Positions 1 to 64,000 of a DNA stretch of 64,000 bases are shown in pieces. The notes beneath the pieces were generated by a model, which was given only the letters and a program-made list of their open reading frames with translations, searched no databases and was not told the origin of the DNA. The first letter of the stretch is position 1. Each line of letters starts with the position of its first letter. The translations under genes and the position numbers were made by a program. This DNA is from Zeimonas arvi (GTDB lineage Bacteria; Pseudomonadota; Gammaproteobacteria; Burkholderiales; Burkholderiaceae_E): the NCBI RefSeq assembly GCF_008039575.1, contig NZ_VDUY01000001.1, forward strand, positions 248,001 through 312,000, written 5' to 3'.

Positions 1-1
1 A

Positions 2-607
2 GAGCAGCTCTTCCCCGGACACGGCGACGCGCTGTCGCAGCTGTGGCGGCAGAAGCAGCTCGAGTACTCGTGGCTGCGCGCAATGTCGGGTCGCTACAAG
101 CCGTTCTGGGACATCACCCGCGACGCGCTGCGCTTCTCGGCCGAGCGCCTGGGCGTGCCGCTGTCCGTCGAATCCGAGCAACGGCTGATGAACCAGTATT
201 CCAGCCTCTCCGCCTTCCCCGAGAACCTGTCCGCGTTGCGCGCGCTGAAGGACGCCGGCCTGCCGCTGGGCATCCTGAGCAACGGCAACCGCGAGATGAT
301 CGAGGTGTCGGTGCGCAGCGCCGGCATGACCGGCCTGTTCGATCACCTGCTGTCCTCGCAGGAAGTGAAGACCTTCAAGACGGTCGACAGGCTCTACGCG
401 CTGGCGCCCGAGGCCTTCGGATGCCGGCCGCGCGAAATCCTGTTCGTGTCCTCGAATTGCTGGGACGCGGTCGGCGCCCGCTGGTACGGCTACACCAGCT
501 TCTGGATCAATCGCGCCGGCGCGCCGCTCGACCGCCTCGACACCGCCCCGGATCACACCGGCAGCCTGCTCACCGACGTGCTGGCCGTCGCCCGCCCGAC
601 CGGCTAG
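2..607 (+). CDS. Haloacid dehalogenase, type II (5'-truncated by window edge)
   Basis: C-terminal about 200 residues of a haloacid dehalogenase type II (L-2-haloacid dehalogenase-like, HAD superfamily). The frame is open from base 2, so the gene begins outside the window and the catalytic Asp motif is not visible. Recognisable family blocks are FPGHGDALSQLWRQKQLEY at the left edge, LGILSNGN (HAD motif II Ser/Thr region), the Lys segment EVKTFK, and FVSSNCWDAVGA followed by FWINR near the C-terminus. The family usually has SSNGWD; here Gly is replaced by Cys. An internal ATG at 83 also opens this frame, but it would cut into the conserved W-R-Q-K-Q block. The cytosolic enzyme hydrolyses a carbon-halogen bond or a related substrate; the specificity is not readable. 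Confidence 0.85.
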   Translation, partial: EQLFPGHGDALSQLWRQKQLEYSWLRAMSGRYKPFWDITRDALRFSAERLGVPLSVESEQRLMNQYSSLSAFPENLSALRALKDAGLPLGILSNGNREMIEVSVRSAGMTGLFDHLLSSQEVKTFKTVDRLYALAPEAFGCRPREILFVSSNCWDAVGARWYGYTSFWINRAGAPLDRLDTAPDHTGSLLTDVLAVARPTG

Positions 608-649
608 CCATCCCTTTCAAGCATCCATCCTTCGACTCGGAGACCTTCC

Positions 650-2812
650 ATGACCGACCGCATCGAGAAATTCGGCCTGCAGGTGGCGCGCCCCCTGCAC
701 GACATGATCGAGAACGAAGCGCTGCCCGGCACCGGCGTTGCCTCGGACCAGTTCTGGAAGGGGCTCTCCGCCCTCGTCCACGAGAAGGGCCCGAAGAACC
801 GCGCGCTGCTGGCCAGGCGCGACGAACTGCAGGCGAAGATCGACGCCTGGCACCGCGAGCGGCGCGGCAAGCCGCACGACGCCGCCGCCTACAAGACCTT
901 CCTGGTCGAGATCGGCTACCTGGTTCCCGAAGGCGCGGACTTCAAGGTCGACACCGCCAACGTGGACGCCGAGATCGCCAGCATCCCCGGCCCGCAGCTG
1001 GTGGTGCCGGTGATGAACGCCCGCTACGCGCTGAACGCCGCCAACGCCCGCTGGGGCAGCCTGTACGACGCGCTGTACGGCACCGACGCCATGGGCGACG
1101 CGCCGCAGGCAGGCGGCTACGACCCGGTGCGCGGCGCCCGCGTGATCGCCTGGGCCAAGCATTTCCTGGACGGCGCAGCGCCGCTGGCCAAGGGCAGCCA
1201 CGCCGACGTGACCGCCTATCGCGTGGCCGGCGGCAAGCTGGTGGCCGACACCGCGGCCGGCGAGACCGGTCTGGCCGACGCCGCGCAGTTCGCGGGTCAT
1301 GCCGGCGACGGGGCCGCGCCGTCTGCCGTCCTGCTGTGCAACAACCGCCTGCACGTCGAGATCCGCATCGACCGCGGCAACCAGATCGGCAAGACCGACA
1401 AGGCAGGCGTGGCCGACGTGATGCTCGAGGCCGCGATCACCACGATCATGGACTGCGAGGACTCGGTCGCCGCGGTCGACGCCGAGGACAAGGCGCTCGC
1501 CTATCGCAACTGGCTGGGCCTGATGCGCGGCGACCTGGTCGAGACGGTCGCCAAGGGCGGCGGCAGCTTCGAGCGCAAGCTGAACGCGGACCGCGCCTAT
1601 ACGGCCGCGGACGGCTCGGCCCTGACGCTCAAGGGCCGCTCCCTGATGCTGGTGCGCAACGTGGGCCACCTGATGACCAACCCGGCGGTGCTCGACCGCG
1701 ACGGCGAGGAGGCCCACGAGGGCCTGCTCGATGCGATGTGCACCGTGCTGATCGCGATGCACGACCTGAAGAAGACCGGCGGCGCGCGCAACTCCACGCA
1801 GGGCTCGGTCTACGTGGTCAAGCCCAAGATGCACGGCCCCGAGGAAGTCGCCTTCGCCGACGAGATCTTCACCGCGGTCGAGGCCGCGCTCGGCCTGCCG
1901 AAGAACACGGTGAAGATCGGCATCATGGACGAGGAGCGCCGCACCACCGTCAACCTGAAGGAATGCATCCGCGCCGCGAAGTCGCGGGTGGCCTTCATCA
2001 ACACCGGCTTCCTGGACCGCACCGGCGACGAGATCCACACCTCGATGGAGGCCGGCGCCATGGTGCGCAAGGCCGACATGAAGGCCCAGGCGTGGATCGG
2101 CGCCTACGAGCTCGCCAACGTCGACATCGGTCTGGAGTGCGGGCTGGCCGGCCGCGCCCAGATCGGCAAGGGCATGTGGGCGATGCCGGACCTGATGGCA
2201 GCGATGCTCGAGCAGAAGATCGGCCACCCGCAGGCCGGCGCCAACTGCGCCTGGGTGCCGAGCCCGACCGCCGCCACGCTGCACGCGACCCACTACCACA
2301 AGGTCGACGTGCTGGCCCGCCAGGCCGACATCGCGAAGCACGGCAGGCGTGGCGAGCTCGACCACATCCTGATGATCCCGGTCGCGAAGGACACGAACTG
2401 GACCGCGGCCGAGATCACCGCGGAACTCGAGAACAACGCGCAGGGCATCCTCGGCTACGTGGTGCGCTGGGTCGACCAGGGCGTGGGCTGCTCCAAGGTG
2501 CCCGACATCAACAACGTGGGCCTGATGGAAGACCGCGCCACCTGCCGGATCTCCTCGCAGCACATCGCCAACTGGCTGCACCACGGCGTGGTCACGAAGG
2601 ACCAGGTCATGGAGGTCATGAAGCGGATGGCCGCGGTCGTCGACAAGCAGAACGCCGGCGACCCGCTGTACCGCCCGATGGCGCCGAGCTTCGGCACAGT
2701 GGCCTTCAAGGCGGCCTGCGACCTGGTCTTCGAGGGCACGACCCAGCCCTCGGGCTACACCGAGCCGATCCTGCATCGGCGCCGGCTGGAGCTGAAGGCG
2801 TCGATGGGCTGA
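650..2812 (+). CDS. glcB: Malate synthase G
   Basis: Malate synthase G, 720 residues, the usual length of the monomeric G isoform. It condenses glyoxylate with acetyl-CoA to (S)-malate in the glyoxylate and glycolate routes, in the cytosol. Family signatures include the N-terminal [12 protein letters not shown]-like start (here [17 protein letters not shown]), the [19 protein letters not shown] block with its acidic Mg-binding residues, the [19 protein letters not shown] segment and the C-terminal [13 protein letters not shown]. The start is supported by GGAGA about 7 nt upstream of ATG 650. It follows the dehalogenase gene by 42 nt, so the two could be co-transcribed; a haloacid dehalogenase acting on chloroacetate-type substrates would make glycolate or glyoxylate for this enzyme (inference). 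An intrinsic terminator follows at 2869. Confidence 0.97.
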
Positions 2813-2868
2813 TGGTCCGGACTTCGGCAGCCTGCGCTCGCGCGCCGGCCAGCCGAGCCGCCCGATGG

Positions 2869-2894
2869 GGCCCGCTTCGGCGGGCCTCTTTTTT
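2869..2894 (+). terminator. Intrinsic terminator after glcB
   Basis: A perfect 7-bp stem (GGCCCGC / GCGGGCC) closes a TTCG tetraloop and is followed by TC and six T residues. It lies 57 nt after the malate synthase stop codon. Confidence 0.9.
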
Positions 2895-3023
2895 CCGCTT
2901 TCGAAAGCAGGCATGGCACCGCCTGGTCGGGGCGCCGCGCGCGTCGACGGAGCTGTCGGATTTTCTTACATCGGACCCCGGGGGTGCGCTGTAAACCATT
3001 GAAATTTCTACGATATGCTCGGC

Positions 3024-3038
3024 TGGCGCACAACTTGC
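3024..3038 (+). promoter_or_regulatory. Candidate sigma-54 promoter of the PEP-CTERM gene
   Basis: TGGCGC-ACAAC-TTGC matches the -24/-12 consensus TGGCAC-N5-TTGC at 9 of 10 fixed positions, with the invariant GG and GC 10 bp apart. The predicted start site near 3050 gives a leader of about 29 nt before ATG 3079. Genes for PEP-CTERM proteins in exopolysaccharide-forming betaproteobacteria are known to use RpoN with the PrsK/PrsR system; neither prsK nor prsR is in this window. Confidence 0.6.
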
Positions 3039-3078
3039 ATCCAGATCGGCCACTGTCTGGCTCGATTCGGGAATCGAA

Positions 3079-3765
3079 ATGAAACTCAAGCGTTTGTTCA
3101 CCTTGGCCGTCGCGAGCGCCGGTGTCGCCTTCGGGGCGAGCACGGCTCAGGCCGCCGTCATCATCGACGCAAGCACTCAGGCTTACTACAACGACGGGCT
3201 CGGCGACCTCGCTCCCGCCCTTGGTACGCAAACCAGCGCAGGCGGATTCTCGCTGTTCCCCGCCGCGAACGTCTCCGGCGGCGACCCGACCATTCCCCCG
3301 ATCGCCACTGCGCCCGACGTTTCGTCGGTCACCAATCTCGGCAGCTGGCTGACAAACGCCGCGCCGACCGGCGGCACCTGGTCCGCCGCGCCGATGGCGA
3401 TCCCGTCTACCTGGGCCGTGAATTCCGAGACGGCAATCGTCTACGCGATCAACGCTGGCTCGGGCCTGAGCAACGTGCACATCGACCTCGGCGTCGACAA
3501 CGGGATCTATGTCTGGCTCAACGGGGCCTACATCTTCGGTGCGATGGCGCCGGGCGGCGCCGCCATCACCGAATACGACATCGACATCGCTTCTCTAGGC
3601 GCGGGCATGCACTATCTGCAGATCCTGCGCGAGGACCATGGCGGGCAGACCGGCTATCTGATCCAGATGACCGCCGACCGCGGCCAGGTACCCGCGCCGG
3701 GGGCACTGGCGCTGCTCGGCATCGGCCTTGCGGGCCTCGGCTTGAGTCGCCGCCGGACGCGCTGA
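3079..3765 (+). CDS. PEP-CTERM-type sorted surface protein
   Basis: Secreted protein of 228 residues. It has a Sec signal peptide (KLKR, hydrophobic core, AQA cleavage region near residue 26). Its C-terminal sorting tail at residues 204-228 reads VPAPGALALLGIGLAGLGLS and then RRRTR. That is the PEP-CTERM layout (VPxPG, hydrophobic span, basic end) recognised by exosortase, although the motif is P-A-P rather than P-E-P. The middle, about 170 residues rich in Gly, Ala, Ser and Asp, matches no family I recognise. A 6-bp hairpin (TCGATT-CGGG-AATCGA, 3062-3077) lies over the likely Shine-Dalgarno bases just before ATG. The gene stands alone between terminators; no exosortase is in the window. Extracellular or envelope location follows from the tail; the function is unknown. 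Confidence 0.85.
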   Translation: MKLKRLFTLAVASAGVAFGASTAQAAVIIDASTQAYYNDGLGDLAPALGTQTSAGGFSLFPAANVSGGDPTIPPIATAPDVSSVTNLGSWLTNAAPTGGTWSAAPMAIPSTWAVNSETAIVYAINAGSGLSNVHIDLGVDNGIYVWLNGAYIFGAMAPGGAAITEYDIDIASLGAGMHYLQILREDHGGQTGYLIQMTADRGQVPAPGALALLGIGLAGLGLSRRRTR

Positions 3766-3789
3766 AGCGGCGTCCACACCAATTCACAG

Positions 3790-3815
3790 GGCCCGCTTCG
3801 GCGGGCTCTTTTTTT
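3790..3815 (+). terminator. Intrinsic terminator after the PEP-CTERM gene
   Basis: GCCCGC-TTCG-GCGGGC stem-loop followed by a T-rich run (TCTTTTTTT). It is almost the same sequence as the terminator after glcB at 2869. It separates the plus-strand PEP-CTERM gene from the convergent acylphosphatase gene. Confidence 0.9.
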
Positions 3816-3832
3816 GTCCCGCCGTGCCTTGT

Positions 3833-4150
3833 TCAGACTGTCGGCCGCTGCTCGAAGCCGACGAACTCGCCGGCGACGGCCTCCACGTCGATCCGCTCGA
3901 CCCGGGCGGTTGGAGGACCGCGCTGCGCCCAGTCGATCAGCGCGCCGACCGCGGCCTCGGGTCCGGCAGCCACCGCCTCGACCGAGCCGTCGTGGCGATT
4001 CCGGACCCAACCGGACACGCCGAGGCGACGCGCCTCATGCGCCATCGACGCCCGATAGCCGACGCCCTGCACGCGCCCGCTGATCCGCAAGCGCACGGAC
4101 TTCGTCCCGGCCTTGTCCGGCGACGCCATCGACTTGCCTGGCGCATTCAT
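3833..4150 (-). CDS. Acylphosphatase
   Basis: Small cytosolic acylphosphatase of 105 residues that hydrolyses carboxyl-phosphate bonds. The core begins at about residue 18 with [15 protein letters not shown], which carries the catalytic Arg (GVGYR), and continues with [20 protein letters not shown], which carries the catalytic Asn (VRN). The last residues are less conserved. The start at 4150 is chosen because GAGGAGGG precedes it by about 8 nt; the first 17 residues are a non-conserved extension. The downstream end faces the PEP-CTERM terminator. The thioredoxin-like gene lies 20 nt upstream in the same direction, so the two probably share a transcript. Confidence 0.93.
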
Positions 4151-4170
4151 CGCACCGCCCTCCTCCGCGA

Positions 4171-5004
4171 TCATCTGGACCCCCCTGCCCGGATCCGCGC
4201 GAGCTTCGCCGCCAGGGAGGCGTCCGACACCGCGCCCAGGTGCGTGTCCACCAGCCCGCCTTGCGCATCGTAGAACAGCGTGGTGGGCATGGCCCGCGAA
4301 CCGACGGCGCGAGCCAGATCGCCGCCCGCGTCCAGCAGCATGTTGTCGAGCACGAGCTTCTGGTCGCGGATGAAACGCTCGACGCGTGCCGCACCCTCGG
4401 ACTGGTTCACGAACACGAAGGCGATGCCGCGCTCGTGCTGCTGCGCCGCGGCCAGCACCGGCATCTCGCGCACGCAGGGCGGGCACCAGGTCGCCCAGAG
4501 GTTCACCACCATCGGCCTGCCCTGGGCCAGGGCGGCCAGCGTGATGCGTTCGCCGGTCATCGACTGCAGCGCCGTGTCGGGCACGCCGGGCATCGAAGCC
4601 CGGATCTGGTGAACGCCGACCGCGACGCCGCCCCAGGCGAGCGCACCGGCGGCGAGCCCCGCCGCGAGCGGCACGCGCAGCTTCGGGCGCCGCCAACCTC
4701 GCCAGGCCGCCAGCAGCAGCGCGGCCGCGACGCCAGCCCAGACGTCGAAGCCGCCGTCGCGGATGTCGAGCATCGACCAGGGCTGGTCCCGGTAGGAGTC
4801 GAACCAGCGCACCACGAAAACGATGCGCCCCACCAGCAGGCCGACCAGCAGCATGTCGGGCAGCACCGCGCCCACGCCCTCGCCGCGGACCGCGCCGCGC
4901 CGCCGCCCGACGAGCCAGCCGACCGACAACGCCGCCAGGAAGGCGAGCACGACCGCGAGGCGGTCGACCGACAGGCCCAGCGGGCCGAGATTCACCGAGA
5001 GCAT
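4171..5004 (-). CDS. Membrane-anchored TlpA-type thiol:disulfide oxidoreductase with Lgt-like N-terminus
   Basis: Fusion protein of 277 residues. Residues 1-130 hold about four membrane segments, with a stretch resembling prolipoprotein diacylglyceryl transferase ([13 protein letters not shown], then [11 protein letters not shown]). Residues 135-277 are a periplasmic thioredoxin fold of the TlpA/ResA type with active site W-A-T-W-C-P-P-C (Cys174, Cys177) and the cis-Pro loop AMPTTLF. It would reduce or exchange disulfides outside the membrane, for example on apocytochromes. The catalytic Arg/His pattern of a true Lgt is not obvious, so the first half is probably only an anchor or electron conduit. 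GGTGAG precedes the ATG. The substrate is unknown. Confidence 0.88.
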
Positions 5005-5032
5005 CGACTCACCAAGAGACTGGACCCGCCCC

Positions 5033-5665
5033 TCAGGACAGCCACCGGTCGAACCAGTCGGCCGCGTGCTCCGCGGCCTGCGCGAGCGTGCCCGGTTCCT
5101 CGAACAGGTGGGTGGCGCCAGGGACGATCACCAGTTCCTTCTCGCAGGAGAGCCTCGCCATCGCCTTGCGGTTCAGGCCGATCACCACGTCGTCGAGGCC
5201 GCCCACGATCAGCAGCGTGGGCGCGCCGACCGACTCGAGCAGGCCGGGGCCCGCCAGGTCGGGCCGGCCGCCGCGCGACACGACGGCCGACACCCCGGCG
5301 CCCTGCTCGGCCGCGGCTTCGAGTGCCGCGGCCGCGCCGGTGCTCGCACCGAAGTATCCGAGAGGAAGTCGCGCCGCGGCGGCCTGGCCTGACAGCCAGT
5401 CGCTGGCGGCCAGCAGGCGCAGCGTCAGCAAGGGGATGTCGAAGCGCGCCTCGAGGTCGCGGTCCTCCTGCGGCGTCAGCAGGTCGAAGAGCAGCGTGGC
5501 GATGCCGCGGCGCTGCAGCGCCCCGGCCACGAAAGCGTTTCGCGGCGACAGCCGGCTGCTGCCACTGCCGTGCGCGCAGGCCACCACACCGCGGGGAGAC
5601 GGCGGAATCGTGAGCGTGCCGGGGAGGCCGCGCTCGAGTGATGGCACATCGATCAGGATTTCCAT
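5033..5665 (-). CDS. Dienelactone-hydrolase-like alpha/beta hydrolase
   Basis: Cytosolic alpha/beta hydrolase of 210 residues from ATG 5665, which has GGGGAG 6 nt upstream; an in-frame ATG nine codons earlier lacks a site. Visible elements are the oxyanion segment VACAHGSGSSR, the nucleophile elbow LGYFGASTGAAAALEAA (Ser), the acid region IVGGLDDVV (Asp) and the late His in VPGATHLFEEPG. This subgroup is short and is often found with phosphoribosyltransferases, Crp/Fnr regulators and universal-stress genes in low-oxygen stress islands, and two phosphoribosyltransferases do occur 25 kb away. The natural substrate is unknown. The start region carries a small imperfect repeat (TCATGCCGAGG / CCATGCCGAGG, about 5689-5716). 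Confidence 0.88.
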   Translation of the reverse strand: MEILIDVPSLERGLPGTLTIPPSPRGVVACAHGSGSSRLSPRNAFVAGALQRRGIATLLFDLLTPQEDRDLEARFDIPLLTLRLLAASDWLSGQAAAARLPLGYFGASTGAAAALEAAAEQGAGVSAVVSRGGRPDLAGPGLLESVGAPTLLIVGGLDDVVIGLNRKAMARLSCEKELVIVPGATHLFEEPGTLAQAAEHAADWFDRWLS

Positions 5666-5722
5666 CGTCGCTCCCCGCAGTGCCTGGTTCATGCCGAGGG
5701 TTGGTCCATGCCGAGGCCTGGT

Positions 5723-6427
5723 TCAGGGCGATGGCCCTTCGAGCCTGGACGACCAGTCCTCGACACGTCCTTCCTCGAGTCGCCGCTCGATCAGGCGCTG
5801 CCACGACATCACCAGCGGCAGCGCGCGGGCTCGCGCCAGCAGGCCGCGATCGAGGGGCCGCCGGTAGAGCATCTCCATCAGCAGCGATAGCGGCCACCCG
5901 GGGTGCGGCCGCTCGACCAGCTCGATCGCATCGCCCGCCTGCAGGCTGCCGGATTCCAGCACCCGGCAGTACCAGCCGCTGCGCAGCGTGTCCTGCAAGC
6001 GCCGCGCCATGTCCGGCACACCGAAGCGGTCGTTCAGCTTCCAGCAGGGCTGGCGCGACTGCGTGACCTCGAGCAGGGTCGTGCCGACGCGGATCCGATC
6101 GCCGATGCAGACCTCGTCCTCGGTGAGGCCGATCGTCGACAGGTTCTCGCCGAAGGCGCCCGGCCGGTCGAGCACCGGCAACGGACCCAGCTCGGCGCGC
6201 CAGGCTGTGTAGTGCTCCCAGGCGTACAGGTGCACGGCCTTGTCGACGCCGCCGTGCACGCGCGGATCGCCGTGCTCGTCGCCCCGCAGGCCTTCTGGGC
6301 CCGCGTCGACAGGCCCGGTGACGGCCGACTTCGCGATCGCGCTGAAGCTGCCCGGCCGGCTGAACGGCACCGCGCGCCCGACCAGCACGGCCGAGACGCG
6401 GGGCCCCTGGTGCTCGGGCGCGCGCAT
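5723..6427 (-). CDS. MOSC domain protein (YiiM-like)
   Basis: MOSC-domain protein of 234 residues. Typical YiiM-family blocks are GDEHGDPRVHGGVDKAVHLY at about residues 49-68, FGENLSTIGLTEDEVCIGDRI, and the putative molybdenum-cofactor Cys in TQSRQPCWKL. The C-terminal 60 residues form the YiiM 3-alpha extension. E. coli YiiM takes part in N-hydroxylated base-analogue detoxification (6-N-hydroxylaminopurine resistance), using molybdenum cofactor. The gene starts 3 nt after the stop of the DapA-family gene, so they form one transcription unit. Confidence 0.9.
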   Translation of the reverse strand: MRAPEHQGPRVSAVLVGRAVPFSRPGSFSAIAKSAVTGPVDAGPEGLRGDEHGDPRVHGGVDKAVHLYAWEHYTAWRAELGPLPVLDRPGAFGENLSTIGLTEDEVCIGDRIRVGTTLLEVTQSRQPCWKLNDRFGVPDMARRLQDTLRSGWYCRVLESGSLQAGDAIELVERPHPGWPLSLLMEMLYRRPLDRGLLARARALPLVMSWQRLIERRLEEGRVEDWSSRLEGPSP

Positions 6428-6430
6428 CGT

Positions 6431-7357
6431 TCAGCCGATCACGGCCGCCACGTCGAGCGGCTGGGTGATGTCCACGCCCGGCATCACCGCGTCGAGCAGC
6501 TCGCCCAGTTGTGTCGCGCTGACCGGCGACAGCGCGCCGCCCGGGTGCCGGACCGTTCCGGTGGCGAGCAGCCCCCGCCGGCGCAGCAACTCCTTGCGCA
6601 CCGCCACGCCGGGCTGCTGCTCGAAGACGATCAGCGGCAGGAAATGCGTCCAGACCCGGCGCGCGAGCGACTTGTCGCCGCGCTGCCACGCCGCGACATG
6701 GGCCTGCAGCACCTCGGGAAACGCGAAGCCGGTGTTGTAGCCGCTCGAGCCCTGCTCCAGGTCGAACTGGCCGTAGAGCGCGCCCAGACCGGTGAGCATC
6801 GGCAGATCGCGCGACAGCGCCGCCTTCAGCGCGGCGATCTTGGGCGCCGATGGCACCGCCTCGGCCTTGATGCAGGCGATGCGCGGGTTGTCGGCCACGA
6901 TCTTCGCGATCAGGGGCACGCCCATGTGCACGCCGGTGGAGGCCGGATGGTCCTGAAGCACCACCGGCAGCGACACGCCTTCGCACACGCGCGAGAAGTA
7001 CTCCGCCACCCGCGCATCGTTGGGCGCCGGCTCGGCCGAGGGGGTGACCATCAGTGCGTGCGCGCCGAGTTCGGCAGCCATCCGGCCCAGGTCCACCGTG
7101 GCCCGCGTGCCCGGATGCGAGATGCCGACGATCACGGTCATCCGGCTGCCGACCTCCTCGACCGCGGTGCGCACGATCGCCTCGCGCTCGCGGTCGCCCA
7201 TCCGGTTGGCCTCGCCGAGCACGCCCAGCACGGTCACGCCCTGCACGCCGATGCGCGCCATGAACGCGAGCATCCGGCGCAGCGATTCTTCGTCGAAGCG
7301 CTCGTCGCTGCGGAAAGGGGTGGCCAGGATCGGGTAGACGCCTTTGAAGTCGTGCAT
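6431..7357 (-). CDS. Dihydrodipicolinate synthase family aldolase/lyase
   Basis: DapA/N-acetylneuraminate lyase superfamily TIM barrel of 308 residues from ATG 7357, chosen to match the family N-terminus FKGVYPILATPF. The Schiff-base lysine is Lys164 in RIACIKAEA. The usual glycine loop GTTGE is replaced by GVLGEANRM. The catalytic Tyr normally found in a Y-N-x-P motif is absent: residues 133-138 read V-L-Q-D-H-P. It is therefore not a housekeeping DapA but one of the divergent oxo-acid aldolase/hydratase paralogs that often travel with ABC transporters. The neighbouring upstream gene on the same strand is indeed an ABC permease (fused). The substrate is unknown. Confidence 0.85.
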   Translation of the reverse strand: MHDFKGVYPILATPFRSDERFDEESLRRMLAFMARIGVQGVTVLGVLGEANRMGDREREAIVRTAVEEVGSRMTVIVGISHPGTRATVDLGRMAAELGAHALMVTPSAEPAPNDARVAEYFSRVCEGVSLPVVLQDHPASTGVHMGVPLIAKIVADNPRIACIKAEAVPSAPKIAALKAALSRDLPMLTGLGALYGQFDLEQGSSGYNTGFAFPEVLQAHVAAWQRGDKSLARRVWTHFLPLIVFEQQPGVAVRKELLRRRGLLATGTVRHPGGALSPVSATQLGELLDAVMPGVDITQPLDVAAVIG

Positions 7358-7441
7358 CGGTCTGTTCTCGGAAAAGCGGTCGTGAGGAAGCAGCGCGCCT
7401 TGCGGCGCCAAGTCCGGACATTCTGCGCCAAACGCCGCAGG

Positions 7442-8365
7442 TCAGGCCCGCGCCGCCCCGCCCTGCGCCAACCCGAGCGCGCAGGCCGCGACCCACGCCA
7501 TGGCTTCCTCGGCCGTGCCGGCCGCGATCACGCCGCCGATGCGCGCCGCGCCCTCCAGCGCCACCACGGTCTTGCCGGACTGCCGGCCCAGCGCCACTTC
7601 GGAAAGGGTGCCGAAGCTGTCGCCGATCGCGACCAGGCACAGTGCCGAGCGCGCGATGATCGCGTTGCGGGCCTCGCCGATGCCGGTGGCCCCGTAGAAG
7701 GCCTGCAGCAGCACGACCGGGTAGGTGCGGTTCAGGAATCCGGCGATCAGGTTCGAGAACTGGAACTCGCCGATCGACAGCGCGGCCACCACGATCAGCC
7801 CCGACAGGATCGAGTGGCGCAGCGCCGGCAGCACGATGTGCAGGTAGCGCTGCAGGCCGGTGCTGCCGCAGGACTCGGCGGCGTCTTCGAGCACCTGCAG
7901 GCCGAGCCGCTGCATGTCCGCCACCACCGCCTGCAGGAAGTACGGCAGGCCGAGCACGATGTGCCCGGCGATCAGCAGCCAGATGCTGCCCAGCCACGGC
8001 AGCGTGTCCGACGAAAAGACGAGGATGTAGCCGAAGGCGAGCACCAGCGGCGGCAGCGCGATCGGCAACTGGTAGAGCGCGCGCGACAGCGCCCGGATGC
8101 GCGGATCGCGCGCCTTGAACACTGCGTAGGCCAGCGGCAGGCCGATGGCCAGGCAGGCCGCGCAGGCCGCACCGGCGACGATCAGGCTGGCCATGAAGGC
8201 GCGCTGGAAGCTGGGGTCGGTGGCGACTTCGAGGTACCAGCGCGCGGTGAACCCGGTGGGCAGGAGCGTGCCGAGCCACAGGTCGCCGAAGGACCCCGCG
8301 AAGAGCAGCAGGATCGGCGTGACCAGATAGATCAGGTAAACGAAGGTCACCACCCGGGGGAACAT
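7442..8365 (-). CDS. Chimeric ORF: ABC transporter permease (residues 1-228) fused to LOG-like protein tail (229-307)
   Basis: Residues 1-228 are an inner-membrane permease of the spermidine/2-aminoethylphosphonate class. They show about five membrane spans and the EAA loop at about 160-185 (EDAAESCGSTGLQRYLHIVLP), and end at LLQAFYGATG, where the last helix should follow. Without a break the protein then reads GIGEARNAIIARSA, VAIGDSFGTLSEVALG and a late EEAMAW segment. This is the second half of the LOG/TIGR00725 Rossmann family, where the usual text is ATG-x-G-x-ARNAI-VRSAD and G-G-x-x-GTLSE. The join near 7680-7685 sits on the ATG(I/F) motif common to both parents. The permease lacks its last helix and the LOG half lacks its N-terminal Rossmann strands, so neither is likely to work normally. 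No partner ATPase or binding protein is adjacent. Confidence 0.8.
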   Translation of the reverse strand: MFPRVVTFVYLIYLVTPILLLFAGSFGDLWLGTLLPTGFTARWYLEVATDPSFQRAFMASLIVAGAACAACLAIGLPLAYAVFKARDPRIRALSRALYQLPIALPPLVLAFGYILVFSSDTLPWLGSIWLLIAGHIVLGLPYFLQAVVADMQRLGLQVLEDAAESCGSTGLQRYLHIVLPALRHSILSGLIVVAALSIGEFQFSNLIAGFLNRTYPVVLLQAFYGATGIGEARNAIIARSALCLVAIGDSFGTLSEVALGRQSGKTVVALEGAARIGGVIAAGTAEEAMAWVAACALGLAQGGAARA

Positions 8366-8431
8366 CGCGCCGTCTCGTCTGCCCTTCGGTTCGAATCCTC
8401 GCGATCAGACCCTGAGATCTGCGTCAGGACA

Positions 8432-8445
8432 ATGACACCGGTCAA
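8432..8445. promoter_or_regulatory. FNR/DNR-like box upstream of the permease chimera
   Basis: ATGAC-ACCG-GTCAA resembles the Fnr/Dnr dyad TTGAT-N4-ATCAA in its TTGAC-N4-GTCAA variant. It lies 67 bp before the minus-strand start at 8365 and downstream of the merR stop. A weaker relative (GAGAT-CTGC-GTCAG) lies about 20 bp away, at 8413-8426. Confidence 0.4.
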
Positions 8446-8486
8446 GCGATGCCGGATCGCCGCGCCGGGGCCCGGGGGCCCCGCCC

Positions 8487-8918
8487 TCAGCCCTCGGGCT
8501 CGTGACAGGCGCAGGCCTCGCCGTGCGCGGCCGCCACCAGCTCCTGCAGGATCCCGCACTCGCGCGCGGCGTGCGGCTCCCCGCATTGCGCCCGCAGCGC
8601 GGCCAGCTGGCGCTCGAGCGCCCGCAGGCTTTCGATCCGCGCGCGCACCCGACCCAGCTGGTCGTCGATCAGCTCGTTGATGTCGCCGCAATCGGCTTCG
8701 GGCTGCGCCGCGAAGTCGAGCAGGCGCCGGACCGCCTCGAGCGGCATGTCGAGCGCGCGGCAGTGCCGCACGAAGGCCAGCCGTTCGAGATGCCCGATGC
8801 CATAGGCGCGATAGCCGTTGCTCTCGCGCGCAGGCTCCGGCAACAGACCCGCCCTCTCGTAGTAGCGGATGGTCTCGACGTCGACGCCGGTGGCTTTCGC
8901 GAGTTCGCCGATACGCAT
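8487..8918 (-). CDS. MerR-family Cd(II)/Pb(II)-type metal-responsive regulator (CadR/PbrR-like)
   Basis: MerR activator of 143 residues. The N-terminal helix-turn-helix reads MRIGELAKATGVDVETIRYY and is followed by the GLLPEPARESNGYRAY wing. A dimerisation helix follows. The metal ligands match the CadR/PbrR subgroup: Cys77 in DCGDINELID, Cys112 in AQCGEP and Cys121 in ARECGIL. A Cys-rich tail, ACACHEPEG, follows. It would bend the divergent promoter at 8965 upon Cd, Pb or similar divalent metal binding and so activate the transporter at 9040. CadR is commonly paired with a P-type ATPase; here its only neighbour is a small CDF-like protein. Confidence 0.93.
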   Translation of the reverse strand: MRIGELAKATGVDVETIRYYERAGLLPEPARESNGYRAYGIGHLERLAFVRHCRALDMPLEAVRRLLDFAAQPEADCGDINELIDDQLGRVRARIESLRALERQLAALRAQCGEPHAARECGILQELVAAAHGEACACHEPEG

Positions 8919-8964
8919 GATTCCCTCCGATGGTCGCGCACTGCGTTCGACCGATCATAGCCCC

Positions 8965-8995
8965 TTGACTCCGTAGCGACTACAGGCTTTTCAAT
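8965..8995 (+). promoter_or_regulatory. MerR-type promoter/operator for the cation transporter
   Basis: The -35 element TTGACT (8965-8970) and the -10 TTCAAT (8990-8995) are separated by 19 bp, the long spacer characteristic of MerR-controlled promoters. The spacer holds the imperfect dyad CCGTAG-CGA-CTACAG, close to CadR/PbrR operators (CTATAG...CTACAG type). It lies between the divergent regulator and transporter genes. Confidence 0.85.
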
Positions 8996-9039
8996 ATCGA
9001 ACCATCGATATCGATGTCTCGCTGAACAGGAATTCCATC

Positions 9040-9675
9040 GTGTCCCATTGCCACGGCTATCACTGCAGTGCCACCGCATTCGATGCGCGCAGCCCGCGGC
9101 TTCGTCGGGTGCTGTGGATCGCCTTGATCCTCAACGCCGCGATGTTCGCGGTCGAGATCGTGGGCGGACTGAAGTCCGGATCGGTCTCGCTGCTGGCCGA
9201 CGCGGTCGACTTCGCCGGCGATGCGGCCAACTACGCGCTGTCGCTCACCGTGCTGTCGATGGGCCTGCTGTGGCGGGCCCGCGCCGCCTGGATCAAGGGC
9301 GCCACGATGGGCGCCTACGGGGCCTTCGTGCTCGGCAAGGCGGCCTGGGCGGCGGCAGCGGGCTCGGCGCCCGAGCCGATCACGATGGGCGCGATCGCCG
9401 TGATCGCGCTGGCGGTGAACGCCGGCGTCGCGGTGATGCTGTTCGGCTTTCGCGAGGGCGATGCCAACCTGCGCTCCGTGTGGCTGTGCAGCCGCAACGA
9501 TGCGATCGGGAACCTCGCGGTGGGGATTGCGGCGCTCGGCGTGTTCGGCACCGGCACCGCCTGGCCCGACCTGGCGGTCGCGAGCGTGATGGCCACGCTC
9601 GCGCTGACAGCCTCGGTGTCGGTGCTCAGGCAGGCGCGCGGCGAGATCGAGTTGGCGACCTCGACCGCGCGCTGA
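9040..9675 (+). CDS. Small cation-efflux (CDF-like) membrane protein
   Basis: Inner-membrane protein of 211 residues with about six membrane segments and no C-terminal cytoplasmic CDF domain. The first helices carry the CDF-type acidic signature SVSLLADAVDFAGDAANYALSL (Asp residues in helix 2), and a second such site reads SRNDAIGNLAVG in helix 5. The N-terminus MSHCHGYHC is rich in Cys and His and could collect metal. The start is GTG at 9040 with CAGGA upstream. Expression is predicted to depend on the divergent CadR/PbrR-like regulator through the promoter at 8965, so it probably exports Cd, Pb, Zn or a similar divalent cation by proton antiport. Confidence 0.88.
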   Translation: MSHCHGYHCSATAFDARSPRLRRVLWIALILNAAMFAVEIVGGLKSGSVSLLADAVDFAGDAANYALSLTVLSMGLLWRARAAWIKGATMGAYGAFVLGKAAWAAAAGSAPEPITMGAIAVIALAVNAGVAVMLFGFREGDANLRSVWLCSRNDAIGNLAVGIAALGVFGTGTAWPDLAVASVMATLALTASVSVLRQARGEIELATSTAR

Positions 9676-9705
9676 AACCGAAACGCCGGCGAGCGACGCG
9701 CGCGC

Positions 9706-10212
9706 TCAGCCCAGTCGCTCGTCGGCCTTGGCGCCGGCGCGATAGGTCTCGTAGACGACGACCGGCACGCCCAGGTCGCCCAGGTGCTGCTTGACCAGCG
9801 GCTCGACCTGCGCCCACTCGAGACCGCCCACGCCGGTGGCCAGGCGAGGCAGGGCCACGCTCTGCACCTGCTCGGCGCGGACGAACTTCGCCAGCGCCTT
9901 CAACGCGCGGCTCACGTTCTCGGTGGTGGCCTTGCCGGGCCTGGCCGACCCGCCGCTGCCCATCGTGTCCTGGGTCAGCAGGTTGACGATGCCGCGGGTG
10001 CTGCCGTCGACATCGACGCCACGCCAGGCCCAGATTTCGCCGGCGGCCAGCGGCTTGCCGTGGATCGCGTGCCGGTAATCGCGCACCATCGACGGCCAGC
10101 GCTCGCGCAGCGCCAGCGCCAGGCCGGTGTCGAAGTGGTCCTGCGGTGCGATGCCGTGCGCGATGAACTGGGCCCTGGTCAGGAGGATGTCGCCTTCGAC
10201 TTTACGGATCAT
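9706..10212 (-). CDS. Macro domain protein (ADP-ribose binding/hydrolase)
   Basis: Single macro domain of 168 residues. ATG 10212 is chosen because the domain starts at once (MIRKVEGDILLT). Key blocks are FIAHGIAPQDHFDTGLALAL (substrate loop and first helix), GIVNLLTQDT, the glycine-rich SGGSARPGKATTENV, and VALPRLATGVGGLEW near the C-terminus, which supplies the phosphate-binding loop. The family binds ADP-ribose and often removes it from proteins, nucleic acid or O-acetyl-ADP-ribose. No DarT-like ADP-ribosyltransferase partner is adjacent, so it is probably a stand-alone de-ADP-ribosylase. An FNR-like box lies 111 bp upstream. Confidence 0.85.
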   Translation of the reverse strand: MIRKVEGDILLTRAQFIAHGIAPQDHFDTGLALALRERWPSMVRDYRHAIHGKPLAAGEIWAWRGVDVDGSTRGIVNLLTQDTMGSGGSARPGKATTENVSRALKALAKFVRAEQVQSVALPRLATGVGGLEWAQVEPLVKQHLGDLGVPVVVYETYRAGAKADERLG

Positions 10213-10322
10213 GGAACGTTTCCGGTCTGGATCGTTGAGGAGGAGGATGCCCCGGGGCAGACGGTACGCAACGAGGGGCGCGCCCGATGTCATCATTGTT
10301 CTCGTCATCTGCCGTCCGCACC

Positions 10323-10336
10323 CTGACGCGGGTCAA
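10323..10336. promoter_or_regulatory. FNR/DNR-like box between the macro-domain and MFS genes
   Basis: CTGAC-GCGG-GTCAA, a 14-bp imperfect dyad of the TTGAC-N4-GTCAA type. It is placed between the divergent starts at 10212 (minus) and 10382 (plus), so it could serve either gene. Confidence 0.4.
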
Positions 10337-10381
10337 TCGATGCCAATTCACCTGAACCCGCCGCGAGCGACGGGCTGACCG

Positions 10382-11602
10382 ATGCGCCCGGCCCCTCTCG
10401 TCGCCGCGATGTGCGCGGGACAGCTCGGCAGCCTGCTGCCCCACATGGCGTTCTCGGCGCTGATCCCGCGCTTCGCCGCGCTCTGGGGCCTGAGCGCCGC
10501 CGAGAGCGGCGCGATCTCCGGCGCCTTCTTCATCGGCTACGCGTGCGTGGTACCCCTCACCACCACGCTGACCGATCGGGTCGACGCGCGCCGCATCCTG
10601 GCCTTGGGGTCCCTTGTCAGCGCGCTCGCCACCTTCGCCTTCGCGGCCTTCGCCCGCGACTTCTGGTCGGCGGCGCTGTTGTGGGCGCTCGCCGGAGCCG
10701 GCTTCGCCGGCGCCTACATGCCCGGGCTGCGCGCGCTGACCGACCGGCTGCCGCCGGGCGACGCCTCGCGCAGCATCACCCTCTACACCTCGAGCTACTC
10801 GATCGGCGTGGGCCTGTCCTTCCTGGGCGCCCAGCTGCTCGAGCGTCAGTTCGGCTGGCAGACGGCCTTCGTGTCCGTGGGCTGCGGGCCGCTGGTGATG
10901 GTGGCCGTCGCGCTGTCGCTTCCGGCCTGGCAGCCCACGCCGCGCGCCGGCACGCGCTTGCTGGATTTCCGGCCGGTGCTGCGCAATCGGCCGGCGATGG
11001 CCTTCGTGCTCGGCTACGGCGCGCATTGCTTCGAACTCGCGGCGATGCGGGCCTGGATCGTGTCGTTCTGGCTGTTCACCGCCGCGCGCAGCGGTGCGCC
11101 CTCGTGGATCGACGCGGTCGGCGTCAGCGTGGCGGTCACCCTGATCGCGATGCCGGCCAGCATCCTGGGCAACGAGCTGGCGATCCGGCTGGGCCGCCGC
11201 CGGCTGATCGCCGGCGTGATGATCGCCTCCTCGCTGATCGCACTCGGCCTCGGGTTCGCCTCGGCCGCACCCTGGCCACTGGTGCTGGCGCTGTTGCTGC
11301 TGCATGGCTTCGCGATCCCGGCCGATTCGGGCTCGCTGACATCGGGCATGGTCGGGGCGGCCGAGCCCGACTGCCGCGGGGCCACGATGGCGCTGCACTC
11401 GACCATCGGCTTCGGCGCATCCTTCCTGGGGCCGCTCGCGATGGGGCTCGCCATCGACGGTTTCGGCGGGCCGAGCAGCGTCGCCGGCTGGCAGGCCGCC
11501 TACTTCGTGCTGGCGCTGGCCGCGGTCGCCGGGCTTCCCGCGCTGCGGCTGGGCATCGCGCGCAGCACCTCGCCCGCCAGCGTCCCGGCCCAGATCCGGT
11601 AG
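10382..11602 (+). CDS. MFS transporter
   Basis: Major facilitator superfamily protein of 406 residues with about 12 membrane helices. The MFS motif A region is weak but visible between helices 2 and 3 (LTTTLTDRVDARRILALG). The central loop falls at about residues 190-205, and a second-half counterpart (NELAIRLGRRRLIAG) follows helix 8. It would be a proton-coupled importer or exporter of a small molecule in the inner membrane; nothing in the sequence fixes the substrate. Its 3' end overlaps the convergent SGNH-hydrolase gene by 103 bp. Confidence 0.88.
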   Translation: MRPAPLVAAMCAGQLGSLLPHMAFSALIPRFAALWGLSAAESGAISGAFFIGYACVVPLTTTLTDRVDARRILALGSLVSALATFAFAAFARDFWSAALLWALAGAGFAGAYMPGLRALTDRLPPGDASRSITLYTSSYSIGVGLSFLGAQLLERQFGWQTAFVSVGCGPLVMVAVALSLPAWQPTPRAGTRLLDFRPVLRNRPAMAFVLGYGAHCFELAAMRAWIVSFWLFTAARSGAPSWIDAVGVSVAVTLIAMPASILGNELAIRLGRRRLIAGVMIASSLIALGLGFASAAPWPLVLALLLLHGFAIPADSGSLTSGMVGAAEPDCRGATMALHSTIGFGASFLGPLAMGLAIDGFGGPSSVAGWQAAYFVLALAAVAGLPALRLGIARSTSPASVPAQIR

Positions 11603-12312
11603 CCGACCGGCGACGGGTGGAATCCGTCGGCGGCCATCGGCGAGCGGGCGGCCGGCAGCGAGCCGTCGTGCATCGTCGAGCGGTCGTCCATCGCCGGCAA
11701 GGGCAGATGGCGCAGCGCGGGGTCGCCCGCGGCCCGCCGCACCAGCACGGCGTCGAGCCGGCGGGCCTGCTCGCCGAGGTACCAGCGCAGCGGCTGCGGC
11801 AGCAGCGGGAACCGGTGCATCGGCGGCAGGCCGGAGAGCACCACGGTCCGCGCGCCGTGCCGGTGCCCCAGCGTGTCGATCAGCCGATCCACGGTGCGCT
11901 GCCAGCGCGCGGGCGGCGTGGCGCCGGTCACGTCGTTCACGCCGACCACCAGCACCGCCACGTCGCAGGGCCAGGGCGCCAGCGCCTGGGCCATCGCGAG
12001 CGCATCGGCGGCGGCGGCGCCGGTGCGTGCCTCGAGCCGCCAGGCCACCCGGTCGAACGCAGCCGGGCCGATCAGCGCCCGCGCCAGGTTGCCGGCCAGC
12101 GCCTGGTCCTGCGTCGGGGCGCCGACGCCGGCCGCCGAGGAATCGCCGACCAACAGCAGCCGCAGCGGGCGGACGGCGCCCCCCTCGGGCAGGCCCTCGG
12201 CGCCCTCGCGCAGTCCCGCCGCTTCGGGCAGGCGAAGCGCGATCCTGCGAACCCGCCTGCCCTGCGCGATCAGCAACGGCGCGAGCGCGAGCCTCGCGAC
12301 CACGAGCTTCAA
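11500..12312 (-). CDS. SGNH/GDSL-family hydrolase
   Basis: SGNH-hydrolase of 270 residues. Block I is LLLVGDSSAAGVGAP (nucleophile Ser in GDS), block III is VLVVGVNDVTG (Asn), and block V is DGFHPSPVGY (Asp and His). A short basic, hydrophobic N-terminus (LVVARLALAPLLIAQGRRVRR) suggests a membrane anchor or a secreted lipase/esterase. There is no in-frame ATG near the start. TTG 12312 overlaps the rlmJ stop codon (TTGA), and GTG 12303 is an alternative; translational coupling to rlmJ is likely. The last 30 residues run into the opposing MFS gene and are not conserved in type. Confidence 0.85.
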   Translation of the reverse strand: MKLVVARLALAPLLIAQGRRVRRIALRLPEAAGLREGAEGLPEGGAVRPLRLLLVGDSSAAGVGAPTQDQALAGNLARALIGPAAFDRVAWRLEARTGAAAADALAMAQALAPWPCDVAVLVVGVNDVTGATPPARWQRTVDRLIDTLGHRHGARTVVLSGLPPMHRFPLLPQPLRWYLGEQARRLDAVLVRRAAGDPALRHLPLPAMDDRSTMHDGSLPAARSPMAADGFHPSPVGYRIWAGTLAGEVLRAMPSRSAGSPATAASASTK

Positions 12313-13277
12313 GGCCGCCTCGGGCCTCGAGGGGCCCGCCCGGCCCCCGGTCCGCTTGCCGCCACGCGCACGCGGGCTGCCGGCTTGCGGCCCGGGCCGG
12401 CTGCGCCTGCGCCATGGGGCTCCTCGCCGTCCGTCTCGAGCGTGAAACCCGCGCCATCGTCCTGGCGCAGGGCCGCCAGCAGCCAGGGCAGGCATTCCCG
12501 CAGGCTGGCCTGCAGCGTCCACGGCGGATTGACCACGAACATGCCGCTGCCGTGCAGGCCCAGGCCATCGGCCGACGGGTGCCGCACGCTCAGCGTGGCG
12601 TGCAGCCAGCGGATGCCGGGCTGGTTGCGCAGCCGCCGCGCCAGGTCGGCCGGTTCCGGGCGCTGCACCAGCGGATACCAGATCGCGTAGCAGCCTGTCG
12701 CGAAGCGCGACAGCGCGTCGCGCAGCGCGGCCAGCACCCGCGCGTAGTCGCGCTTGTCCTCGTACGAGGGGTCGATCAGCACCAGCGCCCGACGGGGCGG
12801 CGGCGGCAGCAGCGCCTTGAGTCCGGCGAAGCCGTCCCCCGCGTCGACGATGGCGCGCTTCTGCGCCTCGCGACCCGCCTCGCCGATATTGCCGGCGAGC
12901 ACCCGGCTCTCCGTCGGATGCATCTCGAACAGGCGCAATCGGTCGCGCTCGCGCAGGTGACGCAGCGCGATGAAGGGCGAGCCAGGATAGTGGCGCAAGC
13001 GCCCCTCCGGATTCAGCGCGCGGATCTCGTCGAGATAGTCGACCACTGCCGGCGGCGCGTCGGCGCGGCCCCAAAGCCGGCCGATGCCGTCGGCGAACTC
13101 GCTGCGCTTGGCGGCCCATTCGCCTTCGAGTCCGTAGAGGCCCGCGCCGGCGTGCGTGTCGACGACCCAGAAAGGCGTGTCCTTCTGGGCCAGGTAGCGA
13201 AGCAGCTGAACGAGCACGAGGTGCTTCAGGACGTCGGCGTGGTTGCCGGCGTGGAAGGCGTGGCGATAGCTGAACAT
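12309..13277 (-). CDS. rlmJ: 23S rRNA (adenine(2030)-N6)-methyltransferase RlmJ
   Basis: RlmJ of 322 residues, longer than the usual 280. It methylates A2030 of 23S rRNA from S-adenosylmethionine. Family features are the invariant N-terminus MFSYRHAFHAGNHADVLKH, the SAM site VVDTHAGAGLY, the motif-IV variant LIDPSYEDKRDY (usually DPPYE), and the FVVNPPW strand near residue 262. The final 35 residues are a low-complexity Gly/Pro/Arg extension that is not part of the fold and may be a read-on tail. The gene is followed by the overlapping SGNH hydrolase. Confidence 0.94.
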   Translation of the reverse strand: MFSYRHAFHAGNHADVLKHLVLVQLLRYLAQKDTPFWVVDTHAGAGLYGLEGEWAAKRSEFADGIGRLWGRADAPPAVVDYLDEIRALNPEGRLRHYPGSPFIALRHLRERDRLRLFEMHPTESRVLAGNIGEAGREAQKRAIVDAGDGFAGLKALLPPPPRRALVLIDPSYEDKRDYARVLAALRDALSRFATGCYAIWYPLVQRPEPADLARRLRNQPGIRWLHATLSVRHPSADGLGLHGSGMFVVNPPWTLQASLRECLPWLLAALRQDDGAGFTLETDGEEPHGAGAAGPGRKPAARVRVAASGPGAGRAPRGPRRP

Positions 13278-13484
13278 GGTCGTGTGCTCCCTGTCAGCCG
13301 ATCCGCTCGCGCAGTCGCAGCGGCTCGAGCGCCGGCAGCACGAGGCGACTCGGCGGGCGTCGGTCCAGGAGGGGGGAGATCATTGGCGCCTCGGCGGCGC
13401 GGCGGCATGCCGCATCGCAGGAATGTTGGTACGAAGAAGATCATCGCAGATCGGCGACGGGAATCGGCCAGGTCCATGCCCGAC

Positions 13485-13498
13485 CTGTCCTGCGTCAA
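13485..13498. promoter_or_regulatory. FNR/DNR-like box upstream of cytochrome c
   Basis: CTGTC-CTGC-GTCAA, 71 bp before the cytochrome c start codon at 13569. The right half-site is perfect for the GTCAA variant; the left is degenerate. The surrounding 13278-13568 holds no convincing gene. Confidence 0.4.
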
Positions 13499-13568
13499 GT
13501 CGCGATCCACGGGAGACGCGCAGATTCTCCATGAGGCGCATTCAGCCTGAATCAGGAAGGAGACTCTC

Positions 13569-13994
13569 ATGAAACGCGATCTCGTGAACGCCGCATTGCT
13601 CGGCATTGGACTGACCATCGCCGGCGGAGCGGCACTGGCCCAGCAGAAACCCGACATCGGCAAGCGCGAATACGACGCAAACTGCGCCAGTTGCCACGGC
13701 CCGGCCGGCAAGGGCGACGGACCGGTCAAACCCTGGCTGACGAAGAGCGCTCCGGACCTGACGATGCTCGCGAAGAACAACGGCGGCGTCATGCCGGTCG
13801 CGAAGCTCTACGCAACGATCGAGGGAAGCCGCGAGGCCACCGCGCACGGTACCGCGGACATGCCGGTGTGGGGTTACGAGTATCGGGTCCAGGCAGCCCA
13901 GCACTACATGGACACGCCGTACGACCCCGAGGTCTACGTTCGGACGCGGATCCTGGCCCTGATCGACTACATCTACCGGCTGCAGGCAAAGTAG
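13569..13994 (+). CDS. Class I cytochrome c, periplasmic
   Basis: Single-haem c-type cytochrome of 141 residues with a Sec signal peptide (cleavage after ALA near residue 24). The haem site is C39-A-S-C42-H43 (ANCASCHGPAGKGDG), and the axial Met is in ADMPVWGYEY. The family is the SCO1/SoxX-like group of c-type cytochromes with a GPAGKGDGP loop. AGGAG precedes ATG. It likely moves electrons in the periplasm. It lies 44 nt upstream of the VIT1-type transporter and downstream of an FNR-like box, which suggests expression when oxygen is low (inference). Confidence 0.92.
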   Translation: MKRDLVNAALLGIGLTIAGGAALAQQKPDIGKREYDANCASCHGPAGKGDGPVKPWLTKSAPDLTMLAKNNGGVMPVAKLYATIEGSREATAHGTADMPVWGYEYRVQAAQHYMDTPYDPEVYVRTRILALIDYIYRLQAK

Positions 13995-14038
13995 CCGGCG
14001 CTGGCCGGGACGCTCACCGACAGGATACGATCCCCGCG

Positions 14039-15088
14039 ATGAGCGCACCGGATCTCGACACGGCCACGTCGGGCTTCCTCGAAGAGGCTCGCTCGGCACG
14101 CCTGTATCGCGAACTGGCCGACATCGAGCGAGAGCCGAGGGTCGCCCGGATGTACCGGGAATTGGCCGGGGCCGCGGACCAGCAAGCGGCCTTCTGGGCG
14201 GTGCGCATGCGGCAGGCAGGCGGTCAGCCGCCCGCCGAGGCGCCGATCGGCTTCCGGGCCCGGCTCGCGCTCGCGCTCGCCAGGCGAATCGGCATCCGCC
14301 CGATGCGCGGCGTGCTGTCCACGCTCAAGGTGCGCGGCTTGTCGGTCTACTCGGCGCCCGCCCCGTCCGGGCACCCTCACCCGATCCGGGCCGACGAGAT
14401 CGGGCGCCGGCATCGCACCGGCGCTGGCAACCTGCGCGCGGCGGTGTTCGGCGTGAACGACGGCCTGGTCTCGAACGCCAGCCTGATCATGGGCATGGCC
14501 GGCGCGTCGGCCGACCCGCGCACGCTGCTGCTGGCCGGCATCGCCGGGCTGCTGGCGGGCGCCTTCTCGATGGCCGCAGGCGAGTACGTGTCGGTGCGCT
14601 CGCAGCGCGAGGTCTTCGAGTACCAGATCGGCCTGGAACGCGAGGAGCTCGAGGAATACCCCGACGCCGAGGCCGAAGAGCTGGCGCTGATCTACCAGGC
14701 CAAGGGCTTTCCGCCCGAGGATGCGCGAAGGCTCGCGCGGACGCTGATCGCCGACCCCGAGCGCGCGCTCGATACGCTGGCGCGTGAGGAGCTGGGACTG
14801 AACCCCGACGAGCTCGGCTCGCCCTGGGGCGCGGCGATCTCGTCCTTCCTCGCCTTCGCGGCCGGCGCGGTGATCCCCCTGCTGCCCTTCCTGCTGGCGA
14901 GCGAGGCGGCGGCCCTCGCGGCCTCCATCGGCCTGGCCGCGACCGCGCTGTTCGGGGTCGGCGCCGCGCTGTCCTTCTTCACCGGGCGCAATGCCCTGAT
15001 GTCGGGGCTGCGGATGCTGGCGATCGGCGCGGCCGCCGGCGCGGCCACCTACGGCATCGGCGCGCTGGTCGGCGTGAGCGTCGGCTGA
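14039..15088 (+). CDS. VIT1/CCC1-family metal transporter with rubrerythrin-like N-terminal region
   Basis: Protein of 349 residues. Residues 1-65 form an acidic helical segment (FLEEARSARLYRELADIERE...MYRELA) resembling a rubrerythrin/ferritin-like half with E-x-x-x-x-Y-R-E-L repeats. From about residue 125 there is a VIT1/CCC1 domain, with NLRAAVFGVNDGLVSNASLI, the cytoplasmic metal-binding helix AAGEYVSVRSQREVFEYQIGLEREELEE, and further membrane spans. Family members export Fe(II) or Mn(II) across membranes. ATG 14039 gives the full ferritin-like segment. The last 40 bp overlap the convergent ligase gene. Confidence 0.9.
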   Translation: MSAPDLDTATSGFLEEARSARLYRELADIEREPRVARMYRELAGAADQQAAFWAVRMRQAGGQPPAEAPIGFRARLALALARRIGIRPMRGVLSTLKVRGLSVYSAPAPSGHPHPIRADEIGRRHRTGAGNLRAAVFGVNDGLVSNASLIMGMAGASADPRTLLLAGIAGLLAGAFSMAAGEYVSVRSQREVFEYQIGLEREELEEYPDAEAEELALIYQAKGFPPEDARRLARTLIADPERALDTLAREELGLNPDELGSPWGAAISSFLAFAAGAVIPLLPFLLASEAAALAASIGLAATALFGVGAALSFFTGRNALMSGLRMLAIGAAAGAATYGIGALVGVSVG

Positions 15089-16545
15089 AGCGAGCCGGGC
15101 GGCAGCGCCCGCACCTGCCTGAGCTTGCCGCTGACCGGGTTCGCTTCGGGAGGCTGCGGGTCGAGCGAGAGCGTCACCGGCGCGGCGCCTTGCGCCTTAA
15201 GGTATCGCGCCAGCACCCGCTTCACCCGCGTGAAGGCCTTCGCGCGCTCGGCGTCGTCGGCGACCTCGATCCGCAGGCACATCGCATCCGGCGCCGTCTG
15301 CACGAGCTGGAACCCGTGGACGCCGGCCTGTTCTTCGATCACCGTCTCGATCGCCAGCGGCAGGATCCGCACCTCGCCCTTGCCTTGCCCGATCCGCCGC
15401 AGCAGCAGCACGTCGTCGCGCCGCCCTTCGATGCGCACCGACGGCCGGCCGCAGCCGCAGGGGCAAGGCGAGTCGTCCAGCGTGACGCTGTCGCTCAGGT
15501 CGTAGCGGACCAGCGGCTGCACCCGGTTGGCCAGGTTGGTGACCAGCACGCTGGCCGAGGCCTCGCCCGGCGGCACCGGCCTGCCCTGCTCGTCCACCGG
15601 CTCGAGCACCACCCAGTCGTCGTTGACGTGCAGGCGGCCGTGCCGGCAGGCGAAGGCCATGTTCATGCATTCCGAGGCGCCGTAGTCCTCGACGACCGGG
15701 CAGCCGAAGGCCGCTTCGATCGCGGCCCGGTCGGCCCGGGTCAGGCCCTCGCCGCCGCACCACAGCGCGCGCGGCTCGATGGCCAGCCGCCCCTCGGCAC
15801 GTTCGCGCGCGAGCAGCATCAGCATCGTGGGGTAGCTGGCCACGAAACCGGGCCGCCATTCGTTCAGCGCGGCCACCAGTTCGGGCAGCGGCCGCAGGAT
15901 CGAGAAGGCGCGCGCGCTCGCGCCGATCGCCGGATGGATGCGACGCTGCCGCTCCCAGGACACCACGCCGGCGAAATGGCCCTCGACAGCCGCGATGAAG
16001 GCCAGCCGAGCCGGCTCCGGCACGAGTGCGCGCGGGTCCGCGATGCGCGCCCCGAGGTCGAAGCGGCAGGTCATCAGCGCCGAGTAGAGGGCCAGCGCGT
16101 CGGCGTCCTGCACGTAGATGCCGGGCACCCCGGTGGTGCCGGAACTCGTCCAGACCGCGTACTTGCCGAGGTAGGGCTCGGCGATCCGCTGCGGGTCGGC
16201 GACGAACTTCAGCAGGTCGGCCTTGCGCAGGTCGGGGTCGATCACCCAGTCGTCGAAGCTCGCCATCAGCTGCCCGCGCGAAACCGGCGGATAGGCGGTC
16301 AGGTCGTCGCTCCCGGGCGGCACGTGGCGCCAGTGGGCGCGATAGAAGGCCGAGCGGGTGCGCGCGTGCTCGATCATGCCGGCCAGGCGCTCGCGGCGGA
16401 TCTCGGCGCGGCGTGTGTCGTCGGCCGCGTCGTAGGCCCAGATCTTCTGCGCGTGCAGGCCCCAGCGCCACAGGTCGTCGACGCCGCGCCACCACTCCCA
16501 GGGGCTGGCGGTGCCCAGCAGCGCGGATACCGGGTCGATGCTCAT
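15049..16545 (-). CDS. AMP-dependent ligase, PaaK/phenylacetate-CoA-ligase-like
   Basis: Acyl- or aryl-adenylating enzyme of 498 residues in the PaaK branch of the ANL superfamily. The P-loop is WTSSGTTGVPGIYVQD (about residues 132-147). The adenine motif follows in EDYGASECMNMAFAC, then LVTNLANRVQPLVRYDLSDSVTL (the RYDLxD hinge region) and a Cys-rich DDSPCPCGCGRPS. The C-terminal lid carries RRDDVLLLRRIG. It would activate a carboxylic acid with ATP and pass it to CoA or a carrier. PaaK itself is about 430 residues; this protein has an extra N-terminal 60 residues. There is no pathway context nearby, so the substrate is unknown. Confidence 0.85.
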   Translation of the reverse strand: MSIDPVSALLGTASPWEWWRGVDDLWRWGLHAQKIWAYDAADDTRRAEIRRERLAGMIEHARTRSAFYRAHWRHVPPGSDDLTAYPPVSRGQLMASFDDWVIDPDLRKADLLKFVADPQRIAEPYLGKYAVWTSSGTTGVPGIYVQDADALALYSALMTCRFDLGARIADPRALVPEPARLAFIAAVEGHFAGVVSWERQRRIHPAIGASARAFSILRPLPELVAALNEWRPGFVASYPTMLMLLARERAEGRLAIEPRALWCGGEGLTRADRAAIEAAFGCPVVEDYGASECMNMAFACRHGRLHVNDDWVVLEPVDEQGRPVPPGEASASVLVTNLANRVQPLVRYDLSDSVTLDDSPCPCGCGRPSVRIEGRRDDVLLLRRIGQGKGEVRILPLAIETVIEEQAGVHGFQLVQTAPDAMCLRIEVADDAERAKAFTRVKRVLARYLKAQGAAPVTLSLDPQPPEANPVSGKLRQVRALPPGSLQPTLTPTSAPMP

Positions 16546-16584
16546 GCGCGCAATCTAGCGCGGCGAGGATAATCGCGCTTGACC

Positions 16585-17001
16585 ATGACCAAGCCTTCCC
16601 CCGATCCGATCTCTCCCGGCGCGGCCTGCCCCTGCGGCAGCGGCCGCCGCTACGCCGAGTGTTGCGGCCGCTGGCACGCCGGGCCGCTGCACCTGGCAGC
16701 GCCCACCGCCGAGGCATTGATGCGCTCGCGCTACTCGGCCTTCGTGCTGGGGCTGAACGACTACCTGCTGGCCACCTGGCATCCGGACGGGCGGCCGCGC
16801 GGGCTCGAGCCGAACGAGCCGGGCCTGCGCTGGCTGGGGCTGGAGGTGAGGCGCTGCGTTCAGCAGGACGACTCGCACGCCACCGTGGAGTTCGTCGCGC
16901 GCAGCAAGCTGGCCGGCCGCGCGCAGCGGCTGCACGAGACCAGCCGCTTCGTGCGCGAGGACGGGCGCTGGTACTACCTGGACGGCGAGATCGTCGAGTG
17001 A
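16585..17001 (+). CDS. YchJ-family SEC-C motif protein
   Basis: Protein of 138 residues from ATG 16585. It opens with the zinc-binding SEC-C motif CPCGSGRRYAECCGRW, continues with the YchJ signature PTAEALMRSRYSAFVLGLNDYLLATWHP, and ends in an NTF2-like fold (FVARSKLAGRAQRLHETSRF...DGRWYYLDGE). The function is unknown; the zinc motif suggests protein or nucleic acid contact. A TTG two codons earlier (16579) has a better-placed AGGA, so that start is also possible. GATAAT at 16568 may be a -10 element. Confidence 0.88.
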   Translation: MTKPSPDPISPGAACPCGSGRRYAECCGRWHAGPLHLAAPTAEALMRSRYSAFVLGLNDYLLATWHPDGRPRGLEPNEPGLRWLGLEVRRCVQQDDSHATVEFVARSKLAGRAQRLHETSRFVREDGRWYYLDGEIVE

Positions 17002-17062
17002 GAACGGCGGACCGAGCGGTCCGCCAGCATCGACCGGCAAGCCGAGGCCGGCCGGCCCACGC

Positions 17063-17653
17063 CTACATCAGCCCCATCTCCAGCCGCGCCGACTCGCTCA
17101 TCATCTCGCGGCTCCAGGGCGGGTCCCAGACGAGGTCCACGTCGACCTGCTCGACGCCGCGGATGCTCATCAGCTTCTCGCGGGCCTCGTCGGCAATGGT
17201 CATGCCCATGCCGCAGCCGGGCGCGGTCAGCGTCATCCGCACGTCGAGCCGGAAACCGCCGTCAGGCAAGGGCATGGCCTGACACAGGTAGACCAGGCCC
17301 AGGTTCACGATATCGACCGGGATCTCCGGGTCGTAGCAGGTGCCCAGCCTGCGCCAGGCCTCGGCCTCGACCGATTCGGCCGTGGGCGGGAGGGCCGGGT
17401 CGTCTGCCTGCGGGCCGCTGCCGGGCGGATTCGGGTCGCCGGCGTCGGACGGGTCGAGGCCCAGGGCGTCGGCATTGGCGCCCGAGATCCGGTACAGGTT
17501 GCCGCCCACCATCACGGTGAAATTGCCGCCGAGCTGCTGGGTGATCTGGGCCAGGCTGCCGCCGGGCAGCGTGGTCGAGGATCCCCAGGGAATCTGGGTG
17601 GCCTCGCAGTCGCGTTCCAGGTAGATCTGCCTGATGTCGCCGTGCCGGTTCAT
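17063..17653 (-). CDS. sufT: Fe-S assembly protein SufT (DUF59/MIP18-like)
   Basis: SufT of 196 residues, an auxiliary iron-sulfur cluster maturation protein. The N-terminal third (IYLERDCEATQIPWG, then TQQLGGNFTVMVGGNLYRI) is specific to the long SufT form. The C-terminal DUF59 domain starts near residue 95 with WRRLGTCYDPEIPVDIVNLGLVY, and carries the conserved Cys in TLTAPGCGMG. AAGGAAA precedes ATG 17653. It is the last gene of the suf operon, 47 nt after sufU. Confidence 0.95.
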   Translation of the reverse strand: MNRHGDIRQIYLERDCEATQIPWGSSTTLPGGSLAQITQQLGGNFTVMVGGNLYRISGANADALGLDPSDAGDPNPPGSGPQADDPALPPTAESVEAEAWRRLGTCYDPEIPVDIVNLGLVYLCQAMPLPDGGFRLDVRMTLTAPGCGMGMTIADEAREKLMSIRGVEQVDVDLVWDPPWSREMMSESARLEMGLM

Positions 17654-17700
17654 TTTCCTTGCCTCGCTCGGTCGCTCTGCCTCGATCGGAATTCGCCGCA

Positions 17701-18153
17701 TCATTCGGTCTTCGCGGTGCCTGCGCCGACCAGCGCGTTGTGCAGCGTGTGCCAGGCCAGCGAAGCGCACTTGACCCGGGCCGGGAACTCGCGCACGCCC
17801 GAGAGCACCTGCAGCTTGCCGAAGTCGCGCCCCTCGGGCGGCGCATCGGTGAGCATGGCGTGCACATCCCGGAACAGCGCCTCGACCTCGTCGATCGGCT
17901 TGCCCTTGACCGCCTCGGTCATCAGCGAGGCCGACGCGGTGGAGATCGCGCAGCCGTGGCCCTCGAAGCTGACGTCGGCGATCCGGCCGTCCTCGATGCG
18001 CAGGTACACGGTGAGCCGGTCGCCGCACAGCGGGTTGTGACCGTCGGCCACGTGATCGGCTTCGGGCATCTCGTGGAAATTGCGCGGCTTGCGGTTGTGA
18101 TCGAAGATCACTTCCTGGTAGAGCTCGCGCAGGTCGCCGCCGCCCATGCTCAT
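17701..18153 (-). CDS. sufU: Fe-S scaffold/sulfur-transfer protein SufU
   Basis: SufU of 150 residues, IscU fold. The zinc/cluster ligands are Cys43 with Asp45 (PLCGD), Cys68 (GHGCAIS) and Cys129 (VKCASL). The insertion typical of SufU (residues about 100-122) is present, which separates it from IscU. It accepts sulfur from SufS. The start ATG overlaps the sufS stop (ATGA at 18150-18153), so the two are coupled in translation. Confidence 0.95.
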   Translation of the reverse strand: MSMGGGDLRELYQEVIFDHNRKPRNFHEMPEADHVADGHNPLCGDRLTVYLRIEDGRIADVSFEGHGCAISTASASLMTEAVKGKPIDEVEALFRDVHAMLTDAPPEGRDFGKLQVLSGVREFPARVKCASLAWHTLHNALVGAGTAKTE

Positions 18154-19370
18154 GCCGCGGCCTCCGTGCCGAACAGTTTCTGCGCCTTGGCGATCGCCGC
18201 GATCAGCGCCGCCACGTCGCGCTCGTCGTTGTACAGCGCGAAGGAGGCGCGCGCGGTGCCGGGAATGCCGAAGCGGGTCATCACCGGCATCGCGCAGTGA
18301 TGGCCGGCGCGGATGGCCACGCCCTCGGAATCCAGGATGGTGCCCAGGTCGTGCGGATGGATGCCGTCCACCGTGAAGGACAGGATGCCGGACTTGCGGG
18401 CGGCCGTCCCGTAGAGCCGGATGCCGGGCAGCTTGCGGATCTCGGCGGTCGCGTGAGCCAGCAGCGCGTCTTCGTGGGCCGCGGCCGCCTCCAGGCCTGC
18501 CTCGTCCAGATAGTCGATCGCCGCAGCCAGGCCGACCGCGCCGGCGATGTTGGGCGTGCCGGCCTCGAAGCGCGCCGGCGGCTCGGCCCAGGTGCTGCCC
18601 TCGAAGGCCACGGTGAGGATCATGTCGCCGCCGCCCTGCCAGGGCGGCATGGCGCCCAGCAGCTCGCGCCGCGCGTACAGCGCGCCGATGCCGGTGGGGC
18701 CGTAGAGCTTGTGGCCCGAGAAGGCGTAGAAGTCGCAGCCCAGCGCCCGCACGTCCACCGGCAAGTGGGCCACCGCCTGCGCGCCGTCGACCAGCGCGAG
18801 TGCGCCGACCGCGTGCGCCTTCTCGATCATCCGCGCCACCGGGTTGATGGTGCCCAGCGCGTTGGACACGTGGCCGATGGCCACCAGCTTCGTGCGCGGG
18901 CCCAGCAGGCTCTCGTAGACGTCGAGCCGCAGCTCGCCGGCGTCGGTGATCGGCACCACCTTGATCGTCGCGCCGGTCTGCGCGCAGACGAGCTGCCAGG
19001 GCACGATGTTCGAGTGGTGCTCCATCTCGGTGAGCACGATCTCGTCGCCGGCCTTCAGGTTGGCGCGGCCCCAGCTGAAGGCGACCAGGTTGATCGCCTC
19101 GGTGGTGCCGCGGGTGAAGACGATCTCGTCGGCGCGGGCCGCGTTCAGGAAGCCCCGCACCCGCTCGCGCGCGCCCTCGTAGAGGTCGGTGGCGTGCTGC
19201 GAAAGCCAGTGCACGCCGCGGTGGATGTTGGCGTTCGACTCGCGGTAGAAGGCGCTCTCGGCCTCGATCACGCGCTCGGGCTTGTGCGTGGTGGCGGCGT
19301 TGTCGAGATAGGCCAGCCGCTTGCCGCGCACCGGCCGCGACAGGATCGGGAAATCGGCGGCGCGCTTCAT
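18150..19370 (-). CDS. sufS: Cysteine desulfurase SufS
   Basis: Group II cysteine desulfurase of 406 residues, PLP-dependent, that provides persulfide sulfur for cluster assembly. Visible are LAYLDNAATTHKP at the N-terminus, the EMEHHSNIVPWQ substrate/PLP His, the Schiff-base lysine in AFSGHKLYGPTG, and the catalytic loop IRAGHHCAMP with Cys359. The short active-site loop is typical of SufS rather than IscS. ATGA overlaps with both sufD (19367-19370) and sufU (18150-18153) show a single translationally coupled operon. Confidence 0.97.
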   Translation of the reverse strand: MKRAADFPILSRPVRGKRLAYLDNAATTHKPERVIEAESAFYRESNANIHRGVHWLSQHATDLYEGARERVRGFLNAARADEIVFTRGTTEAINLVAFSWGRANLKAGDEIVLTEMEHHSNIVPWQLVCAQTGATIKVVPITDAGELRLDVYESLLGPRTKLVAIGHVSNALGTINPVARMIEKAHAVGALALVDGAQAVAHLPVDVRALGCDFYAFSGHKLYGPTGIGALYARRELLGAMPPWQGGGDMILTVAFEGSTWAEPPARFEAGTPNIAGAVGLAAAIDYLDEAGLEAAAAHEDALLAHATAEIRKLPGIRLYGTAARKSGILSFTVDGIHPHDLGTILDSEGVAIRAGHHCAMPVMTRFGIPGTARASFALYNDERDVAALIAAIAKAQKLFGTEAAA

Positions 19371-20688
19371 GCCATGGTCTCCAGCAGCTCGCCGCCGGGC
19401 AGGCGCGAGCGGATCGCTTGCGTGGCGCGCTCGCGAAGCGGCGCGAGTTCGATGCGCGCCAGCACCTCGGCCGCGAAGGCCCAGGTCAGCAGGTTGCGGG
19501 CATGCGCCTCGTCGATGCCGCGGGTGCGCAGGTAGAAGAGGCTCGCCTCGTCGATCTGGCCCACGGTGGCGCCGTGCGAGCACTTGACGTCGTCGGCGTA
19601 GATCTCCAGCTCGGGCCGCGCGTCGGCCTCGGCCCGCGGCGACAGCAGCAGGTTGTCGGCGCGCTGCATCGCGTCGGTGCGCACCGCGCCCGGGGCGACC
19701 ACGATGCGGCCGCTGAACACGCCGCGCGCCTCGCCGTCGAGGATGCCGCGGTAGTACTCGTGGCTGGTGCCGCGCGGCGACAGGTGTTCGATGCGGGTGT
19801 GGTGGTCCACGTGGCGCTTGCCGTCGACGTGGTACAGGCCGTTGAGCAGCGTCTCGCAGCCCTCGCCGCCGAAGCGGGTCACGATGTCGTGACGCGCAAG
19901 CCGGGCGCCGAAGGACATCGAGTGCGACTCGAAGCGCGCGCCGCGCGCCTGCGAGGCGTCGATGCTGGCGAGGTGGATCGCCCGCTCGGACTCCTGCTGC
20001 AGCTTCAGGTGGGTGATGCGCGCGTCGGCGTCGGCCTCGATGCGGGTGACCGCGTTGGTCAGGGTGGCGGCATCGGCCGACGAGGCGACGTAGTGCTCCA
20101 CGACGGTGGCCTGCGCGTTGGCGCCGGCGCGGACCAGGTTGCGCACCTGCGCGCTGCTGCCGGCCTGGCCGGCCACGAAGACCAGGTGCACCGGCGCCTC
20201 GAGCGCCACGCCCGCGGCCAGTTCCACGCAGGCGCCGTCCGTGGCCAGCGCCGCGTTGAGCGCCGCCGGGCTGCCGCCCTGGCTGGCATCGCCGAACAGC
20301 GATTCCACCGAGTCGGCCTTGCGCGCGAGCGCGGCCGACAAGGGCTCGATGCGCGCGCCGGCCGGCAGCGAGCCGATCTGGCTGAGCGCCGGCGCATGGC
20401 GGCCATCGACGAAGACCAGCCAGTGGCCGCCGTCGGCCGCGCGCAACGCAGCCACCTCATTGCGGATCGCCGCCTCGTCGACGCCGCCCGCCGGCGCGGG
20501 CGCGAAGGACTCGTTGTTCAGGAACAGCAGCGAGGTATGCCGCCAGGCCTCGAGCCTGCCGCTGGGCCAGCCCTCGGCCGCGAAGCGCTCGATCGCTTGC
20601 GCGCGGACGCGGTCGAGCCACGGCAGCCCGGCGCCCGGCAGTCCGGCGGCCCGCGCGCGGAAGCTGGCCAGCCAGGTTTCCGCTGCGC

Positions 20689-20692
<4 letters not shown>
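19367..20692 (-). CDS. sufD: Fe-S cluster assembly protein SufD
   Basis: SufD of 441 residues, a partner of SufB and SufC in the SufBC2D scaffold. The right-handed beta-helix core includes HVDHHTRIEHLSPRGTSHEYYRGILDGEARGVFSG and the conserved His/Glu of KCSHGATVGQIDEASLFYLRTRG close to the C-terminus. The N-terminal helical part begins ETWLASFRARAAGLPGAGLPW. It overlaps sufC (ATGA 20689-20692) and sufS. Confidence 0.96.
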
Positions 20693-21510
<818 letters not shown>

Positions 21511-21576
21511 CGATGCTTTCTCCGTTTTCCGCTCATGCCGCCGACCGGGTCGACGGCTCGAATTCCTGTTGCCTGC

Positions 21577-23021
<1,445 letters not shown>

Positions 23022-23025
<4 letters not shown>

Positions 23026-23489
23026 CTGCTGATGCTCCGGGTGATTCGGATTGAATTCGGATCGATCCTTTGCTCGCGCCGCGGCAAGGGCCGGATCATG
23101 TCGGCCAGCGTCATGCCCTCGAGGGCGCGCCGGACCAGGTCGTTTATGGACAGCCAGCCGGCGCGAATGCCGCAACCGTCCTCGATGCCGCACAGCCCAT
23201 CATTCGCGCTGCACTCGGTGAGCCCGAAGGGGCGCTCCTCGAGCGCGTCGACGATGTCGGCCACCGTGATCTGCTCGGGCGGATGCGCCAGCGAGTAGCC
23301 GCCGCGCAGCCCGCGCACGCTGGTGACCAGCTCGCCGCGCGCCAGGCTTTTCAGCACTTTCGCCACCGTGGGCACGCCCAGGCCCAGAGCCGCGGCCAGG
23401 TCGGTCGCGCTGAAGAGCTGCTCGGGCGAACGGGCCATGTGACTCATGACCATCGTGCCGTAGTCGGTGAGGCGGCTGACTCGCAGCAT
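23022..23489 (-). CDS. SUF-system Rrf2-family Fe-S regulator
   Basis: Rrf2-family transcription factor of 155 residues of the proteobacterial SUF-regulator group. The winged helix starts [19 protein letters not shown], with recognition helix [17 protein letters not shown], and the three cluster cysteines are Cys93, Cys100 and Cys106. It probably binds an Fe-S cluster and represses its own operon when clusters are plentiful, acting on the operator-like sequence around 23643-23671. It overlaps sufB by 4 nt. Between its start and the promoter is only a 47-codon open frame. Confidence 0.93.
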
Positions 23490-23491
23490 GG

Positions 23492-23635
23492 CTAGTCGTC
23501 CTGCGCGCCGGGCCCTTCGGCCCCGGCCGTGTCGAGCCCCAGGTGAACGGCGCTCAGCGCCAGGAACTGTTCGAGGGGGTCGGTCGGGTGGGTGATTTCG
23601 TCGCGATAACGGTCTGTTCGAGGGTCTGTTTGCAT
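23492..23635 (-). CDS. Possible 47-residue leader ORF at the head of the suf operon
   Basis: An ATG at 23635 opens 47 codons ending in TAG 2 nt before the sufR ATG (TAGCCATG). The predicted protein is acidic (MQTDPRTDRYRDEITHP at the start, GAQDD at the end) with one amphipathic middle (DPLEQFLALSAVHLGL) and matches nothing I recognise. The transcription start predicted from the promoter at 23643 falls almost on this ATG, so it would be a leaderless message. It may be a genuine microprotein that couples to sufR, or simply the untranslated leader. Confidence 0.35.
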   Translation of the reverse strand: MQTDPRTDRYRDEITHPTDPLEQFLALSAVHLGLDTAGAEGPGAQDD

Positions 23636-23642
23636 GGGCGAT

Positions 23643-23671
23643 ATAGTACATTTTGAGTCCTATTTCGGCAA
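23643..23671 (-). promoter_or_regulatory. suf operon promoter with SufR/IscR-like operator
   Basis: On the minus strand, -35 TTGCCG (23671-23666) and -10 TACTAT (23648-23643) are separated by exactly 17 bp. The spacer and -10 contain AGGACTCAAAATGTACT, an imperfect dyad resembling type-1 IscR/Rrf2 operators (GACT ... AGTC type), placed so that a bound repressor would block RNA polymerase. Confidence 0.65.
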
Positions 23672-23724
23672 ACGATGACCCTGCCGGCGCCCCCGAAAAT
23701 CGCCCGGAGAATCGGTCGCGAGGC

Positions 23725-24172
23725 GGCACCGTCCGCTGCCAGACAACCAGCGCGGCGACATCCTCGGCTGCCAGGCCGGCGTACCCGTGCCAGCCCATCG
23801 GCGGCCCAAGCGCGCGGCCGTCGCGCGAGACGCCGCGGGTGATCGCCCGGGCAGTCTCGGCGTCGGTCCAGGATACGATGCCCGTTCGACGATCGGGCGT
23901 GATGTTGGAAGCGGTGCCGACGAATGGAAGCGGTGCCGGCGAAGAACGACAGGTCGAAGGACAGACCGCGACCTGCCAGCTCCCTGCCCGCAAGCGGCCT
24001 GCCCTCGGCATCCTTGGGGGTGTGGCCGTCGCCACGGGCGAGAATCGTGTTCACCAGGCAGCGGCCGCGTTCCACGGGCGTTTCGGCCGCGACGTGGGCC
24101 GATGCGGCGGCGACCAGCATGGCCGCCCCGAGCGGCCTCGAACCCGGCGGCTTTTGGGCTATCGTCCGCCTC

Positions 24173-24174
<2 letters not shown>
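23725..24174 (-). pseudogene. Decayed cytochrome c gene with a 19-bp tandem duplication frameshift and lost haem site
   Basis: Two frames together read as a single-haem cytochrome c of the alcohol/gluconate-dehydrogenase type. The first has a signal peptide ([11 protein letters not shown]) and [30 protein letters not shown] in parts; the second, from about 23925, has [21 protein letters not shown] and PPMGWHGYAGLAAEDVAALV. The haem motif expected as C-G-N-C-H reads R-G-D-G-H (about 24022-24036), so both cysteines are gone. The frame changes where 19 bp are duplicated: 23907-23925 and 23926-23944, both beginning GGAAGCGGTGCCG. The tail runs into the suf promoter region. It is non-functional as a cytochrome. 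Confidence 0.8.
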
Positions 24175-25657
<1,483 letters not shown>

Positions 25658-25684
<27 letters not shown>

Positions 25685-25801
25685 CGCAGCGATGCCGAAG
25701 CCGGCGTTGTAGAGCGCGTGCATGGCCACCGCGGGCCAGACGCTGTCGAAACGCTCGCGCAGGTGGCCGAAGATCAGCGAGGGCGCGACCACCGCCAGCG
25801 C
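25658..25801 (-). pseudogene. C-terminal remnant of a CPBP (CAAX-type) intramembrane protease
   Basis: Forty-seven codons ending in TGA at 25658 read AVVAPSLIFGHLRERFDSVW and then PAVAMHALYNAGFGIAAL. That is the last membrane segment of CPBP/CAAX-protease family proteins (GxLRERxxSVWPAVxxHALYN, with the His of motif 3). The upstream two thirds of the protease are missing: at about 25801 the sequence changes to an unrelated gene in another frame. It overlaps the 3' end of the phospholipase gene on the opposite strand by 27 bp. Confidence 0.6.
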
Positions 25802-26171
25802 CCTGCTGCAGGCCGGTCAACAGGTTGTCGTTGACCTTCTCCGCCGCCGAGCCTTCGCAGTCCGAGCTCGTGAAGGTGACCAGCGCATTGGCGCCCGCGC
25901 CCGCGGGCCCATCGGCATAGACGAGCACCTGCGCCTTCACGTCGTACTGGGTCCCGGCAGGGCCGGACATGTAGGAGATCCAGCCCATCTTCGCCTTGAA
26001 GGCGTTGTTGGCCGGATCGCTGGTCGACATCACCAGCGGTGCGTCCAGCGGGATGAGCGTGCCCGCGACTGCCGCTGTCGCGACAACCGTGCCGCCTGCC
26101 GCAAGGGCCAGAAAACGTCTCCTCGATGCCCGTTTCTTGCTTGCCTTCTCCGGAGTTTCGGGCTTGCCGCC
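25802..26171 (-). pseudogene. Truncated gene for a Tat-exported protein, start and 3' end missing
   Basis: An open frame after an in-frame stop at 26172-26174 begins with a basic stretch and a twin-arginine-type signal (ASRRRFLALAAGGTVVATAA). It continues with PLDAPLVMSTSDPANNAFKA, then YMSGPAGTQYDVKAQVLVYA, and SSDCEGSAAEKVNDNLLTGL before the junction with the protease remnant at about 25801. No ATG, GTG or TTG precedes the signal sequence in this frame, and the 3' end is lost, so this is a broken gene; GTG 26033 is too late to include the signal. The family is not recognised. Together with the neighbouring remnant it fills most of the gene-free 25685-26412. Confidence 0.45.
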
Positions 26172-26232
26172 CTACTGGTCACACAAGGCCAGTATCGAGT
26201 CGTCATTAGGGGCCAATCCTGAACGTGATCCC

Positions 26233-26246
26233 TTGAGAGCCGTCAA
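26233..26246. promoter_or_regulatory. FNR/DNR-like box upstream of the Crp/Fnr gene
   Basis: TTGAG-AGCC-GTCAA, the best left half-site of the five such boxes in the window. It lies 167 bp before the Crp/Fnr start at 26413 and would fit autoregulation. Confidence 0.45.
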
Positions 26247-26412
26247 GAAATTCGAGGCCCGGCGAGCGGATACTGATCTTTGTTATGAGCGCGTGATTCA
26301 TTCCTGGGCGGGCGCCGTCGCTACAGGTCCGCGGCAAGGAAAATGCGCCTGACGAAAGACCAGGTCGTCGGCATGCCGAATGCGGCGCCCCGGAGCAGAC
26401 AGGAGAATCCCC

Positions 26413-27234
26413 TTGCAGAAGCGGCCAATCATGGTTTGCTCATGGCCGGTCGAGCATCAGGCCGCCGACCCCTTGCTCGCGCGCGGCAACCTGTCCGGCG
26501 GCACGCCGATCGAGGTGCCCGGCCCGTCACCCTCCGTCCGCACGCCCGCGCGGCATCCCTTCTGCCTGATGTGCGACGTCGTCGACCATCCGGACGAGGC
26601 GCCCGAACCGGGCGAGCCCGGCGCGCGGTCCGGCTCGGTGCGGATCCCCCTGCTCGCGGGCGCCCGGCTCTTCGAGGCCGGCACCGTGGGCAAGGCCATC
26701 TACGTGGTGCAGAGCGGCATCGTGAAGGAAACCATCCCCTGCCCCGACAATTCGGTGTGCATCGTTCGGCTGGTCTCGAAGGGCGGCGTGGTCGGCCTGT
26801 CGGCGCTGCTGGGCGAGCCGCACCCGCACTCGGCCTACGTGATGCACCCGGGGGTGGCCTGCCGGATTCCGGTGCCCCTGATCGACGAGATGCGCCGCGA
26901 CGATCCGCGGGTCACCGAGCGCATCTTCCGCGACTGGCATCAGGCGATCGCCGATGCCGACCGCATCCTCGGCGAATTCGGCAAGGGCCCGGCGCGCGCG
27001 CGGCTGGCCCGGCTGCTGCTGTTCCTGCGCAGCCAGCTGGCGCCGGGCGAGCCGCTGTGGCTGCGCCGCACCGACGTGGCGAGCCTGCTGGCGATCACGC
27101 CGGTCAGCGTGGCCCGGCTGCTGGCGGAGTTCAAGCGCGAGGGGCTGATCGACGAGGAGAAGCGCCGCTGCGTGGACCTCGACGTGGAGCGGCTGGGCGA
27201 GCTGGCTCGCTGCCGGAACCAGCCCGAGGCCTGA
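26413..27234 (+). CDS. Crp/Fnr-family transcription regulator
   Basis: Regulator of 273 residues from TTG 26413, chosen because AGGAGA lies 6 nt upstream; other in-frame starts (26380, 26431) lack a site. A CxxC pair (HPFCLMCDVVD) is found at about residue 52. A cyclic-nucleotide-binding-like beta roll follows (GARLFEAGTVGKAIYVVQSG, then GVVGLSALLGEPHPHSAYV) and a C-terminal helix-turn-helix reads RTDVASLLAITPVSVARLLAEF. It lacks the four-cysteine pattern of true Fnr, so the signal (oxygen, NO, redox via the CxxC) is open. Five TTGAY-N4-GTCAA-like sites in this window are candidate targets. It converges with the ABC operon, with 2 bp between the stops. Confidence 0.88.
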   Translation: MQKRPIMVCSWPVEHQAADPLLARGNLSGGTPIEVPGPSPSVRTPARHPFCLMCDVVDHPDEAPEPGEPGARSGSVRIPLLAGARLFEAGTVGKAIYVVQSGIVKETIPCPDNSVCIVRLVSKGGVVGLSALLGEPHPHSAYVMHPGVACRIPVPLIDEMRRDDPRVTERIFRDWHQAIADADRILGEFGKGPARARLARLLLFLRSQLAPGEPLWLRRTDVASLLAITPVSVARLLAEFKREGLIDEEKRRCVDLDVERLGELARCRNQPEA

Positions 27235-27236
27235 GT

Positions 27237-27992
27237 TCAGGCGCCGCGCGCCAGGCCGGCGCGCTCGGCCTCGCTCAACTCCGCGGTGCGGCCGTCGCGG
27301 ATCTGGTAGATCCGCCGGAAGGTCGGCATGATCTTCTCGTCGTGGGTCACCACGATGATCGCGGTGCGGTACTGCCCCGCCATCTGTTCCAGGATCTTCA
27401 TCACCCCCAGCGCCCGCTCGCTGTCGAGCGGCGCGGTGGGCTCGTCGGCCAGGATCACCGGCGGCCGGTTGGCCAGCGCCCGGGCGATCGCCACCCGCTG
27501 CTGCTCGCCGCCGGACAGCTCCGACGGCTGCGCCTTCGCCCGGTGGCTCACGCCGAGCGCATCGAGCAGCTCGCGCGCCCGATCGCGCGCCTCGGAGTTG
27601 GGCCGTCCGGCGAGCATCGGCAGCAGGGCCACGTTGTCGGTCACGTCGAGGAACGGGATCAGGTAGGGCGCCTGGAACACGAAGCCGATGCGGTCGCGCC
27701 GCAGCGCGCGCAGGTCGGGGATCTTCCAGCCGTCGTCGTAGATGAGCTCGCCGCCCAGCGTCATGCGCCCTGCCGTCGGTTCGATCACCGCACCCAGGCA
27801 TTTCAGCAGCGTGCTCTTGCCCGAGCCCGAGGGACCGATCAGGCCGACCACCTCGCCCGGCGCCACGCGCATGTCCACGCCCTTCAGCGCGTCGACCGCG
27901 GTGTCGCCCCTGCCGTAGCGCTTTCGCACACCCTCGAGCAGGATCGCGACCCTCGGCTCGGTCGCCTTCTCGGCGTCGACCCGCGCCTTCAC
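27237..27992 (-). CDS. ABC transporter ATP-binding protein (MacB/DevA type)
   Basis: ATPase of 251 residues. Walker A is GLIGPSGSGKSTLLKCLGAV, the signature is PSELSGGEQQRVAIARALAN, Walker B is VILADEPTAPLDSERAL, and the H-loop is VVTHDEKIM. The start is GTG 27992, 1 nt before the stop of the permease gene; no ATG is available. This class energises FtsX-like permeases together with a periplasmic adaptor and pumps lipids, peptides or drugs outward. It is the last gene of the operon that begins at 31553. Confidence 0.9.
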   Translation of the reverse strand: MKARVDAEKATEPRVAILLEGVRKRYGRGDTAVDALKGVDMRVAPGEVVGLIGPSGSGKSTLLKCLGAVIEPTAGRMTLGGELIYDDGWKIPDLRALRRDRIGFVFQAPYLIPFLDVTDNVALLPMLAGRPNSEARDRARELLDALGVSHRAKAQPSELSGGEQQRVAIARALANRPPVILADEPTAPLDSERALGVMKILEQMAGQYRTAIIVVTHDEKIMPTFRRIYQIRDGRTAELSEAERAGLARGA

Positions 27993-27993
27993 C

Positions 27994-29187
27994 TCAGCCC
28001 CCGATCGCCGCGGCCGGATCGACCCGCAAGGCCGCCCTGATCGCCAGCGTGCTGGCCAGCACGCAGATGAGGATGACCGCGACCAGCCCGCGCACCGCAT
28101 CGCCGTTCTCGAGCAGCACGTACTTGGGGAAGGCCGGCGCCCAGATCGTGGCGGCCACCTTGCCCACCACGAAGCCGATCAGCCCGAGCCCGAGCGCCTG
28201 CTGCAGGATCATCCAGGCGATGGTCACGTTGCGGGTGCCGATCAGCTTGAGCACCGCGATCTCGCGGATCTTGCCCAGCGTCATCGTGTAGATGATGAAG
28301 GCCACGATCGCCGCGCTGACCACCGCAAGGATCACGAGGAACATCCCGATCTGGCGCGCCGAGGTGGCGATCAGCTTGGCCAGCAGGATCTCCTCCATCT
28401 CCGCCCGGGTGAAGGCCTCGAGATGCTTCCAGCGCCGGATCGGCTCGGCGACCGCCTCGGGCGTGCTGCCCTCGGCCGCCCGAACCAGCACCGCGTTCAC
28501 GTTCCGGTTGCTCGACTGGGAGGCCTGCACCGCCTCGAGCAGACCGGGCACGCCGGGCCGGTTCAGCTGGGGGTTGGCGGCGGTGCGGGCGCGCTCGTTC
28601 AGGATGGCGTCGTTGTCCTTGAGGAACTGCGCTTCCTGAGCATCCTTGAGCGGGATGAAGACCATCGGGTCGCCGCCCGACGAGACCATGCGCCGGGTGA
28701 GCCCCACCACCGCGTAGTCGTGGCGGCGGATCGTGATCTGGTCGCCGATGGTGAAGCCGGTGCGCACGTCGGCGATCGCCTCGTAGTGGCTGCGGGTGAT
28801 GCGGCGGCCCGCCACCAGCTGGCCCGGCTCGCCCGGCTGGCCGGGTTCGAAGCCCACCACCATGGCGCGCACGTCGATCTCGCCCTTGCGGACCTGCATG
28901 GTCAGGTAGGTGACGTTCGAGGCGGCCGCCACGCCGGGCATGCCCAGCACGCTGCGCACCACGTCGTCCCGGATGCTCGAGGACTCGGCGTAGGGCCCCA
29001 GCGTGTCCTGCTGCACCACCCAGACGTCGGCGCGGCTGTTGTCGAGCATCGCCTTCGCGTCGTCGACCATGCCGCGGTAGACGCCGGCCATGGTCAGCGT
29101 GACGCCGATCAGCAGGCCCAGCCCCAGCCCGGTGAGGAGGAACTTGCCCATCGAGTGGGCGATGTCGCGGCCGGCCAGGCTGATCAC
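27994..29187 (-). CDS. FtsX-like ABC permease (DevC type)
   Basis: Inner-membrane permease of 397 residues. One N-terminal helix (GKFLLTGLGLGLLIGVTLTMAG) is followed by a large periplasmic MacB-PCD domain (residues 45-265) and then three helices with the FtsX signature IYTMTLGKIREIAVLKLIGTR at about 310. This matches the DevC/HetC-type subunit of three-part exporters. The start overlaps the adaptor stop (ATGA 29184-29187). Confidence 0.9.
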   Translation of the reverse strand: MISLAGRDIAHSMGKFLLTGLGLGLLIGVTLTMAGVYRGMVDDAKAMLDNSRADVWVVQQDTLGPYAESSSIRDDVVRSVLGMPGVAAASNVTYLTMQVRKGEIDVRAMVVGFEPGQPGEPGQLVAGRRITRSHYEAIADVRTGFTIGDQITIRRHDYAVVGLTRRMVSSGGDPMVFIPLKDAQEAQFLKDNDAILNERARTAANPQLNRPGVPGLLEAVQASQSSNRNVNAVLVRAAEGSTPEAVAEPIRRWKHLEAFTRAEMEEILLAKLIATSARQIGMFLVILAVVSAAIVAFIIYTMTLGKIREIAVLKLIGTRNVTIAWMILQQALGLGLIGFVVGKVAATIWAPAFPKYVLLENGDAVRGLVAVILICVLASTLAIRAALRVDPAAAIGG

Positions 29188-30374
29188 CGCGTGCGCTCCG
29201 GCAGCGATTCGACGATACGGATCCGGCTGCGCGTCGAGAGCTCGCTCTCCGCGTACGCGACCACACGATCTCCGGCCGACACCCCTTCGATCACCTGCAC
29301 CCGGCCGTCCAGCCCGGTGGCGCCCACGCGTACCGGCTGGAAGCGAAGCCTGCCGTCGGCCACCACCCAGACGCCGGTTTCGGCGCCGCGCCGCGCGATC
29401 GCGGCGTTGCTCACCACCGGCCCTTCGGCCGCCGGCGGCAGCTCGAGCGTGACCTCGGCCATCTCGCCCACCGACAGGCCCGCGGGGATCGCGTCGAAGC
29501 CCACCTGCGCGATCCGCTCCTCGGTCACGCTGTCGCTGAGCAGCTCCAGCCGGGCGACCTTGCCCGGGTGTTCGACCGCGGGATCGGAACGGCGCACGAT
29601 GCGCGCCGGCAGGCCGACGGCCAGGCCCGCCGATCGCCCCTGATCGAAGCGGGTGCGCACCCAGAGGCTGGCGGGCTCCACGAGCTTGAGCACCGCCTGC
29701 CCGGCCACCACGGTGGAGCCGGGCTCGGCATCGCGCGAGGTGACCACGCCCGCCGCGGGCGCGACGAGGCGCACGTTGGCGCGCTGCCTGACGAGCGCAT
29801 CGCGCTCGGCGCCCAGGCGAGACGACTCCTGCCGGGCGCCGGCCAGGTTGGCCTCGGCGGCCTGCACCGCTGCCACGGCCGAATTGCTCTCCTGCACCCT
29901 GATCTCGACCGCACTGGCGCTCACGAACGCCTGGCGGCCGAGCTCCTCGTAGCGCTTCGCGTTGGCCTCGGCGACCTTGCGGCGCGCCTGGGCGTCGCGG
30001 CGCTGCGCGTCGCTGGCCGTCACCGCGCTGGCGGCCCGCGCGATCGCCGCGTCGAGCGAGGCGACGCGCGCATCGAGGTCCACAGGGTCCATCTCGGCCA
30101 GCAGCTGGCCGGCCTCGACCCGCTCGCCCACGTCGACCAGCACGCGCAGCACGCGACCGGCCACCGTGGGTCCGATCAGGTAAGCGCGCCGCGCCTCGAC
30201 GGTGCCGATGCCGAAGAGCGACGGCGACACCCTGCCCCGCTCCACCTGGGCCACGATGACCCGCACCGGCGCAAGCGGGCCGGATCGCAGGAACACGAAC
30301 GCGATGCCGGCCAGCAGCGCCAGCGCCGCGAGCGCCAGCGAAGAGCGACGAAGCAAGGAACCCGCGGATTTCAT
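29184..30374 (-). CDS. Periplasmic adaptor (HlyD/membrane fusion) protein, DevB-like
   Basis: Membrane-fusion protein of 396 residues with a single N-terminal membrane anchor (residues 12-30). The lipoyl half-motifs are YLIGPTVAGRVLRVLVDVGERVEAGQ and VRLVAPAAGVVTSRDAEPGS. A coiled-coil hairpin of Ala/Arg/Glu heptads runs from about 105 to 190 and a beta-barrel follows. It would link the FtsX-type permease to an outer-membrane channel or shuttle substrate. The start overlaps the stop of the phosphoribosyltransferase gene (ATGA 30371-30374). Confidence 0.9.
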   Translation of the reverse strand: MKSAGSLLRRSSLALAALALLAGIAFVFLRSGPLAPVRVIVAQVERGRVSPSLFGIGTVEARRAYLIGPTVAGRVLRVLVDVGERVEAGQLLAEMDPVDLDARVASLDAAIARAASAVTASDAQRRDAQARRKVAEANAKRYEELGRQAFVSASAVEIRVQESNSAVAAVQAAEANLAGARQESSRLGAERDALVRQRANVRLVAPAAGVVTSRDAEPGSTVVAGQAVLKLVEPASLWVRTRFDQGRSAGLAVGLPARIVRRSDPAVEHPGKVARLELLSDSVTEERIAQVGFDAIPAGLSVGEMAEVTLELPPAAEGPVVSNAAIARRGAETGVWVVADGRLRFQPVRVGATGLDGRVQVIEGVSAGDRVVAYAESELSTRSRIRIVESLPERTR

Positions 30375-30997
30375 GCCGCGCCCGCCAGGATCCGCTCGAC
30401 CTCCTCGTCCTCGACCTGGTCGAAATGGAGGTAGAACTGCGACACCGCGCCGAACCACTCGGGCACCGACAGGCAGACCACCTCGTCGGCCAGGGGCTTC
30501 ACGCGCGCCAGGCTGTCGCTGGCCGCCACCGGCACCGCGCAGATCAGTCTCGCCGGCTTGCGCGCGCGCACCGCGGCGAGCGCGGCGACCATCGTGGAGC
30601 CGGTGGCCAGGCCGTCGTCGACGACGATGACCACGCGCCCCTCGGGATCCACCGGGTGTCGGCGCGCGCCGTAGCGCTCGCGGCGCTTGCGCATCAGCTC
30701 GAGCTGCTCGCGCTTGGCGCGCTCGATCCAGCCCGAGGAGGCGGCCTCCGGGCCCAGACCGGGCGTCCAGTGCACCTGGCCGCTCTCGTCGATCGCGCCC
30801 AGGGCGAGTTCGGGCTGGAAAGGCGCGCCGAGCTTGCGGACCAGCACCACGTCGAGCTCGCCGCCCAGCTCGTCGGCGAGGATGCGGCCCATCGGCACGG
30901 CGCCGCGCGGGATCGCCAGCACCAGCGGATCCTTGCCGCGCCAGGCCGCCAGCGCGGTGGCCAGCTGGCGCGCGGCGTCGTCACGATCCCTGAACAT
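30371..30997 (-). CDS. Phosphoribosyltransferase-domain protein
   Basis: Type I phosphoribosyltransferase-fold protein of 208 residues. The PRPP-binding loop is VVIVVDDGLATGSTMVAALAAV (about residues 122-143). The N-terminal block FRDRDDAARQLATAL with VLAIPRGAVPMG is typical of the stress-associated PRTase family found with dienelactone hydrolases and universal-stress proteins. The acceptor base is unknown. It overlaps the PyrR-like gene upstream by 17 bp and the adaptor gene downstream by 4 bp, tying two PRTases to an export system in one transcript. Confidence 0.88.
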   Translation of the reverse strand: MFRDRDDAARQLATALAAWRGKDPLVLAIPRGAVPMGRILADELGGELDVVLVRKLGAPFQPELALGAIDESGQVHWTPGLGPEAASSGWIERAKREQLELMRKRRERYGARRHPVDPEGRVVIVVDDGLATGSTMVAALAAVRARKPARLICAVPVAASDSLARVKPLADEVVCLSVPEWFGAVSQFYLHFDQVEDEEVERILAGAA

Positions 30998-31553
30998 CGC
31001 CGGCCTCCCGCCTGAGGATGTGCAGCTCGAACTCGGGCTCGTAGGGCGGCACGTGCGCGTCCACGATCTGCAGCGGCGCGACCTCGAGCGTGATGCCCAC
31101 CACGTCGGCGCGGATCGGCAGCCTCGCGCAGGCGCGGTCGACCAGCACCGCGGTGCGGATGGCTGCGGGCCGGCGCGTGGCGAGCCATTCCACGGCACGC
31201 AGCATCGAGTGTCCTTCGTAGAGCACGTCGTCGACCAGCAGCACGGTGCGCCCGACGACATCCGACTGCTCGCCGGATTCGCGCTCGCGCAGCCGGGTCT
31301 CGGGAAAGAGCAGCGTGAGATCGTCGGCATAACGCTTGATGTCGAGGTCGAGCCGCGCGATCCGGTCCACCCGCCACAGCGCCCGCAGGTGCGCGCAGAG
31401 CCGGTCGGCCAGTGGCGCGCCGCGGCGCAGGATGCCGACGACGACCAGCCCCGCGGGATCCTCGACCAGGCGGTGCGCATCGCGCGCCATGCGGGCGACG
31501 ACCGCTTCGAGCTCGTCGGTTCGATAGAAAGCGCCTTCGGCCATTCGCTGCAT
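30981..31553 (-). CDS. PyrR-like phosphoribosyltransferase
   Basis: Protein of 190 residues. The PRPP loop is VLLVDDVLYEGHSMLRAVEWL (about residues 106-126), the pyrophosphate loop is VVVGILRRGAPLADRL, and the fold matches the PyrR/hypoxanthine PRTase group (LDIKRYADDLTL is PyrR-like at the flexible loop). PyrR is a uracil phosphoribosyltransferase and an RNA attenuator in Gram-positives; in proteobacteria such proteins are of uncertain role. ATG 31553 or ATG 31544 may start it. It is the first gene of the operon, with an FNR-like box 48 bp upstream. Confidence 0.85.
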   Translation of the reverse strand: MQRMAEGAFYRTDELEAVVARMARDAHRLVEDPAGLVVVGILRRGAPLADRLCAHLRALWRVDRIARLDLDIKRYADDLTLLFPETRLRERESGEQSDVVGRTVLLVDDVLYEGHSMLRAVEWLATRRPAAIRTAVLVDRACARLPIRADVVGITLEVAPLQIVDAHVPPYEPEFELHILRREAGDVQGS

Positions 31554-31600
31554 CCCTGTCGATTCGTGCAGGAAGTCTGACGGATCGGCGCCGCGTCGAC

Positions 31601-31614
31601 CTGATCCGCGTCAA
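31601..31614. promoter_or_regulatory. FNR/DNR-like box between the PRTase operon and cytochrome b561
   Basis: CTGAT-CCGC-GTCAA, a near match to TTGAT-N4-ATCAA. It is centred 55 bp upstream of the minus-strand PRTase operon and 93 bp upstream of the plus-strand cytochrome b gene, so either or both could be controlled. Confidence 0.5.
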
Positions 31615-31700
31615 GACGCGCCATTCAGTTTCGTTTCAGGCGCCGCCGCCGACACTGCCTGCCATGGGCCGGATCCGCCGGCCAGCCAAGGGAGTCGATC

Positions 31701-32321
31701 ATGAGGCAGGCAGGAGAGATCAAGGTCTGGGATCCGTTCGTGCGGATCTTTCACTGGGGGCTGGCCGCGGCCTTCCTCACGGCCTTCGTCGTCGAGGACC
31801 ACAACCTGGCGGTGCACAGCTGGGCCGGCTACATCGCGCTGGCGCTGGTGGCGCTGCGCCTTCCCTGGGGCTTCGTCGGCCCGCGCCACGCCCGCTTCTC
31901 GGACTTCGTGCGCGCGCCGCGCGAAGCATTCCGCTATGCCCTGCAGGCCGTCACCGGCCGCGCCGAGCGTCACCTGGGCCACAACCCGACCGGCGGGCTG
32001 ATGGTGATCGTGCTGCTCGTCGGGGTCGCCCTGGTCGCGCTCAGCGGGATGGCGACGCTGGCCGTGGAAGAAGGCGCCGGTCCGCTGGCCGGATTGCTCG
32101 CGGGCGTCGGCCACGACACCGGCGAATGGATCGGCGAGCTCCACGAATTCCTCGCCAACGCAACGATGTTGCTGGTCGGGCTGCACGTGGCCGGCGTCGT
32201 CGTCGAGAGCCTGGTGCACCGCGAGAACCTGGTTCGCGCGATGGTCACCGGTCGCAAACCCGCGCGCGAGCGCACCGGCGCCGAAACGCCGGACCGCCCC
32301 GCCTCCGGGCTTTCCCACTAA
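31701..32321 (+). CDS. Cytochrome b561-type (hydrogenase cytochrome b-like) membrane protein
   Basis: Di-haem cytochrome b of 206 residues with four membrane helices. The first carries VWDPFVRIFHWGLAAAFLTAF (haem His), the second AVHSWAGYIALALVALRLPWGFVG, and the fourth ELHEFLANATMLLVGLHVAGVVVES with paired His. It transfers electrons between quinone and periplasmic partners. It forms an operon with a PepSY protein and a two-component system, a common set in proteobacteria. Confidence 0.9.
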   Translation: MRQAGEIKVWDPFVRIFHWGLAAAFLTAFVVEDHNLAVHSWAGYIALALVALRLPWGFVGPRHARFSDFVRAPREAFRYALQAVTGRAERHLGHNPTGGLMVIVLLVGVALVALSGMATLAVEEGAGPLAGLLAGVGHDTGEWIGELHEFLANATMLLVGLHVAGVVVESLVHRENLVRAMVTGRKPARERTGAETPDRPASGLSH

Positions 32322-32344
32322 AGTGCAACGATTGGAGCCTCATC

Positions 32345-32668
32345 ATGAAGAAGTCACGCATCCTCGCCCTCGTCACCGCTGCCGGGGTCGCCGGCGCCGG
32401 CCTGATCGCCGCCCTCCCCGCCAGTGCCGACAGCGGCCTGCGGCAAGACGAAGTCCGGCAACTGCGCGAAAGCGGCAAGATCATGCCGATGGAGGACATC
32501 CTCGGGCGGGCCCGGCAGGCGCAGCCCGGGCAGGTGGTGGAGGTCGAGCTCGAGCGCGAGAACGGCCGCTACGTCTACGAGGTCAAGCTGATCGACACCG
32601 GCAACAAGGTCCACAAGCTCGAGCTCGATGCCGGCACCGGCGAGGTGCTGCGTCGCAAGGCGCGCTGA
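32345..32668 (+). CDS. PepSY-domain periplasmic protein
   Basis: Small secreted protein of 107 residues with a signal peptide ending ASA near residue 28 and one PepSY domain ([44 protein letters not shown] in pieces, ending [11 protein letters not shown]). PepSY proteins inhibit peptidases or act as sensors or ligands. It lies 4 nt before the response-regulator start, which suggests it reports to the adjacent PhoQ-like kinase. Confidence 0.9.
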
Positions 32669-32672
32669 ACCC

Positions 32673-33428
32673 GTGCGGCTGCTGATCGCCGAAGACGACG
32701 CGGAGCTGGGCAACCGGCTCCGCGATCGACTCGCCCGCGAGGGCTATGCCGTGGACCTGACCGCCGACGGCATCGATGCGCATCACCTCGGCGCCACCGA
32801 GCCCTACGACGCGGTGATCCTCGATCTCGGCCTGCCCGGCCGGCCCGGTCTCGACGTGCTGCGCGACTGGCGCGCCGCGGGCAACACGGTGCCGGTGCTG
32901 ATCCTCACCGCCCGCGACGGCTGGGCGCAGCGCGTCGAGGGCCTGCAGGCCGGCGCCGACGATTACCTGGGCAAGCCCTTCCACCCCGAAGAACTGCTGG
33001 CGCGCGTGCAGGCCTTGCTGCGGCGGGCCGCGCCGGCACAGGCGCCGGAACTTCGGGTCGGCCCGTGGCGGCTCGACGAGGCACGGCAGTGCCTGGTGGC
33101 CGATGAGGTGCCGCAGTCCGGCGCCCCAAAGGGCACCGCTGCGGCTCAGGACACCAGGGCCCGAGCGGCGACACGCGAGCAGCCGCTCACCGCGACCGAG
33201 TTCCGGCTGCTGCGCTACTTCATGCGCCACCCGAACGAGGTGCTGTCGAAGACACGGCTGTCCGAACACGTCTACGACTACGACGGCGATCGCGACAGCA
33301 ACGTGATCGAGGTCTACGTGCGCAGGCTGCGTGGCATGATCGGCGCCGACCGGATCGAGACCCGCCGGGGCCAGGGCTACCTCTTCCGCTGCGACGGAGC
33401 GGGGACCGGCGTGACCGAGGCGCGATGA
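32673..33428 (+). CDS. OmpR/PhoP-family response regulator
   Basis: Response regulator of 251 residues from GTG 32673. The receiver has the acidic pocket IAEDD, phospho-acceptor Asp in VILDLGLPG, the Thr in LTARD and the Lys in GKPF. The winged helix starts [13 protein letters not shown] and ends [21 protein letters not shown]. Between them is an unusual insertion of about 20 residues (from around 146) rich in Ala, Thr, Gln and Arg, not seen in typical PhoP/QseB proteins. It overlaps the kinase gene by ATGA (33425-33428). Confidence 0.93.
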
Positions 33429-34804
33429 ATTCGCTGCGCAACCGGCTCTCCCTGTGGCTGGCCCTGGTGCTGGTCGCCGCCGCCGCGCTGCTCGCGACCG
33501 GGCTCGAGCGCTACCCGCGCGATCTGGTCGAGGGCTACGTGCTTTCGCGGCTGGAGCACGACGCCGATCTCCTCTACGCGCGGGTGCACGACGCTCCCGA
33601 CACGGCAGCCGCGGCCGAGGCCGCGCAGCAGGCGGCAGGCACCGTCTACCGGCTCCCCCTGTCGGGACACTACTTCCGGGTCGTTCGCGGCGAGTTCTCG
33701 ATCCGCTCCCGCTCGCTCTGGGACGAGGAACTCCCGCCGATGCCGGCCCGTTCGGCCGCCTCGCCAGGCGTCGAGGCGCCGGACCGGGTCGCGCGAATGT
33801 CCGGGCCCGCGGGCCAGGCCCTGCTCGCGATCGAGCGGACCTATCCCGGCGACCCCGAGCCCTGGCGGATCGTGGTGGCCGAAGACGTCTCCCAGGTCGA
33901 CGAGGCGATCGCCGCCTTCCGCCGCTGGCTGCTGGCCGGCGTGGCGCTCGCGCTGGCCCTGCTCCTCTGGGTGCAGCGCCGGTTGATCGTGCGCGGCCTG
34001 GCGCCGCTGGAATCGGCGGTCGACGCCTGCCGCAGGCTCGAGCGCGGCGAGGCGGCCCCGGTCGGGGGCCGGGCGCCGGCCGAGGTGCAGCCGATGATCG
34101 ACGCGGTCAACCGACTGGCACGCCACCAGGCGCAAAGGCTGTCGCGGATCCGGCACGCCGCCGGCAACCTGTCGCACGCGCTGAAGACGCCGATGGCCGT
34201 GCTGGCGCAGGCCGCCGACGAGGCCGCCTCGCGGGGCGAGGCCGCGCTCGCCGCGACGATGCGCGCCCAGCTCGATGCCATGCGCGCGACCGTGGAGCGC
34301 GAGCTGAACCGCGCCCGGCTCGCGGGCGGCGGCACGCCGGGAAGCGGCTTCGAGGCGCGCGCGCAGCTGCAGGCGCTGGCTGCCGCGCTCGGGCGCCTGC
34401 ACGCCGCGCGCGGCGTCTCGATCGAGGTCGACGCGCCGGATGCGCGCCTGCCGGTGGACCGCGAGGACATGCTGGAGCTGTTCGGCAACCTGCTCGACAA
34501 CGCCTGCAAATGGGCCGGCTCGCGAGTGCGGATCGCGCTGCGGCACGAGGGCGCGACCGAGACCCTGGTCTTCGGGGTCGAGGACGACGGCCCGGGAGTT
34601 CCCGATGCGCTGCTCGCCGACATCGGCGCCGCCGGCGCGCGCGCCGACGAGAGCCGGCCGGGCCACGGGCTGGGCCTCGCGATCGTGGGCGACATCGTGG
34701 CGCAGTACGGTGGCAGCATCGAGTACGACCGCTCCGAGGCGCTCGGCGGCCTGCGGGTCAGCGGGCGCCTTCCCCTGGGCGAGGCGATCGATCCGGCGGC
34801 CTGA
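33425..34804 (+). CDS. Sensor histidine kinase (PhoQ-like)
   Basis: Kinase of 459 residues with two membrane helices (about 9-26 and 173-193) around a periplasmic sensor. The H-box is [15 protein letters not shown] with phospho-acceptor His251, the N-box [14 protein letters not shown], the G1 box VEDDGPGVP and the G2 box GHGLGLAIV. An ALKTP core instead of the frequent ELRTP, as in PhoQ, supports that subgroup. It would phosphorylate the regulator encoded just upstream; the signal may be redox or envelope related given the cytochrome b and PepSY neighbours. Confidence 0.92.
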
Positions 34805-34815
34805 GCCGCCGCGGA

Positions 34816-35184
34816 TCAGTCCTCGGGCCTGCGCCAGAGCCAGACGGCCACCGAGGCCATCATGGCCGGCGCGCCGATCTTGACCCAGAGCGGCGCGGTC
34901 GACAAGGCCAGCATGCTCGCGCTGGCCAGCATCATCAGCGACGAGAACCACTTGGCCTTGCGCGGCACCGCGCCGCGCTCGCGCCAGCGCAGGATGTGAG
35001 GGCCATGCTTCGGATGCGCCAGCAGGCGCGCTTCGAGCGAGGGCCAGCCACGGCTCGCGGCCCATGCGGCCACCAGCAGGAAGGGCACGGTGGGCAGCAC
35101 CGGCAGCACCGCGCCGACCATCCCCAGCAGCACCATCAGCGCGGCGAAGATCCGCCAGAGCAGCAGGCGCGTGTGACGGATCAT
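34816..35184 (-). CDS. YbaN-like DUF454 membrane protein
   Basis: Inner-membrane protein of 122 residues with three or four helices. The YbaN family signature is AVLPVLPTVPFLLVAAWAASRGWPSLEARLLAHPKHG, followed by ILRWRERGAVPRKAKWFSS. The function is unknown. It converges with the histidine kinase gene and lies 13 nt downstream of norR. Confidence 0.92.
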   Translation of the reverse strand: MIRHTRLLLWRIFAALMVLLGMVGAVLPVLPTVPFLLVAAWAASRGWPSLEARLLAHPKHGPHILRWRERGAVPRKAKWFSSLMMLASASMLALSTAPLWVKIGAPAMMASVAVWLWRRPED

Positions 35185-35197
35185 CGCGCCGCGCCCC

Positions 35198-36790
35198 TCA
35201 CTTCAGCCCCAGCCGGCGGGCCAGCTTGTGCAGGTTGCTGGCGTCCACGTCGAGCCTCCGGGCCGCCTGCGACCAGTTGCCGTCGCAGGCGGCCAGCGCC
35301 TGGCGGATCATCCGTCGCTGGCAGGCGTCGACCGCGTCACGCAACTGGATCGGCTCGCCGGACGGCCAGTCCGGATCGGGCTCTCCGGTGGGGATGCCCT
35401 CGCCCGACAAGGCGCCGAAGCCGGGGCCCGCCGCGCGACCGTTCGCCACGGGCCCTTCGGCGACCTCGCGGCCCACGTCCAGATCGAGCAGCGCGGCATC
35501 GAGCGTGACGATGCCGCCGCGCTCGCCGCCCCGGCTCAAGGCCTTCAGCGCCGCCCGGCTGATCACGTGCTCCAGCTCGCGCACGTTGCCCGGCCAGCGA
35601 TACCGGGACAGCGCCTCGCCCGCCTCGGGCGACAGGCGCAGGCTGCGCAGGCCCAAGCGCGCGCGATTCAGCTCCAGGAAGCGACCAGCCAGCAGCAGCA
35701 CGTCGGCGCCGCGCTCGCGCAAGGGCGGTATCGGCACCGGGTAGACCGACAGGCGGTGATAGAGGTCGGCGCGAAAGCGGCCATCGCGCACCGCTTCGCG
35801 CAGGTTGCGGTTGGTGGCGGCCACCACCCGCACGTCCACGCTGCGCGGGCGGTCGGCGCCCAGCCGCTGGATCTCGCCGTTCTGCAGGGCGCGCAGCAGC
35901 TTGGCCTGCACCGGCAACGGCAGCTCGCCCACCTCGTCCAGGAACAGCGTGCCGCCGTCGGCGGCCTCGAAGCGGCCGGGCCGCTCGGCGCCGGCGCCGG
36001 AGAAGGCGCCCTTGGCATGGCCGAAGAGCTCGCTCTCGGCGAGCGACTCCGGCAGCGCCGCACAGTTCACGTGCACCAGCGGCCGCTCGCGCCGGCGCGA
36101 GCGCTGGTGGATGCGGCGCGCGAAGAGCTCCTTGCCGACGCCGGTCTCGCCGAGCAGCAGCACCGGCAGCTCGGAATCGGCCACCACGTCGATCTCGCGC
36201 AGCAGCGCCGCGATCGCCTCGCTGCCGCCGACGATCTCGTCGCGCCCGTCTGCCGCGACGCCTTCGACCGGCCCGGCCGAGCCGCGCGACAGCCGGAGCC
36301 CGCGCATCTCGTCCTCGAGCCGGGTGACCCGGATCGCCGCCTCGATCAGCAACGAATAGCGGCGCAGTTCGTCGCGCGCGCGCTCGTCGAAGGTGCCCGC
36401 CTGCAACGCGTCGAGCGTGAGCGCGCCCCACAACTCGCCTTCGATGTAGAGGCTCGCGCCCATGCAGTCGTGCACCGGCAGCGGCGCACCGACCTGCGAA
36501 TCGAGCAGGCCGTCATAGGGGTCGGGCAGCTCGGAATCCGGCTCGAACCGGGTGGTGCCGCGCCGCGCCAGGATCGCGGCGAGCCTCGGGTGCTGGCTGA
36601 CCATGAATCGCCGGCCGAGCGCCTCGCGCACGAGGCCGTCGACCGCGATCGGCCGAAGGCTGTCTCCTTCCAGGCGAAGCAGGCCCACCGCCCCGCAGCG
36701 GAAGTGCTCACGCAGCGTGCAGACCAGACGCTGAAGCCTGACCGCATGAGGAAGGTCGGTGGCGAGATCGGCCAGCAAGGTATCGCGCAT
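35198..36790 (-). CDS. norR: Nitric-oxide-responsive sigma-54 activator NorR
   Basis: Enhancer-binding protein of 530 residues from ATG 36790. An N-terminal GAF domain (about 1-170), which in NorR senses NO through a non-haem iron, is followed by the AAA+ domain, with Walker A GETGVGKE near residue 218, the sigma-54 contact loop GAFSGA near 260 (usually GAFTGA), and Walker B TLFLDEVGE. The C-terminal Fis-type helix-turn-helix is GNWSQAARRLDVDASNLHKLARRLG. An ATG four codons earlier (36802) lies inside the first NorR box and is less likely. It controls the divergent norA-norB. Confidence 0.94.
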   Translation of the reverse strand: MRDTLLADLATDLPHAVRLQRLVCTLREHFRCGAVGLLRLEGDSLRPIAVDGLVREALGRRFMVSQHPRLAAILARRGTTRFEPDSELPDPYDGLLDSQVGAPLPVHDCMGASLYIEGELWGALTLDALQAGTFDERARDELRRYSLLIEAAIRVTRLEDEMRGLRLSRGSAGPVEGVAADGRDEIVGGSEAIAALLREIDVVADSELPVLLLGETGVGKELFARRIHQRSRRRERPLVHVNCAALPESLAESELFGHAKGAFSGAGAERPGRFEAADGGTLFLDEVGELPLPVQAKLLRALQNGEIQRLGADRPRSVDVRVVAATNRNLREAVRDGRFRADLYHRLSVYPVPIPPLRERGADVLLLAGRFLELNRARLGLRSLRLSPEAGEALSRYRWPGNVRELEHVISRAALKALSRGGERGGIVTLDAALLDLDVGREVAEGPVANGRAAGPGFGALSGEGIPTGEPDPDWPSGEPIQLRDAVDACQRRMIRQALAACDGNWSQAARRLDVDASNLHKLARRLGLK

Positions 36791-36793
36791 ATA

Positions 36794-36850
36794 GGTAATC
36801 ATAACCCTAAAAGGTATCTATTACCTCGATCTGCCAGGGTTTTTTTGACC
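36794..36850. promoter_or_regulatory. Three NorR-binding boxes (GGT-N7-ACC)
   Basis: Three copies of the NorR core GGT-N7-ACC: 36794-36806, 36813-36825 and 36838-36850, centred 19 and 25 bp apart. They lie 53-110 bp upstream of the sigma-54 promoter at 36903, the right distance for enhancer sites, and next to the norR start. Three boxes match the arrangement known for norR-norA/norV promoters. Confidence 0.88.
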
Positions 36851-36902
36851 TTATACCCGATGTTGCAGTGCGCAAATCCCTGATTCCAAAGCGTTCCCAT
36901 TC

Positions 36903-36917
36903 TGGCACGTCGATTGC
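36903..36917 (+). promoter_or_regulatory. Sigma-54 promoter of norAB
   Basis: TGGCAC-GTCGA-TTGC is a perfect -24/-12 element. The predicted transcription start near 36929 gives a leader of about 33 nt before GTG 36962. Confidence 0.92.
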
Positions 36918-36961
36918 GAAGCCAAGGGCACGGCAATGCCGTCTGAACGGAGATAAGAACA

Positions 36962-37675
36962 GTGAGTACCTCAGTCGCCACACCCCTGAGCACGCCCGCG
37001 AGCACGCTCGACCAATCGCTCGGATCGCTGGCCCGGAGCATTCCGGGCGCGACCGCCCTTTTCGACGCCAGCGGCCTGGACTTCTGCTGCGCCGGCAACA
37101 AGACGCTGCGCAAGGCGGCCGCGGAGAACGGCCTGGACGCCGAAGCCCTCGCCGCACGGCTGGACGCGATGCGCGGCGGCCCTGCCGAAGGCCGCGACTG
37201 GCGCGCCGCGCCGGCCGCCGAACTGATCGACCACATCGTCGAGCGATACCACGCCCGCCACCGCGAGCAGTTGCCGGAGCTGATCCGGCTTGCCCGCCGC
37301 GTGGAGCAGGTGCACGGCGAGCGGCCCGATTGTCCGGCCGGTCTGGCCGACCACCTGGAAGCCATGCGGCAGGAGCTCGAGAGCCACATGATGAAGGAGG
37401 AGCAAATCCTGTTCCCGATGCTGGCGCGCGGCATGCGGCCGCAGGCCGCGGGTCCCATCTCGGTCATGCGCTTCGAGCACGAGCAGCACGGCGATGCCCT
37501 GGAGGGCCTGTCGGCGCTGACCAACGGCATCGTCACGCCCTCGGGCGCCTGCAATACCTGGCGGGCGCTGTACCTGGGGCTGGCCACGCTGCGCGACGAC
37601 CTCGTCAACCACATCCACCTCGAGAACAACATCCTGTTCGACGAGAGCGCCGCCGCGGAGGTCAGCCATGCGTGA
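36962..37675 (+). CDS. norA: Di-iron Fe-S repair / NO-scavenging protein (RIC, YtfE/NorA type)
   Basis: RIC/ScdA/YtfE family protein of 237 residues. The N-terminal DUF542 part contains SIPGATALFDASGLDFCCAGNKTL with the Cys-Cys pair. The hemerythrin-like domain supplies the di-iron ligands His in VERYHARHREQLPELI, ESHMMKEEQILFP, MRFEHEQHGDAL and NHIHLENNILF. In Cupriavidus, NorA binds NO and tunes NorR; in E. coli the homologue repairs nitrosated Fe-S clusters. The start is GTG 36962 with GGAGA upstream. It overlaps norB by 8 bp. Confidence 0.94.
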   Translation: MSTSVATPLSTPASTLDQSLGSLARSIPGATALFDASGLDFCCAGNKTLRKAAAENGLDAEALAARLDAMRGGPAEGRDWRAAPAAELIDHIVERYHARHREQLPELIRLARRVEQVHGERPDCPAGLADHLEAMRQELESHMMKEEQILFPMLARGMRPQAAGPISVMRFEHEQHGDALEGLSALTNGIVTPSGACNTWRALYLGLATLRDDLVNHIHLENNILFDESAAAEVSHA

Positions 37676-39968
37676 GTACCGCCGACTCTGGTTCCTGCTG
37701 ATCGCCGTCCTGGCGGTCACCTTCTCCCTGCTCGGCTACTACGGCGCCGAGGTCTACCGGGTCGCGCCGCCGATCCCGGCGCAGGTCGTGACCGCGTCGG
37801 GCGACAAGCTCTTCACGAAGGACGACATCCTCGACGGCCAGACCGCCTGGCAATCGGTGGGCGGCATGCAGCTCGGCTCGGTCTGGGGCCACGGCGCCTA
37901 CCAGGCGCCGGACTGGAGCGCCGACTGGCTGCATCGTGAGGTGGTCGCCTGGCTCGACCTTGCCGCGCAGGAGGAGCACGGCAAGGCCTGGGCCCGGCTC
38001 GACGCCGCGGACCGCGAGGCGCTGCGCTACCAGGCCCAGCTCGAGTACCGCGGCAACGACGTCGACCGCGCGACCGGCACGCTGACGCTGTCCGCGCGCC
38101 GCGCCGAAGCGATGCGTCAGACGGCCGACTACTACGGCCGCCTCTTCTCGGCCGATCCCGCGCTGCAGGGCACCCGCGAGAGCTACGCGATGAAGGAGGA
38201 CACGCTGCCGTCCGCCGAGCGTCGCCAGGACCTCACGCAGTTCTTCTTCTGGACCGCCTGGGCGGCCGCCACCGAGCGGCCCGACAGCGCGGCCACCTAC
38301 ACGAACAACTGGCCGCACGAGCCGCTGATCGGCAACGTGCCGACCGGCGAGAACGTGATGTGGTCGATCGTGAGCGTGGTGCTGCTGATCGCCGGCGTGG
38401 GCTTCCTGATCTGGGCCTGGGCATTCCTTCGGAAGGAGGAAGGCGAGCTGCCCAAGGCGCCCGCCAGCGACCCGCTGACCAGCTTCGCACTGACGCCCTC
38501 GCAGAAGGCGCTGGGCAAGTACCTGTTCCTGGTCGTGGCGCTGTTCGTGTTCCAGGTGCTGATCGGCGGCTTCACCGCGCACTACACCGTGGAGGGCCAG
38601 ACCTTCTACGGCATCGAGGTCTCGCGCTGGTTCCCGTACTCGCTGGTGCGCACCTGGCACATCCAGGCGGCGCTCTTCTGGGTGGCCACCGGCTTCCTGG
38701 CGGCCGGCCTGTTCCTTGCCCCGTTGATCAACGGCGGCAAGGATCCGAAGTACCAGAAGCTGGGCGTGGACGTCCTGTTCTGGGCGCTGGTCGTGGTGTG
38801 CGTGGGCTCCTTCGCCGGCAACTACCTGGCGATCGCGCAGATCATGCCCGAGCACCTGAACTTCTGGCTGGGCCACCAGGGCTACGAGTACGTGGACCTC
38901 GGCCGGCTCTGGCAGATCGGCAAGTTCGTCGGCGTGGCCTTCTGGCTCGTATTGATGCTGCGCGGCATGGTGCCGGCGCTGCGCCAGCCCGGCGACCGCA
39001 ACCTGCTCGCGCTGCTGGCCTCGTCGGTCATCGCGATCGGCCTCTTCTACGGCGCCGGTCTGTTCTACGGCGAGCGCACCCACATCTCGATCATGGAGTA
39101 CTGGCGCTGGTGGGTGGTGCACCTGTGGGTCGAGGGCTTCTTCGAGGTCTTCGCCACCACGGCGCTGGCCTTCATCTTCTCGACGCTGGGCCTGGTGTCG
39201 AAACGGATGGCCACCACCGCGAGCCTCGCATCGGCCTCGCTCTTCATGCTGGGCGGCGTGCCGGGCACCTTCCACCACTTGTACTTCTCCGGCACGACCA
39301 CGCCGGTGATGGCGGTGGGCGCGACCTTCAGCGCGCTCGAAGTGGTGCCGCTGGTGGTGCTGGGCCACGAGGCCTGGGAGAACTGGCGGCTGCGCGAGCG
39401 CGCCTCGTGGATGCAGAACCTGAAGTGGCCGCTCTACTGCTTCGTGGCGGTCGCCTTCTGGAACATGCTCGGCGCGGGCGTCTTCGGCTTCATGATCAAC
39501 CCGCCGATCTCGCTGTACTACATCCAGGGCTTGAACACGACCCCGGTGCACGCGCATGCGGCGCTGTTCGGCGTGTACGGCTTCCTCGCGCTGGGCTTCA
39601 CGCTGCTGGTGCTGCGCTACATCCGGCCGCAGATGGTGTTCGACGAGAAGCTGATGAAGGTGGCCTTCTGGTCGCTGAACCTGGGCATCGGGCTGATGAT
39701 CGCCACCAGCCTGCTGCCGATCGGCCTGTTCCAGTTCCACGCCAGCGCCACGGTCGGCATGTGGTACGCCCGCAGCGAGGAGTTCCTGCAGCAACCGCTG
39801 CTCGAGACGCTGCGCTGGGTGCGCACCTTCGGCGACGTGGTGTTCATCGTGGGCGCCGTGGCCATGGCCTGGCAGGTGGTCAGCGGCCTGCAGGGCCCGC
39901 TGCAGCCGGCCGCGGCTCCGGCACGCGCCGCGCGCGGCGGCAGGCTCGCCGAGGGCGGGCAGCAGTAA
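37668..39968 (+). CDS. norB: Quinol-dependent nitric oxide reductase qNor
   Basis: Single-subunit qNor of 766 residues, an inner-membrane haem/non-haem iron enzyme that reduces 2 NO to N2O with electrons from quinol. An N-terminal extension (residues about 30-240, replacing NorC) precedes a 12-helix haem-copper-oxidase-like core. Conserved blocks include WQSVGGMQLGSVWGHGAYQAPDWSADWLHRE, HYTVEGQTFYG, RTWHIQAALFWVATGFLAAGL, WWVVHLWVEGFFEVFATTALAF, GTFHHLYFSGTT and TPVHAHAALFGVYGFLALG, in which the metal-binding His and Glu lie. GGAGGT precedes ATG. It completes the NO-detoxification operon under NorR. Confidence 0.96.
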   Translation: MREYRRLWFLLIAVLAVTFSLLGYYGAEVYRVAPPIPAQVVTASGDKLFTKDDILDGQTAWQSVGGMQLGSVWGHGAYQAPDWSADWLHREVVAWLDLAAQEEHGKAWARLDAADREALRYQAQLEYRGNDVDRATGTLTLSARRAEAMRQTADYYGRLFSADPALQGTRESYAMKEDTLPSAERRQDLTQFFFWTAWAAATERPDSAATYTNNWPHEPLIGNVPTGENVMWSIVSVVLLIAGVGFLIWAWAFLRKEEGELPKAPASDPLTSFALTPSQKALGKYLFLVVALFVFQVLIGGFTAHYTVEGQTFYGIEVSRWFPYSLVRTWHIQAALFWVATGFLAAGLFLAPLINGGKDPKYQKLGVDVLFWALVVVCVGSFAGNYLAIAQIMPEHLNFWLGHQGYEYVDLGRLWQIGKFVGVAFWLVLMLRGMVPALRQPGDRNLLALLASSVIAIGLFYGAGLFYGERTHISIMEYWRWWVVHLWVEGFFEVFATTALAFIFSTLGLVSKRMATTASLASASLFMLGGVPGTFHHLYFSGTTTPVMAVGATFSALEVVPLVVLGHEAWENWRLRERASWMQNLKWPLYCFVAVAFWNMLGAGVFGFMINPPISLYYIQGLNTTPVHAHAALFGVYGFLALGFTLLVLRYIRPQMVFDEKLMKVAFWSLNLGIGLMIATSLLPIGLFQFHASATVGMWYARSEEFLQQPLLETLRWVRTFGDVVFIVGAVAMAWQVVSGLQGPLQPAAAPARAARGGRLAEGGQQ

Positions 39969-40018
39969 GGCGCCATTGCCTCCCTGACGTCGCCCGGACG
40001 GTCCCGGGCGGCGTGCTG

Positions 40019-40053
40019 GCCGCCGGTGCTCGCAGGAGCCCGGCGGCTTTTTT
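40019..40053 (+). terminator. Intrinsic terminator after norB
   Basis: An 8-bp stem GCCGCCGG / CCGGCGGC with a 13-nt loop, followed directly by a run of six T. It lies 51 nt after the norB stop. Confidence 0.9.
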
Positions 40054-40106
40054 GTTCGTCGTCATCGACGCGGGGGCGGCGCCCCGCGACCGGTCGCTGC
40101 GGCGCG

Positions 40107-40604
40107 CTACAGGAAGCGGTCGAGGATCTTGCGACTCGCGCGATCGAGCGCCTTCGGGTCGCGGATCAGGAAGTGCACGCCATGGCTGTCGGCGATCAGC
40201 AGCATGCCGCCCGCCAGCCGGCGGATGTGCTCCTCGCCGGACAGCACGAAACTCACGCCGCCGCGGTCAGTCGCCACGCTCCAGGTGCTGGGCGTCATGT
40301 AGCTGGACACCGAGACGATCGCGCGGATCTCGGGCATGAACTCGCGTCCGGAGAGTTCTTCGGCGATCAGCGCGGCAAGGTCGGCCGGCAACGCGGCCCG
40401 GTCGTCCACCCAGGCGAGCTCGTGGCCATCGGCGCTCATGATCGCCAACCCGGTGTCCGGCGACGAGATCGGGAAGGCTCGAACCGGCATCACGCCTTCG
40501 TGCGCGACGCCGTCAGCGCCAGTGAGCACCAGCCGGCCGAAACCGTCGCGCACCAGCGTGAAATCGCCGGTGCGGATCGCGTTCTCGTTCGTGCCGGTCG
40601 TCAT
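40107..40604 (-). CDS. Cyanophycin-cluster DUF1854 protein
   Basis: Protein of 165 residues of the DUF1854 family, repeatedly found with cyanophycin synthetases in beta- and gammaproteobacteria. Features are a start like FTLVRDGFGRLVLTGADG, the block VRAFPISSPDTGLAIMSADGHELAWVDD, and WSVATDRGGVSFVLSGEEHIRRL near the C-terminus. The role is unknown. The start overlaps the ABC transporter stop (ATGA 40601-40604), so it is translated together with it, on the strand opposite to the synthetases. Confidence 0.9.
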   Translation of the reverse strand: MTTGTNENAIRTGDFTLVRDGFGRLVLTGADGVAHEGVMPVRAFPISSPDTGLAIMSADGHELAWVDDRAALPADLAALIAEELSGREFMPEIRAIVSVSSYMTPSTWSVATDRGGVSFVLSGEEHIRRLAGGMLLIADSHGVHFLIRDPKALDRASRKILDRFL

Positions 40605-42940
40605 GCTTCCTCCCGCGCCGGAGACGGCAGCGTCTGCGCGGCCGCCTCGGCATCGGCCTCGGCCTGGCGCTGCTGCGCCTGGTAGAGCTTCCAGTAGGCG
40701 CCTTCGCGCGCGAGCAGCGCGTCGTGCGTACCCATCTCCACGATGCGGCCGCGGTCGAGCACCACCAGCCGGTCGGCGCGGCGCAGGGTGCTGAGCCGGT
40801 GCGCCACCGCGATCGTGGTGCGACCGCGCACCAGGTTGTCGAGCGCCTTCTGGATTTCCTTCTCGGTGGTGGTGTCCACCGACGAGGTGGCCTCGTCGAG
40901 GATCAGCACGCGCGGATCGATCAGCAGCGCGCGGGCGATCGAGATCCGCTGGCGCTCGCCGCCCGACAGCGACTGGCCGCGCTCGCCCACGACGGAGTCG
41001 TAGCCGTGCGGCAGGCGCAGGATGAACTCGTGGGCGTGCGCCGCGCGCGCCGCGGCCACGATCTCCTCGCGGCTCGCATCGGGCCGGCCGTAGGCGATGT
41101 TCTCGGCGATGGTCCCGAAGAACAGGAAAGGCTCCTGGAGCACCACGCCGATGCGCCGGCGCCAGTCCGCGATCGCCACCTTTCGCACGTCGATGCCGTC
41201 GACCAGGATCGCGCCCTCGCTCAGGTCGTAGAAGCGGCAGATCAGGTTCACCAGCGTGCTCTTGCCCGAGCCGCTGTGCCCGACCAGGCCGATCATCTCA
41301 CCCGGGGCGATCTCGAGGTTCAGGCCGCGGATCACCGCCCGGTTACCGTAGCGGAAGCCCGCGTCGCGCAGCGTGATGCGGCCCTGAACGTCGGCCAGCG
41401 GCACCGGATCGACGGGCTCCGGCACGTTGGACTGGTGGTCCAGGATGTCGAAGATCCGCTTGGCGCCGGCGGCCGCCTTCTGGGTCACCGACACGATCCG
41501 GCTCATCGAATCGAGGCGGATGTAGAAGCGCCCGATGTAGGCCAGGAAGGCGGTCAGCACGCCCACCGTGATCTCGTCGCGCGAGACCTGCCAGATGCCG
41601 AAGGCCCAGACGATGAGCAGCCCCACCTCGGTGAGCAGGGTCACCGTGGGCGAGAACAGCGACCAGACCCGGTTCACGCGATCGTTGACCGCCAGATTGT
41701 GCTGGTTGGCCGCGCGAAAGCGGGCCGCCTCGCGCTTTTCCTGCGCGAAGGCCTTGACCACGCGGATGCCGGGGATCGTGTCCGACAGCACGTTGGTGAC
41801 CTCGGCCCAGATCCGGTCGACCTTCTCGAAGCCGTGACGAAGCCGGTCACGCACCTGGTGGATCATCCAGGCGATGAAGGGCAGCGGCAGCAGCGTGACC
41901 AAGGCCAGCCAGGGCTCGATCGAGAACAGGATCGCCGAGGTCATCGCGATCATCAGCACGTCGGTCGCGAAGTCGAGCAGGTGCAGCGACAGGAAGACGT
42001 TGATGCGGTCGGTCTCCGCGCCGATCCGGGCCATCAGGTCGCCGGTGCGCTTCCCGCCGAAGTACTCGAGAGACAGCGAAAGCAGGTGCTCGTAAGTGCT
42101 GGTGCGCAGGTCGGCGCCGATCCGCTCGCTGACCAGCGCCAGGATGTAGGTGCGCGCCCAGCCCAGCGCCCAGGCCACCAGTGCCGCAGCCAGCAGCGCG
42201 CCCAGGTAGCCGGTGACCAGCGCGCGGTCGATCGGCTGGCCGTTCTGGTACGGGATCAGCACCTCGTCCATCAGCGGCATGGTCAGGTAGGGCGGCACCA
42301 GCGTCGCGGCGGTCGCGGCGAGCGTGAGCAGGAAGCCGCCGAGCAACTGCCAGCGATACGGGCGGGCGAAACGCCAGAGCCGGAACAGGGTCCAGGTGGA
42401 CGGCGCCTCGGTGGACTCGCCGTCGCAGCGCGGGCATTCCTCCGAGCCGGGCGGCAGCGGCGCGCCGCAACTCGCGCAGAGCGGCCTGGCGATCGGCGTC
42501 GGCGCCTTGCCTTCGCGCAGTTCGACGCAGGCGCGCTCCCAGGCCTCGACGAAACGCAGCATCGTGGCGTGATGGCCGATCGTGTAGCGCCACAGCGCCA
42601 GGCGCCCCCGCTCGTCGACCAGCTCGAGCGTGCCCACGCCGGCGTGGTCGTGGTGCCGCAGCGACCAGGACGGGTCGAGCGGCCAGGCCTGCCAGACGGC
42701 ATCGTCGGCGCCGCGGGCGAGCAGCCGCCGGTCGGTCAGCGCGAGCAGGCCTTCGGTGAAGCGCAAGGACGCGTCGAGATCGAGCACGAAGAAGGCCAGC
42801 AGGGTCTCGCCCCCGTCGAGCCCGGCGCCCAGCGGGCCGCGCCAACGCTCGGGGACCACCAACTCATGCGAGCGATCGCCGTGCGACTCGCGAACGGGCT
42901 CGGACGGGGCGATCGAAGAAATATGTTCGGAGGAATGCAT
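40601..42940 (-). CDS. Cyanophycin-associated ABC exporter (permease-ATPase fusion)
   Basis: Half-size exporter of 779 residues from ATG 42940. Residues 1-145 form a domain unlike ordinary exporters (LRFTEGLLALTDRRLLARG; PH-like). A zinc ribbon follows at about 153-173 (CASCG ... CPRCDG). Six membrane helices run from about 190 to 490, and the ATPase has Walker A GHSGSGKST (Lys560), signature SLSGGERQRISIARALLIDP and Walker B VLILDEATSSVD. This architecture is found beside cphA in many betaproteobacteria, with DUF1854 immediately downstream as here. The cargo is not known; cyanophycin precursors or dipeptides are guesses. Confidence 0.9.
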   Translation of the reverse strand: MHSSEHISSIAPSEPVRESHGDRSHELVVPERWRGPLGAGLDGGETLLAFFVLDLDASLRFTEGLLALTDRRLLARGADDAVWQAWPLDPSWSLRHHDHAGVGTLELVDERGRLALWRYTIGHHATMLRFVEAWERACVELREGKAPTPIARPLCASCGAPLPPGSEECPRCDGESTEAPSTWTLFRLWRFARPYRWQLLGGFLLTLAATAATLVPPYLTMPLMDEVLIPYQNGQPIDRALVTGYLGALLAAALVAWALGWARTYILALVSERIGADLRTSTYEHLLSLSLEYFGGKRTGDLMARIGAETDRINVFLSLHLLDFATDVLMIAMTSAILFSIEPWLALVTLLPLPFIAWMIHQVRDRLRHGFEKVDRIWAEVTNVLSDTIPGIRVVKAFAQEKREAARFRAANQHNLAVNDRVNRVWSLFSPTVTLLTEVGLLIVWAFGIWQVSRDEITVGVLTAFLAYIGRFYIRLDSMSRIVSVTQKAAAGAKRIFDILDHQSNVPEPVDPVPLADVQGRITLRDAGFRYGNRAVIRGLNLEIAPGEMIGLVGHSGSGKSTLVNLICRFYDLSEGAILVDGIDVRKVAIADWRRRIGVVLQEPFLFFGTIAENIAYGRPDASREEIVAAARAAHAHEFILRLPHGYDSVVGERGQSLSGGERQRISIARALLIDPRVLILDEATSSVDTTTEKEIQKALDNLVRGRTTIAVAHRLSTLRRADRLVVLDRGRIVEMGTHDALLAREGAYWKLYQAQQRQAEADAEAAAQTLPSPAREEA

Positions 42941-43185
42941 CGGGCGACCGGGCAACCGGGGGCAGGGGGGCCGGAAGGTCGGCAAGCGTACCGCATCGGA
43001 AGCGTAGCGAATCTGATCGAATCTGACAGATGTCGCACGCAATGAGGGCCGCTGCGAGGCTTGTCTCGGAATTGGAGCGATTCGCGCTCGAACCCGCGTC
43101 AGCCGGTAAACCGGTTCGCCGACACTCCGTTGAACACCCCTCGGGGCTCTTCCCGCATACAGGCCGCCAGGCCGGACTCGCAAAA

Positions 43186-45429
43186 GTGAAAAAGCGCTAC
43201 ATCGACATCCTCCAGCTGACCCACCTCCGCGGTCCCAGCATGTGGACCTACCCGCCGGTGATCGAGGCGCTGGTCGACATCGGCGAACTGGAAGACTTTC
43301 CGTCGAACACCCTGCCCGGGTTCTACGAGCGGCTGTCGACCTGGCTGCCCGGCCTGATCGAGCATCGCTGCAGCTACGGGGTCCGGGGCGGTTTCCTGCG
43401 GCGCCTGCGCGAAGGCACCTGGGCCGGACACGTGCTCGAGCACGTCACGCTCGAGCTGCAGAACCAGGCCGGCATGCCCGGCGGCTTCGGCAAGGCGCGC
43501 GAAACCTCCGAACGCGGCGTATACAAGGTCGTGGTCACCGCCTGGCACGAGAAGGTCACGGTTCCGGCGCTGTACTCGGCGCGCGACCTGATCATGGCCG
43601 CCATCGAGGACCGGGCGTTCGACGTGCCGGGCGCCATCGACACGCTGAAGGACCTGGCCGACGACGCCTGCCTGGGCCCGAGCACCGGTTGCATCGTCGA
43701 GGCCGCCCAGGAAGCGCTCAAGATCCCGGCCATTCGCCTGAACGACGGGAACCTGGTCCAGTTGGGCTACGGTTCCAGGCAGAAGCGGATCTGGACGGCC
43801 GAGACCGAGCTGACCAGCGCGATCGCCGAAGGCATCTCGCGCGACAAGGACCTGACCAAGCAGTTGCTGCAGACGGTCGGCGTGCCGGTTCCCGAGGGCC
43901 GCCTGGTGACCGATGCCGACGACGCCTGGGCCGCCGCCGAGGAAGTCGGCCTGCCGGTGGTCGTCAAGCCCTACGACGGCAACCACGGTCGGGGCGTGTT
44001 CACGAACCTGCGCACCCGCGAGCAGGTGGCCCGCGCCTGGGAAGTCGCTGCGGGGGAAGGCAGCGGCGTGATCGTCGAGCGCTTCGTCCTGGGCAACGAA
44101 CATCGCCTGCTGGTCGTCGGCGGCAAGCTGGCCGCCGCCGCGCGTGGCGAGCTGGCCTGGGTCACCGGCGACGGCGCCAACACGATCCGGTCGCTGATCG
44201 AGCTCCAGCTGAATTCCGACCCCCGTCGCGGCCGCACCGAAGACGCGCCGCTGAACCCGGTCCGGATCGACTCGGCCGCCCGCATCGAGCTGGCCAACCA
44301 GGGCTTCGAGCCCGACTCGATCCCGCCGGCCGGCAGCCGGGTGCTGATCCAGCGCAACGGCAACGTGGCGATCGACTGCACCGACGAGGTCCACCCCTCG
44401 GTGGCGGCAGCCGCCGCGCTGGCCGCCCGGACCGTGGGCCTGGACATCGCCGGCGTCGACCTGGTGGCCGAAGACATCTCGCGCCCGCTGCAGGAACAGG
44501 GCGGCGCGATCGTCGAGGTCAATGCCGGCCCGGGCCTGCTGATGCACCTCAAGCCCGCCGAGGGCAAGCCGCGCCCCGTGGGCCGCGCGATCGCCGATCA
44601 CCTGTTCCCCGAAGGTGAATCCGGCCGGATTCCGGTGGTCGGGATCACCGGCCGCCGCGGCACCACCGCCATCGCCCATCTGGTCGAGCGGATGCTCCGC
44701 CTGTCCGGCCAGCGCACCGGCCTGGCCTGCGCCGATGGCCTGTATCTCGCCGAGCGCCAGCTCGAGCAGCGCGACTGCACCGACTTCGAGTCGGGTCGCC
44801 GGCTGCTGGTCAATCGCGCGGTCGACGCGGCGGTGATCGAGAACACCGCCCGCACGATCGCCGAAGAAGGTCTCGCCTACGACCGCTGCGCGGTCGGCGT
44901 GGTCACCAGCGTGGAACTGGCCGACGCCCTGCCCGGACGCGACATCCTCGAGCTCGATCAGGTGTACAGCCTGCTGCGCACGCAGGTCGACGTGGTCCTG
45001 ACCGACGGCGCCTCGGTGCTCAACGCCGCCGATCCGATGGTGGCGCGGATGGCATCGCTCAGCGACGGCGAGGTGATCTTCTACGCGGCCAACCCGACCC
45101 TGCCGGCCATCGACGGCCACCGCGCGCGCGGCGGCCGCTCGGTCCACACCCGCGACGGCCTGATCGTGCTGGCCACCGGCGGCGAGGAGATCATCCTCAC
45201 CCGCCTGGCTTCGGTGCCCTCGCTCGAAGGCGCCGACGAACCGGCCGTCGAGCCGGTGCTGGCCGCGGTTGCCGCCGCCTGGGCGCTGGGCCTGAGCACC
45301 GAGCTGATCCGCTCGGCGATCGAGACCATCGAGCCCGCGCCGGCCACCGGCGTGGCCCCGGCCGTCCCGGTTCGCGCCGCGGTTCCGGCCGCCGCCGAAC
45401 CGGCGCCGGCCGATCGCGCGCTGGCCTGA
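43186..45429 (+). CDS. cphA': Cyanophycin synthetase paralog CphA' with degenerate Mur-ligase half
   Basis: Protein of 747 residues from GTG 43186, chosen because the conserved N-terminus (YIDILQLTHLRGPSMWTYPPVIEA) starts there. The N-domain is followed by an ATP-grasp domain (about 215-470) with VVVKPYDGNHGRGVF and GAIVEVNAGPGLLMHL. The Mur-ligase-like part begins near 480, but its P-loop reads GITGRRGTTA (486-495) with no Lys, and the DYGHNPDA motif and most of the glutamate-ligase subdomain are absent. CphA adds Asp with the ATP-grasp and Arg with the Mur half, so this copy could do at most the first step, or act as a partner of the complete CphA 56 bp downstream. Confidence 0.92.
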   Translation: MKKRYIDILQLTHLRGPSMWTYPPVIEALVDIGELEDFPSNTLPGFYERLSTWLPGLIEHRCSYGVRGGFLRRLREGTWAGHVLEHVTLELQNQAGMPGGFGKARETSERGVYKVVVTAWHEKVTVPALYSARDLIMAAIEDRAFDVPGAIDTLKDLADDACLGPSTGCIVEAAQEALKIPAIRLNDGNLVQLGYGSRQKRIWTAETELTSAIAEGISRDKDLTKQLLQTVGVPVPEGRLVTDADDAWAAAEEVGLPVVVKPYDGNHGRGVFTNLRTREQVARAWEVAAGEGSGVIVERFVLGNEHRLLVVGGKLAAAARGELAWVTGDGANTIRSLIELQLNSDPRRGRTEDAPLNPVRIDSAARIELANQGFEPDSIPPAGSRVLIQRNGNVAIDCTDEVHPSVAAAAALAARTVGLDIAGVDLVAEDISRPLQEQGGAIVEVNAGPGLLMHLKPAEGKPRPVGRAIADHLFPEGESGRIPVVGITGRRGTTAIAHLVERMLRLSGQRTGLACADGLYLAERQLEQRDCTDFESGRRLLVNRAVDAAVIENTARTIAEEGLAYDRCAVGVVTSVELADALPGRDILELDQVYSLLRTQVDVVLTDGASVLNAADPMVARMASLSDGEVIFYAANPTLPAIDGHRARGGRSVHTRDGLIVLATGGEEIILTRLASVPSLEGADEPAVEPVLAAVAAAWALGLSTELIRSAIETIEPAPATGVAPAVPVRAAVPAAAEPAPADRALA

Positions 45430-45485
45430 CCCGTCGGCCCGACCCCCATCGCCGCCCTGCCCTTCCCCAGCGGAACCCCCCACGC

Positions 45486-48059
45486 ATGAATCTCACCCGT
45501 ATCCGCGCGCTGCGCGGTCCGAATCTCTGGAGCCGCCGCACCTCGATCGAGGCGGTCGTCGAATGCGAGGCGCGCGAACGATCGCTCGACCTGATGCCGG
45601 GCTTCTTGGCCCGGGTCCGGCAGCGTTTCCCGGCGCTGCCCGCGCTCGGCGCCGACGCCTCGCTCGCCCACGCGCTCGAGGCCTGCGCGCTGGCGCTGCA
45701 GGTCGAGGCGGGGTGCCCCGTGAGCTTCTCGCGAACCGCACCCACCCCCGAGGCCGGAACCTTCCAGGTGGTGGTCGAGTACAGCGAGGAGGCGGTCGGC
45801 CGCCTGGCGGTGGAACTCGCGCAGGCCCTCTGCGAAGCCGCGCGTGACGACCTGCCCTTCGACGCGGCTGCCGCGCTGGCCCGACTGCGCGCGCTCGACG
45901 AAGACGAGCGCCTGGGGCCGAGCACCGGCAACATCGTCGACGCGGCGGTGGCCCGTGGCATCCCCTATCGCCGCCTGACCAGCGGCAGCCTGGTGCAGTT
46001 CGGCTGGGGCAGCCGGCAGCAGCGGATCCAGGCCGCGGAGATCGACCGCACCAGCGCGATCGCCGAATCCATCGCGCAGGACAAGGACCTGACCAAGGAC
46101 CTGCTGCACGGCGCCGGCATCCCGGTGCCGCTCGGCCGGCCGGTCGAGGACGCCGACGACGCCTGGAAGGCCGCCTGCGAGATCGGCACGCCAGTGGTCG
46201 TCAAGCCGCGCCACGGCAACCAGGGCAAGGGCGTGGCGGTGAACGTCAGCACCCGCGAGCAGGTGCTGGCCGCCTATGCGGCGGCGCGCGAGCACGGCGC
46301 CGAGATCATCGTCGAGAAGTACCTGCCGGGCCAGGACTTCCGGCTGCTGGTGGTCGGCGACCGACTGGTCGCCGCGGCGCGCCGCGATCCGCCGCTGGTG
46401 GTCGGCGACGGCAAGCGCACGATCCGCCAGCTGGTCGACCAGGTGAACACCGATCCGCGCCGCGGCGACGGCCACGCCACGCCGCTGACCCGGATCCGCC
46501 TCGACGACATCGCGCTGGCGCGGCTGGCCACCCAGCAGTACACGCCCGACTCGGTGCCCGCCCGGGGCGAGCGGGTCGTCCTGCGCAACAACGCCAACCT
46601 GAGCACCGGCGGCAGCGCCACCGACGTGACCCGCGACGTCCATCCCGAGCTGGCCGCCCGCGTGGTCGCGGCCGCCCAGACGGTGGGCCTGGACATCTGC
46701 GGCGTCGACGTGGTCTGCACCACGGTGGCCGAGCCGCTCGAATCGCAAGGCGGCGGCATCGTCGAGGTCAACGCCGCGCCCGGCCTGCGCATGCACATCT
46801 CGCCTTCCTTCGGCGAAGGCCAGGCAGTGGGCCAGGCCGTGGTCGACACGATGTTCGGGCCGGGCGAGGACGGCCGGATCCCGGTCGTGGCGGTCACCGG
46901 CAACAACGGCAAGACGACCACCGTCCGGCTGGTCGCTCACCTGGCCGCCAGCACCGGCAAGCGGGTCGGCATGACCAACTCCGACGGCGTCTACGTGGCC
47001 GGCAACCGCATCGACACCGGCGACTGCAGCGGCCCGCGAAGCGCGCGCAGCGTGCTGATGCATCCGGACGTCGACTTCGCGGTGCTGGAAACCGCGCGCG
47101 GCGGCATCCTGCGCGAAGGCCTGGCCTTCGACCGCTGCGACGTGGCGGTCGTCACCAACATCGGCGCGGGCGACCACCTGGGGATGAACTTCATCACCAC
47201 CGTCGAAGGCCTCGCCGCGGTCAAGCGGGTCGTGGTCGAGAACGTAGCCCCCGCCGGCCATGCAGTGCTGAACGCCGCCGACCCGATCGTGGCGGCCATG
47301 GCCCCCTACTGCCCGGGCTCGGTGATCTTCTTCGCCGCCGACGCCTCGCATCCGGTACTGGCCGCGCATCGCGCCGCCGGCAAGCGGGTGGTGTTCGTCG
47401 AGCGTGGCGACCTCGTGGCCGCCGAAGGCGAGTCCGAGCACCGGATCCCGCTCGCGCAGGTGCCGCTCACCCGCAACGGAACGATTCCCTTCCAGGTCGA
47501 GAACGCGATGGGCGCGATGGCGGCCGGCTGGGCAGTGGCCCTGTCCTGGGACGCCATCGCAGCCGGCTTGCGCAGCTTCGTCAACGACGCGAACACGGCG
47601 CCGGGCCGCTTCAACGTTTTCGACTACAAGGGCGCGACCGTGATCGCGGACTACGGGCACAACCCCGATGCGATCGAGGCGCTGGTGCGGGCGGTGGACG
47701 CGATGCCCGCCAGGCGCCGTCACGTGGTGATCAGCGGCGCCGGCGACCGTCGCGACGAAGACCTGCGGCGCCAGACCGAGATCCTGGGCGCGAGCTTCGA
47801 CGACGTGATCCTCTACGAAGACGCCTGCCAGCGCGGCCGCGCCGACGGCGAAGTGCTGTCGCTGCTGCGCCAGGGCCTGGCCGGCGCCACGCGCGTGCGC
47901 GAGGTGGACGAGATCCGCGGCGAGTTCCTGGCCATCGACCGCGCGCTGGCCAGGCTGCAGCCTGGCGACCTGTGCCTGGTGCTGGTCGACCAGGTCGAGG
48001 AGGCGCTCGCGCACATCGGCGCCCGGGTCGCCGAGCAACAGGTGGCGAAGGCGGCCTGA
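45486..48059 (+). CDS. cphA: Cyanophycin synthetase
   Basis: CphA of 857 residues, which polymerises L-Asp and L-Arg into the storage polymer cyanophycin. The N-domain starts MNLTRIRALRGPNLWSRRTS. The ATP-grasp has VVVKPRHGNQGKGVAVN and GGIVEVNAAPGLRMHISPS. The Mur-ligase half is intact: P-loop VTGNNGKTTT with Lys476, NIGAGDHLG, and DYKGATVIADYGHNPDAIEAL in the C-terminal subdomain. The length and motifs match functional bacterial CphA1. It is followed by 9 bp and then the acyltransferase gene. Confidence 0.96.
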   Translation: MNLTRIRALRGPNLWSRRTSIEAVVECEARERSLDLMPGFLARVRQRFPALPALGADASLAHALEACALALQVEAGCPVSFSRTAPTPEAGTFQVVVEYSEEAVGRLAVELAQALCEAARDDLPFDAAAALARLRALDEDERLGPSTGNIVDAAVARGIPYRRLTSGSLVQFGWGSRQQRIQAAEIDRTSAIAESIAQDKDLTKDLLHGAGIPVPLGRPVEDADDAWKAACEIGTPVVVKPRHGNQGKGVAVNVSTREQVLAAYAAAREHGAEIIVEKYLPGQDFRLLVVGDRLVAAARRDPPLVVGDGKRTIRQLVDQVNTDPRRGDGHATPLTRIRLDDIALARLATQQYTPDSVPARGERVVLRNNANLSTGGSATDVTRDVHPELAARVVAAAQTVGLDICGVDVVCTTVAEPLESQGGGIVEVNAAPGLRMHISPSFGEGQAVGQAVVDTMFGPGEDGRIPVVAVTGNNGKTTTVRLVAHLAASTGKRVGMTNSDGVYVAGNRIDTGDCSGPRSARSVLMHPDVDFAVLETARGGILREGLAFDRCDVAVVTNIGAGDHLGMNFITTVEGLAAVKRVVVENVAPAGHAVLNAADPIVAAMAPYCPGSVIFFAADASHPVLAAHRAAGKRVVFVERGDLVAAEGESEHRIPLAQVPLTRNGTIPFQVENAMGAMAAGWAVALSWDAIAAGLRSFVNDANTAPGRFNVFDYKGATVIADYGHNPDAIEALVRAVDAMPARRRHVVISGAGDRRDEDLRRQTEILGASFDDVILYEDACQRGRADGEVLSLLRQGLAGATRVREVDEIRGEFLAIDRALARLQPGDLCLVLVDQVEEALAHIGARVAEQQVAKAA

Positions 48060-48068
48060 GCGCCGCCG

Positions 48069-49124
48069 ATGAGCCGATCCGCGGCGCTGGCCGCGCGCCT
48101 GCCGCTGATCGACGCGCTGAAGGCGATCGCCTCGCAGCTGATCGTCCTTCACCACCTGGCCTTCTACGGACCGATGTCCGACGCCGCGGCGCCGCTGGCG
48201 CCGGCGCTGTTCGGCTGGCTGACCGAGCACGCCCGGGTGGCGGTCCAGGTCTTCCTGGTGATCGGCGGCTTCCTGACCGCGCGAAGCCTCGCCAGGACCG
48301 GCGCGGCCCCGGCGACGCCGGGCCGGATGCTCGCCGCCTTCGGGCGCCGCTACCGCCGGCTGGCCCTGCCCTTCATCGCCGCGATCGGACTCGCGATCGT
48401 GGGCGCGGCGATCGCTCGCGCCTGGATGCAGCACGACTCGGTGCCGGCCGCACCGGGACTCGGCCAGCTGCTTGCGCATGCGCTGCTGCTGCACGACCTG
48501 CTCGGGCAGGAAGCGCTGTCGGCCGGTGTCTGGTACGTGGCCATCGACCTGCAGCTCTTCGGCACGATGCTGCTCGCAATCTGGCTGGGCCAGCGGCTGG
48601 GCGCCCCGTGGCTGCCGGTGCTCGCGCTGGCGCTGGCCTCGCTGTTCGTGTTCAATCGCGATGCCCGCTGGGACGTGGCCGCGCCCTATTTCTTCGGCGC
48701 CTACGCGCTGGGCGCCTTTGCCTGGCAGGCACGCGACCGCGCCCGGATCCCACTGGCCGCGATCCTGCTGCTCGCTGCCACGGTCGCCGCGCTGGCGCTC
48801 GATTTCCGGGTCCGGATCGCGGTGGCGCTCGCCGTGGCGATCGGCCTGGCGGCCGCCAGTCGCTGGGGTATGCTTTCGCGATGGCCGCACGCCCGCCCGA
48901 TCGCCTTCCTGGGGAACATCTCGTACTCGGTCTTCCTGGTCCACTTCCCGGTGTGCCTGGTGGTGAACGCCGCGTTCGCCCGCTTCGTGGGAGCAGACCC
49001 CTTCGCCAACCTGGCGGGCATCGGACTCGCCTGGGCGGCCAGCGTTGCCGCAGGCGCGTTCTTCCATCGCCGGATCGAGACCCGCTTCGGCGGCGCCGCC
49101 GCGCCAGAGGCCCCGGCCCGCTGA
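48069..49124 (+). CDS. Acyltransferase 3-family membrane protein
   Basis: Protein of 351 residues with about ten membrane helices, family of O-acyltransferases (OatA/NodX-like). The N-terminal catalytic His motif is LIVLHHLAFYGPM and the Arg-rich loop is FGRRYRRLALPFIAA. A later segment, FLGNISYSVFLVHFPVCLV, is typical of this family. It would acylate a sugar or lipid at the membrane; no polysaccharide genes are next to it. It starts 9 bp after cphA and may be co-transcribed with it. Confidence 0.88.
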   Translation: MSRSAALAARLPLIDALKAIASQLIVLHHLAFYGPMSDAAAPLAPALFGWLTEHARVAVQVFLVIGGFLTARSLARTGAAPATPGRMLAAFGRRYRRLALPFIAAIGLAIVGAAIARAWMQHDSVPAAPGLGQLLAHALLLHDLLGQEALSAGVWYVAIDLQLFGTMLLAIWLGQRLGAPWLPVLALALASLFVFNRDARWDVAAPYFFGAYALGAFAWQARDRARIPLAAILLLAATVAALALDFRVRIAVALAVAIGLAAASRWGMLSRWPHARPIAFLGNISYSVFLVHFPVCLVVNAAFARFVGADPFANLAGIGLAWAASVAAGAFFHRRIETRFGGAAAPEAPAR

Positions 49125-49139
49125 AGGCCTCGCGCGCCG

Positions 49140-49547
49140 ATGCCTGAGCCGCGCGACACGCTGCCAACCGGCAGGGACGCCGACTCGCCGCGCAAGGGCG
49201 CAACGGGCCTGCGCCGCGTGCTGAACGCCACGCGCAACTCTGCCGACGGACTTGCCGCGGCCTGGCGCCACGAAGCCGCCTTCCGCCAGGAACTGCTGCT
49301 GGCGATCGCGCTGGTGCCGGTGGCCCTGCTGCTCGACGTGCCCGGAACCGGCAAGGCGCTGATGATCGCGAGCATCCTGCTGGTGCTGATCGTCGAGCTG
49401 CTGAACTCGGCAGTCGAAGCCGCGATCGACAGGATCTCGCTCGACCGCCATCCGCTCGCCAAGCGCGCCAAGGACGTTGGCAGCGCCGCGGTGATGATCG
49501 CGCTGCTGAACGTGGCGGCGGTCTGGAGTCTGGTGCTCTTCGGCTGA
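49140..49547 (+). CDS. dgkA: Diacylglycerol kinase
   Basis: Diacylglycerol kinase DgkA of 135 residues, an integral inner-membrane enzyme that phosphorylates diacylglycerol to recycle it into phospholipid synthesis. Landmarks are ATRNSADGLAAAWRHEAAFRQELLLA, the active-site Glu/Asn segment ELLNSAVEAAIDRISLDRHPLAKRAKDVGSAAV (in pieces), and three hydrophobic helices. It lies 15 bp after the acyltransferase. Confidence 0.95.
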   Translation: MPEPRDTLPTGRDADSPRKGATGLRRVLNATRNSADGLAAAWRHEAAFRQELLLAIALVPVALLLDVPGTGKALMIASILLVLIVELLNSAVEAAIDRISLDRHPLAKRAKDVGSAAVMIALLNVAAVWSLVLFG

Positions 49548-49588
49548 ATGCGCCCGCCTGCGGCGCGCCCTTCCCGGGCCCCGGATCG

Positions 49589-50605
49589 TCAGGCCTCGAG
49601 CTTGCCTGGCGCCTGCTCGCCTGCCAGTTCGTGCAAGCGCCCGGTGGCGCTGCGATATCCGATCTCGATGATGTCGCCCGCCTGATCGAACTCCAGGAAG
49701 CGCACCGAGCCCAGCGGCGGCTGGATCAGCACCTCGGGCCGATCGAGCTGCAGCGTGGCCTGCGCGATGCGCGCCTGCATGATGTACAGCGAAGCCAGCA
49801 TCACGTCGACGATGCCCGGCAACGGCTCGCGCTCGAGCCACTCGCGAAACTGGATCAGCATCGGATGCTCGAGCGGCTGGAAGCTCTCGAGCACCCGGGT
49901 CATGGCCTGCACGATCGGCTTGCCGTTGTCGGTCCCGTTGGGCCGCGTGAGCCGGTTGGTGACGATGTCGTGGTTCAGGTCCACCGCGATGACGACCTCG
50001 GCGCCCATCTGGCGGGCGACGCTGACCGGCACCGGATCGACCAGCCCGCCGTCGACGAAGACCTTGCCGTTGCACCGGACCGGGTTGAAAACACCCGGCA
50101 CCGCGATGCTCGCGCGCACCGCTTCGATCAGGCTGCCCGAACCGATGGCCACTTCCTCGCCGGTGGAGATGTCGGTGGCCACCGCCCGGAAGGGAATCGG
50201 CAAGGCCTCGATGTCGGGCTCGGCCACATGGCGCCTGACGAACTCGCCGATCTTGAGCCCGTCGATCAGGCCCGAGCGCGGGAACACCGGATCGACCAGC
50301 GACGCGATGCCCTGCCAGCCCATGCCCCGGAACTCCTTCTCGAGCTCGTCGAGCTTGCCGGCCGCGAACATCGCGCCCACGAAGGCGCCCATGCTGGTGC
50401 CGGCGACCACGTCGACCCGGATGCCGGCCTCGACCAGCGCACGCAATACGCCGATGTGGGCCAGGCCGCGCGCCGAGCCGCTGCCGAGCGCGAGGCCGAC
50501 CCGCTTGCCGGCGAAACGCGCAGCGAGGCCGCCCGACGCAGGCTCGCCGGACTCGTGGGGCGGCGCCTTCGGCGCCGAGGGCCGTTTACGCTCGGGGGAG
50601 CTCAT
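49589..50605 (-). CDS. Patatin-like phospholipase (RssA family)
   Basis: Protein of 338 residues with a patatin domain at about 33-230. The oxyanion loop is GSGSARGLAHIG, the nucleophile is Ser in VVAGTSMGAFVG, and the catalytic Asp is in VFVDGGLVDPVP. The family hydrolyses acyl esters of phospholipids; RssA-like proteins are cytosolic or membrane-peripheral. The first 30 residues are Pro- and Lys-rich and not conserved. Confidence 0.92.
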   Translation of the reverse strand: MSSPERKRPSAPKAPPHESGEPASGGLAARFAGKRVGLALGSGSARGLAHIGVLRALVEAGIRVDVVAGTSMGAFVGAMFAAGKLDELEKEFRGMGWQGIASLVDPVFPRSGLIDGLKIGEFVRRHVAEPDIEALPIPFRAVATDISTGEEVAIGSGSLIEAVRASIAVPGVFNPVRCNGKVFVDGGLVDPVPVSVARQMGAEVVIAVDLNHDIVTNRLTRPNGTDNGKPIVQAMTRVLESFQPLEHPMLIQFREWLEREPLPGIVDVMLASLYIMQARIAQATLQLDRPEVLIQPPLGSVRFLEFDQAGDIIEIGYRSATGRLHELAGEQAPGKLEA

Positions 50606-50702
50606 CGGGAGTGACTTCCTTCGGCAGCGCGCCCCGCGACAGGCGCCGCGGCATGGCCTGCCCGACGCGCTCGCGCCGCCCTGGCTCGCGCAGGCGAGAC
50701 CA

Positions 50703-53700
50703 TCATTTTAGCGCCGGCGCAGCGCCGTCTTCCGGTCGCGGCCTCGGTGCGACCGCGTCCGCCCTTCGCAGCGTGACTTCCATCTGGTTGAACGCGATCT
50801 CGATCCCCAGCTCGCGGAACACCCGGTCGATCCTGCGATTGATCTCGTCGACCGCGGCATTGCGGTCGGCGAGTTCGCGCACGTGCACGCGCAGTTCGTG
50901 ATCCAGCGTGCTCGCGCCGAACTGCAGGAAGACGACCATCGGCTCGGGCTCCTTCAGCACGCGTGGATTCTCGGCAGCGATCTTCAGCAGCAGGCTGCGA
51001 ACCCGGTCGAGGTCCGAGCCGTAGGCGACTCCCACCTTGATCGTCACCCGGGTCACCGTGTCGGTGAGGGTCCAGTTCACCAGCTGGTCGGTCACGAAGG
51101 TCTTGTTCGGGACGATGATCTCCTTGTGGTCGAAGTCGATGATCGTGGTGGCGCGTATCCGGATCCGGCTGACCGTGCCCGAGAGGTTGCCGATCGTGAC
51201 CACGTCGCCGATGCGCACCGGCTTCTCGAACAGGATGATCAGGCCCGACACGAAGTTCGCGAAGATCTCCTGCAAGCCGAACCCCAGGCCGACGCCCAGC
51301 GCGGCGACCAGCCACTGCAGCTTGTCCCAGCTCACGCCCAGCGCGGACAGCGCCGAGACCGCGCCGACCCCCACGATCAGGTAGGAGATCAGCGTGGTGG
51401 CGGCGTAGGCGCTGCCCTGGCCCAGGCTCATTCGCGACAGCACCAGCACTTCGAGCAGGCCGGGCAGGTTGCGCGCGAGCACCAGCGCGGCCCCGGCGAT
51501 CGCCAGCGCGCCCAGCACGTCGAGCAGGCTGATCGGGACCAGGGCCGAGGCGCCGGCCGAGCCGCCTTCGTACTGGTAGAGCGTGATCTTGTCGAGGTAG
51601 GCGGTGACCGCGATCAGGTCGGCCCAGACCCAGTAGAGCGCGAGCAGCGCGAGCGCCAGCAGGCCCAGCCGCACCAGGCGCAGCGACTGCCGGTTGACCT
51701 GCTCGATGTCGAGCACCGGCTCCTCCACGACCTCGGGCAGCTCGGCGTTCTCGCGGGCGGCCTCCTCGCGCGCAGCCTGCCGCCGCGCGAGCGCCCGCTG
51801 GAACGCGAGCCGGCGCGCGGCCACCGCCAGGCTGCGCATCACCGAAGCCTCGAGCACCCTCCAGACCACCAGCACCAGCAGCGTGTCGACCAGCCGGCCG
51901 CTCAGCTTCAGCGCGGTGTAGTAGTAGCCCAGCCAGACCGTCACGATCAGCGCGAGCGGCAACAGCCGCAGGGCGAGCAGCGCGAGCAGCGAGAAGCCCG
52001 GGATCCGCTCGCCTTCTTCGTCGCGGACCGGCGCCCCGAATTGCCAGGCCATCAGGCCCAGCCCGGCCAGCAGCACGACGATGCCGATCACGTCCTCGGC
52101 CAGCGCCGCCGGCACCTTCTCGGCAAGCGTCGCCACCGCGATCAGGACCAGCGTCACCAGGCCGAGCCTGCGCGTGCGCGTGCGCTCGATCGCGGCCCTG
52201 GCCGGATCGAAGCCGAAGTGCCGCTCCGCCACGCCGCCGGGCGACAGCATCCGCCAGGCAGTGTGGAGCACGATCCAGACCAGCGACATCTCGAGCAGTG
52301 CCCCGCCGATCTCCGGATTGAGGCCGCGCCCGTCGCGCTGCAGCGCGTGGCCGGCCAGCGCGAGCATCAGGCCCACAGGCAGCGCGGCCAGCAGGTCGAG
52401 CAGGACCGCCAGCGGCGTGTGCCACTGGCTGTCGCGCCGCACGTTGCCGATGTCGCCGTGCAGCGCCTGCCGCCTGCGCCCCAGGGCCCGGCGCTGCCAC
52501 GACAATACCGCCGCCAGCAGCAGCGCCGGCAAGACGGCCAGGGGTCGCGCCGAGAACGCCGCGCCGAGATCGGACAGCATCGTTCGCCACGAGAAACCGG
52601 CGAGCTGTCGCTCGAGCATCCCGGGAACCGCCTTCAGCCAGGCAAGATCCAGCGGACGGTTGCTCGGCACCCAGAACATGTGCTCGTCGAGCGTGGCGCG
52701 CAGGCGGTCGGTCGTGGTGCGGAGCGCCGTCTGGCTGGTCTGCAGCTCGAACGAGGCGCCGATCAGCGCGTCCAGTTCCCGGGTCAGCCGCTGCAACAAC
52801 TCGGCCCGCGTGGCGAGCAGCGCGCGCAACTCCTGGCGCAGCGCGTCGGTCGCCGGCTCGGACGGATGCTCGGCGATCAGCCGCGCTGCGAGCGCTTCCG
52901 GATCGACCAGCTCGCTGCGATAGCGACCGATCTCGAACTGATAGAGGCGCAGGTCGGCAAGCTGGTCGGCCAGCTCGCCGTCGAGCTGCAGCCGGGGCAG
53001 CGCGCGTTGCTGTTCGTACAGGATCCGCGTGAGGAGCCGGCTTCCCTGGAGCACGCTGATCTGCTCGTCGAGCGCCTGCTCGACCTGCTCGAGCGAGTCG
53101 AGCTGCCGGCGCGCCTCGAGACTGCGCCGGTTCAGATCGTTGAGCCGGTCGGTGGCGCCCAGCAGGTACTCGGAGAGCTTGCGGTTGAGCGCGGCCTCCT
53201 GCGCCAGCAGGCCGCCGCCCTGGGCAGGCGCGCCGGGCGTGAGCTCCGCCACCGCCTGCTCCGACTGCGCGCGGCGGCGCTCCGCGATCCGTTGCTGCAG
53301 CGCCTGGATCGCCCGCTCCTCGCGCGCGATCCGCTCCGCCAGCAGATCCCGGCGAGCCTGGTTGAGCTCCAGGAGCACGCTGTTGCCGGCCAGTTCCTGC
53401 CGCAGCAGGCGCAGGCGATTCTCGAGCGCCAGCGCCTCCGCCGCGAGCAGGTCACGGCGCTCGGGCGTGAGCGGCCGGTTGGCCTCGCGACCGGTGCGCA
53501 GCGCATCGGCGAGCGCCTTCGCGCGGCTCTCGCCCGCGATGGTCTCTTCGGAGCCGCGTTCGGGGCGCGTCTGCGCAGCAATGACCTGGCTGTTGGCGTC
53601 GGCCAGTTCCTTCTGCCACTCGGCAAGGCGTGCGCTGCGCTCGTCGAACAGCTTCTCGAGCTCGCCCAGGCCGCGCTCGGCCACCCCGGCTGGCACCGCG

Positions 53701-54047
53701 GGCTCGGCGCCCGCCCCCAGGCGCTCGAGCTCGGCGCGCGCCTCCTTGATCCGCGCGGGCGCTCCATCGAGCGTCTGCCTGAGCTGCCGGAGCCGCTCGG
53801 CGCTCTCCTCGGCCGTCTTGAGCTGGGCGAGCGTCTGCTCCAGCACCTGCTTGAGCGCGTTGCGCTCCGCCTCGGGCAGATTCCGCGAACCCAGTTCGTC
53901 GAGATTCTTGCGGACCACCGCCGCGTCCGGCGCCGACGCGCCCGCCTGCGCCGCCGCCGGCTGGGCGAGCACGCTCGACACCGAGCCCGCCAGAAGGGCC
54001 CAGACCAGCAGGCAGTGGGCGAACAGCAGCCTGGAAAGTACGCTCAT
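50703..54047 (-). CDS. Large MscS-family mechanosensitive channel (MscK/MscM-like)
   Basis: Channel of 1114 residues. A signal peptide (residues 1-29) is followed by a long periplasmic coiled coil (about 40-470, rich in Leu, Arg, Glu and Gln). Several membrane helices (about 480-900) follow, and then the MscS pore module near 905-1000: GVGLGFGLQEIFANFVSGLI, FEKPVRIGDVV, and IIDFDHKEIIVPNKTFVTD. The cytoplasmic MscS cage follows. Such channels release solutes during hypo-osmotic shock. The length matches MscK/YjeP. It begins 37 bp after the DUF937 stop. Confidence 0.94.
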   Translation of the reverse strand: MSVLSRLLFAHCLLVWALLAGSVSSVLAQPAAAQAGASAPDAAVVRKNLDELGSRNLPEAERNALKQVLEQTLAQLKTAEESAERLRQLRQTLDGAPARIKEARAELERLGAGAEPAVPAGVAERGLGELEKLFDERSARLAEWQKELADANSQVIAAQTRPERGSEETIAGESRAKALADALRTGREANRPLTPERRDLLAAEALALENRLRLLRQELAGNSVLLELNQARRDLLAERIAREERAIQALQQRIAERRRAQSEQAVAELTPGAPAQGGGLLAQEAALNRKLSEYLLGATDRLNDLNRRSLEARRQLDSLEQVEQALDEQISVLQGSRLLTRILYEQQRALPRLQLDGELADQLADLRLYQFEIGRYRSELVDPEALAARLIAEHPSEPATDALRQELRALLATRAELLQRLTRELDALIGASFELQTSQTALRTTTDRLRATLDEHMFWVPSNRPLDLAWLKAVPGMLERQLAGFSWRTMLSDLGAAFSARPLAVLPALLLAAVLSWQRRALGRRRQALHGDIGNVRRDSQWHTPLAVLLDLLAALPVGLMLALAGHALQRDGRGLNPEIGGALLEMSLVWIVLHTAWRMLSPGGVAERHFGFDPARAAIERTRTRRLGLVTLVLIAVATLAEKVPAALAEDVIGIVVLLAGLGLMAWQFGAPVRDEEGERIPGFSLLALLALRLLPLALIVTVWLGYYYTALKLSGRLVDTLLVLVVWRVLEASVMRSLAVAARRLAFQRALARRQAAREEAARENAELPEVVEEPVLDIEQVNRQSLRLVRLGLLALALLALYWVWADLIAVTAYLDKITLYQYEGGSAGASALVPISLLDVLGALAIAGAALVLARNLPGLLEVLVLSRMSLGQGSAYAATTLISYLIVGVGAVSALSALGVSWDKLQWLVAALGVGLGFGLQEIFANFVSGLIILFEKPVRIGDVVTIGNLSGTVSRIRIRATTIIDFDHKEIIVPNKTFVTDQLVNWTLTDTVTRVTIKVGVAYGSDLDRVRSLLLKIAAENPRVLKEPEPMVVFLQFGASTLDHELRVHVRELADRNAAVDEINRRIDRVFRELGIEIAFNQMEVTLRRADAVAPRPRPEDGAAPALK

Positions 54048-54084
54048 CGGACGCCGGAGGCGCGATCAGCGGCCGGACCTGCGA

Positions 54085-54753
54085 TCAGCGCTTGCCCAGG
54101 AACTGGCTTGCCATGCCCAGGATGTCGTCGAGCGCCGAACCGTCCCGGTTGCGGTCGAGCATCGGGGTCAGCATGTCCAGCAGGCCGCCCTGGGACCCGG
54201 GCCGGCCGAAACCCGATGCCGCGCCACCCGATCCGCCGCCCAGCACGCTGCCGAGCACGTCGCCCAGTCCACCCTGACTGCCGCCCCGTCCACCGCCGAG
54301 GACACCGTCCAGTCCGCCCGAGTCGCCTTGCCCGCCGCCGAGTGCGCCCTTGCTGAGCCCGCCCATCAGCATCGCTGCCACGATGGGCAGCATGCGCTTG
54401 AGCACGTCGGCGCCGAGCCCGGTCTGCGCGGAGGCGCGCGAGGCGACCTCGCGGCTCACCTCCTTGCTGCCGAACAGGTGGCCCAGGATGGCGTTGCCGT
54501 CCTCCACCGCGACCTCGTCCGTGAGGCTGGACGGATCGTCGAGATAGCGCTGGTGATGCCCATCGGACAGCGCGCCGAGCAGCGCCTCGAGCCCGCCGGG
54601 CTGCGTGGCGTTGCGGTTCACCGCGCCGGCCAGCATCGGCAGCAGCGCCTCGAGCGCGGACCGGGCCTGGCCCTCGTCGACCCCGACGCGGGCGCCCATC
54701 TGGCGCACCGGGGCGCCGCCTTGCGCGGAAAGAATCGCTTCGAGGATGTTCAT
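54085..54753 (-). CDS. DUF937 domain protein
   Basis: Protein of 222 residues of the DUF937 (YidB-like) family. The N-terminal helical region includes MNILEAILSAQGG, VDEGQARSALEALLPMLAGAVNRN and DEVAVEDGNAILGHLFGS. The C-terminal half holds a Gly-rich low-complexity linker (residues 138-190, repeats of GGLxxVLGGG) and a last DUF937-like helix pair (GLLDMLTPMLDRNRDGSALDDIL). GGGAGA precedes ATG 54753. It is probably cytosolic; the role is unknown. Confidence 0.9.
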   Translation of the reverse strand: MNILEAILSAQGGAPVRQMGARVGVDEGQARSALEALLPMLAGAVNRNATQPGGLEALLGALSDGHHQRYLDDPSSLTDEVAVEDGNAILGHLFGSKEVSREVASRASAQTGLGADVLKRMLPIVAAMLMGGLSKGALGGGQGDSGGLDGVLGGGRGGSQGGLGDVLGSVLGGGSGGAASGFGRPGSQGGLLDMLTPMLDRNRDGSALDDILGMASQFLGKR

Positions 54754-54966
54754 GGGCTCTCCCTTTGCCTGCTGGTTGGCTGGCCCGGCTTGTCGGGCGT
54801 CAGTCGGAGCATACCGTCGAATCATGGCCGCGCGCGGCCGGCCTCCGGGCTGACCGGGGCAGATTCCTGCAGGCGCTTCGGGGCGGCGGCCTCCGGATCG
54901 ACGTGAATCGCGCGGATCCCGGGCCAGGACGCAGGCAGCGGCCAGGGGGCCGCCGCTTCGTGCCCG

Positions 54967-55152
54967 GAGCCTGTGCGCTCCCGCCCACTCGCGTTGCCGG
55001 ATCGACCTGGCCAGGTGCGCGGCGTTGGCCGGCGTCTCGGGCACATGCACGGTCGCCTGCCGGATTTCGAAGGCATCCCGCCACATCACGACGGCATCCG
55101 GCGCATCGCGGCGGGTGATGACGGTCACGCCCGGATCGTCGACGTCGGCTTC
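54967..55152 (-). pseudogene. YefM/Phd-type antitoxin remnant
   Basis: A 62-codon stretch reads DVDDPGVTVITRRDAPDAVV, MWRDAFEIRQATVHVPETP and ANAAHLARSIRQREWAG. It aligns with YefM antitoxins ([20 protein letters not shown], then [20 protein letters not shown], then RRLMDSI). The first 20 or so residues of the antitoxin, with its start codon, are missing: the frame runs back into the tRNA terminator. No YoeB-like toxin follows. The rest of the gap 54754-55157 shows nothing coding. Confidence 0.6.
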
Positions 55153-55157
55153 GCCGC

Positions 55158-55192
55158 GAAAACAAAAAGGCCCGGGTTTGACCCCGAGCCTT
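55158..55192 (-). terminator. Intrinsic terminator after tRNA-Ala
   Basis: On the minus strand, a 9-bp stem AGGCTCGGG / CCCGGGCCT (one G-T pair) with a 6-nt loop is followed by TTTTTGTT, 8 nt downstream of the tRNA 3' end. Confidence 0.9.
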
Positions 55193-55200
55193 TCGATTCT

Positions 55201-55276
<76 letters not shown>

Positions 55277-55348
55277 AAGAGCCCGCCATTATACACAGAT
55301 CGGGCAATGCTCCGGCAAGCCTTCGCACCCGGCCGGCGGGCACCCGGA

Positions 55349-56245
55349 TCAGGCATTGCCCGGGTCGTTCGCCGCCGGATTCGCGCCCTCGAGCACCCGC
55401 AGCAGCGACGAAGTGTCGTCCCTGCCCCAGCCCTTGCCGACCAGCGCGTTGAGCTGCTGCGAAACGAGCGCGGTGGCCGGCATGGCGAGGCCCAGCGCCT
55501 GCGTCATCGACACCACCAGGCCGAAATCCTTCTGGTGCAGGCGGGCCTCGATGCCGGCGGCGAAGTCGCGCCCGGCCATCTTGGGCCCCATCATGTCGAG
55601 CATCCGGCTGCCGGCCATCCCGGCCTGAAGCGCGACCAGCATCTTCTTCGGGTCCACGCCGTTGGCCTGCGCGAACAGCATCGCCTCGGCGATGCCCTGG
55701 ATGTTCACCACCTGCACGACCTGGTTGCAGGCCTTGACCACCTGGCCGGCCCCGTGGCCCCCGATGTGGGTGATCGTCTTGCCGAGCGTCTCGAGCAGCG
55801 GCCGCGCCCGCTCGAGCACCTCGGCCTTGCCGCCGACGATGATCGACAGGGTGGCGGCCTGCGCACCCATGGAGCCGCCCGACACCGGGCAGTCGAGCAT
55901 CTCGATGCCCTTTCTGGCCAGGCGCTCGGCGAACTCGCGGGTGGCCACCGCCGAGATCGTCGAGAAGTCGATCACGACCGTTCCCGGATTCGCCGCGCCG
56001 GCCACGCCGCCCTCGCCGAACAGCACCTTCTCCACGTCGGCGGTGGCGGTCACGTTGGTGCAGACGAAGTCCGCCTCGCGCGCCGCCGCGGCCGGCGTGG
56101 CCGCCCAGCGCGCGCCCTGGTCGACCACGGCCTGCGCCGCCTCGCGCCGCCGGGTGTGCACGACCAGTTCGTGGCCGGCCCCGAGCAGGTGGCCGATCAT
56201 CGGCGCGCCCATCGCGCCGGCTCCGATGAAACCGATCCGGGCCAT
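55349..56245 (-). CDS. Beta-hydroxyacid dehydrogenase (3-hydroxyisobutyrate / tartronate-semialdehyde reductase family)
   Basis: NAD(P)-dependent enzyme of 298 residues. The Rossmann motif is GFIGAGAMGAPMIGHLL at the N-terminus, the substrate loop is DCPVSGGSMGAQAATL, and the catalytic Lys is in GGHGAGQVVKACNQVV (near residue 170). HQKDFGLVVSMTQALGLAMP completes the signature. GGAGAGA precedes ATG 56245. It could reduce tartronate semialdehyde or 2-oxo acids such as succinic semialdehyde; the exact substrate is not readable. It lies 68 bp downstream of the LysR gene in the same direction. Confidence 0.92.
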   Translation of the reverse strand: MARIGFIGAGAMGAPMIGHLLGAGHELVVHTRRREAAQAVVDQGARWAATPAAAAREADFVCTNVTATADVEKVLFGEGGVAGAANPGTVVIDFSTISAVATREFAERLARKGIEMLDCPVSGGSMGAQAATLSIIVGGKAEVLERARPLLETLGKTITHIGGHGAGQVVKACNQVVQVVNIQGIAEAMLFAQANGVDPKKMLVALQAGMAGSRMLDMMGPKMAGRDFAAGIEARLHQKDFGLVVSMTQALGLAMPATALVSQQLNALVGKGWGRDDTSSLLRVLEGANPAANDPGNA

Positions 56246-56313
56246 CGTCAGTCTCTCCATTCGAAGTGGGAACAGGTATGTCGGGGCGCGCGCGGCCCCG
56301 CAGGGCCGGCGGC

Positions 56314-57246
56314 TCACTCCTTGCGGGACGGGCCGCGCATCAGCCGCTCGAGCGTGCGCGGGTCCACCTCGGGCGCGAACAGCTCGATGAAGCTCAGCGC
56401 GAATCCGCGCAGGAAGGCATCGCGTCGCACCGCGAGCTTGACCCGGTTGGCGCCGAACAGCGCGCCGGCCGGCATCGCGACCAGGCCCTTGTCGCGCGCC
56501 GCGTCGAAGGCGAGGTCCGCGACGATGCCCACGCCGAGGCCCACGCCCACGTAGGTCTTGATCACGTCGGCATCGATGGCGGCCAGCACGATGTCCGGCT
56601 TCAGCCCCGCCTCGGCGAAGGCCCGGTCGATGCGGCGGCGCCCGGCGAACTCTTCCACGTAGGTGATCAGCGGGTACTTGACCAGCGCCTGCAGGGTCGG
56701 CACCTGGCCGGCGAGCGGGTGCTTCGTCGGAACGATCACCGCGTGCTCCCAGTCGTAGGAGGGAATCGACACCAGCTCGTCGACGTCGTCGGGCACCTCG
56801 GTGGCGATCGCGAAGTCCACCTCGCGCGCCAGCACCAACGCGGTGATCTGCTTCGGGCTGCCCTGCAGCAGCGTGAGCCGCACCGCGGGATACCGGCGCC
56901 GGAATTCGCCGACCACCGCCGGCAGCACGTAGCGCGCCTGCGCATGGGTGGTGGCGACCCGCAGTTCGCCGGCGTCGCGGGCCCGGAAGTCGGCGGTGAC
57001 CTGCTCGATGCCGGCCACCTCGGCGAGCACCCGCTCGGCGCGGGCCAGCACCGCCTTGCCCGGCTCGGTCAGGCCGAGGATCCGCTTGCCGTGGCGCACG
57101 AAGATGTCCACCCCGAGCTCGGCCTCGAGCTCGAGGATGCCGCGCGAGAGCGCCGGCTGCGAGGTGCCGATCGCCTGCGCCGCGCGCGTCAGGCTGAAGC
57201 CGTGGTTCGCGGTCTCGCGGACGAAGCGCAACTGCTGCAGGTTCAT
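56314..57246 (-). CDS. LysR-family regulator, CysB/Cbl-like
   Basis: LysR regulator of 310 residues. The helix-turn-helix is MNLQQLRFVRETANHGFSLTRAAQAIGTSQPALSRGI (in pieces), close to CysB. The effector domain carries the CysB-type THAQARYVLPAVVGEFRRRYP and LLQGSPKQI segments, which in CysB bind O-acetylserine or sulfate-type ligands. It is likely a regulator of sulfur or sulfonate assimilation. ATG 57246 overlaps the stop of the GT39 gene (ATGA), an odd pairing of a regulator with a glycosyltransferase. Confidence 0.92.
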   Translation of the reverse strand: MNLQQLRFVRETANHGFSLTRAAQAIGTSQPALSRGILELEAELGVDIFVRHGKRILGLTEPGKAVLARAERVLAEVAGIEQVTADFRARDAGELRVATTHAQARYVLPAVVGEFRRRYPAVRLTLLQGSPKQITALVLAREVDFAIATEVPDDVDELVSIPSYDWEHAVIVPTKHPLAGQVPTLQALVKYPLITYVEEFAGRRRIDRAFAEAGLKPDIVLAAIDADVIKTYVGVGLGVGIVADLAFDAARDKGLVAMPAGALFGANRVKLAVRRDAFLRGFALSFIELFAPEVDPRTLERLMRGPSRKE

Positions 57247-58811
57247 GAACCGCTCCGGTGGCAGGCCCGCTCGGGGAAGTAGCGGTCGCAGAAATAGCAG
57301 GGGCCGGCCGGCAGCCACTCGGGCACCGCATACCAGCGTCGACGGACCTCGTCGAGCACCCGGTCGCGGTAGGCCTCGTAGCGGAAGCCGTGGCCCTCGA
57401 TCAGGTGGAAGGTGGCGCCGCGCAGCACCAGCTGGCGGTACTCGACGCGCTCGAAGTACGGATCGTAGTCGTCCTTCGCGTAGCGGTCGTCCTTGCGAAC
57501 GATCAGGATGTCGCGGCCGGCCAGCTCGCGCACGTCGGTCAGGATGTCGTCGTGGCGGGCGTGGCTGGAGCCGGGGCCGAACACGAATACGTACTCGCGC
57601 AGGCCATGGCCCAGCGTGACCGCCGGCGAGTAGCCCGACGAGGCGATCGCGTAACGGCCGCGCCAGGGTTCGAGCTCGCGGGCCAGCTCGTCGACGTGCG
57701 CGGTCATCACCAGGCCCGGATAGCCCTTCCAGCTGCGGAAGGTCTCGGTGGGCAGGGCCGCCAGCACCGCGATCAGCAGCCAGTGCGCCGCCGCGATGCC
57801 GCCGGCCACGGCGATCGCGCGCGCCAGCGCACGCGGCCCGGCGAGCAGCACGAAGGCCAGCACCGCCGGCAGCACGAAGCTCGCCAGCCAGTGCAGGCCG
57901 ATGGTCTTGACCGGCGAGAGCAGCGCGAAGATCGCGAAGGGCACCAGCGCGAGCCAGCGCAGCACACGGGCGTCGGCGAGCGCGCCGGTCGAGCTGGTCT
58001 CGACGGTCGAGCCGGTCTGCGCGTTCCCGCGCAGCAGCCGCCAGGCCACAGCCGGCGTGAGCACGTAGACCGCCGAGATCGCGAACAGCAGCGGCGTCTG
58101 CCAGGAAAGCCCGGCGTTGTCGTGCCTGTTGACCAGGTTGAACATCACGTTGGGCCAGCAGTGCTGCGCGTTCCAGGCGATCTGGATCGCCGCCGCCGGC
58201 AGCGAGCCGAGCACCACCCACAACAAGCCCACGATGCGCCTGCGCTCGGGCCGCCACACCGAATGCGCGAAGATCGCGATCGCCAGCAGCCCGGCGAAAT
58301 ACTTCGACATCAGCGCGCCGGCGAGCATCAGGCCCGCCAGCAGAAAATCCGCCGCCCTGCCGCTGCGTTGCGCGCGAAGGTAGGCCAGCACGGTCAACGC
58401 GCTGAAGATCATCAGCGGGATGTCGGTGGTGACCGCCACGTTCCAGGCGTTCAACGGCACCAGCAGGGTCAGCGTGCCGGCGTTCCAGGACAGCGTCTGA
58501 CCGTGGCGGCGCATCGCGGCCACCGCCAGGAACGCCAGCAGCGGCGGCGCGGCCAGCGCGGGCAGCCGCAGCACGAAGGGCTCCAGCGAGATCGCCGACA
58601 GCGGCGCGAGCCACCAGCCGATCATCGGCGGGTGGTCGTAAAAGCCCCAGTCGGGATTCAGCCCCCAGAAGGTGAAGTAGGCCTCGTCGCTGGTGAAGGG
58701 CAGGCCCGCCGACAGCGCGGCGCGCAGCGCGGTCAGCACGAGCAGCACGAAGAGGAACAGGCGCCGCGAGGAACCGGGGCTCGCGAGCAGGGTCTGGAGA
58801 CGGGAGATCAT
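57243..58811 (-). CDS. GT39-family membrane glycosyltransferase (ArnT-like)
   Basis: Polyisoprenyl-phosphate-dependent glycosyltransferase of 522 residues from ATG 58811, with about a dozen membrane helices. The catalytic loop after helix 1 is GLPFTSDEAYFTFWGLNPDW with the DE pair, followed by GFYDHPPMIGWW, a strong ArnT/PMT-family feature. The last 120 residues form a periplasmic domain ending CYFCDRYFPERAC. It would move a sugar from a lipid carrier to lipid A, a protein or another lipid. The start lies only 13 nt after a terminator U-tract; an in-frame ATG at 58973 would add 54 residues read through that hairpin. Confidence 0.88.
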   Translation of the reverse strand: MISRLQTLLASPGSSRRLFLFVLLVLTALRAALSAGLPFTSDEAYFTFWGLNPDWGFYDHPPMIGWWLAPLSAISLEPFVLRLPALAAPPLLAFLAVAAMRRHGQTLSWNAGTLTLLVPLNAWNVAVTTDIPLMIFSALTVLAYLRAQRSGRAADFLLAGLMLAGALMSKYFAGLLAIAIFAHSVWRPERRRIVGLLWVVLGSLPAAAIQIAWNAQHCWPNVMFNLVNRHDNAGLSWQTPLLFAISAVYVLTPAVAWRLLRGNAQTGSTVETSSTGALADARVLRWLALVPFAIFALLSPVKTIGLHWLASFVLPAVLAFVLLAGPRALARAIAVAGGIAAAHWLLIAVLAALPTETFRSWKGYPGLVMTAHVDELARELEPWRGRYAIASSGYSPAVTLGHGLREYVFVFGPGSSHARHDDILTDVRELAGRDILIVRKDDRYAKDDYDPYFERVEYRQLVLRGATFHLIEGHGFRYEAYRDRVLDEVRRRWYAVPEWLPAGPCYFCDRYFPERACHRSGS

Positions 58812-58824
58812 GGGTCTCGGCAGG

Positions 58825-58852
58825 AAAAAAAAAAGCGCACATCGCTGTGCGC
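58825..58852 (-). terminator. Intrinsic terminator just upstream of the GT39 start
   Basis: On the minus strand, GCGCACA-GCGA-TGTGCGC forms a perfect 7-bp stem and is followed by ten T residues. It stands 13 nt before the GT39 ATG at 58811 and more than 350 nt after the lptG stop, so it is not simply the lptG terminator; it may act as an attenuator for the GT39-lysR transcript or end a small RNA. Confidence 0.85.
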
Positions 58853-58971
58853 CCCAAATGGCAGCATCGCTGCCTCTCCTCCTCCTCGATACTCCTTGGA
58901 ACCGCTGTCGCGGCTTGATTGCGGCGAATCCTAATTCAATCGATTGCGCTTCGTCTACGAATTTCTTGTCC

Positions 58972-59002
58972 ATGACAATCCAATGACAATTCGATGACGA
59001 AT
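58972..59002 (-). promoter_or_regulatory. Three 11-bp direct repeats with TGTCAT cores (Pho-box-like)
   Basis: On the minus strand, CGTCAT, TGTCAT and TGTCAT recur with exact 11-bp spacing (reverse complement of ATGACAATCCA, ATGACAATTCG, ATGACGAATAC). Tandem TGTCA(T/C) half-sites 11 bp apart are the design of PhoB boxes. They lie about 160 bp upstream of the GT39 start and upstream of the terminator at 58825. The 398-bp gap 58812-59209 around them is visibly richer in A+T than its neighbours. Confidence 0.45.
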
Positions 59003-59017
59003 ACGGACATTCCACAG

Positions 59018-59073
59018 GCAGGAGGATTTCTTATCCTCTCTCGACAATTTCCCTAAGTAATTGCCCCTCCTGC
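59018..59073. repeat. Nested inverted repeats
   Basis: Outer arms GCAGGAGG (59018-59025) and CCTCCTGC (59066-59073) enclose a second hairpin GAGGAT-TTCTT-ATCCTC (59022-59038) that shares bases with the left outer arm. The two folds exclude each other, as in a switch, though this may be chance. No gene overlaps. Confidence 0.5.
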
Positions 59074-59110
59074 CTTGCCCACTTCCGAACGCGCGAAGAA
59101 ATCGTAGCGA

Positions 59111-59186
59111 GCGGCCCGAGGTCGCGCCGAGAAGCGCAGCCGTACGGGGGCGTACGGCGAGCATCGCAGGTGCGAGATCGGGCCGC
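59111..59186. repeat. Long imperfect hairpin downstream of lptG
   Basis: Fifteen-bp arms GCGGCCCGAGGTCGC (59111-59125) and GCGAGATCGGGCCGC (59172-59186) pair with two mismatches. Inside them GCCGTACG-GGGG-CGTACGGC (59139-59158) is a perfect 8-bp hairpin. There is no T-run, so it is not an ordinary terminator. The shape recalls REP/BIME-type elements that follow genes. It lies 24 bp after the lptG stop on the minus strand. Confidence 0.6.
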
Positions 59187-59209
59187 GCAGCAGATTCATT
59201 CGCGCGCGC

Positions 59210-60343
59210 TCAGCGGGCCCGGTCGACCCAGGCGAGCATGCCCAAGGCGAGCATGAAGGCGACCACGCTCGGGATGCTGACCGACAGCAGCGGCGGCCAG
59301 GTGTTCAGCAGGCCCAGATGCGAGAACAGCCCATTCATGAAGTGGAAGGCGATGCCCAGCATGATGCCGGCGAACACCTTGTAGCCGGTGCCGCCGGCCC
59401 GGACCTGCAGGTAGGCGAAGGGCAGCGCCAGCGCCATCATCACGATCACCGCGAGCGGATAGACGATCTTCTTCCAGAAGGCGATCTCGTACTGGCTGGT
59501 GTTCTGCGCGTTCTCGCGCAGGTGCCGGATGTAGCTGTACAGGTTCAGCCCCGACATGCGGTCGGGCTCCACGAGCAGCACGCCGAGGATCTCGGGCCTG
59601 AGCTCGGTCTGCCAGTGCAGCGTGGGCGCGGTGGCCCGCCGGGTGCCCACGGCCGGCGCCAGCCCCGCGGCCGGCACGTCGGTGAAGCGGATCTCCTCGA
59701 CCTCGCGCAACTCCCAGCCGTTGCCCCGTCCCCAGCTCGCGCCACGTGCCTCGAGCAGGCGGCTCAGGCGCATCTGCGCATCGAACTCGAAGATCCGCAC
59801 GTCGCGCAAGGTGCCGTCGGGAAGCAGCTCACCGATGTTCACGAAGCGCATCAGGTTCACCTCGCCCGCCTGGTCGCGAGCGGTGTCCTTGACCCACAGG
59901 CCCGAGCGGAACTGCCCGGTGACCGAGCCGCCGATCGCCGACAGCCTCAGCTGCTGCCCGAGGCGCTCGGCCGGCGGCGACAGCACCTCGCCCACCAGCG
60001 CGGTGAGCACGGCCAGGGCGAGCCCCACGCGGGCCACCGCCCCCAGGGCGCGCCGGCGACCCAGGCCTGCGGCGCGCATCGCGGTGTACTCGGAGTGCGA
60101 GGCCAGTTGCGAAAGCGCGTAGATGCTGCCGATCAGGGCCGCGATCGGCATCAGCTCGTACACGTGGGAAGGCAGGCCGAGCAGGACGAAGGCCACTGCG
60201 TGCTGGAGCCGGTAGCCGCCGCGGCCGACGTCCTCGAGCTCGTTGATCAGGTCGAAGAAGGCGAAGAGCGCGAGAAATCCCACGAGCACGAAGGCCACCG
60301 CGACGACGATCTCGCGCCTGAGATAGCGGCCGACCAGCAGCAT
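59210..60343 (-). CDS. lptG: LPS export permease LptG
   Basis: LptG of 377 residues, one of the two membrane subunits of the LptB2FG extractor that lifts lipopolysaccharide from the inner membrane. There are three N-terminal helices ([25 protein letters not shown] and following), the coupling helix [25 protein letters not shown], a periplasmic beta-jellyroll (about 95-270), and three C-terminal helices beginning [27 protein letters not shown] 60343 overlaps the lptF stop (TGATG). Confidence 0.95.
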
Positions 60344-61452
60344 CAGCCCGTGCTCCGGGGCCGCGCCAGCGCGAAGCGGGCGAACAGGCTGCCGCGCGGC
60401 AGCCGCACCCTGCGCCAGAACAGCAGCGCGATCAGCGCTGCAAGCGCTGCGTGGACCCCCCAGACGCCGATCCCGAAACCGATCCGCTCCTGCGCCACCC
60501 AGGCCTGGGACACCGACATGAGGTTGTTGTAGAGCACGTAGAGCAGCAGCGCCGCGAACAGGTTGACCGAGCGCCCGATGCGCGGATTCATGGCCGACAG
60601 CGGGATCGCCAGCAGCGCAACCAGCACGGCCGACACCGGCTGGCCGATCCGCCACAGCAGCTCGGCCAGGTTGCGCGGATTGGGATCGGCGAACAGCTCC
60701 AGCGTGGACTTGATCTTGCTGCGCTCGTCGCTCAGCACGGTAGCGCGGGACTCGAGCCGGATGCCGTAGCGCTCGAACTCCATGAGGCGGAAGTCGAGCC
60801 GGCCCGGCCCGCCGTCGTAACGCCGGCCGTCTTCAAGGACCAGGAAACGGTCGCCGTTCTCCTGGCGCTCGATCTGCCCGCCGCGCGACACCACCACCAC
60901 CAGCGAGTCACCCTGCCGCTGCGTGACGAAGACGTTGCGCACCTGGTTCTCTGTCTCGTCGAGCGACTCGACGAAGAACACGCGATTGGCCGACACGGAT
61001 TCGCGGAACTGTCCGGCAGAGACTTGCGAGACGTCCTCGCGCTGCGCGAAACGCTGCTGGTACTCGCTCGACTGCCGGTTGGCCCAGGGCGCCACGAAGA
61101 AAGCGACCAGCGCGACCAGCACCACGAAGGGCGCCGCGAAACCGAGCACCGGCCTGATCCACGAGAGCAGGCTCTGCCCGCTGGCGAACCACACGACCAT
61201 CTCGGAGTCGCGATAGGCGCGGGTGAGCGCGGACAGCACCGCGATGTAAAGGGTGAGCACCAGCAGAACCGGCAGCACGTTGATCGCGTTGAAGGCGATC
61301 AGCGGCAGCACGCTGGCCGTGTCCACGCGCCCGCCCGCCGCCCGGCCGAGCAGCCGGATCAGCGAGGTCGTGACCATGATCACGAACAGCGTCGAGAACA
61401 CGATGCCGGCGAGATTGAGCAAGTCGCGCCGCAACGCTTTCCGGAAAAGCAT
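60343..61452 (-). CDS. lptF: LPS export permease LptF
   Basis: LptF of 369 residues, partner of LptG. It starts [28 protein letters not shown], has the coupling helix [18 protein letters not shown], a periplasmic domain (about 125-260) and [31 protein letters not shown] in the last helices. It is divergent from pepA across a 66-bp gap, the usual betaproteobacterial arrangement. Confidence 0.95.
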
Positions 61453-61470
61453 GGACGGGCGGGCCCTCGC

Positions 61471-61476
61471 TATAAT
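61471..61476 (+). promoter_or_regulatory. pepA promoter -10 element
   Basis: A perfect TATAAT, 42 bp before ATG 61519, in the short lptF-pepA intergenic region. The matching -35 (around 61448-61453) is weak and lies over the lptF start codon. Confidence 0.6.
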
Positions 61477-61518
61477 CGGCCGCTGAAAAATCGCGGCGAA
61501 CCGGACGGAAAGAGAACG

Positions 61519-63000
61519 ATGAAATTTAGCACACGAGCGGCATCGATCGAGCGCCTTCGCACCGACTGCGTCTGGTTGCCGGTAGTCGGCGGCAGGCACC
61601 TGAGCCCGGGCGGGGAGGCCCTCGACGCCGAGACCGGCGGCCGCATTTCGGCTGCCCTGGCCAGCGGCGACCTGTCCGCGAAGGCCGGCGCCACGCTGAT
61701 GCTGCACCTCGACGGCGACGCGCGCCGCGCGCTGCTCGTGTCCTTCGGCGAAACCGACGAGGTCGGCGAGAAGGCCTGGAACGAAGCCGTACGCGCGGCC
61801 TTTCGCGCCGCCGGCGCGATTGCCGCGAACGACGCGGTGTCGCTGCTGCACGAGGTCCCCGTGACCGGCCGCGGCGTGGAGTGGAAGCTGCGCAACCAGG
61901 TCGCGGCCGGCCGCGAGGCCGCCTATCGCTTCGAGCAGCTCAAGAGCAAGCGCGACAAGCAGCCGGTGCGGCCGGAGCGGGTCACGCTGCTGGTCGCGCG
62001 CGCCGGCGCCTCGCGCGCCGCCACCGAGGTGGCCCGCGCCACCGCGCTGGCCAACGGCGTGGACCTCGCGCGCGATCTCGGCAACCTGCCCGGCAACGTC
62101 TGCACCCCCAGCTACCTGGGCGACGTCGCCAAGAAGCTCGGCCGCGACTTCGACCTGAAGGTCGAGGTGCTGGGCGAGCGCCAGATGCAGGCGCTCAAGA
62201 TGTTCTCGCTGCTGTCGGTGGGCAAGGGCTCGGAGCAGCCGCCACGCCTGATCGTCCTCCACTACCAGGGCGCGTCGAGCAAGCAGGCGCCGGTCGCGCT
62301 GGTCGGCAAGGGCATCACCTTCGACACCGGGGGCATCTCGCTGAAGCCGGCCGCCGAGATGGACGAGATGAAGTACGACATGTGCGGCGCGGCCTCGGTG
62401 CTGGGCACGATGCGCGCGGTCGCCGAGATGAAGCTGAAGATCAATCTGGTCGGCGTGATCGCCGCCGCCGAGAACATGCCGGGCGGCCGGGCCAGCAAGC
62501 CGGGCGACATCGTGACCAGCATGTCGGGCCAGACGATCGAGATCCTGAACACCGACGCCGAAGGCCGGCTGGTGCTCTGCGACGCCCTCACCTACGTGCA
62601 ACGCTTCAAGCCGCGCACCGTGGTCGACATCGCCACGCTCACCGGCGCCTGCGTGATCGCGCTGGGCCACCACCACAGCGGCCTGTTCACTCGCGAAGAC
62701 GCCTTGGCCGCCGAGCTGACCGACGCGGGCCGCGAGGCAGGCGACACCTGCTGGCGCATGCCGCTCGACGACGCCTACCAGGAGCAGCTCAAGTCGCCGT
62801 TCGCCGACATGGCGAACATCGGCGGCCGGCCCGCGGGTTCGGTCACCGCGGCCTGCTTCCTGTCGCGCTTCGCCGACGGCTACGACTGGGCGCACCTGGA
62901 CATTGCCGGCACCGCCTGGAAGTCCGGCGCGAACAAGGGCGCCAGCGGCCGGCCGGTGCCGTTGCTGACCCGCTTCCTGATCGGTCGCTGCGAAGGCTGA
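61519..63000 (+). CDS. pepA: Leucyl aminopeptidase PepA
   Basis: M17-family aminopeptidase of 493 residues that removes N-terminal residues from peptides with two Mn or Zn ions; in E. coli it also binds DNA. The N-terminal macro-like domain (1-165) precedes the catalytic domain, which begins with [16 protein letters not shown]. It includes [31 protein letters not shown] (in pieces, Lys and Asp ligands) and the M17 signature NTDAEGRL. The C-terminal block [26 protein letters not shown] is standard. The start follows AGAGAACG. Confidence 0.97.
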
Positions 63001-63049
63001 AGCGCAGGCGCCCGGCGAGGCCGCCCGCGCGCCGCCGAAGGCCCGCCCC

Positions 63050-63478
63050 TTGACCCGCGTCGACTTCCACATCAACGTCCCGGACAAGCTGGCCTACGGT
63101 TGCCGGCTGGTCCGCAAGGCCTACCAGTCGGGCCGGCAGGTGCTCGTCTGGTGCGACGACCCGGTCATGCTGGCGGAATTCGACCGCCTGCTCTGGACCT
63201 TCTCGGCCGGCGACTTCATTCCGCACGTGGCGGCCTCCGATCCGCTCGCGGCCGACACCCCGGTGCTGCTGGCCGCCGACGCCCCCGAGGTCGCACACCA
63301 CGACGTGCTGGTGAATCTCGGCCAGCGCACGCCGCCCAACTTCTCGCGCTTCGACCGGCTGATCGAGCTGGTGTCGATCGACGACGAGGACAAGGGCCTG
63401 GCGCGCGAGCGCTTCCGCTTCTATCGCGACCGCGGCTACCCGATGCAGACGCACGACCGCGCGTCGGGCGCCGAGTAG
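63050..63478 (+). CDS. holC: DNA polymerase III subunit chi
   Basis: HolC of 142 residues, the clamp-loader-associated subunit that contacts single-stranded-DNA-binding protein. It begins TRVDFHINVPDKLAYGCRLVRKAYQSGRQVLVWC (in pieces), with WTFSAGDFIPHVAASDPLA and RFRFYRDRGYPMQTHD typical of the family. TTG 63050 is the only start that keeps the conserved N-terminus; the next ATG is 58 codons later. It lies 49 bp after pepA, a conserved gene order. Confidence 0.92.
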   Translation: MTRVDFHINVPDKLAYGCRLVRKAYQSGRQVLVWCDDPVMLAEFDRLLWTFSAGDFIPHVAASDPLAADTPVLLAADAPEVAHHDVLVNLGQRTPPNFSRFDRLIELVSIDDEDKGLARERFRFYRDRGYPMQTHDRASGAE

Positions 63479-63498
63479 CGCCGCCACCAGGACCCACG

Positions 63499-63894
63499 AT
63501 GAACGACGACGAGATCCGAAGACTGGCCGAGCGCCTGCGCGGCCCGGGCGGCGGAGCCGAAGCCGCAGGCGAGCCGGACGAAGCCGACGACGCGATCCCG
63601 ATGCTGACCGAGGTCGTGGCCGGGCCGGCCCGCGGCGAAACCGCGCCGGCGCTGGATGCCGCAGCCGAGGACCGCATCGTCGAGCGCGCGATCGAGCGCC
63701 TGCTCGGCGATCCCGAGCTGCTGGGCGGGCCGCTGCGCGATGCGATCGCCGCCGCCACCGAGCGCTTCGCCGAGCAGCTGGCCGCCGAGCTGCGCGCCAC
63801 CCTCGTCTACGCGCTGCACGACGCGCTCGCGCCGGCGGTGCGCGAGGCGGTGCGCGAGGCGGCCCAGGGCGGCCCGGGGCAGCCGCCGCTGTAG
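63499..63894 (+). CDS. Small acidic hypothetical protein between holC and valS
   Basis: Protein of 131 residues, unrecognised. The first half is acidic, Gly/Ala-rich and probably disordered (MNDDEIRRLAERLRG, then a linker). The second half, from about residue 52, is an amphipathic helical region (EDRIVERAIERLLGDPELLG and ERFAEQLAAELRATLVYALHDAL). Small proteins of this type often sit between holC and valS in betaproteobacteria. It starts 20 bp after holC and is probably co-transcribed. No function is offered. Confidence 0.7.
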   Translation: MNDDEIRRLAERLRGPGGGAEAAGEPDEADDAIPMLTEVVAGPARGETAPALDAAAEDRIVERAIERLLGDPELLGGPLRDAIAAATERFAEQLAAELRATLVYALHDALAPAVREAVREAAQGGPGQPPL

Positions 63895-63929
63895 GCACGC
63901 CATGCCCGCTGCACGCAGGCGGCGCCCTC

Positions 63930-63935
63930 TATAAT
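63930..63935 (+). promoter_or_regulatory. -10 element upstream of the right-edge gene
   Basis: A perfect TATAAT, 27 bp before ATG 63963. No good -35 is visible at 17 bp. Confidence 0.45.
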
Positions 63936-63962
63936 CTCCCGTTCGATCAGACACTTGCGAAC

Positions 63963-64000
63963 ATGACCGCTGCAACTGCCGCGGGCGCCGACGCGCTCGC
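63963..64000 (+). CDS. Start of the next gene, probably valyl-tRNA synthetase (3'-truncated)
   Basis: Twelve full codons (MTAATAAGADAL) are visible before the window ends. The pepA-holC-small protein-valS order common in this group suggests valS, but the codons themselves carry no recognisable motif. Confidence 0.4.
   Translation, partial: MTAATAAGADAL

Follow-up and report, generated by a model that had tools for sequence, protein, structure and literature searches.

A permease-SLOG open reading frame in Zeimonas arvi, the probable scar of a microhomology deletion within an ABC importer operon

Introduction

ABC importers of the PhnSTUV/PotABCD type include the 2-aminoethylphosphonate, polyamine and iron classes, and SLOG proteins of the TIGR00725/PF18306 type include the solved structures 1rcu and 2iz5. 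Deletions with 2-11 bp of microhomology at the junction are described from Escherichia coli and are read by the authors as alternative end joining; the published deletions (PMC12714560) were 51-255 bp long and CRISPR-induced. One open frame of Zeimonas arvi joins most of an importer permease to the tail of a SLOG protein. It is very probably the scar of one event in this strain's lineage, a microhomology deletion of about 3.6 kb.

Features of the fused gene

The window is the whole 64,000-nucleotide stretch of Z. arvi DNA analyzed, and coordinates refer to it unless a contig is named. G004 and G007 are relatives from the same genus and G029 is a relative from the family; L046 and L047 are contigs of G007. 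ORF analysis gave a single open frame with an ATG start, and the features of the locus are as follows.

7442-8365, minus strand: fused ORF, 307 aa
7691-8365, minus strand: permease-derived part up to the microhomology, residues 1-225, TM1-TM5 with TM6 lost (within the L046 DNA match; hydropathy)
7682-7690, minus strand: 9-bp microhomology GCCACCGGC, codons A-T-G, residues 226-228 (one copy here; two in G007 and in G004, flanking the lost block)
7445-7681, minus strand: SLOG/TIGR00725-derived tail, residues 229-307, N-terminal half of the domain missing (Pfam; within the L047 DNA match)
6431-7411, minus strand: DHDPS-family gene, intact downstream neighbor (collinear with G007 and G004)
8487-8918, minus strand: CadR/PbrR-type MerR regulator gene, intact upstream neighbor (collinear with G007)

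Pfam placed PF00528 at residues 78-225 (E 8.7e-10) and PF18306 (SLOG cluster 4) at residues 226-275 (E 3.7e-10), both above the curated cut-offs. In NCBIfam, PhnV was the top permease model (79.6 bits) and positions 77-125 of the 159 of TIGR00725 matched residues 226-274 (25.3 bits); both scores are under the curated cut-offs, which would be expected of a partial gene or a non-equivalog. Both domains are incomplete. The PF00528 match covers model positions 8-151 of 184, against 8-177 in G007, and the last of the six helices of this permease subfamily (residues 228-246 in G007, Kyte-Doolittle mean 2.53) is absent by hydropathy. Only positions 79-125 of the 151 of the PF18306 profile are kept, against 3-125 in G007, and the SLOG cluster 4/TIGR00725 domain lacks its N-terminal half. 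The tail contains a weakly hydrophobic stretch at residues 236-259 (Kyte-Doolittle mean 1.51). The preliminary description, made from the letters alone, had read the frame as residues 1-228 of a permease with its last helix missing, followed by the last 79 residues of a LOG/TIGR00725 protein, and this is borne out by ORF analysis, Pfam, NCBIfam and hydropathy. Protein identity to G007 is 93% over residues 1-244 and 91% over residues 226-307, on two different contigs.

A scan for promoter and terminator consensus sequences around the fused ORF found none. A tRNA remnant suspected near 8390 (a GGTTCGAATCC-like string) was dropped, as the one tRNA that ARAGORN predicts in the window is tRNA-Ala at 55201-55276. 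Between the gene at 9706-10308 and the permease, both the window and G007 carry the MerR gene and a short CDF-type efflux gene (9040-9675); in G004 the permease directly follows a gene matching window 9700-10211. A MOSC-domain gene is located at 5723-6427, two genes downstream of the fused ORF, and the intact relatives of the SLOG tail resemble the Moco carrier protein.

Ancestral operon and junction

The gene order permease1, ATPase, binding protein, permease2, SLOG gene is present in G004, G007 and G029. On contig L048 of G004, permease1 is followed by the ABC ATPase gene, the gene of a PF13343 binding protein, permease2 and the beginning of a PF18306 gene. G007 has this order divided between L046 and L047, which are neighbors as judged from an exact 69 bp overlap of their ends. 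The operon genes of G029 are on one contig, with the SLOG gene immediately after permease2. A comparison with close relatives for separate permease and LOG genes had been proposed, and all three genomes have both, the SLOG gene of G004 by its start, with the other operon genes between them. The permease and SLOG parents are the first and last genes of one recurring cluster, not unrelated neighbors.

The permease, ATPase and binding-protein genes of G004 and G007 match PhnSTUV/PotABCD-type families, with scores under the curated equivalog cut-offs among the matches listed. The G007 SLOG protein passes the TIGR00725 cut-off (109.7 vs 106.9 bits). The nearest solved relatives of the SLOG protein are 1rcu and the Moco carrier protein 2iz5, and that of the binding protein of the operon is 5t1p. 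Distribution within the genus is patchy: among 18 genomes, the window's own included, only that genome, G007 and G004 exceed 28-32% permease identity, several of the genomes without a better match being incomplete.

Window 11301-7678 aligns to L046 at 91.2% DNA identity and window 4002-7690 to L047 at 92.0%, so that both flanks keep the G007 order. The two alignments overlap at 7678-7690, and the exact common word is GCCACCGGC at 7682-7690. Read as GCC ACC GGC, it encodes A-T-G in the same frame in both parent genes. Its copies lie at 8415-8423 and 12024-12032 of L048 in G004, and in G007 at 3592-3600 of L046 and, as the reverse complement, at 310-318 of L047. The block absent from the window, 3609 bp long in G004 and 3560 bp in G007, runs from the end of permease1 through the ATPase, binding-protein and permease2 genes to the N-terminal part of the SLOG gene. 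Two direct copies of the word thus flank the lost block in the ancestral arrangement, and the window has one copy, with the permease flank on one side and the SLOG flank on the other. The word is not common to the permease and SLOG genes of G029, and the repeat was seen only in the two genus relatives.

A microhomology deletion of a multi-kilobase ancestral segment, or else an assembly collapse, had been put forward in the preliminary description, and the relatives do show the segment, with breakpoints on a perfect 9-bp word. The shared motif given there, G-A-T-G, holds in part: A-T-G is common to both parents, but the preceding G belongs to the permease only, SLOG parents having I, V or L.

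The ancestor would have carried the operon-like run from permease1 to the SLOG (TIGR00725) gene. Recombination or end joining between the two words, one just before permease helix 6 and the other in the SLOG ATGIGEARNA motif, would have removed about 3.6 kb and joined the first and last operon genes in frame. What is left would be a transporter remnant lacking the ATPase, the binding protein, the second permease and one helix, and a SLOG tail lacking its N-terminal half; by the usual topology of such permeases, the tail would follow TM5 on the outside. We infer that the deletion is one of the living genome and not of the assembly alone, and the repair route is likewise inferred.

Phase of the common words

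The deletion had been pointed out as falling exactly in frame. It is in frame, but this is unremarkable, as the naive expectation of one third does not apply here: between co-oriented gene-like ORFs of the window, 9220 of 12553 common words of at least 9 bp (73%) are already in the same codon phase, and 81% of those of at least 11 bp. The 42 ORFs counted were picked by a codon-position GC rule, which favors periodic genes; in five minus-strand neighbor genes outside that pick, 99 of 123 common words are in phase. Maximal common words of at least 9 bp between the permease and SLOG genes number 14 in G007, 16 in G004 and 10 in G029, with 11, 10 and 8 in the same phase. Codon-shuffled controls for these three genomes gave 8.5, 8.9 and 6.4 such words, 76%, 63% and 67% of them in phase. 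This suggests that in GC-rich genomes, where codon periodicity puts short identical words in phase, microhomology deletions should yield in-frame fusions in more than a third of cases.

Fate of the deleted genes

The genome assembly of the window consists of 16 contigs and is 98.9% complete. No orthologue of the lost ATPase, binding protein or permease2 was found in it; all three are present in G004. The lost binding protein has a single match of 27%, on another contig, and permease2 has none at E ≤ 0.001, in a search run without a positive control. The lost ATPase has 101 matches, as expected of paralogues; the one with the best E-value has 46% identity, and none exceeds 49% among the matches listed. 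The nearest ABC-ATPase matches lie at distances of 12.4 kb (window ~20.8 kb, 28% identity) and, in the other direction, 13.4 kb, in agreement with the earlier remark that no ATPase or binding protein is nearby. The whole lost block, searched as DNA against its own genome, matches only within its positions 162-831, inside the ATPase gene, in short stretches of up to 89%. For lost-block DNA beyond the ATPase there are no more than three matches, 32-66 bp in length. These DNA searches, with 40 candidates scored in each out of 805 and 723 at first look, are by themselves not exhaustive. As far as an assembly of this completeness goes, the operon appears to be lost, not relocated.

These results bear on the reading that the living genome has the intact operon and that the assembler dropped 3.6 kb, which is unlikely. 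Separate genes, in an intact or rearranged arrangement, are the rule in relatives, which agrees with an error; relatives with two intact genes had even been proposed as proof of one, but on their own they reveal the ancestral state. Assemblers normally need more than a 9-bp repeat for a join, the flanks are collinear on both sides, and the missing genes were not found elsewhere in the assembly. The tail is also changed at two sites that are fixed in 13 other tails, which would be expected if the gene was already broken in nature.

State of the fused gene

In comparison with G007, the permease half has a dN/dS of 0.11 and the tail one of 0.14, both within the range of eight neighboring genes (0.10-0.46), with no sign of decay at the gene level. 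The low values fit a recent event and would also fit a product under selection. Polarized by outgroup majority, six amino-acid changes are assigned to the window branch and one to that of G007, and the synonymous changes number 13 and 16 (four ambiguous changes of each kind dropped); the surplus of amino-acid changes in the window lineage does not reach significance (Fisher two-sided p = 0.09). The outgroups were G004 and 11 of the 80 genome-collection loci described below for the permease, and G029, G004 (partial) and 11 loci for the SLOG tail. Two of the six window-branch changes replace an F and a D/E, each kept in 13 of 13 other SLOG tails, and two more (tail codons 55 and 61) fall at variable sites. 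The polarized changes are at most suggestive of decay. The AlphaFold model of the fused product, made without an intact SLOG protein as control, is weak overall (mean pLDDT of 57.8), with no residue above 90, 111 residues at 70-90, and residues 210-307 all below 50.

That selection maintains the product, in which five membrane helices precede a C-terminal SLOG fragment, is highly improbable. The frame is intact, both halves have low dN/dS, and the weakly hydrophobic stretch at residues 236-259 is close to the former position of TM6. However, no orthologous ATPase, binding protein or second permease is left, the N-terminal half of the SLOG domain is gone, and the fusion is carried by no other genome searched. 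Together with the loss of all partners, the changed conserved residues and the low pLDDT of the tail make it most likely that the product is inactive. Under the microhomology deletion preferred here, the still open frame would probably reflect a recent event and not a need for the product.

Distribution of the fusion

A full-length match to the fusion was found only in the genome of the window itself, among 18 genus and 74 family genomes (that genome counted in both). In a collection of genomes, the best 80 of 211 loci found (L057-L136) were searched for SLOG motifs in the permease frame, and none of the 80 had them, L122 among them being uninformative because of a frameshift. These loci include contigs of G007 (L057), G004 (L089) and apparently G029 (L060), and the scan behind them may omit records close to the genome of the window. 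At 6001-6674 of L122, an Accumulibacter record, the permease homologue is split over two frames near residue 177, possibly by a frameshift or sequencing error. In a plasmid collection, 475 records had a match and 15 covered at least 80% of the query in one place, the best with 60.1% identity among the eight of these 15 inspected. None of the literature titles listed concerned a permease-SLOG fusion.

Many homologues with the same fusion, named earlier as the sign of an established family, were absent from the genomes searched, and the fusion was found in no second lineage. As the fusion is in no other genome searched and the relatives carry the intact operon, the fused ORF is a single-lineage deletion and not an established fusion family. 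An old fusion inherited by several lineages is scarcely credible, given that the closest relatives are intact, that the 18 genus and 74 family genomes gave no full-length match outside this one, and that none of the 80 permease frames carries the SLOG motifs.

Association of the SLOG gene with the importer

In 69 of the 80 loci the SLOG gene adjoins the ABC operon, and two gene orders occur. The SLOG match is 3.3-4.4 kb downstream of the permease match in 37 loci and upstream of it in 31 (at 83-249 bp in 30 and at 919 bp in one). One further locus has it on both sides, four have it on neither side despite full flanks, and in seven the contig ends too soon. The gene is placed either after permease2 or just before permease1, as seen at L048 7740-12084 and in 69 of the loci L057-L136. 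In the genome of the window, the two further PF18306 matches that pass the cut-off (C4:256020 and C1:144544) lie 37 kb or more from every PF00528 match listed, and a third, with a score under the cut-off (C3:429010), is 5.9 kb from a PF00528 match.

Judged by this gene neighborhood, the SLOG gene looks like a regular partner of the importer. A possible, still tentative reading is an undescribed transporter-enzyme module of a PhnSTUV-like importer and a dedicated TIGR00725 SLOG partner that would act on the imported compound, occurring in two gene orders in alpha- and betaproteobacterial and Desulfovibrio records and lost here in one step. That the SLOG protein acts on the imported compound is a guess. 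In the literature searched, no paper contained the term TIGR00725, and no title among those listed concerned a SLOG-importer association. It was the fused ORF that drew attention to this recurring and uncharacterized association.

Comparison with known systems

The locus is very probably a natural case of one short-repeat deletion that made an open chimeric gene out of the two ends of an operon, a gene that could be annotated by mistake as a new domain fusion. The permease half, and the four other transporter genes of G004 and G007, match importers of the PhnSTUV/PotABCD type. Unlike those importers, they score under the equivalog cut-offs among the matches listed, so that no substrate is assigned, and the window keeps only a truncated permease. 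The G007 protein matches the TIGR00725/PF18306 SLOG proteins represented by 1rcu and 2iz5, of which the window keeps only positions 79-125 of the 151 of PF18306. As in the E. coli microhomology deletions of PMC12714560, one copy of a short direct repeat is kept and all that lay between the copies is lost. Those deletions are 51-255 bp long and were induced by CRISPR effectors, whereas the one described here is natural, has a length of about 3.6 kb and links the reading frames of two genes from a single cluster.
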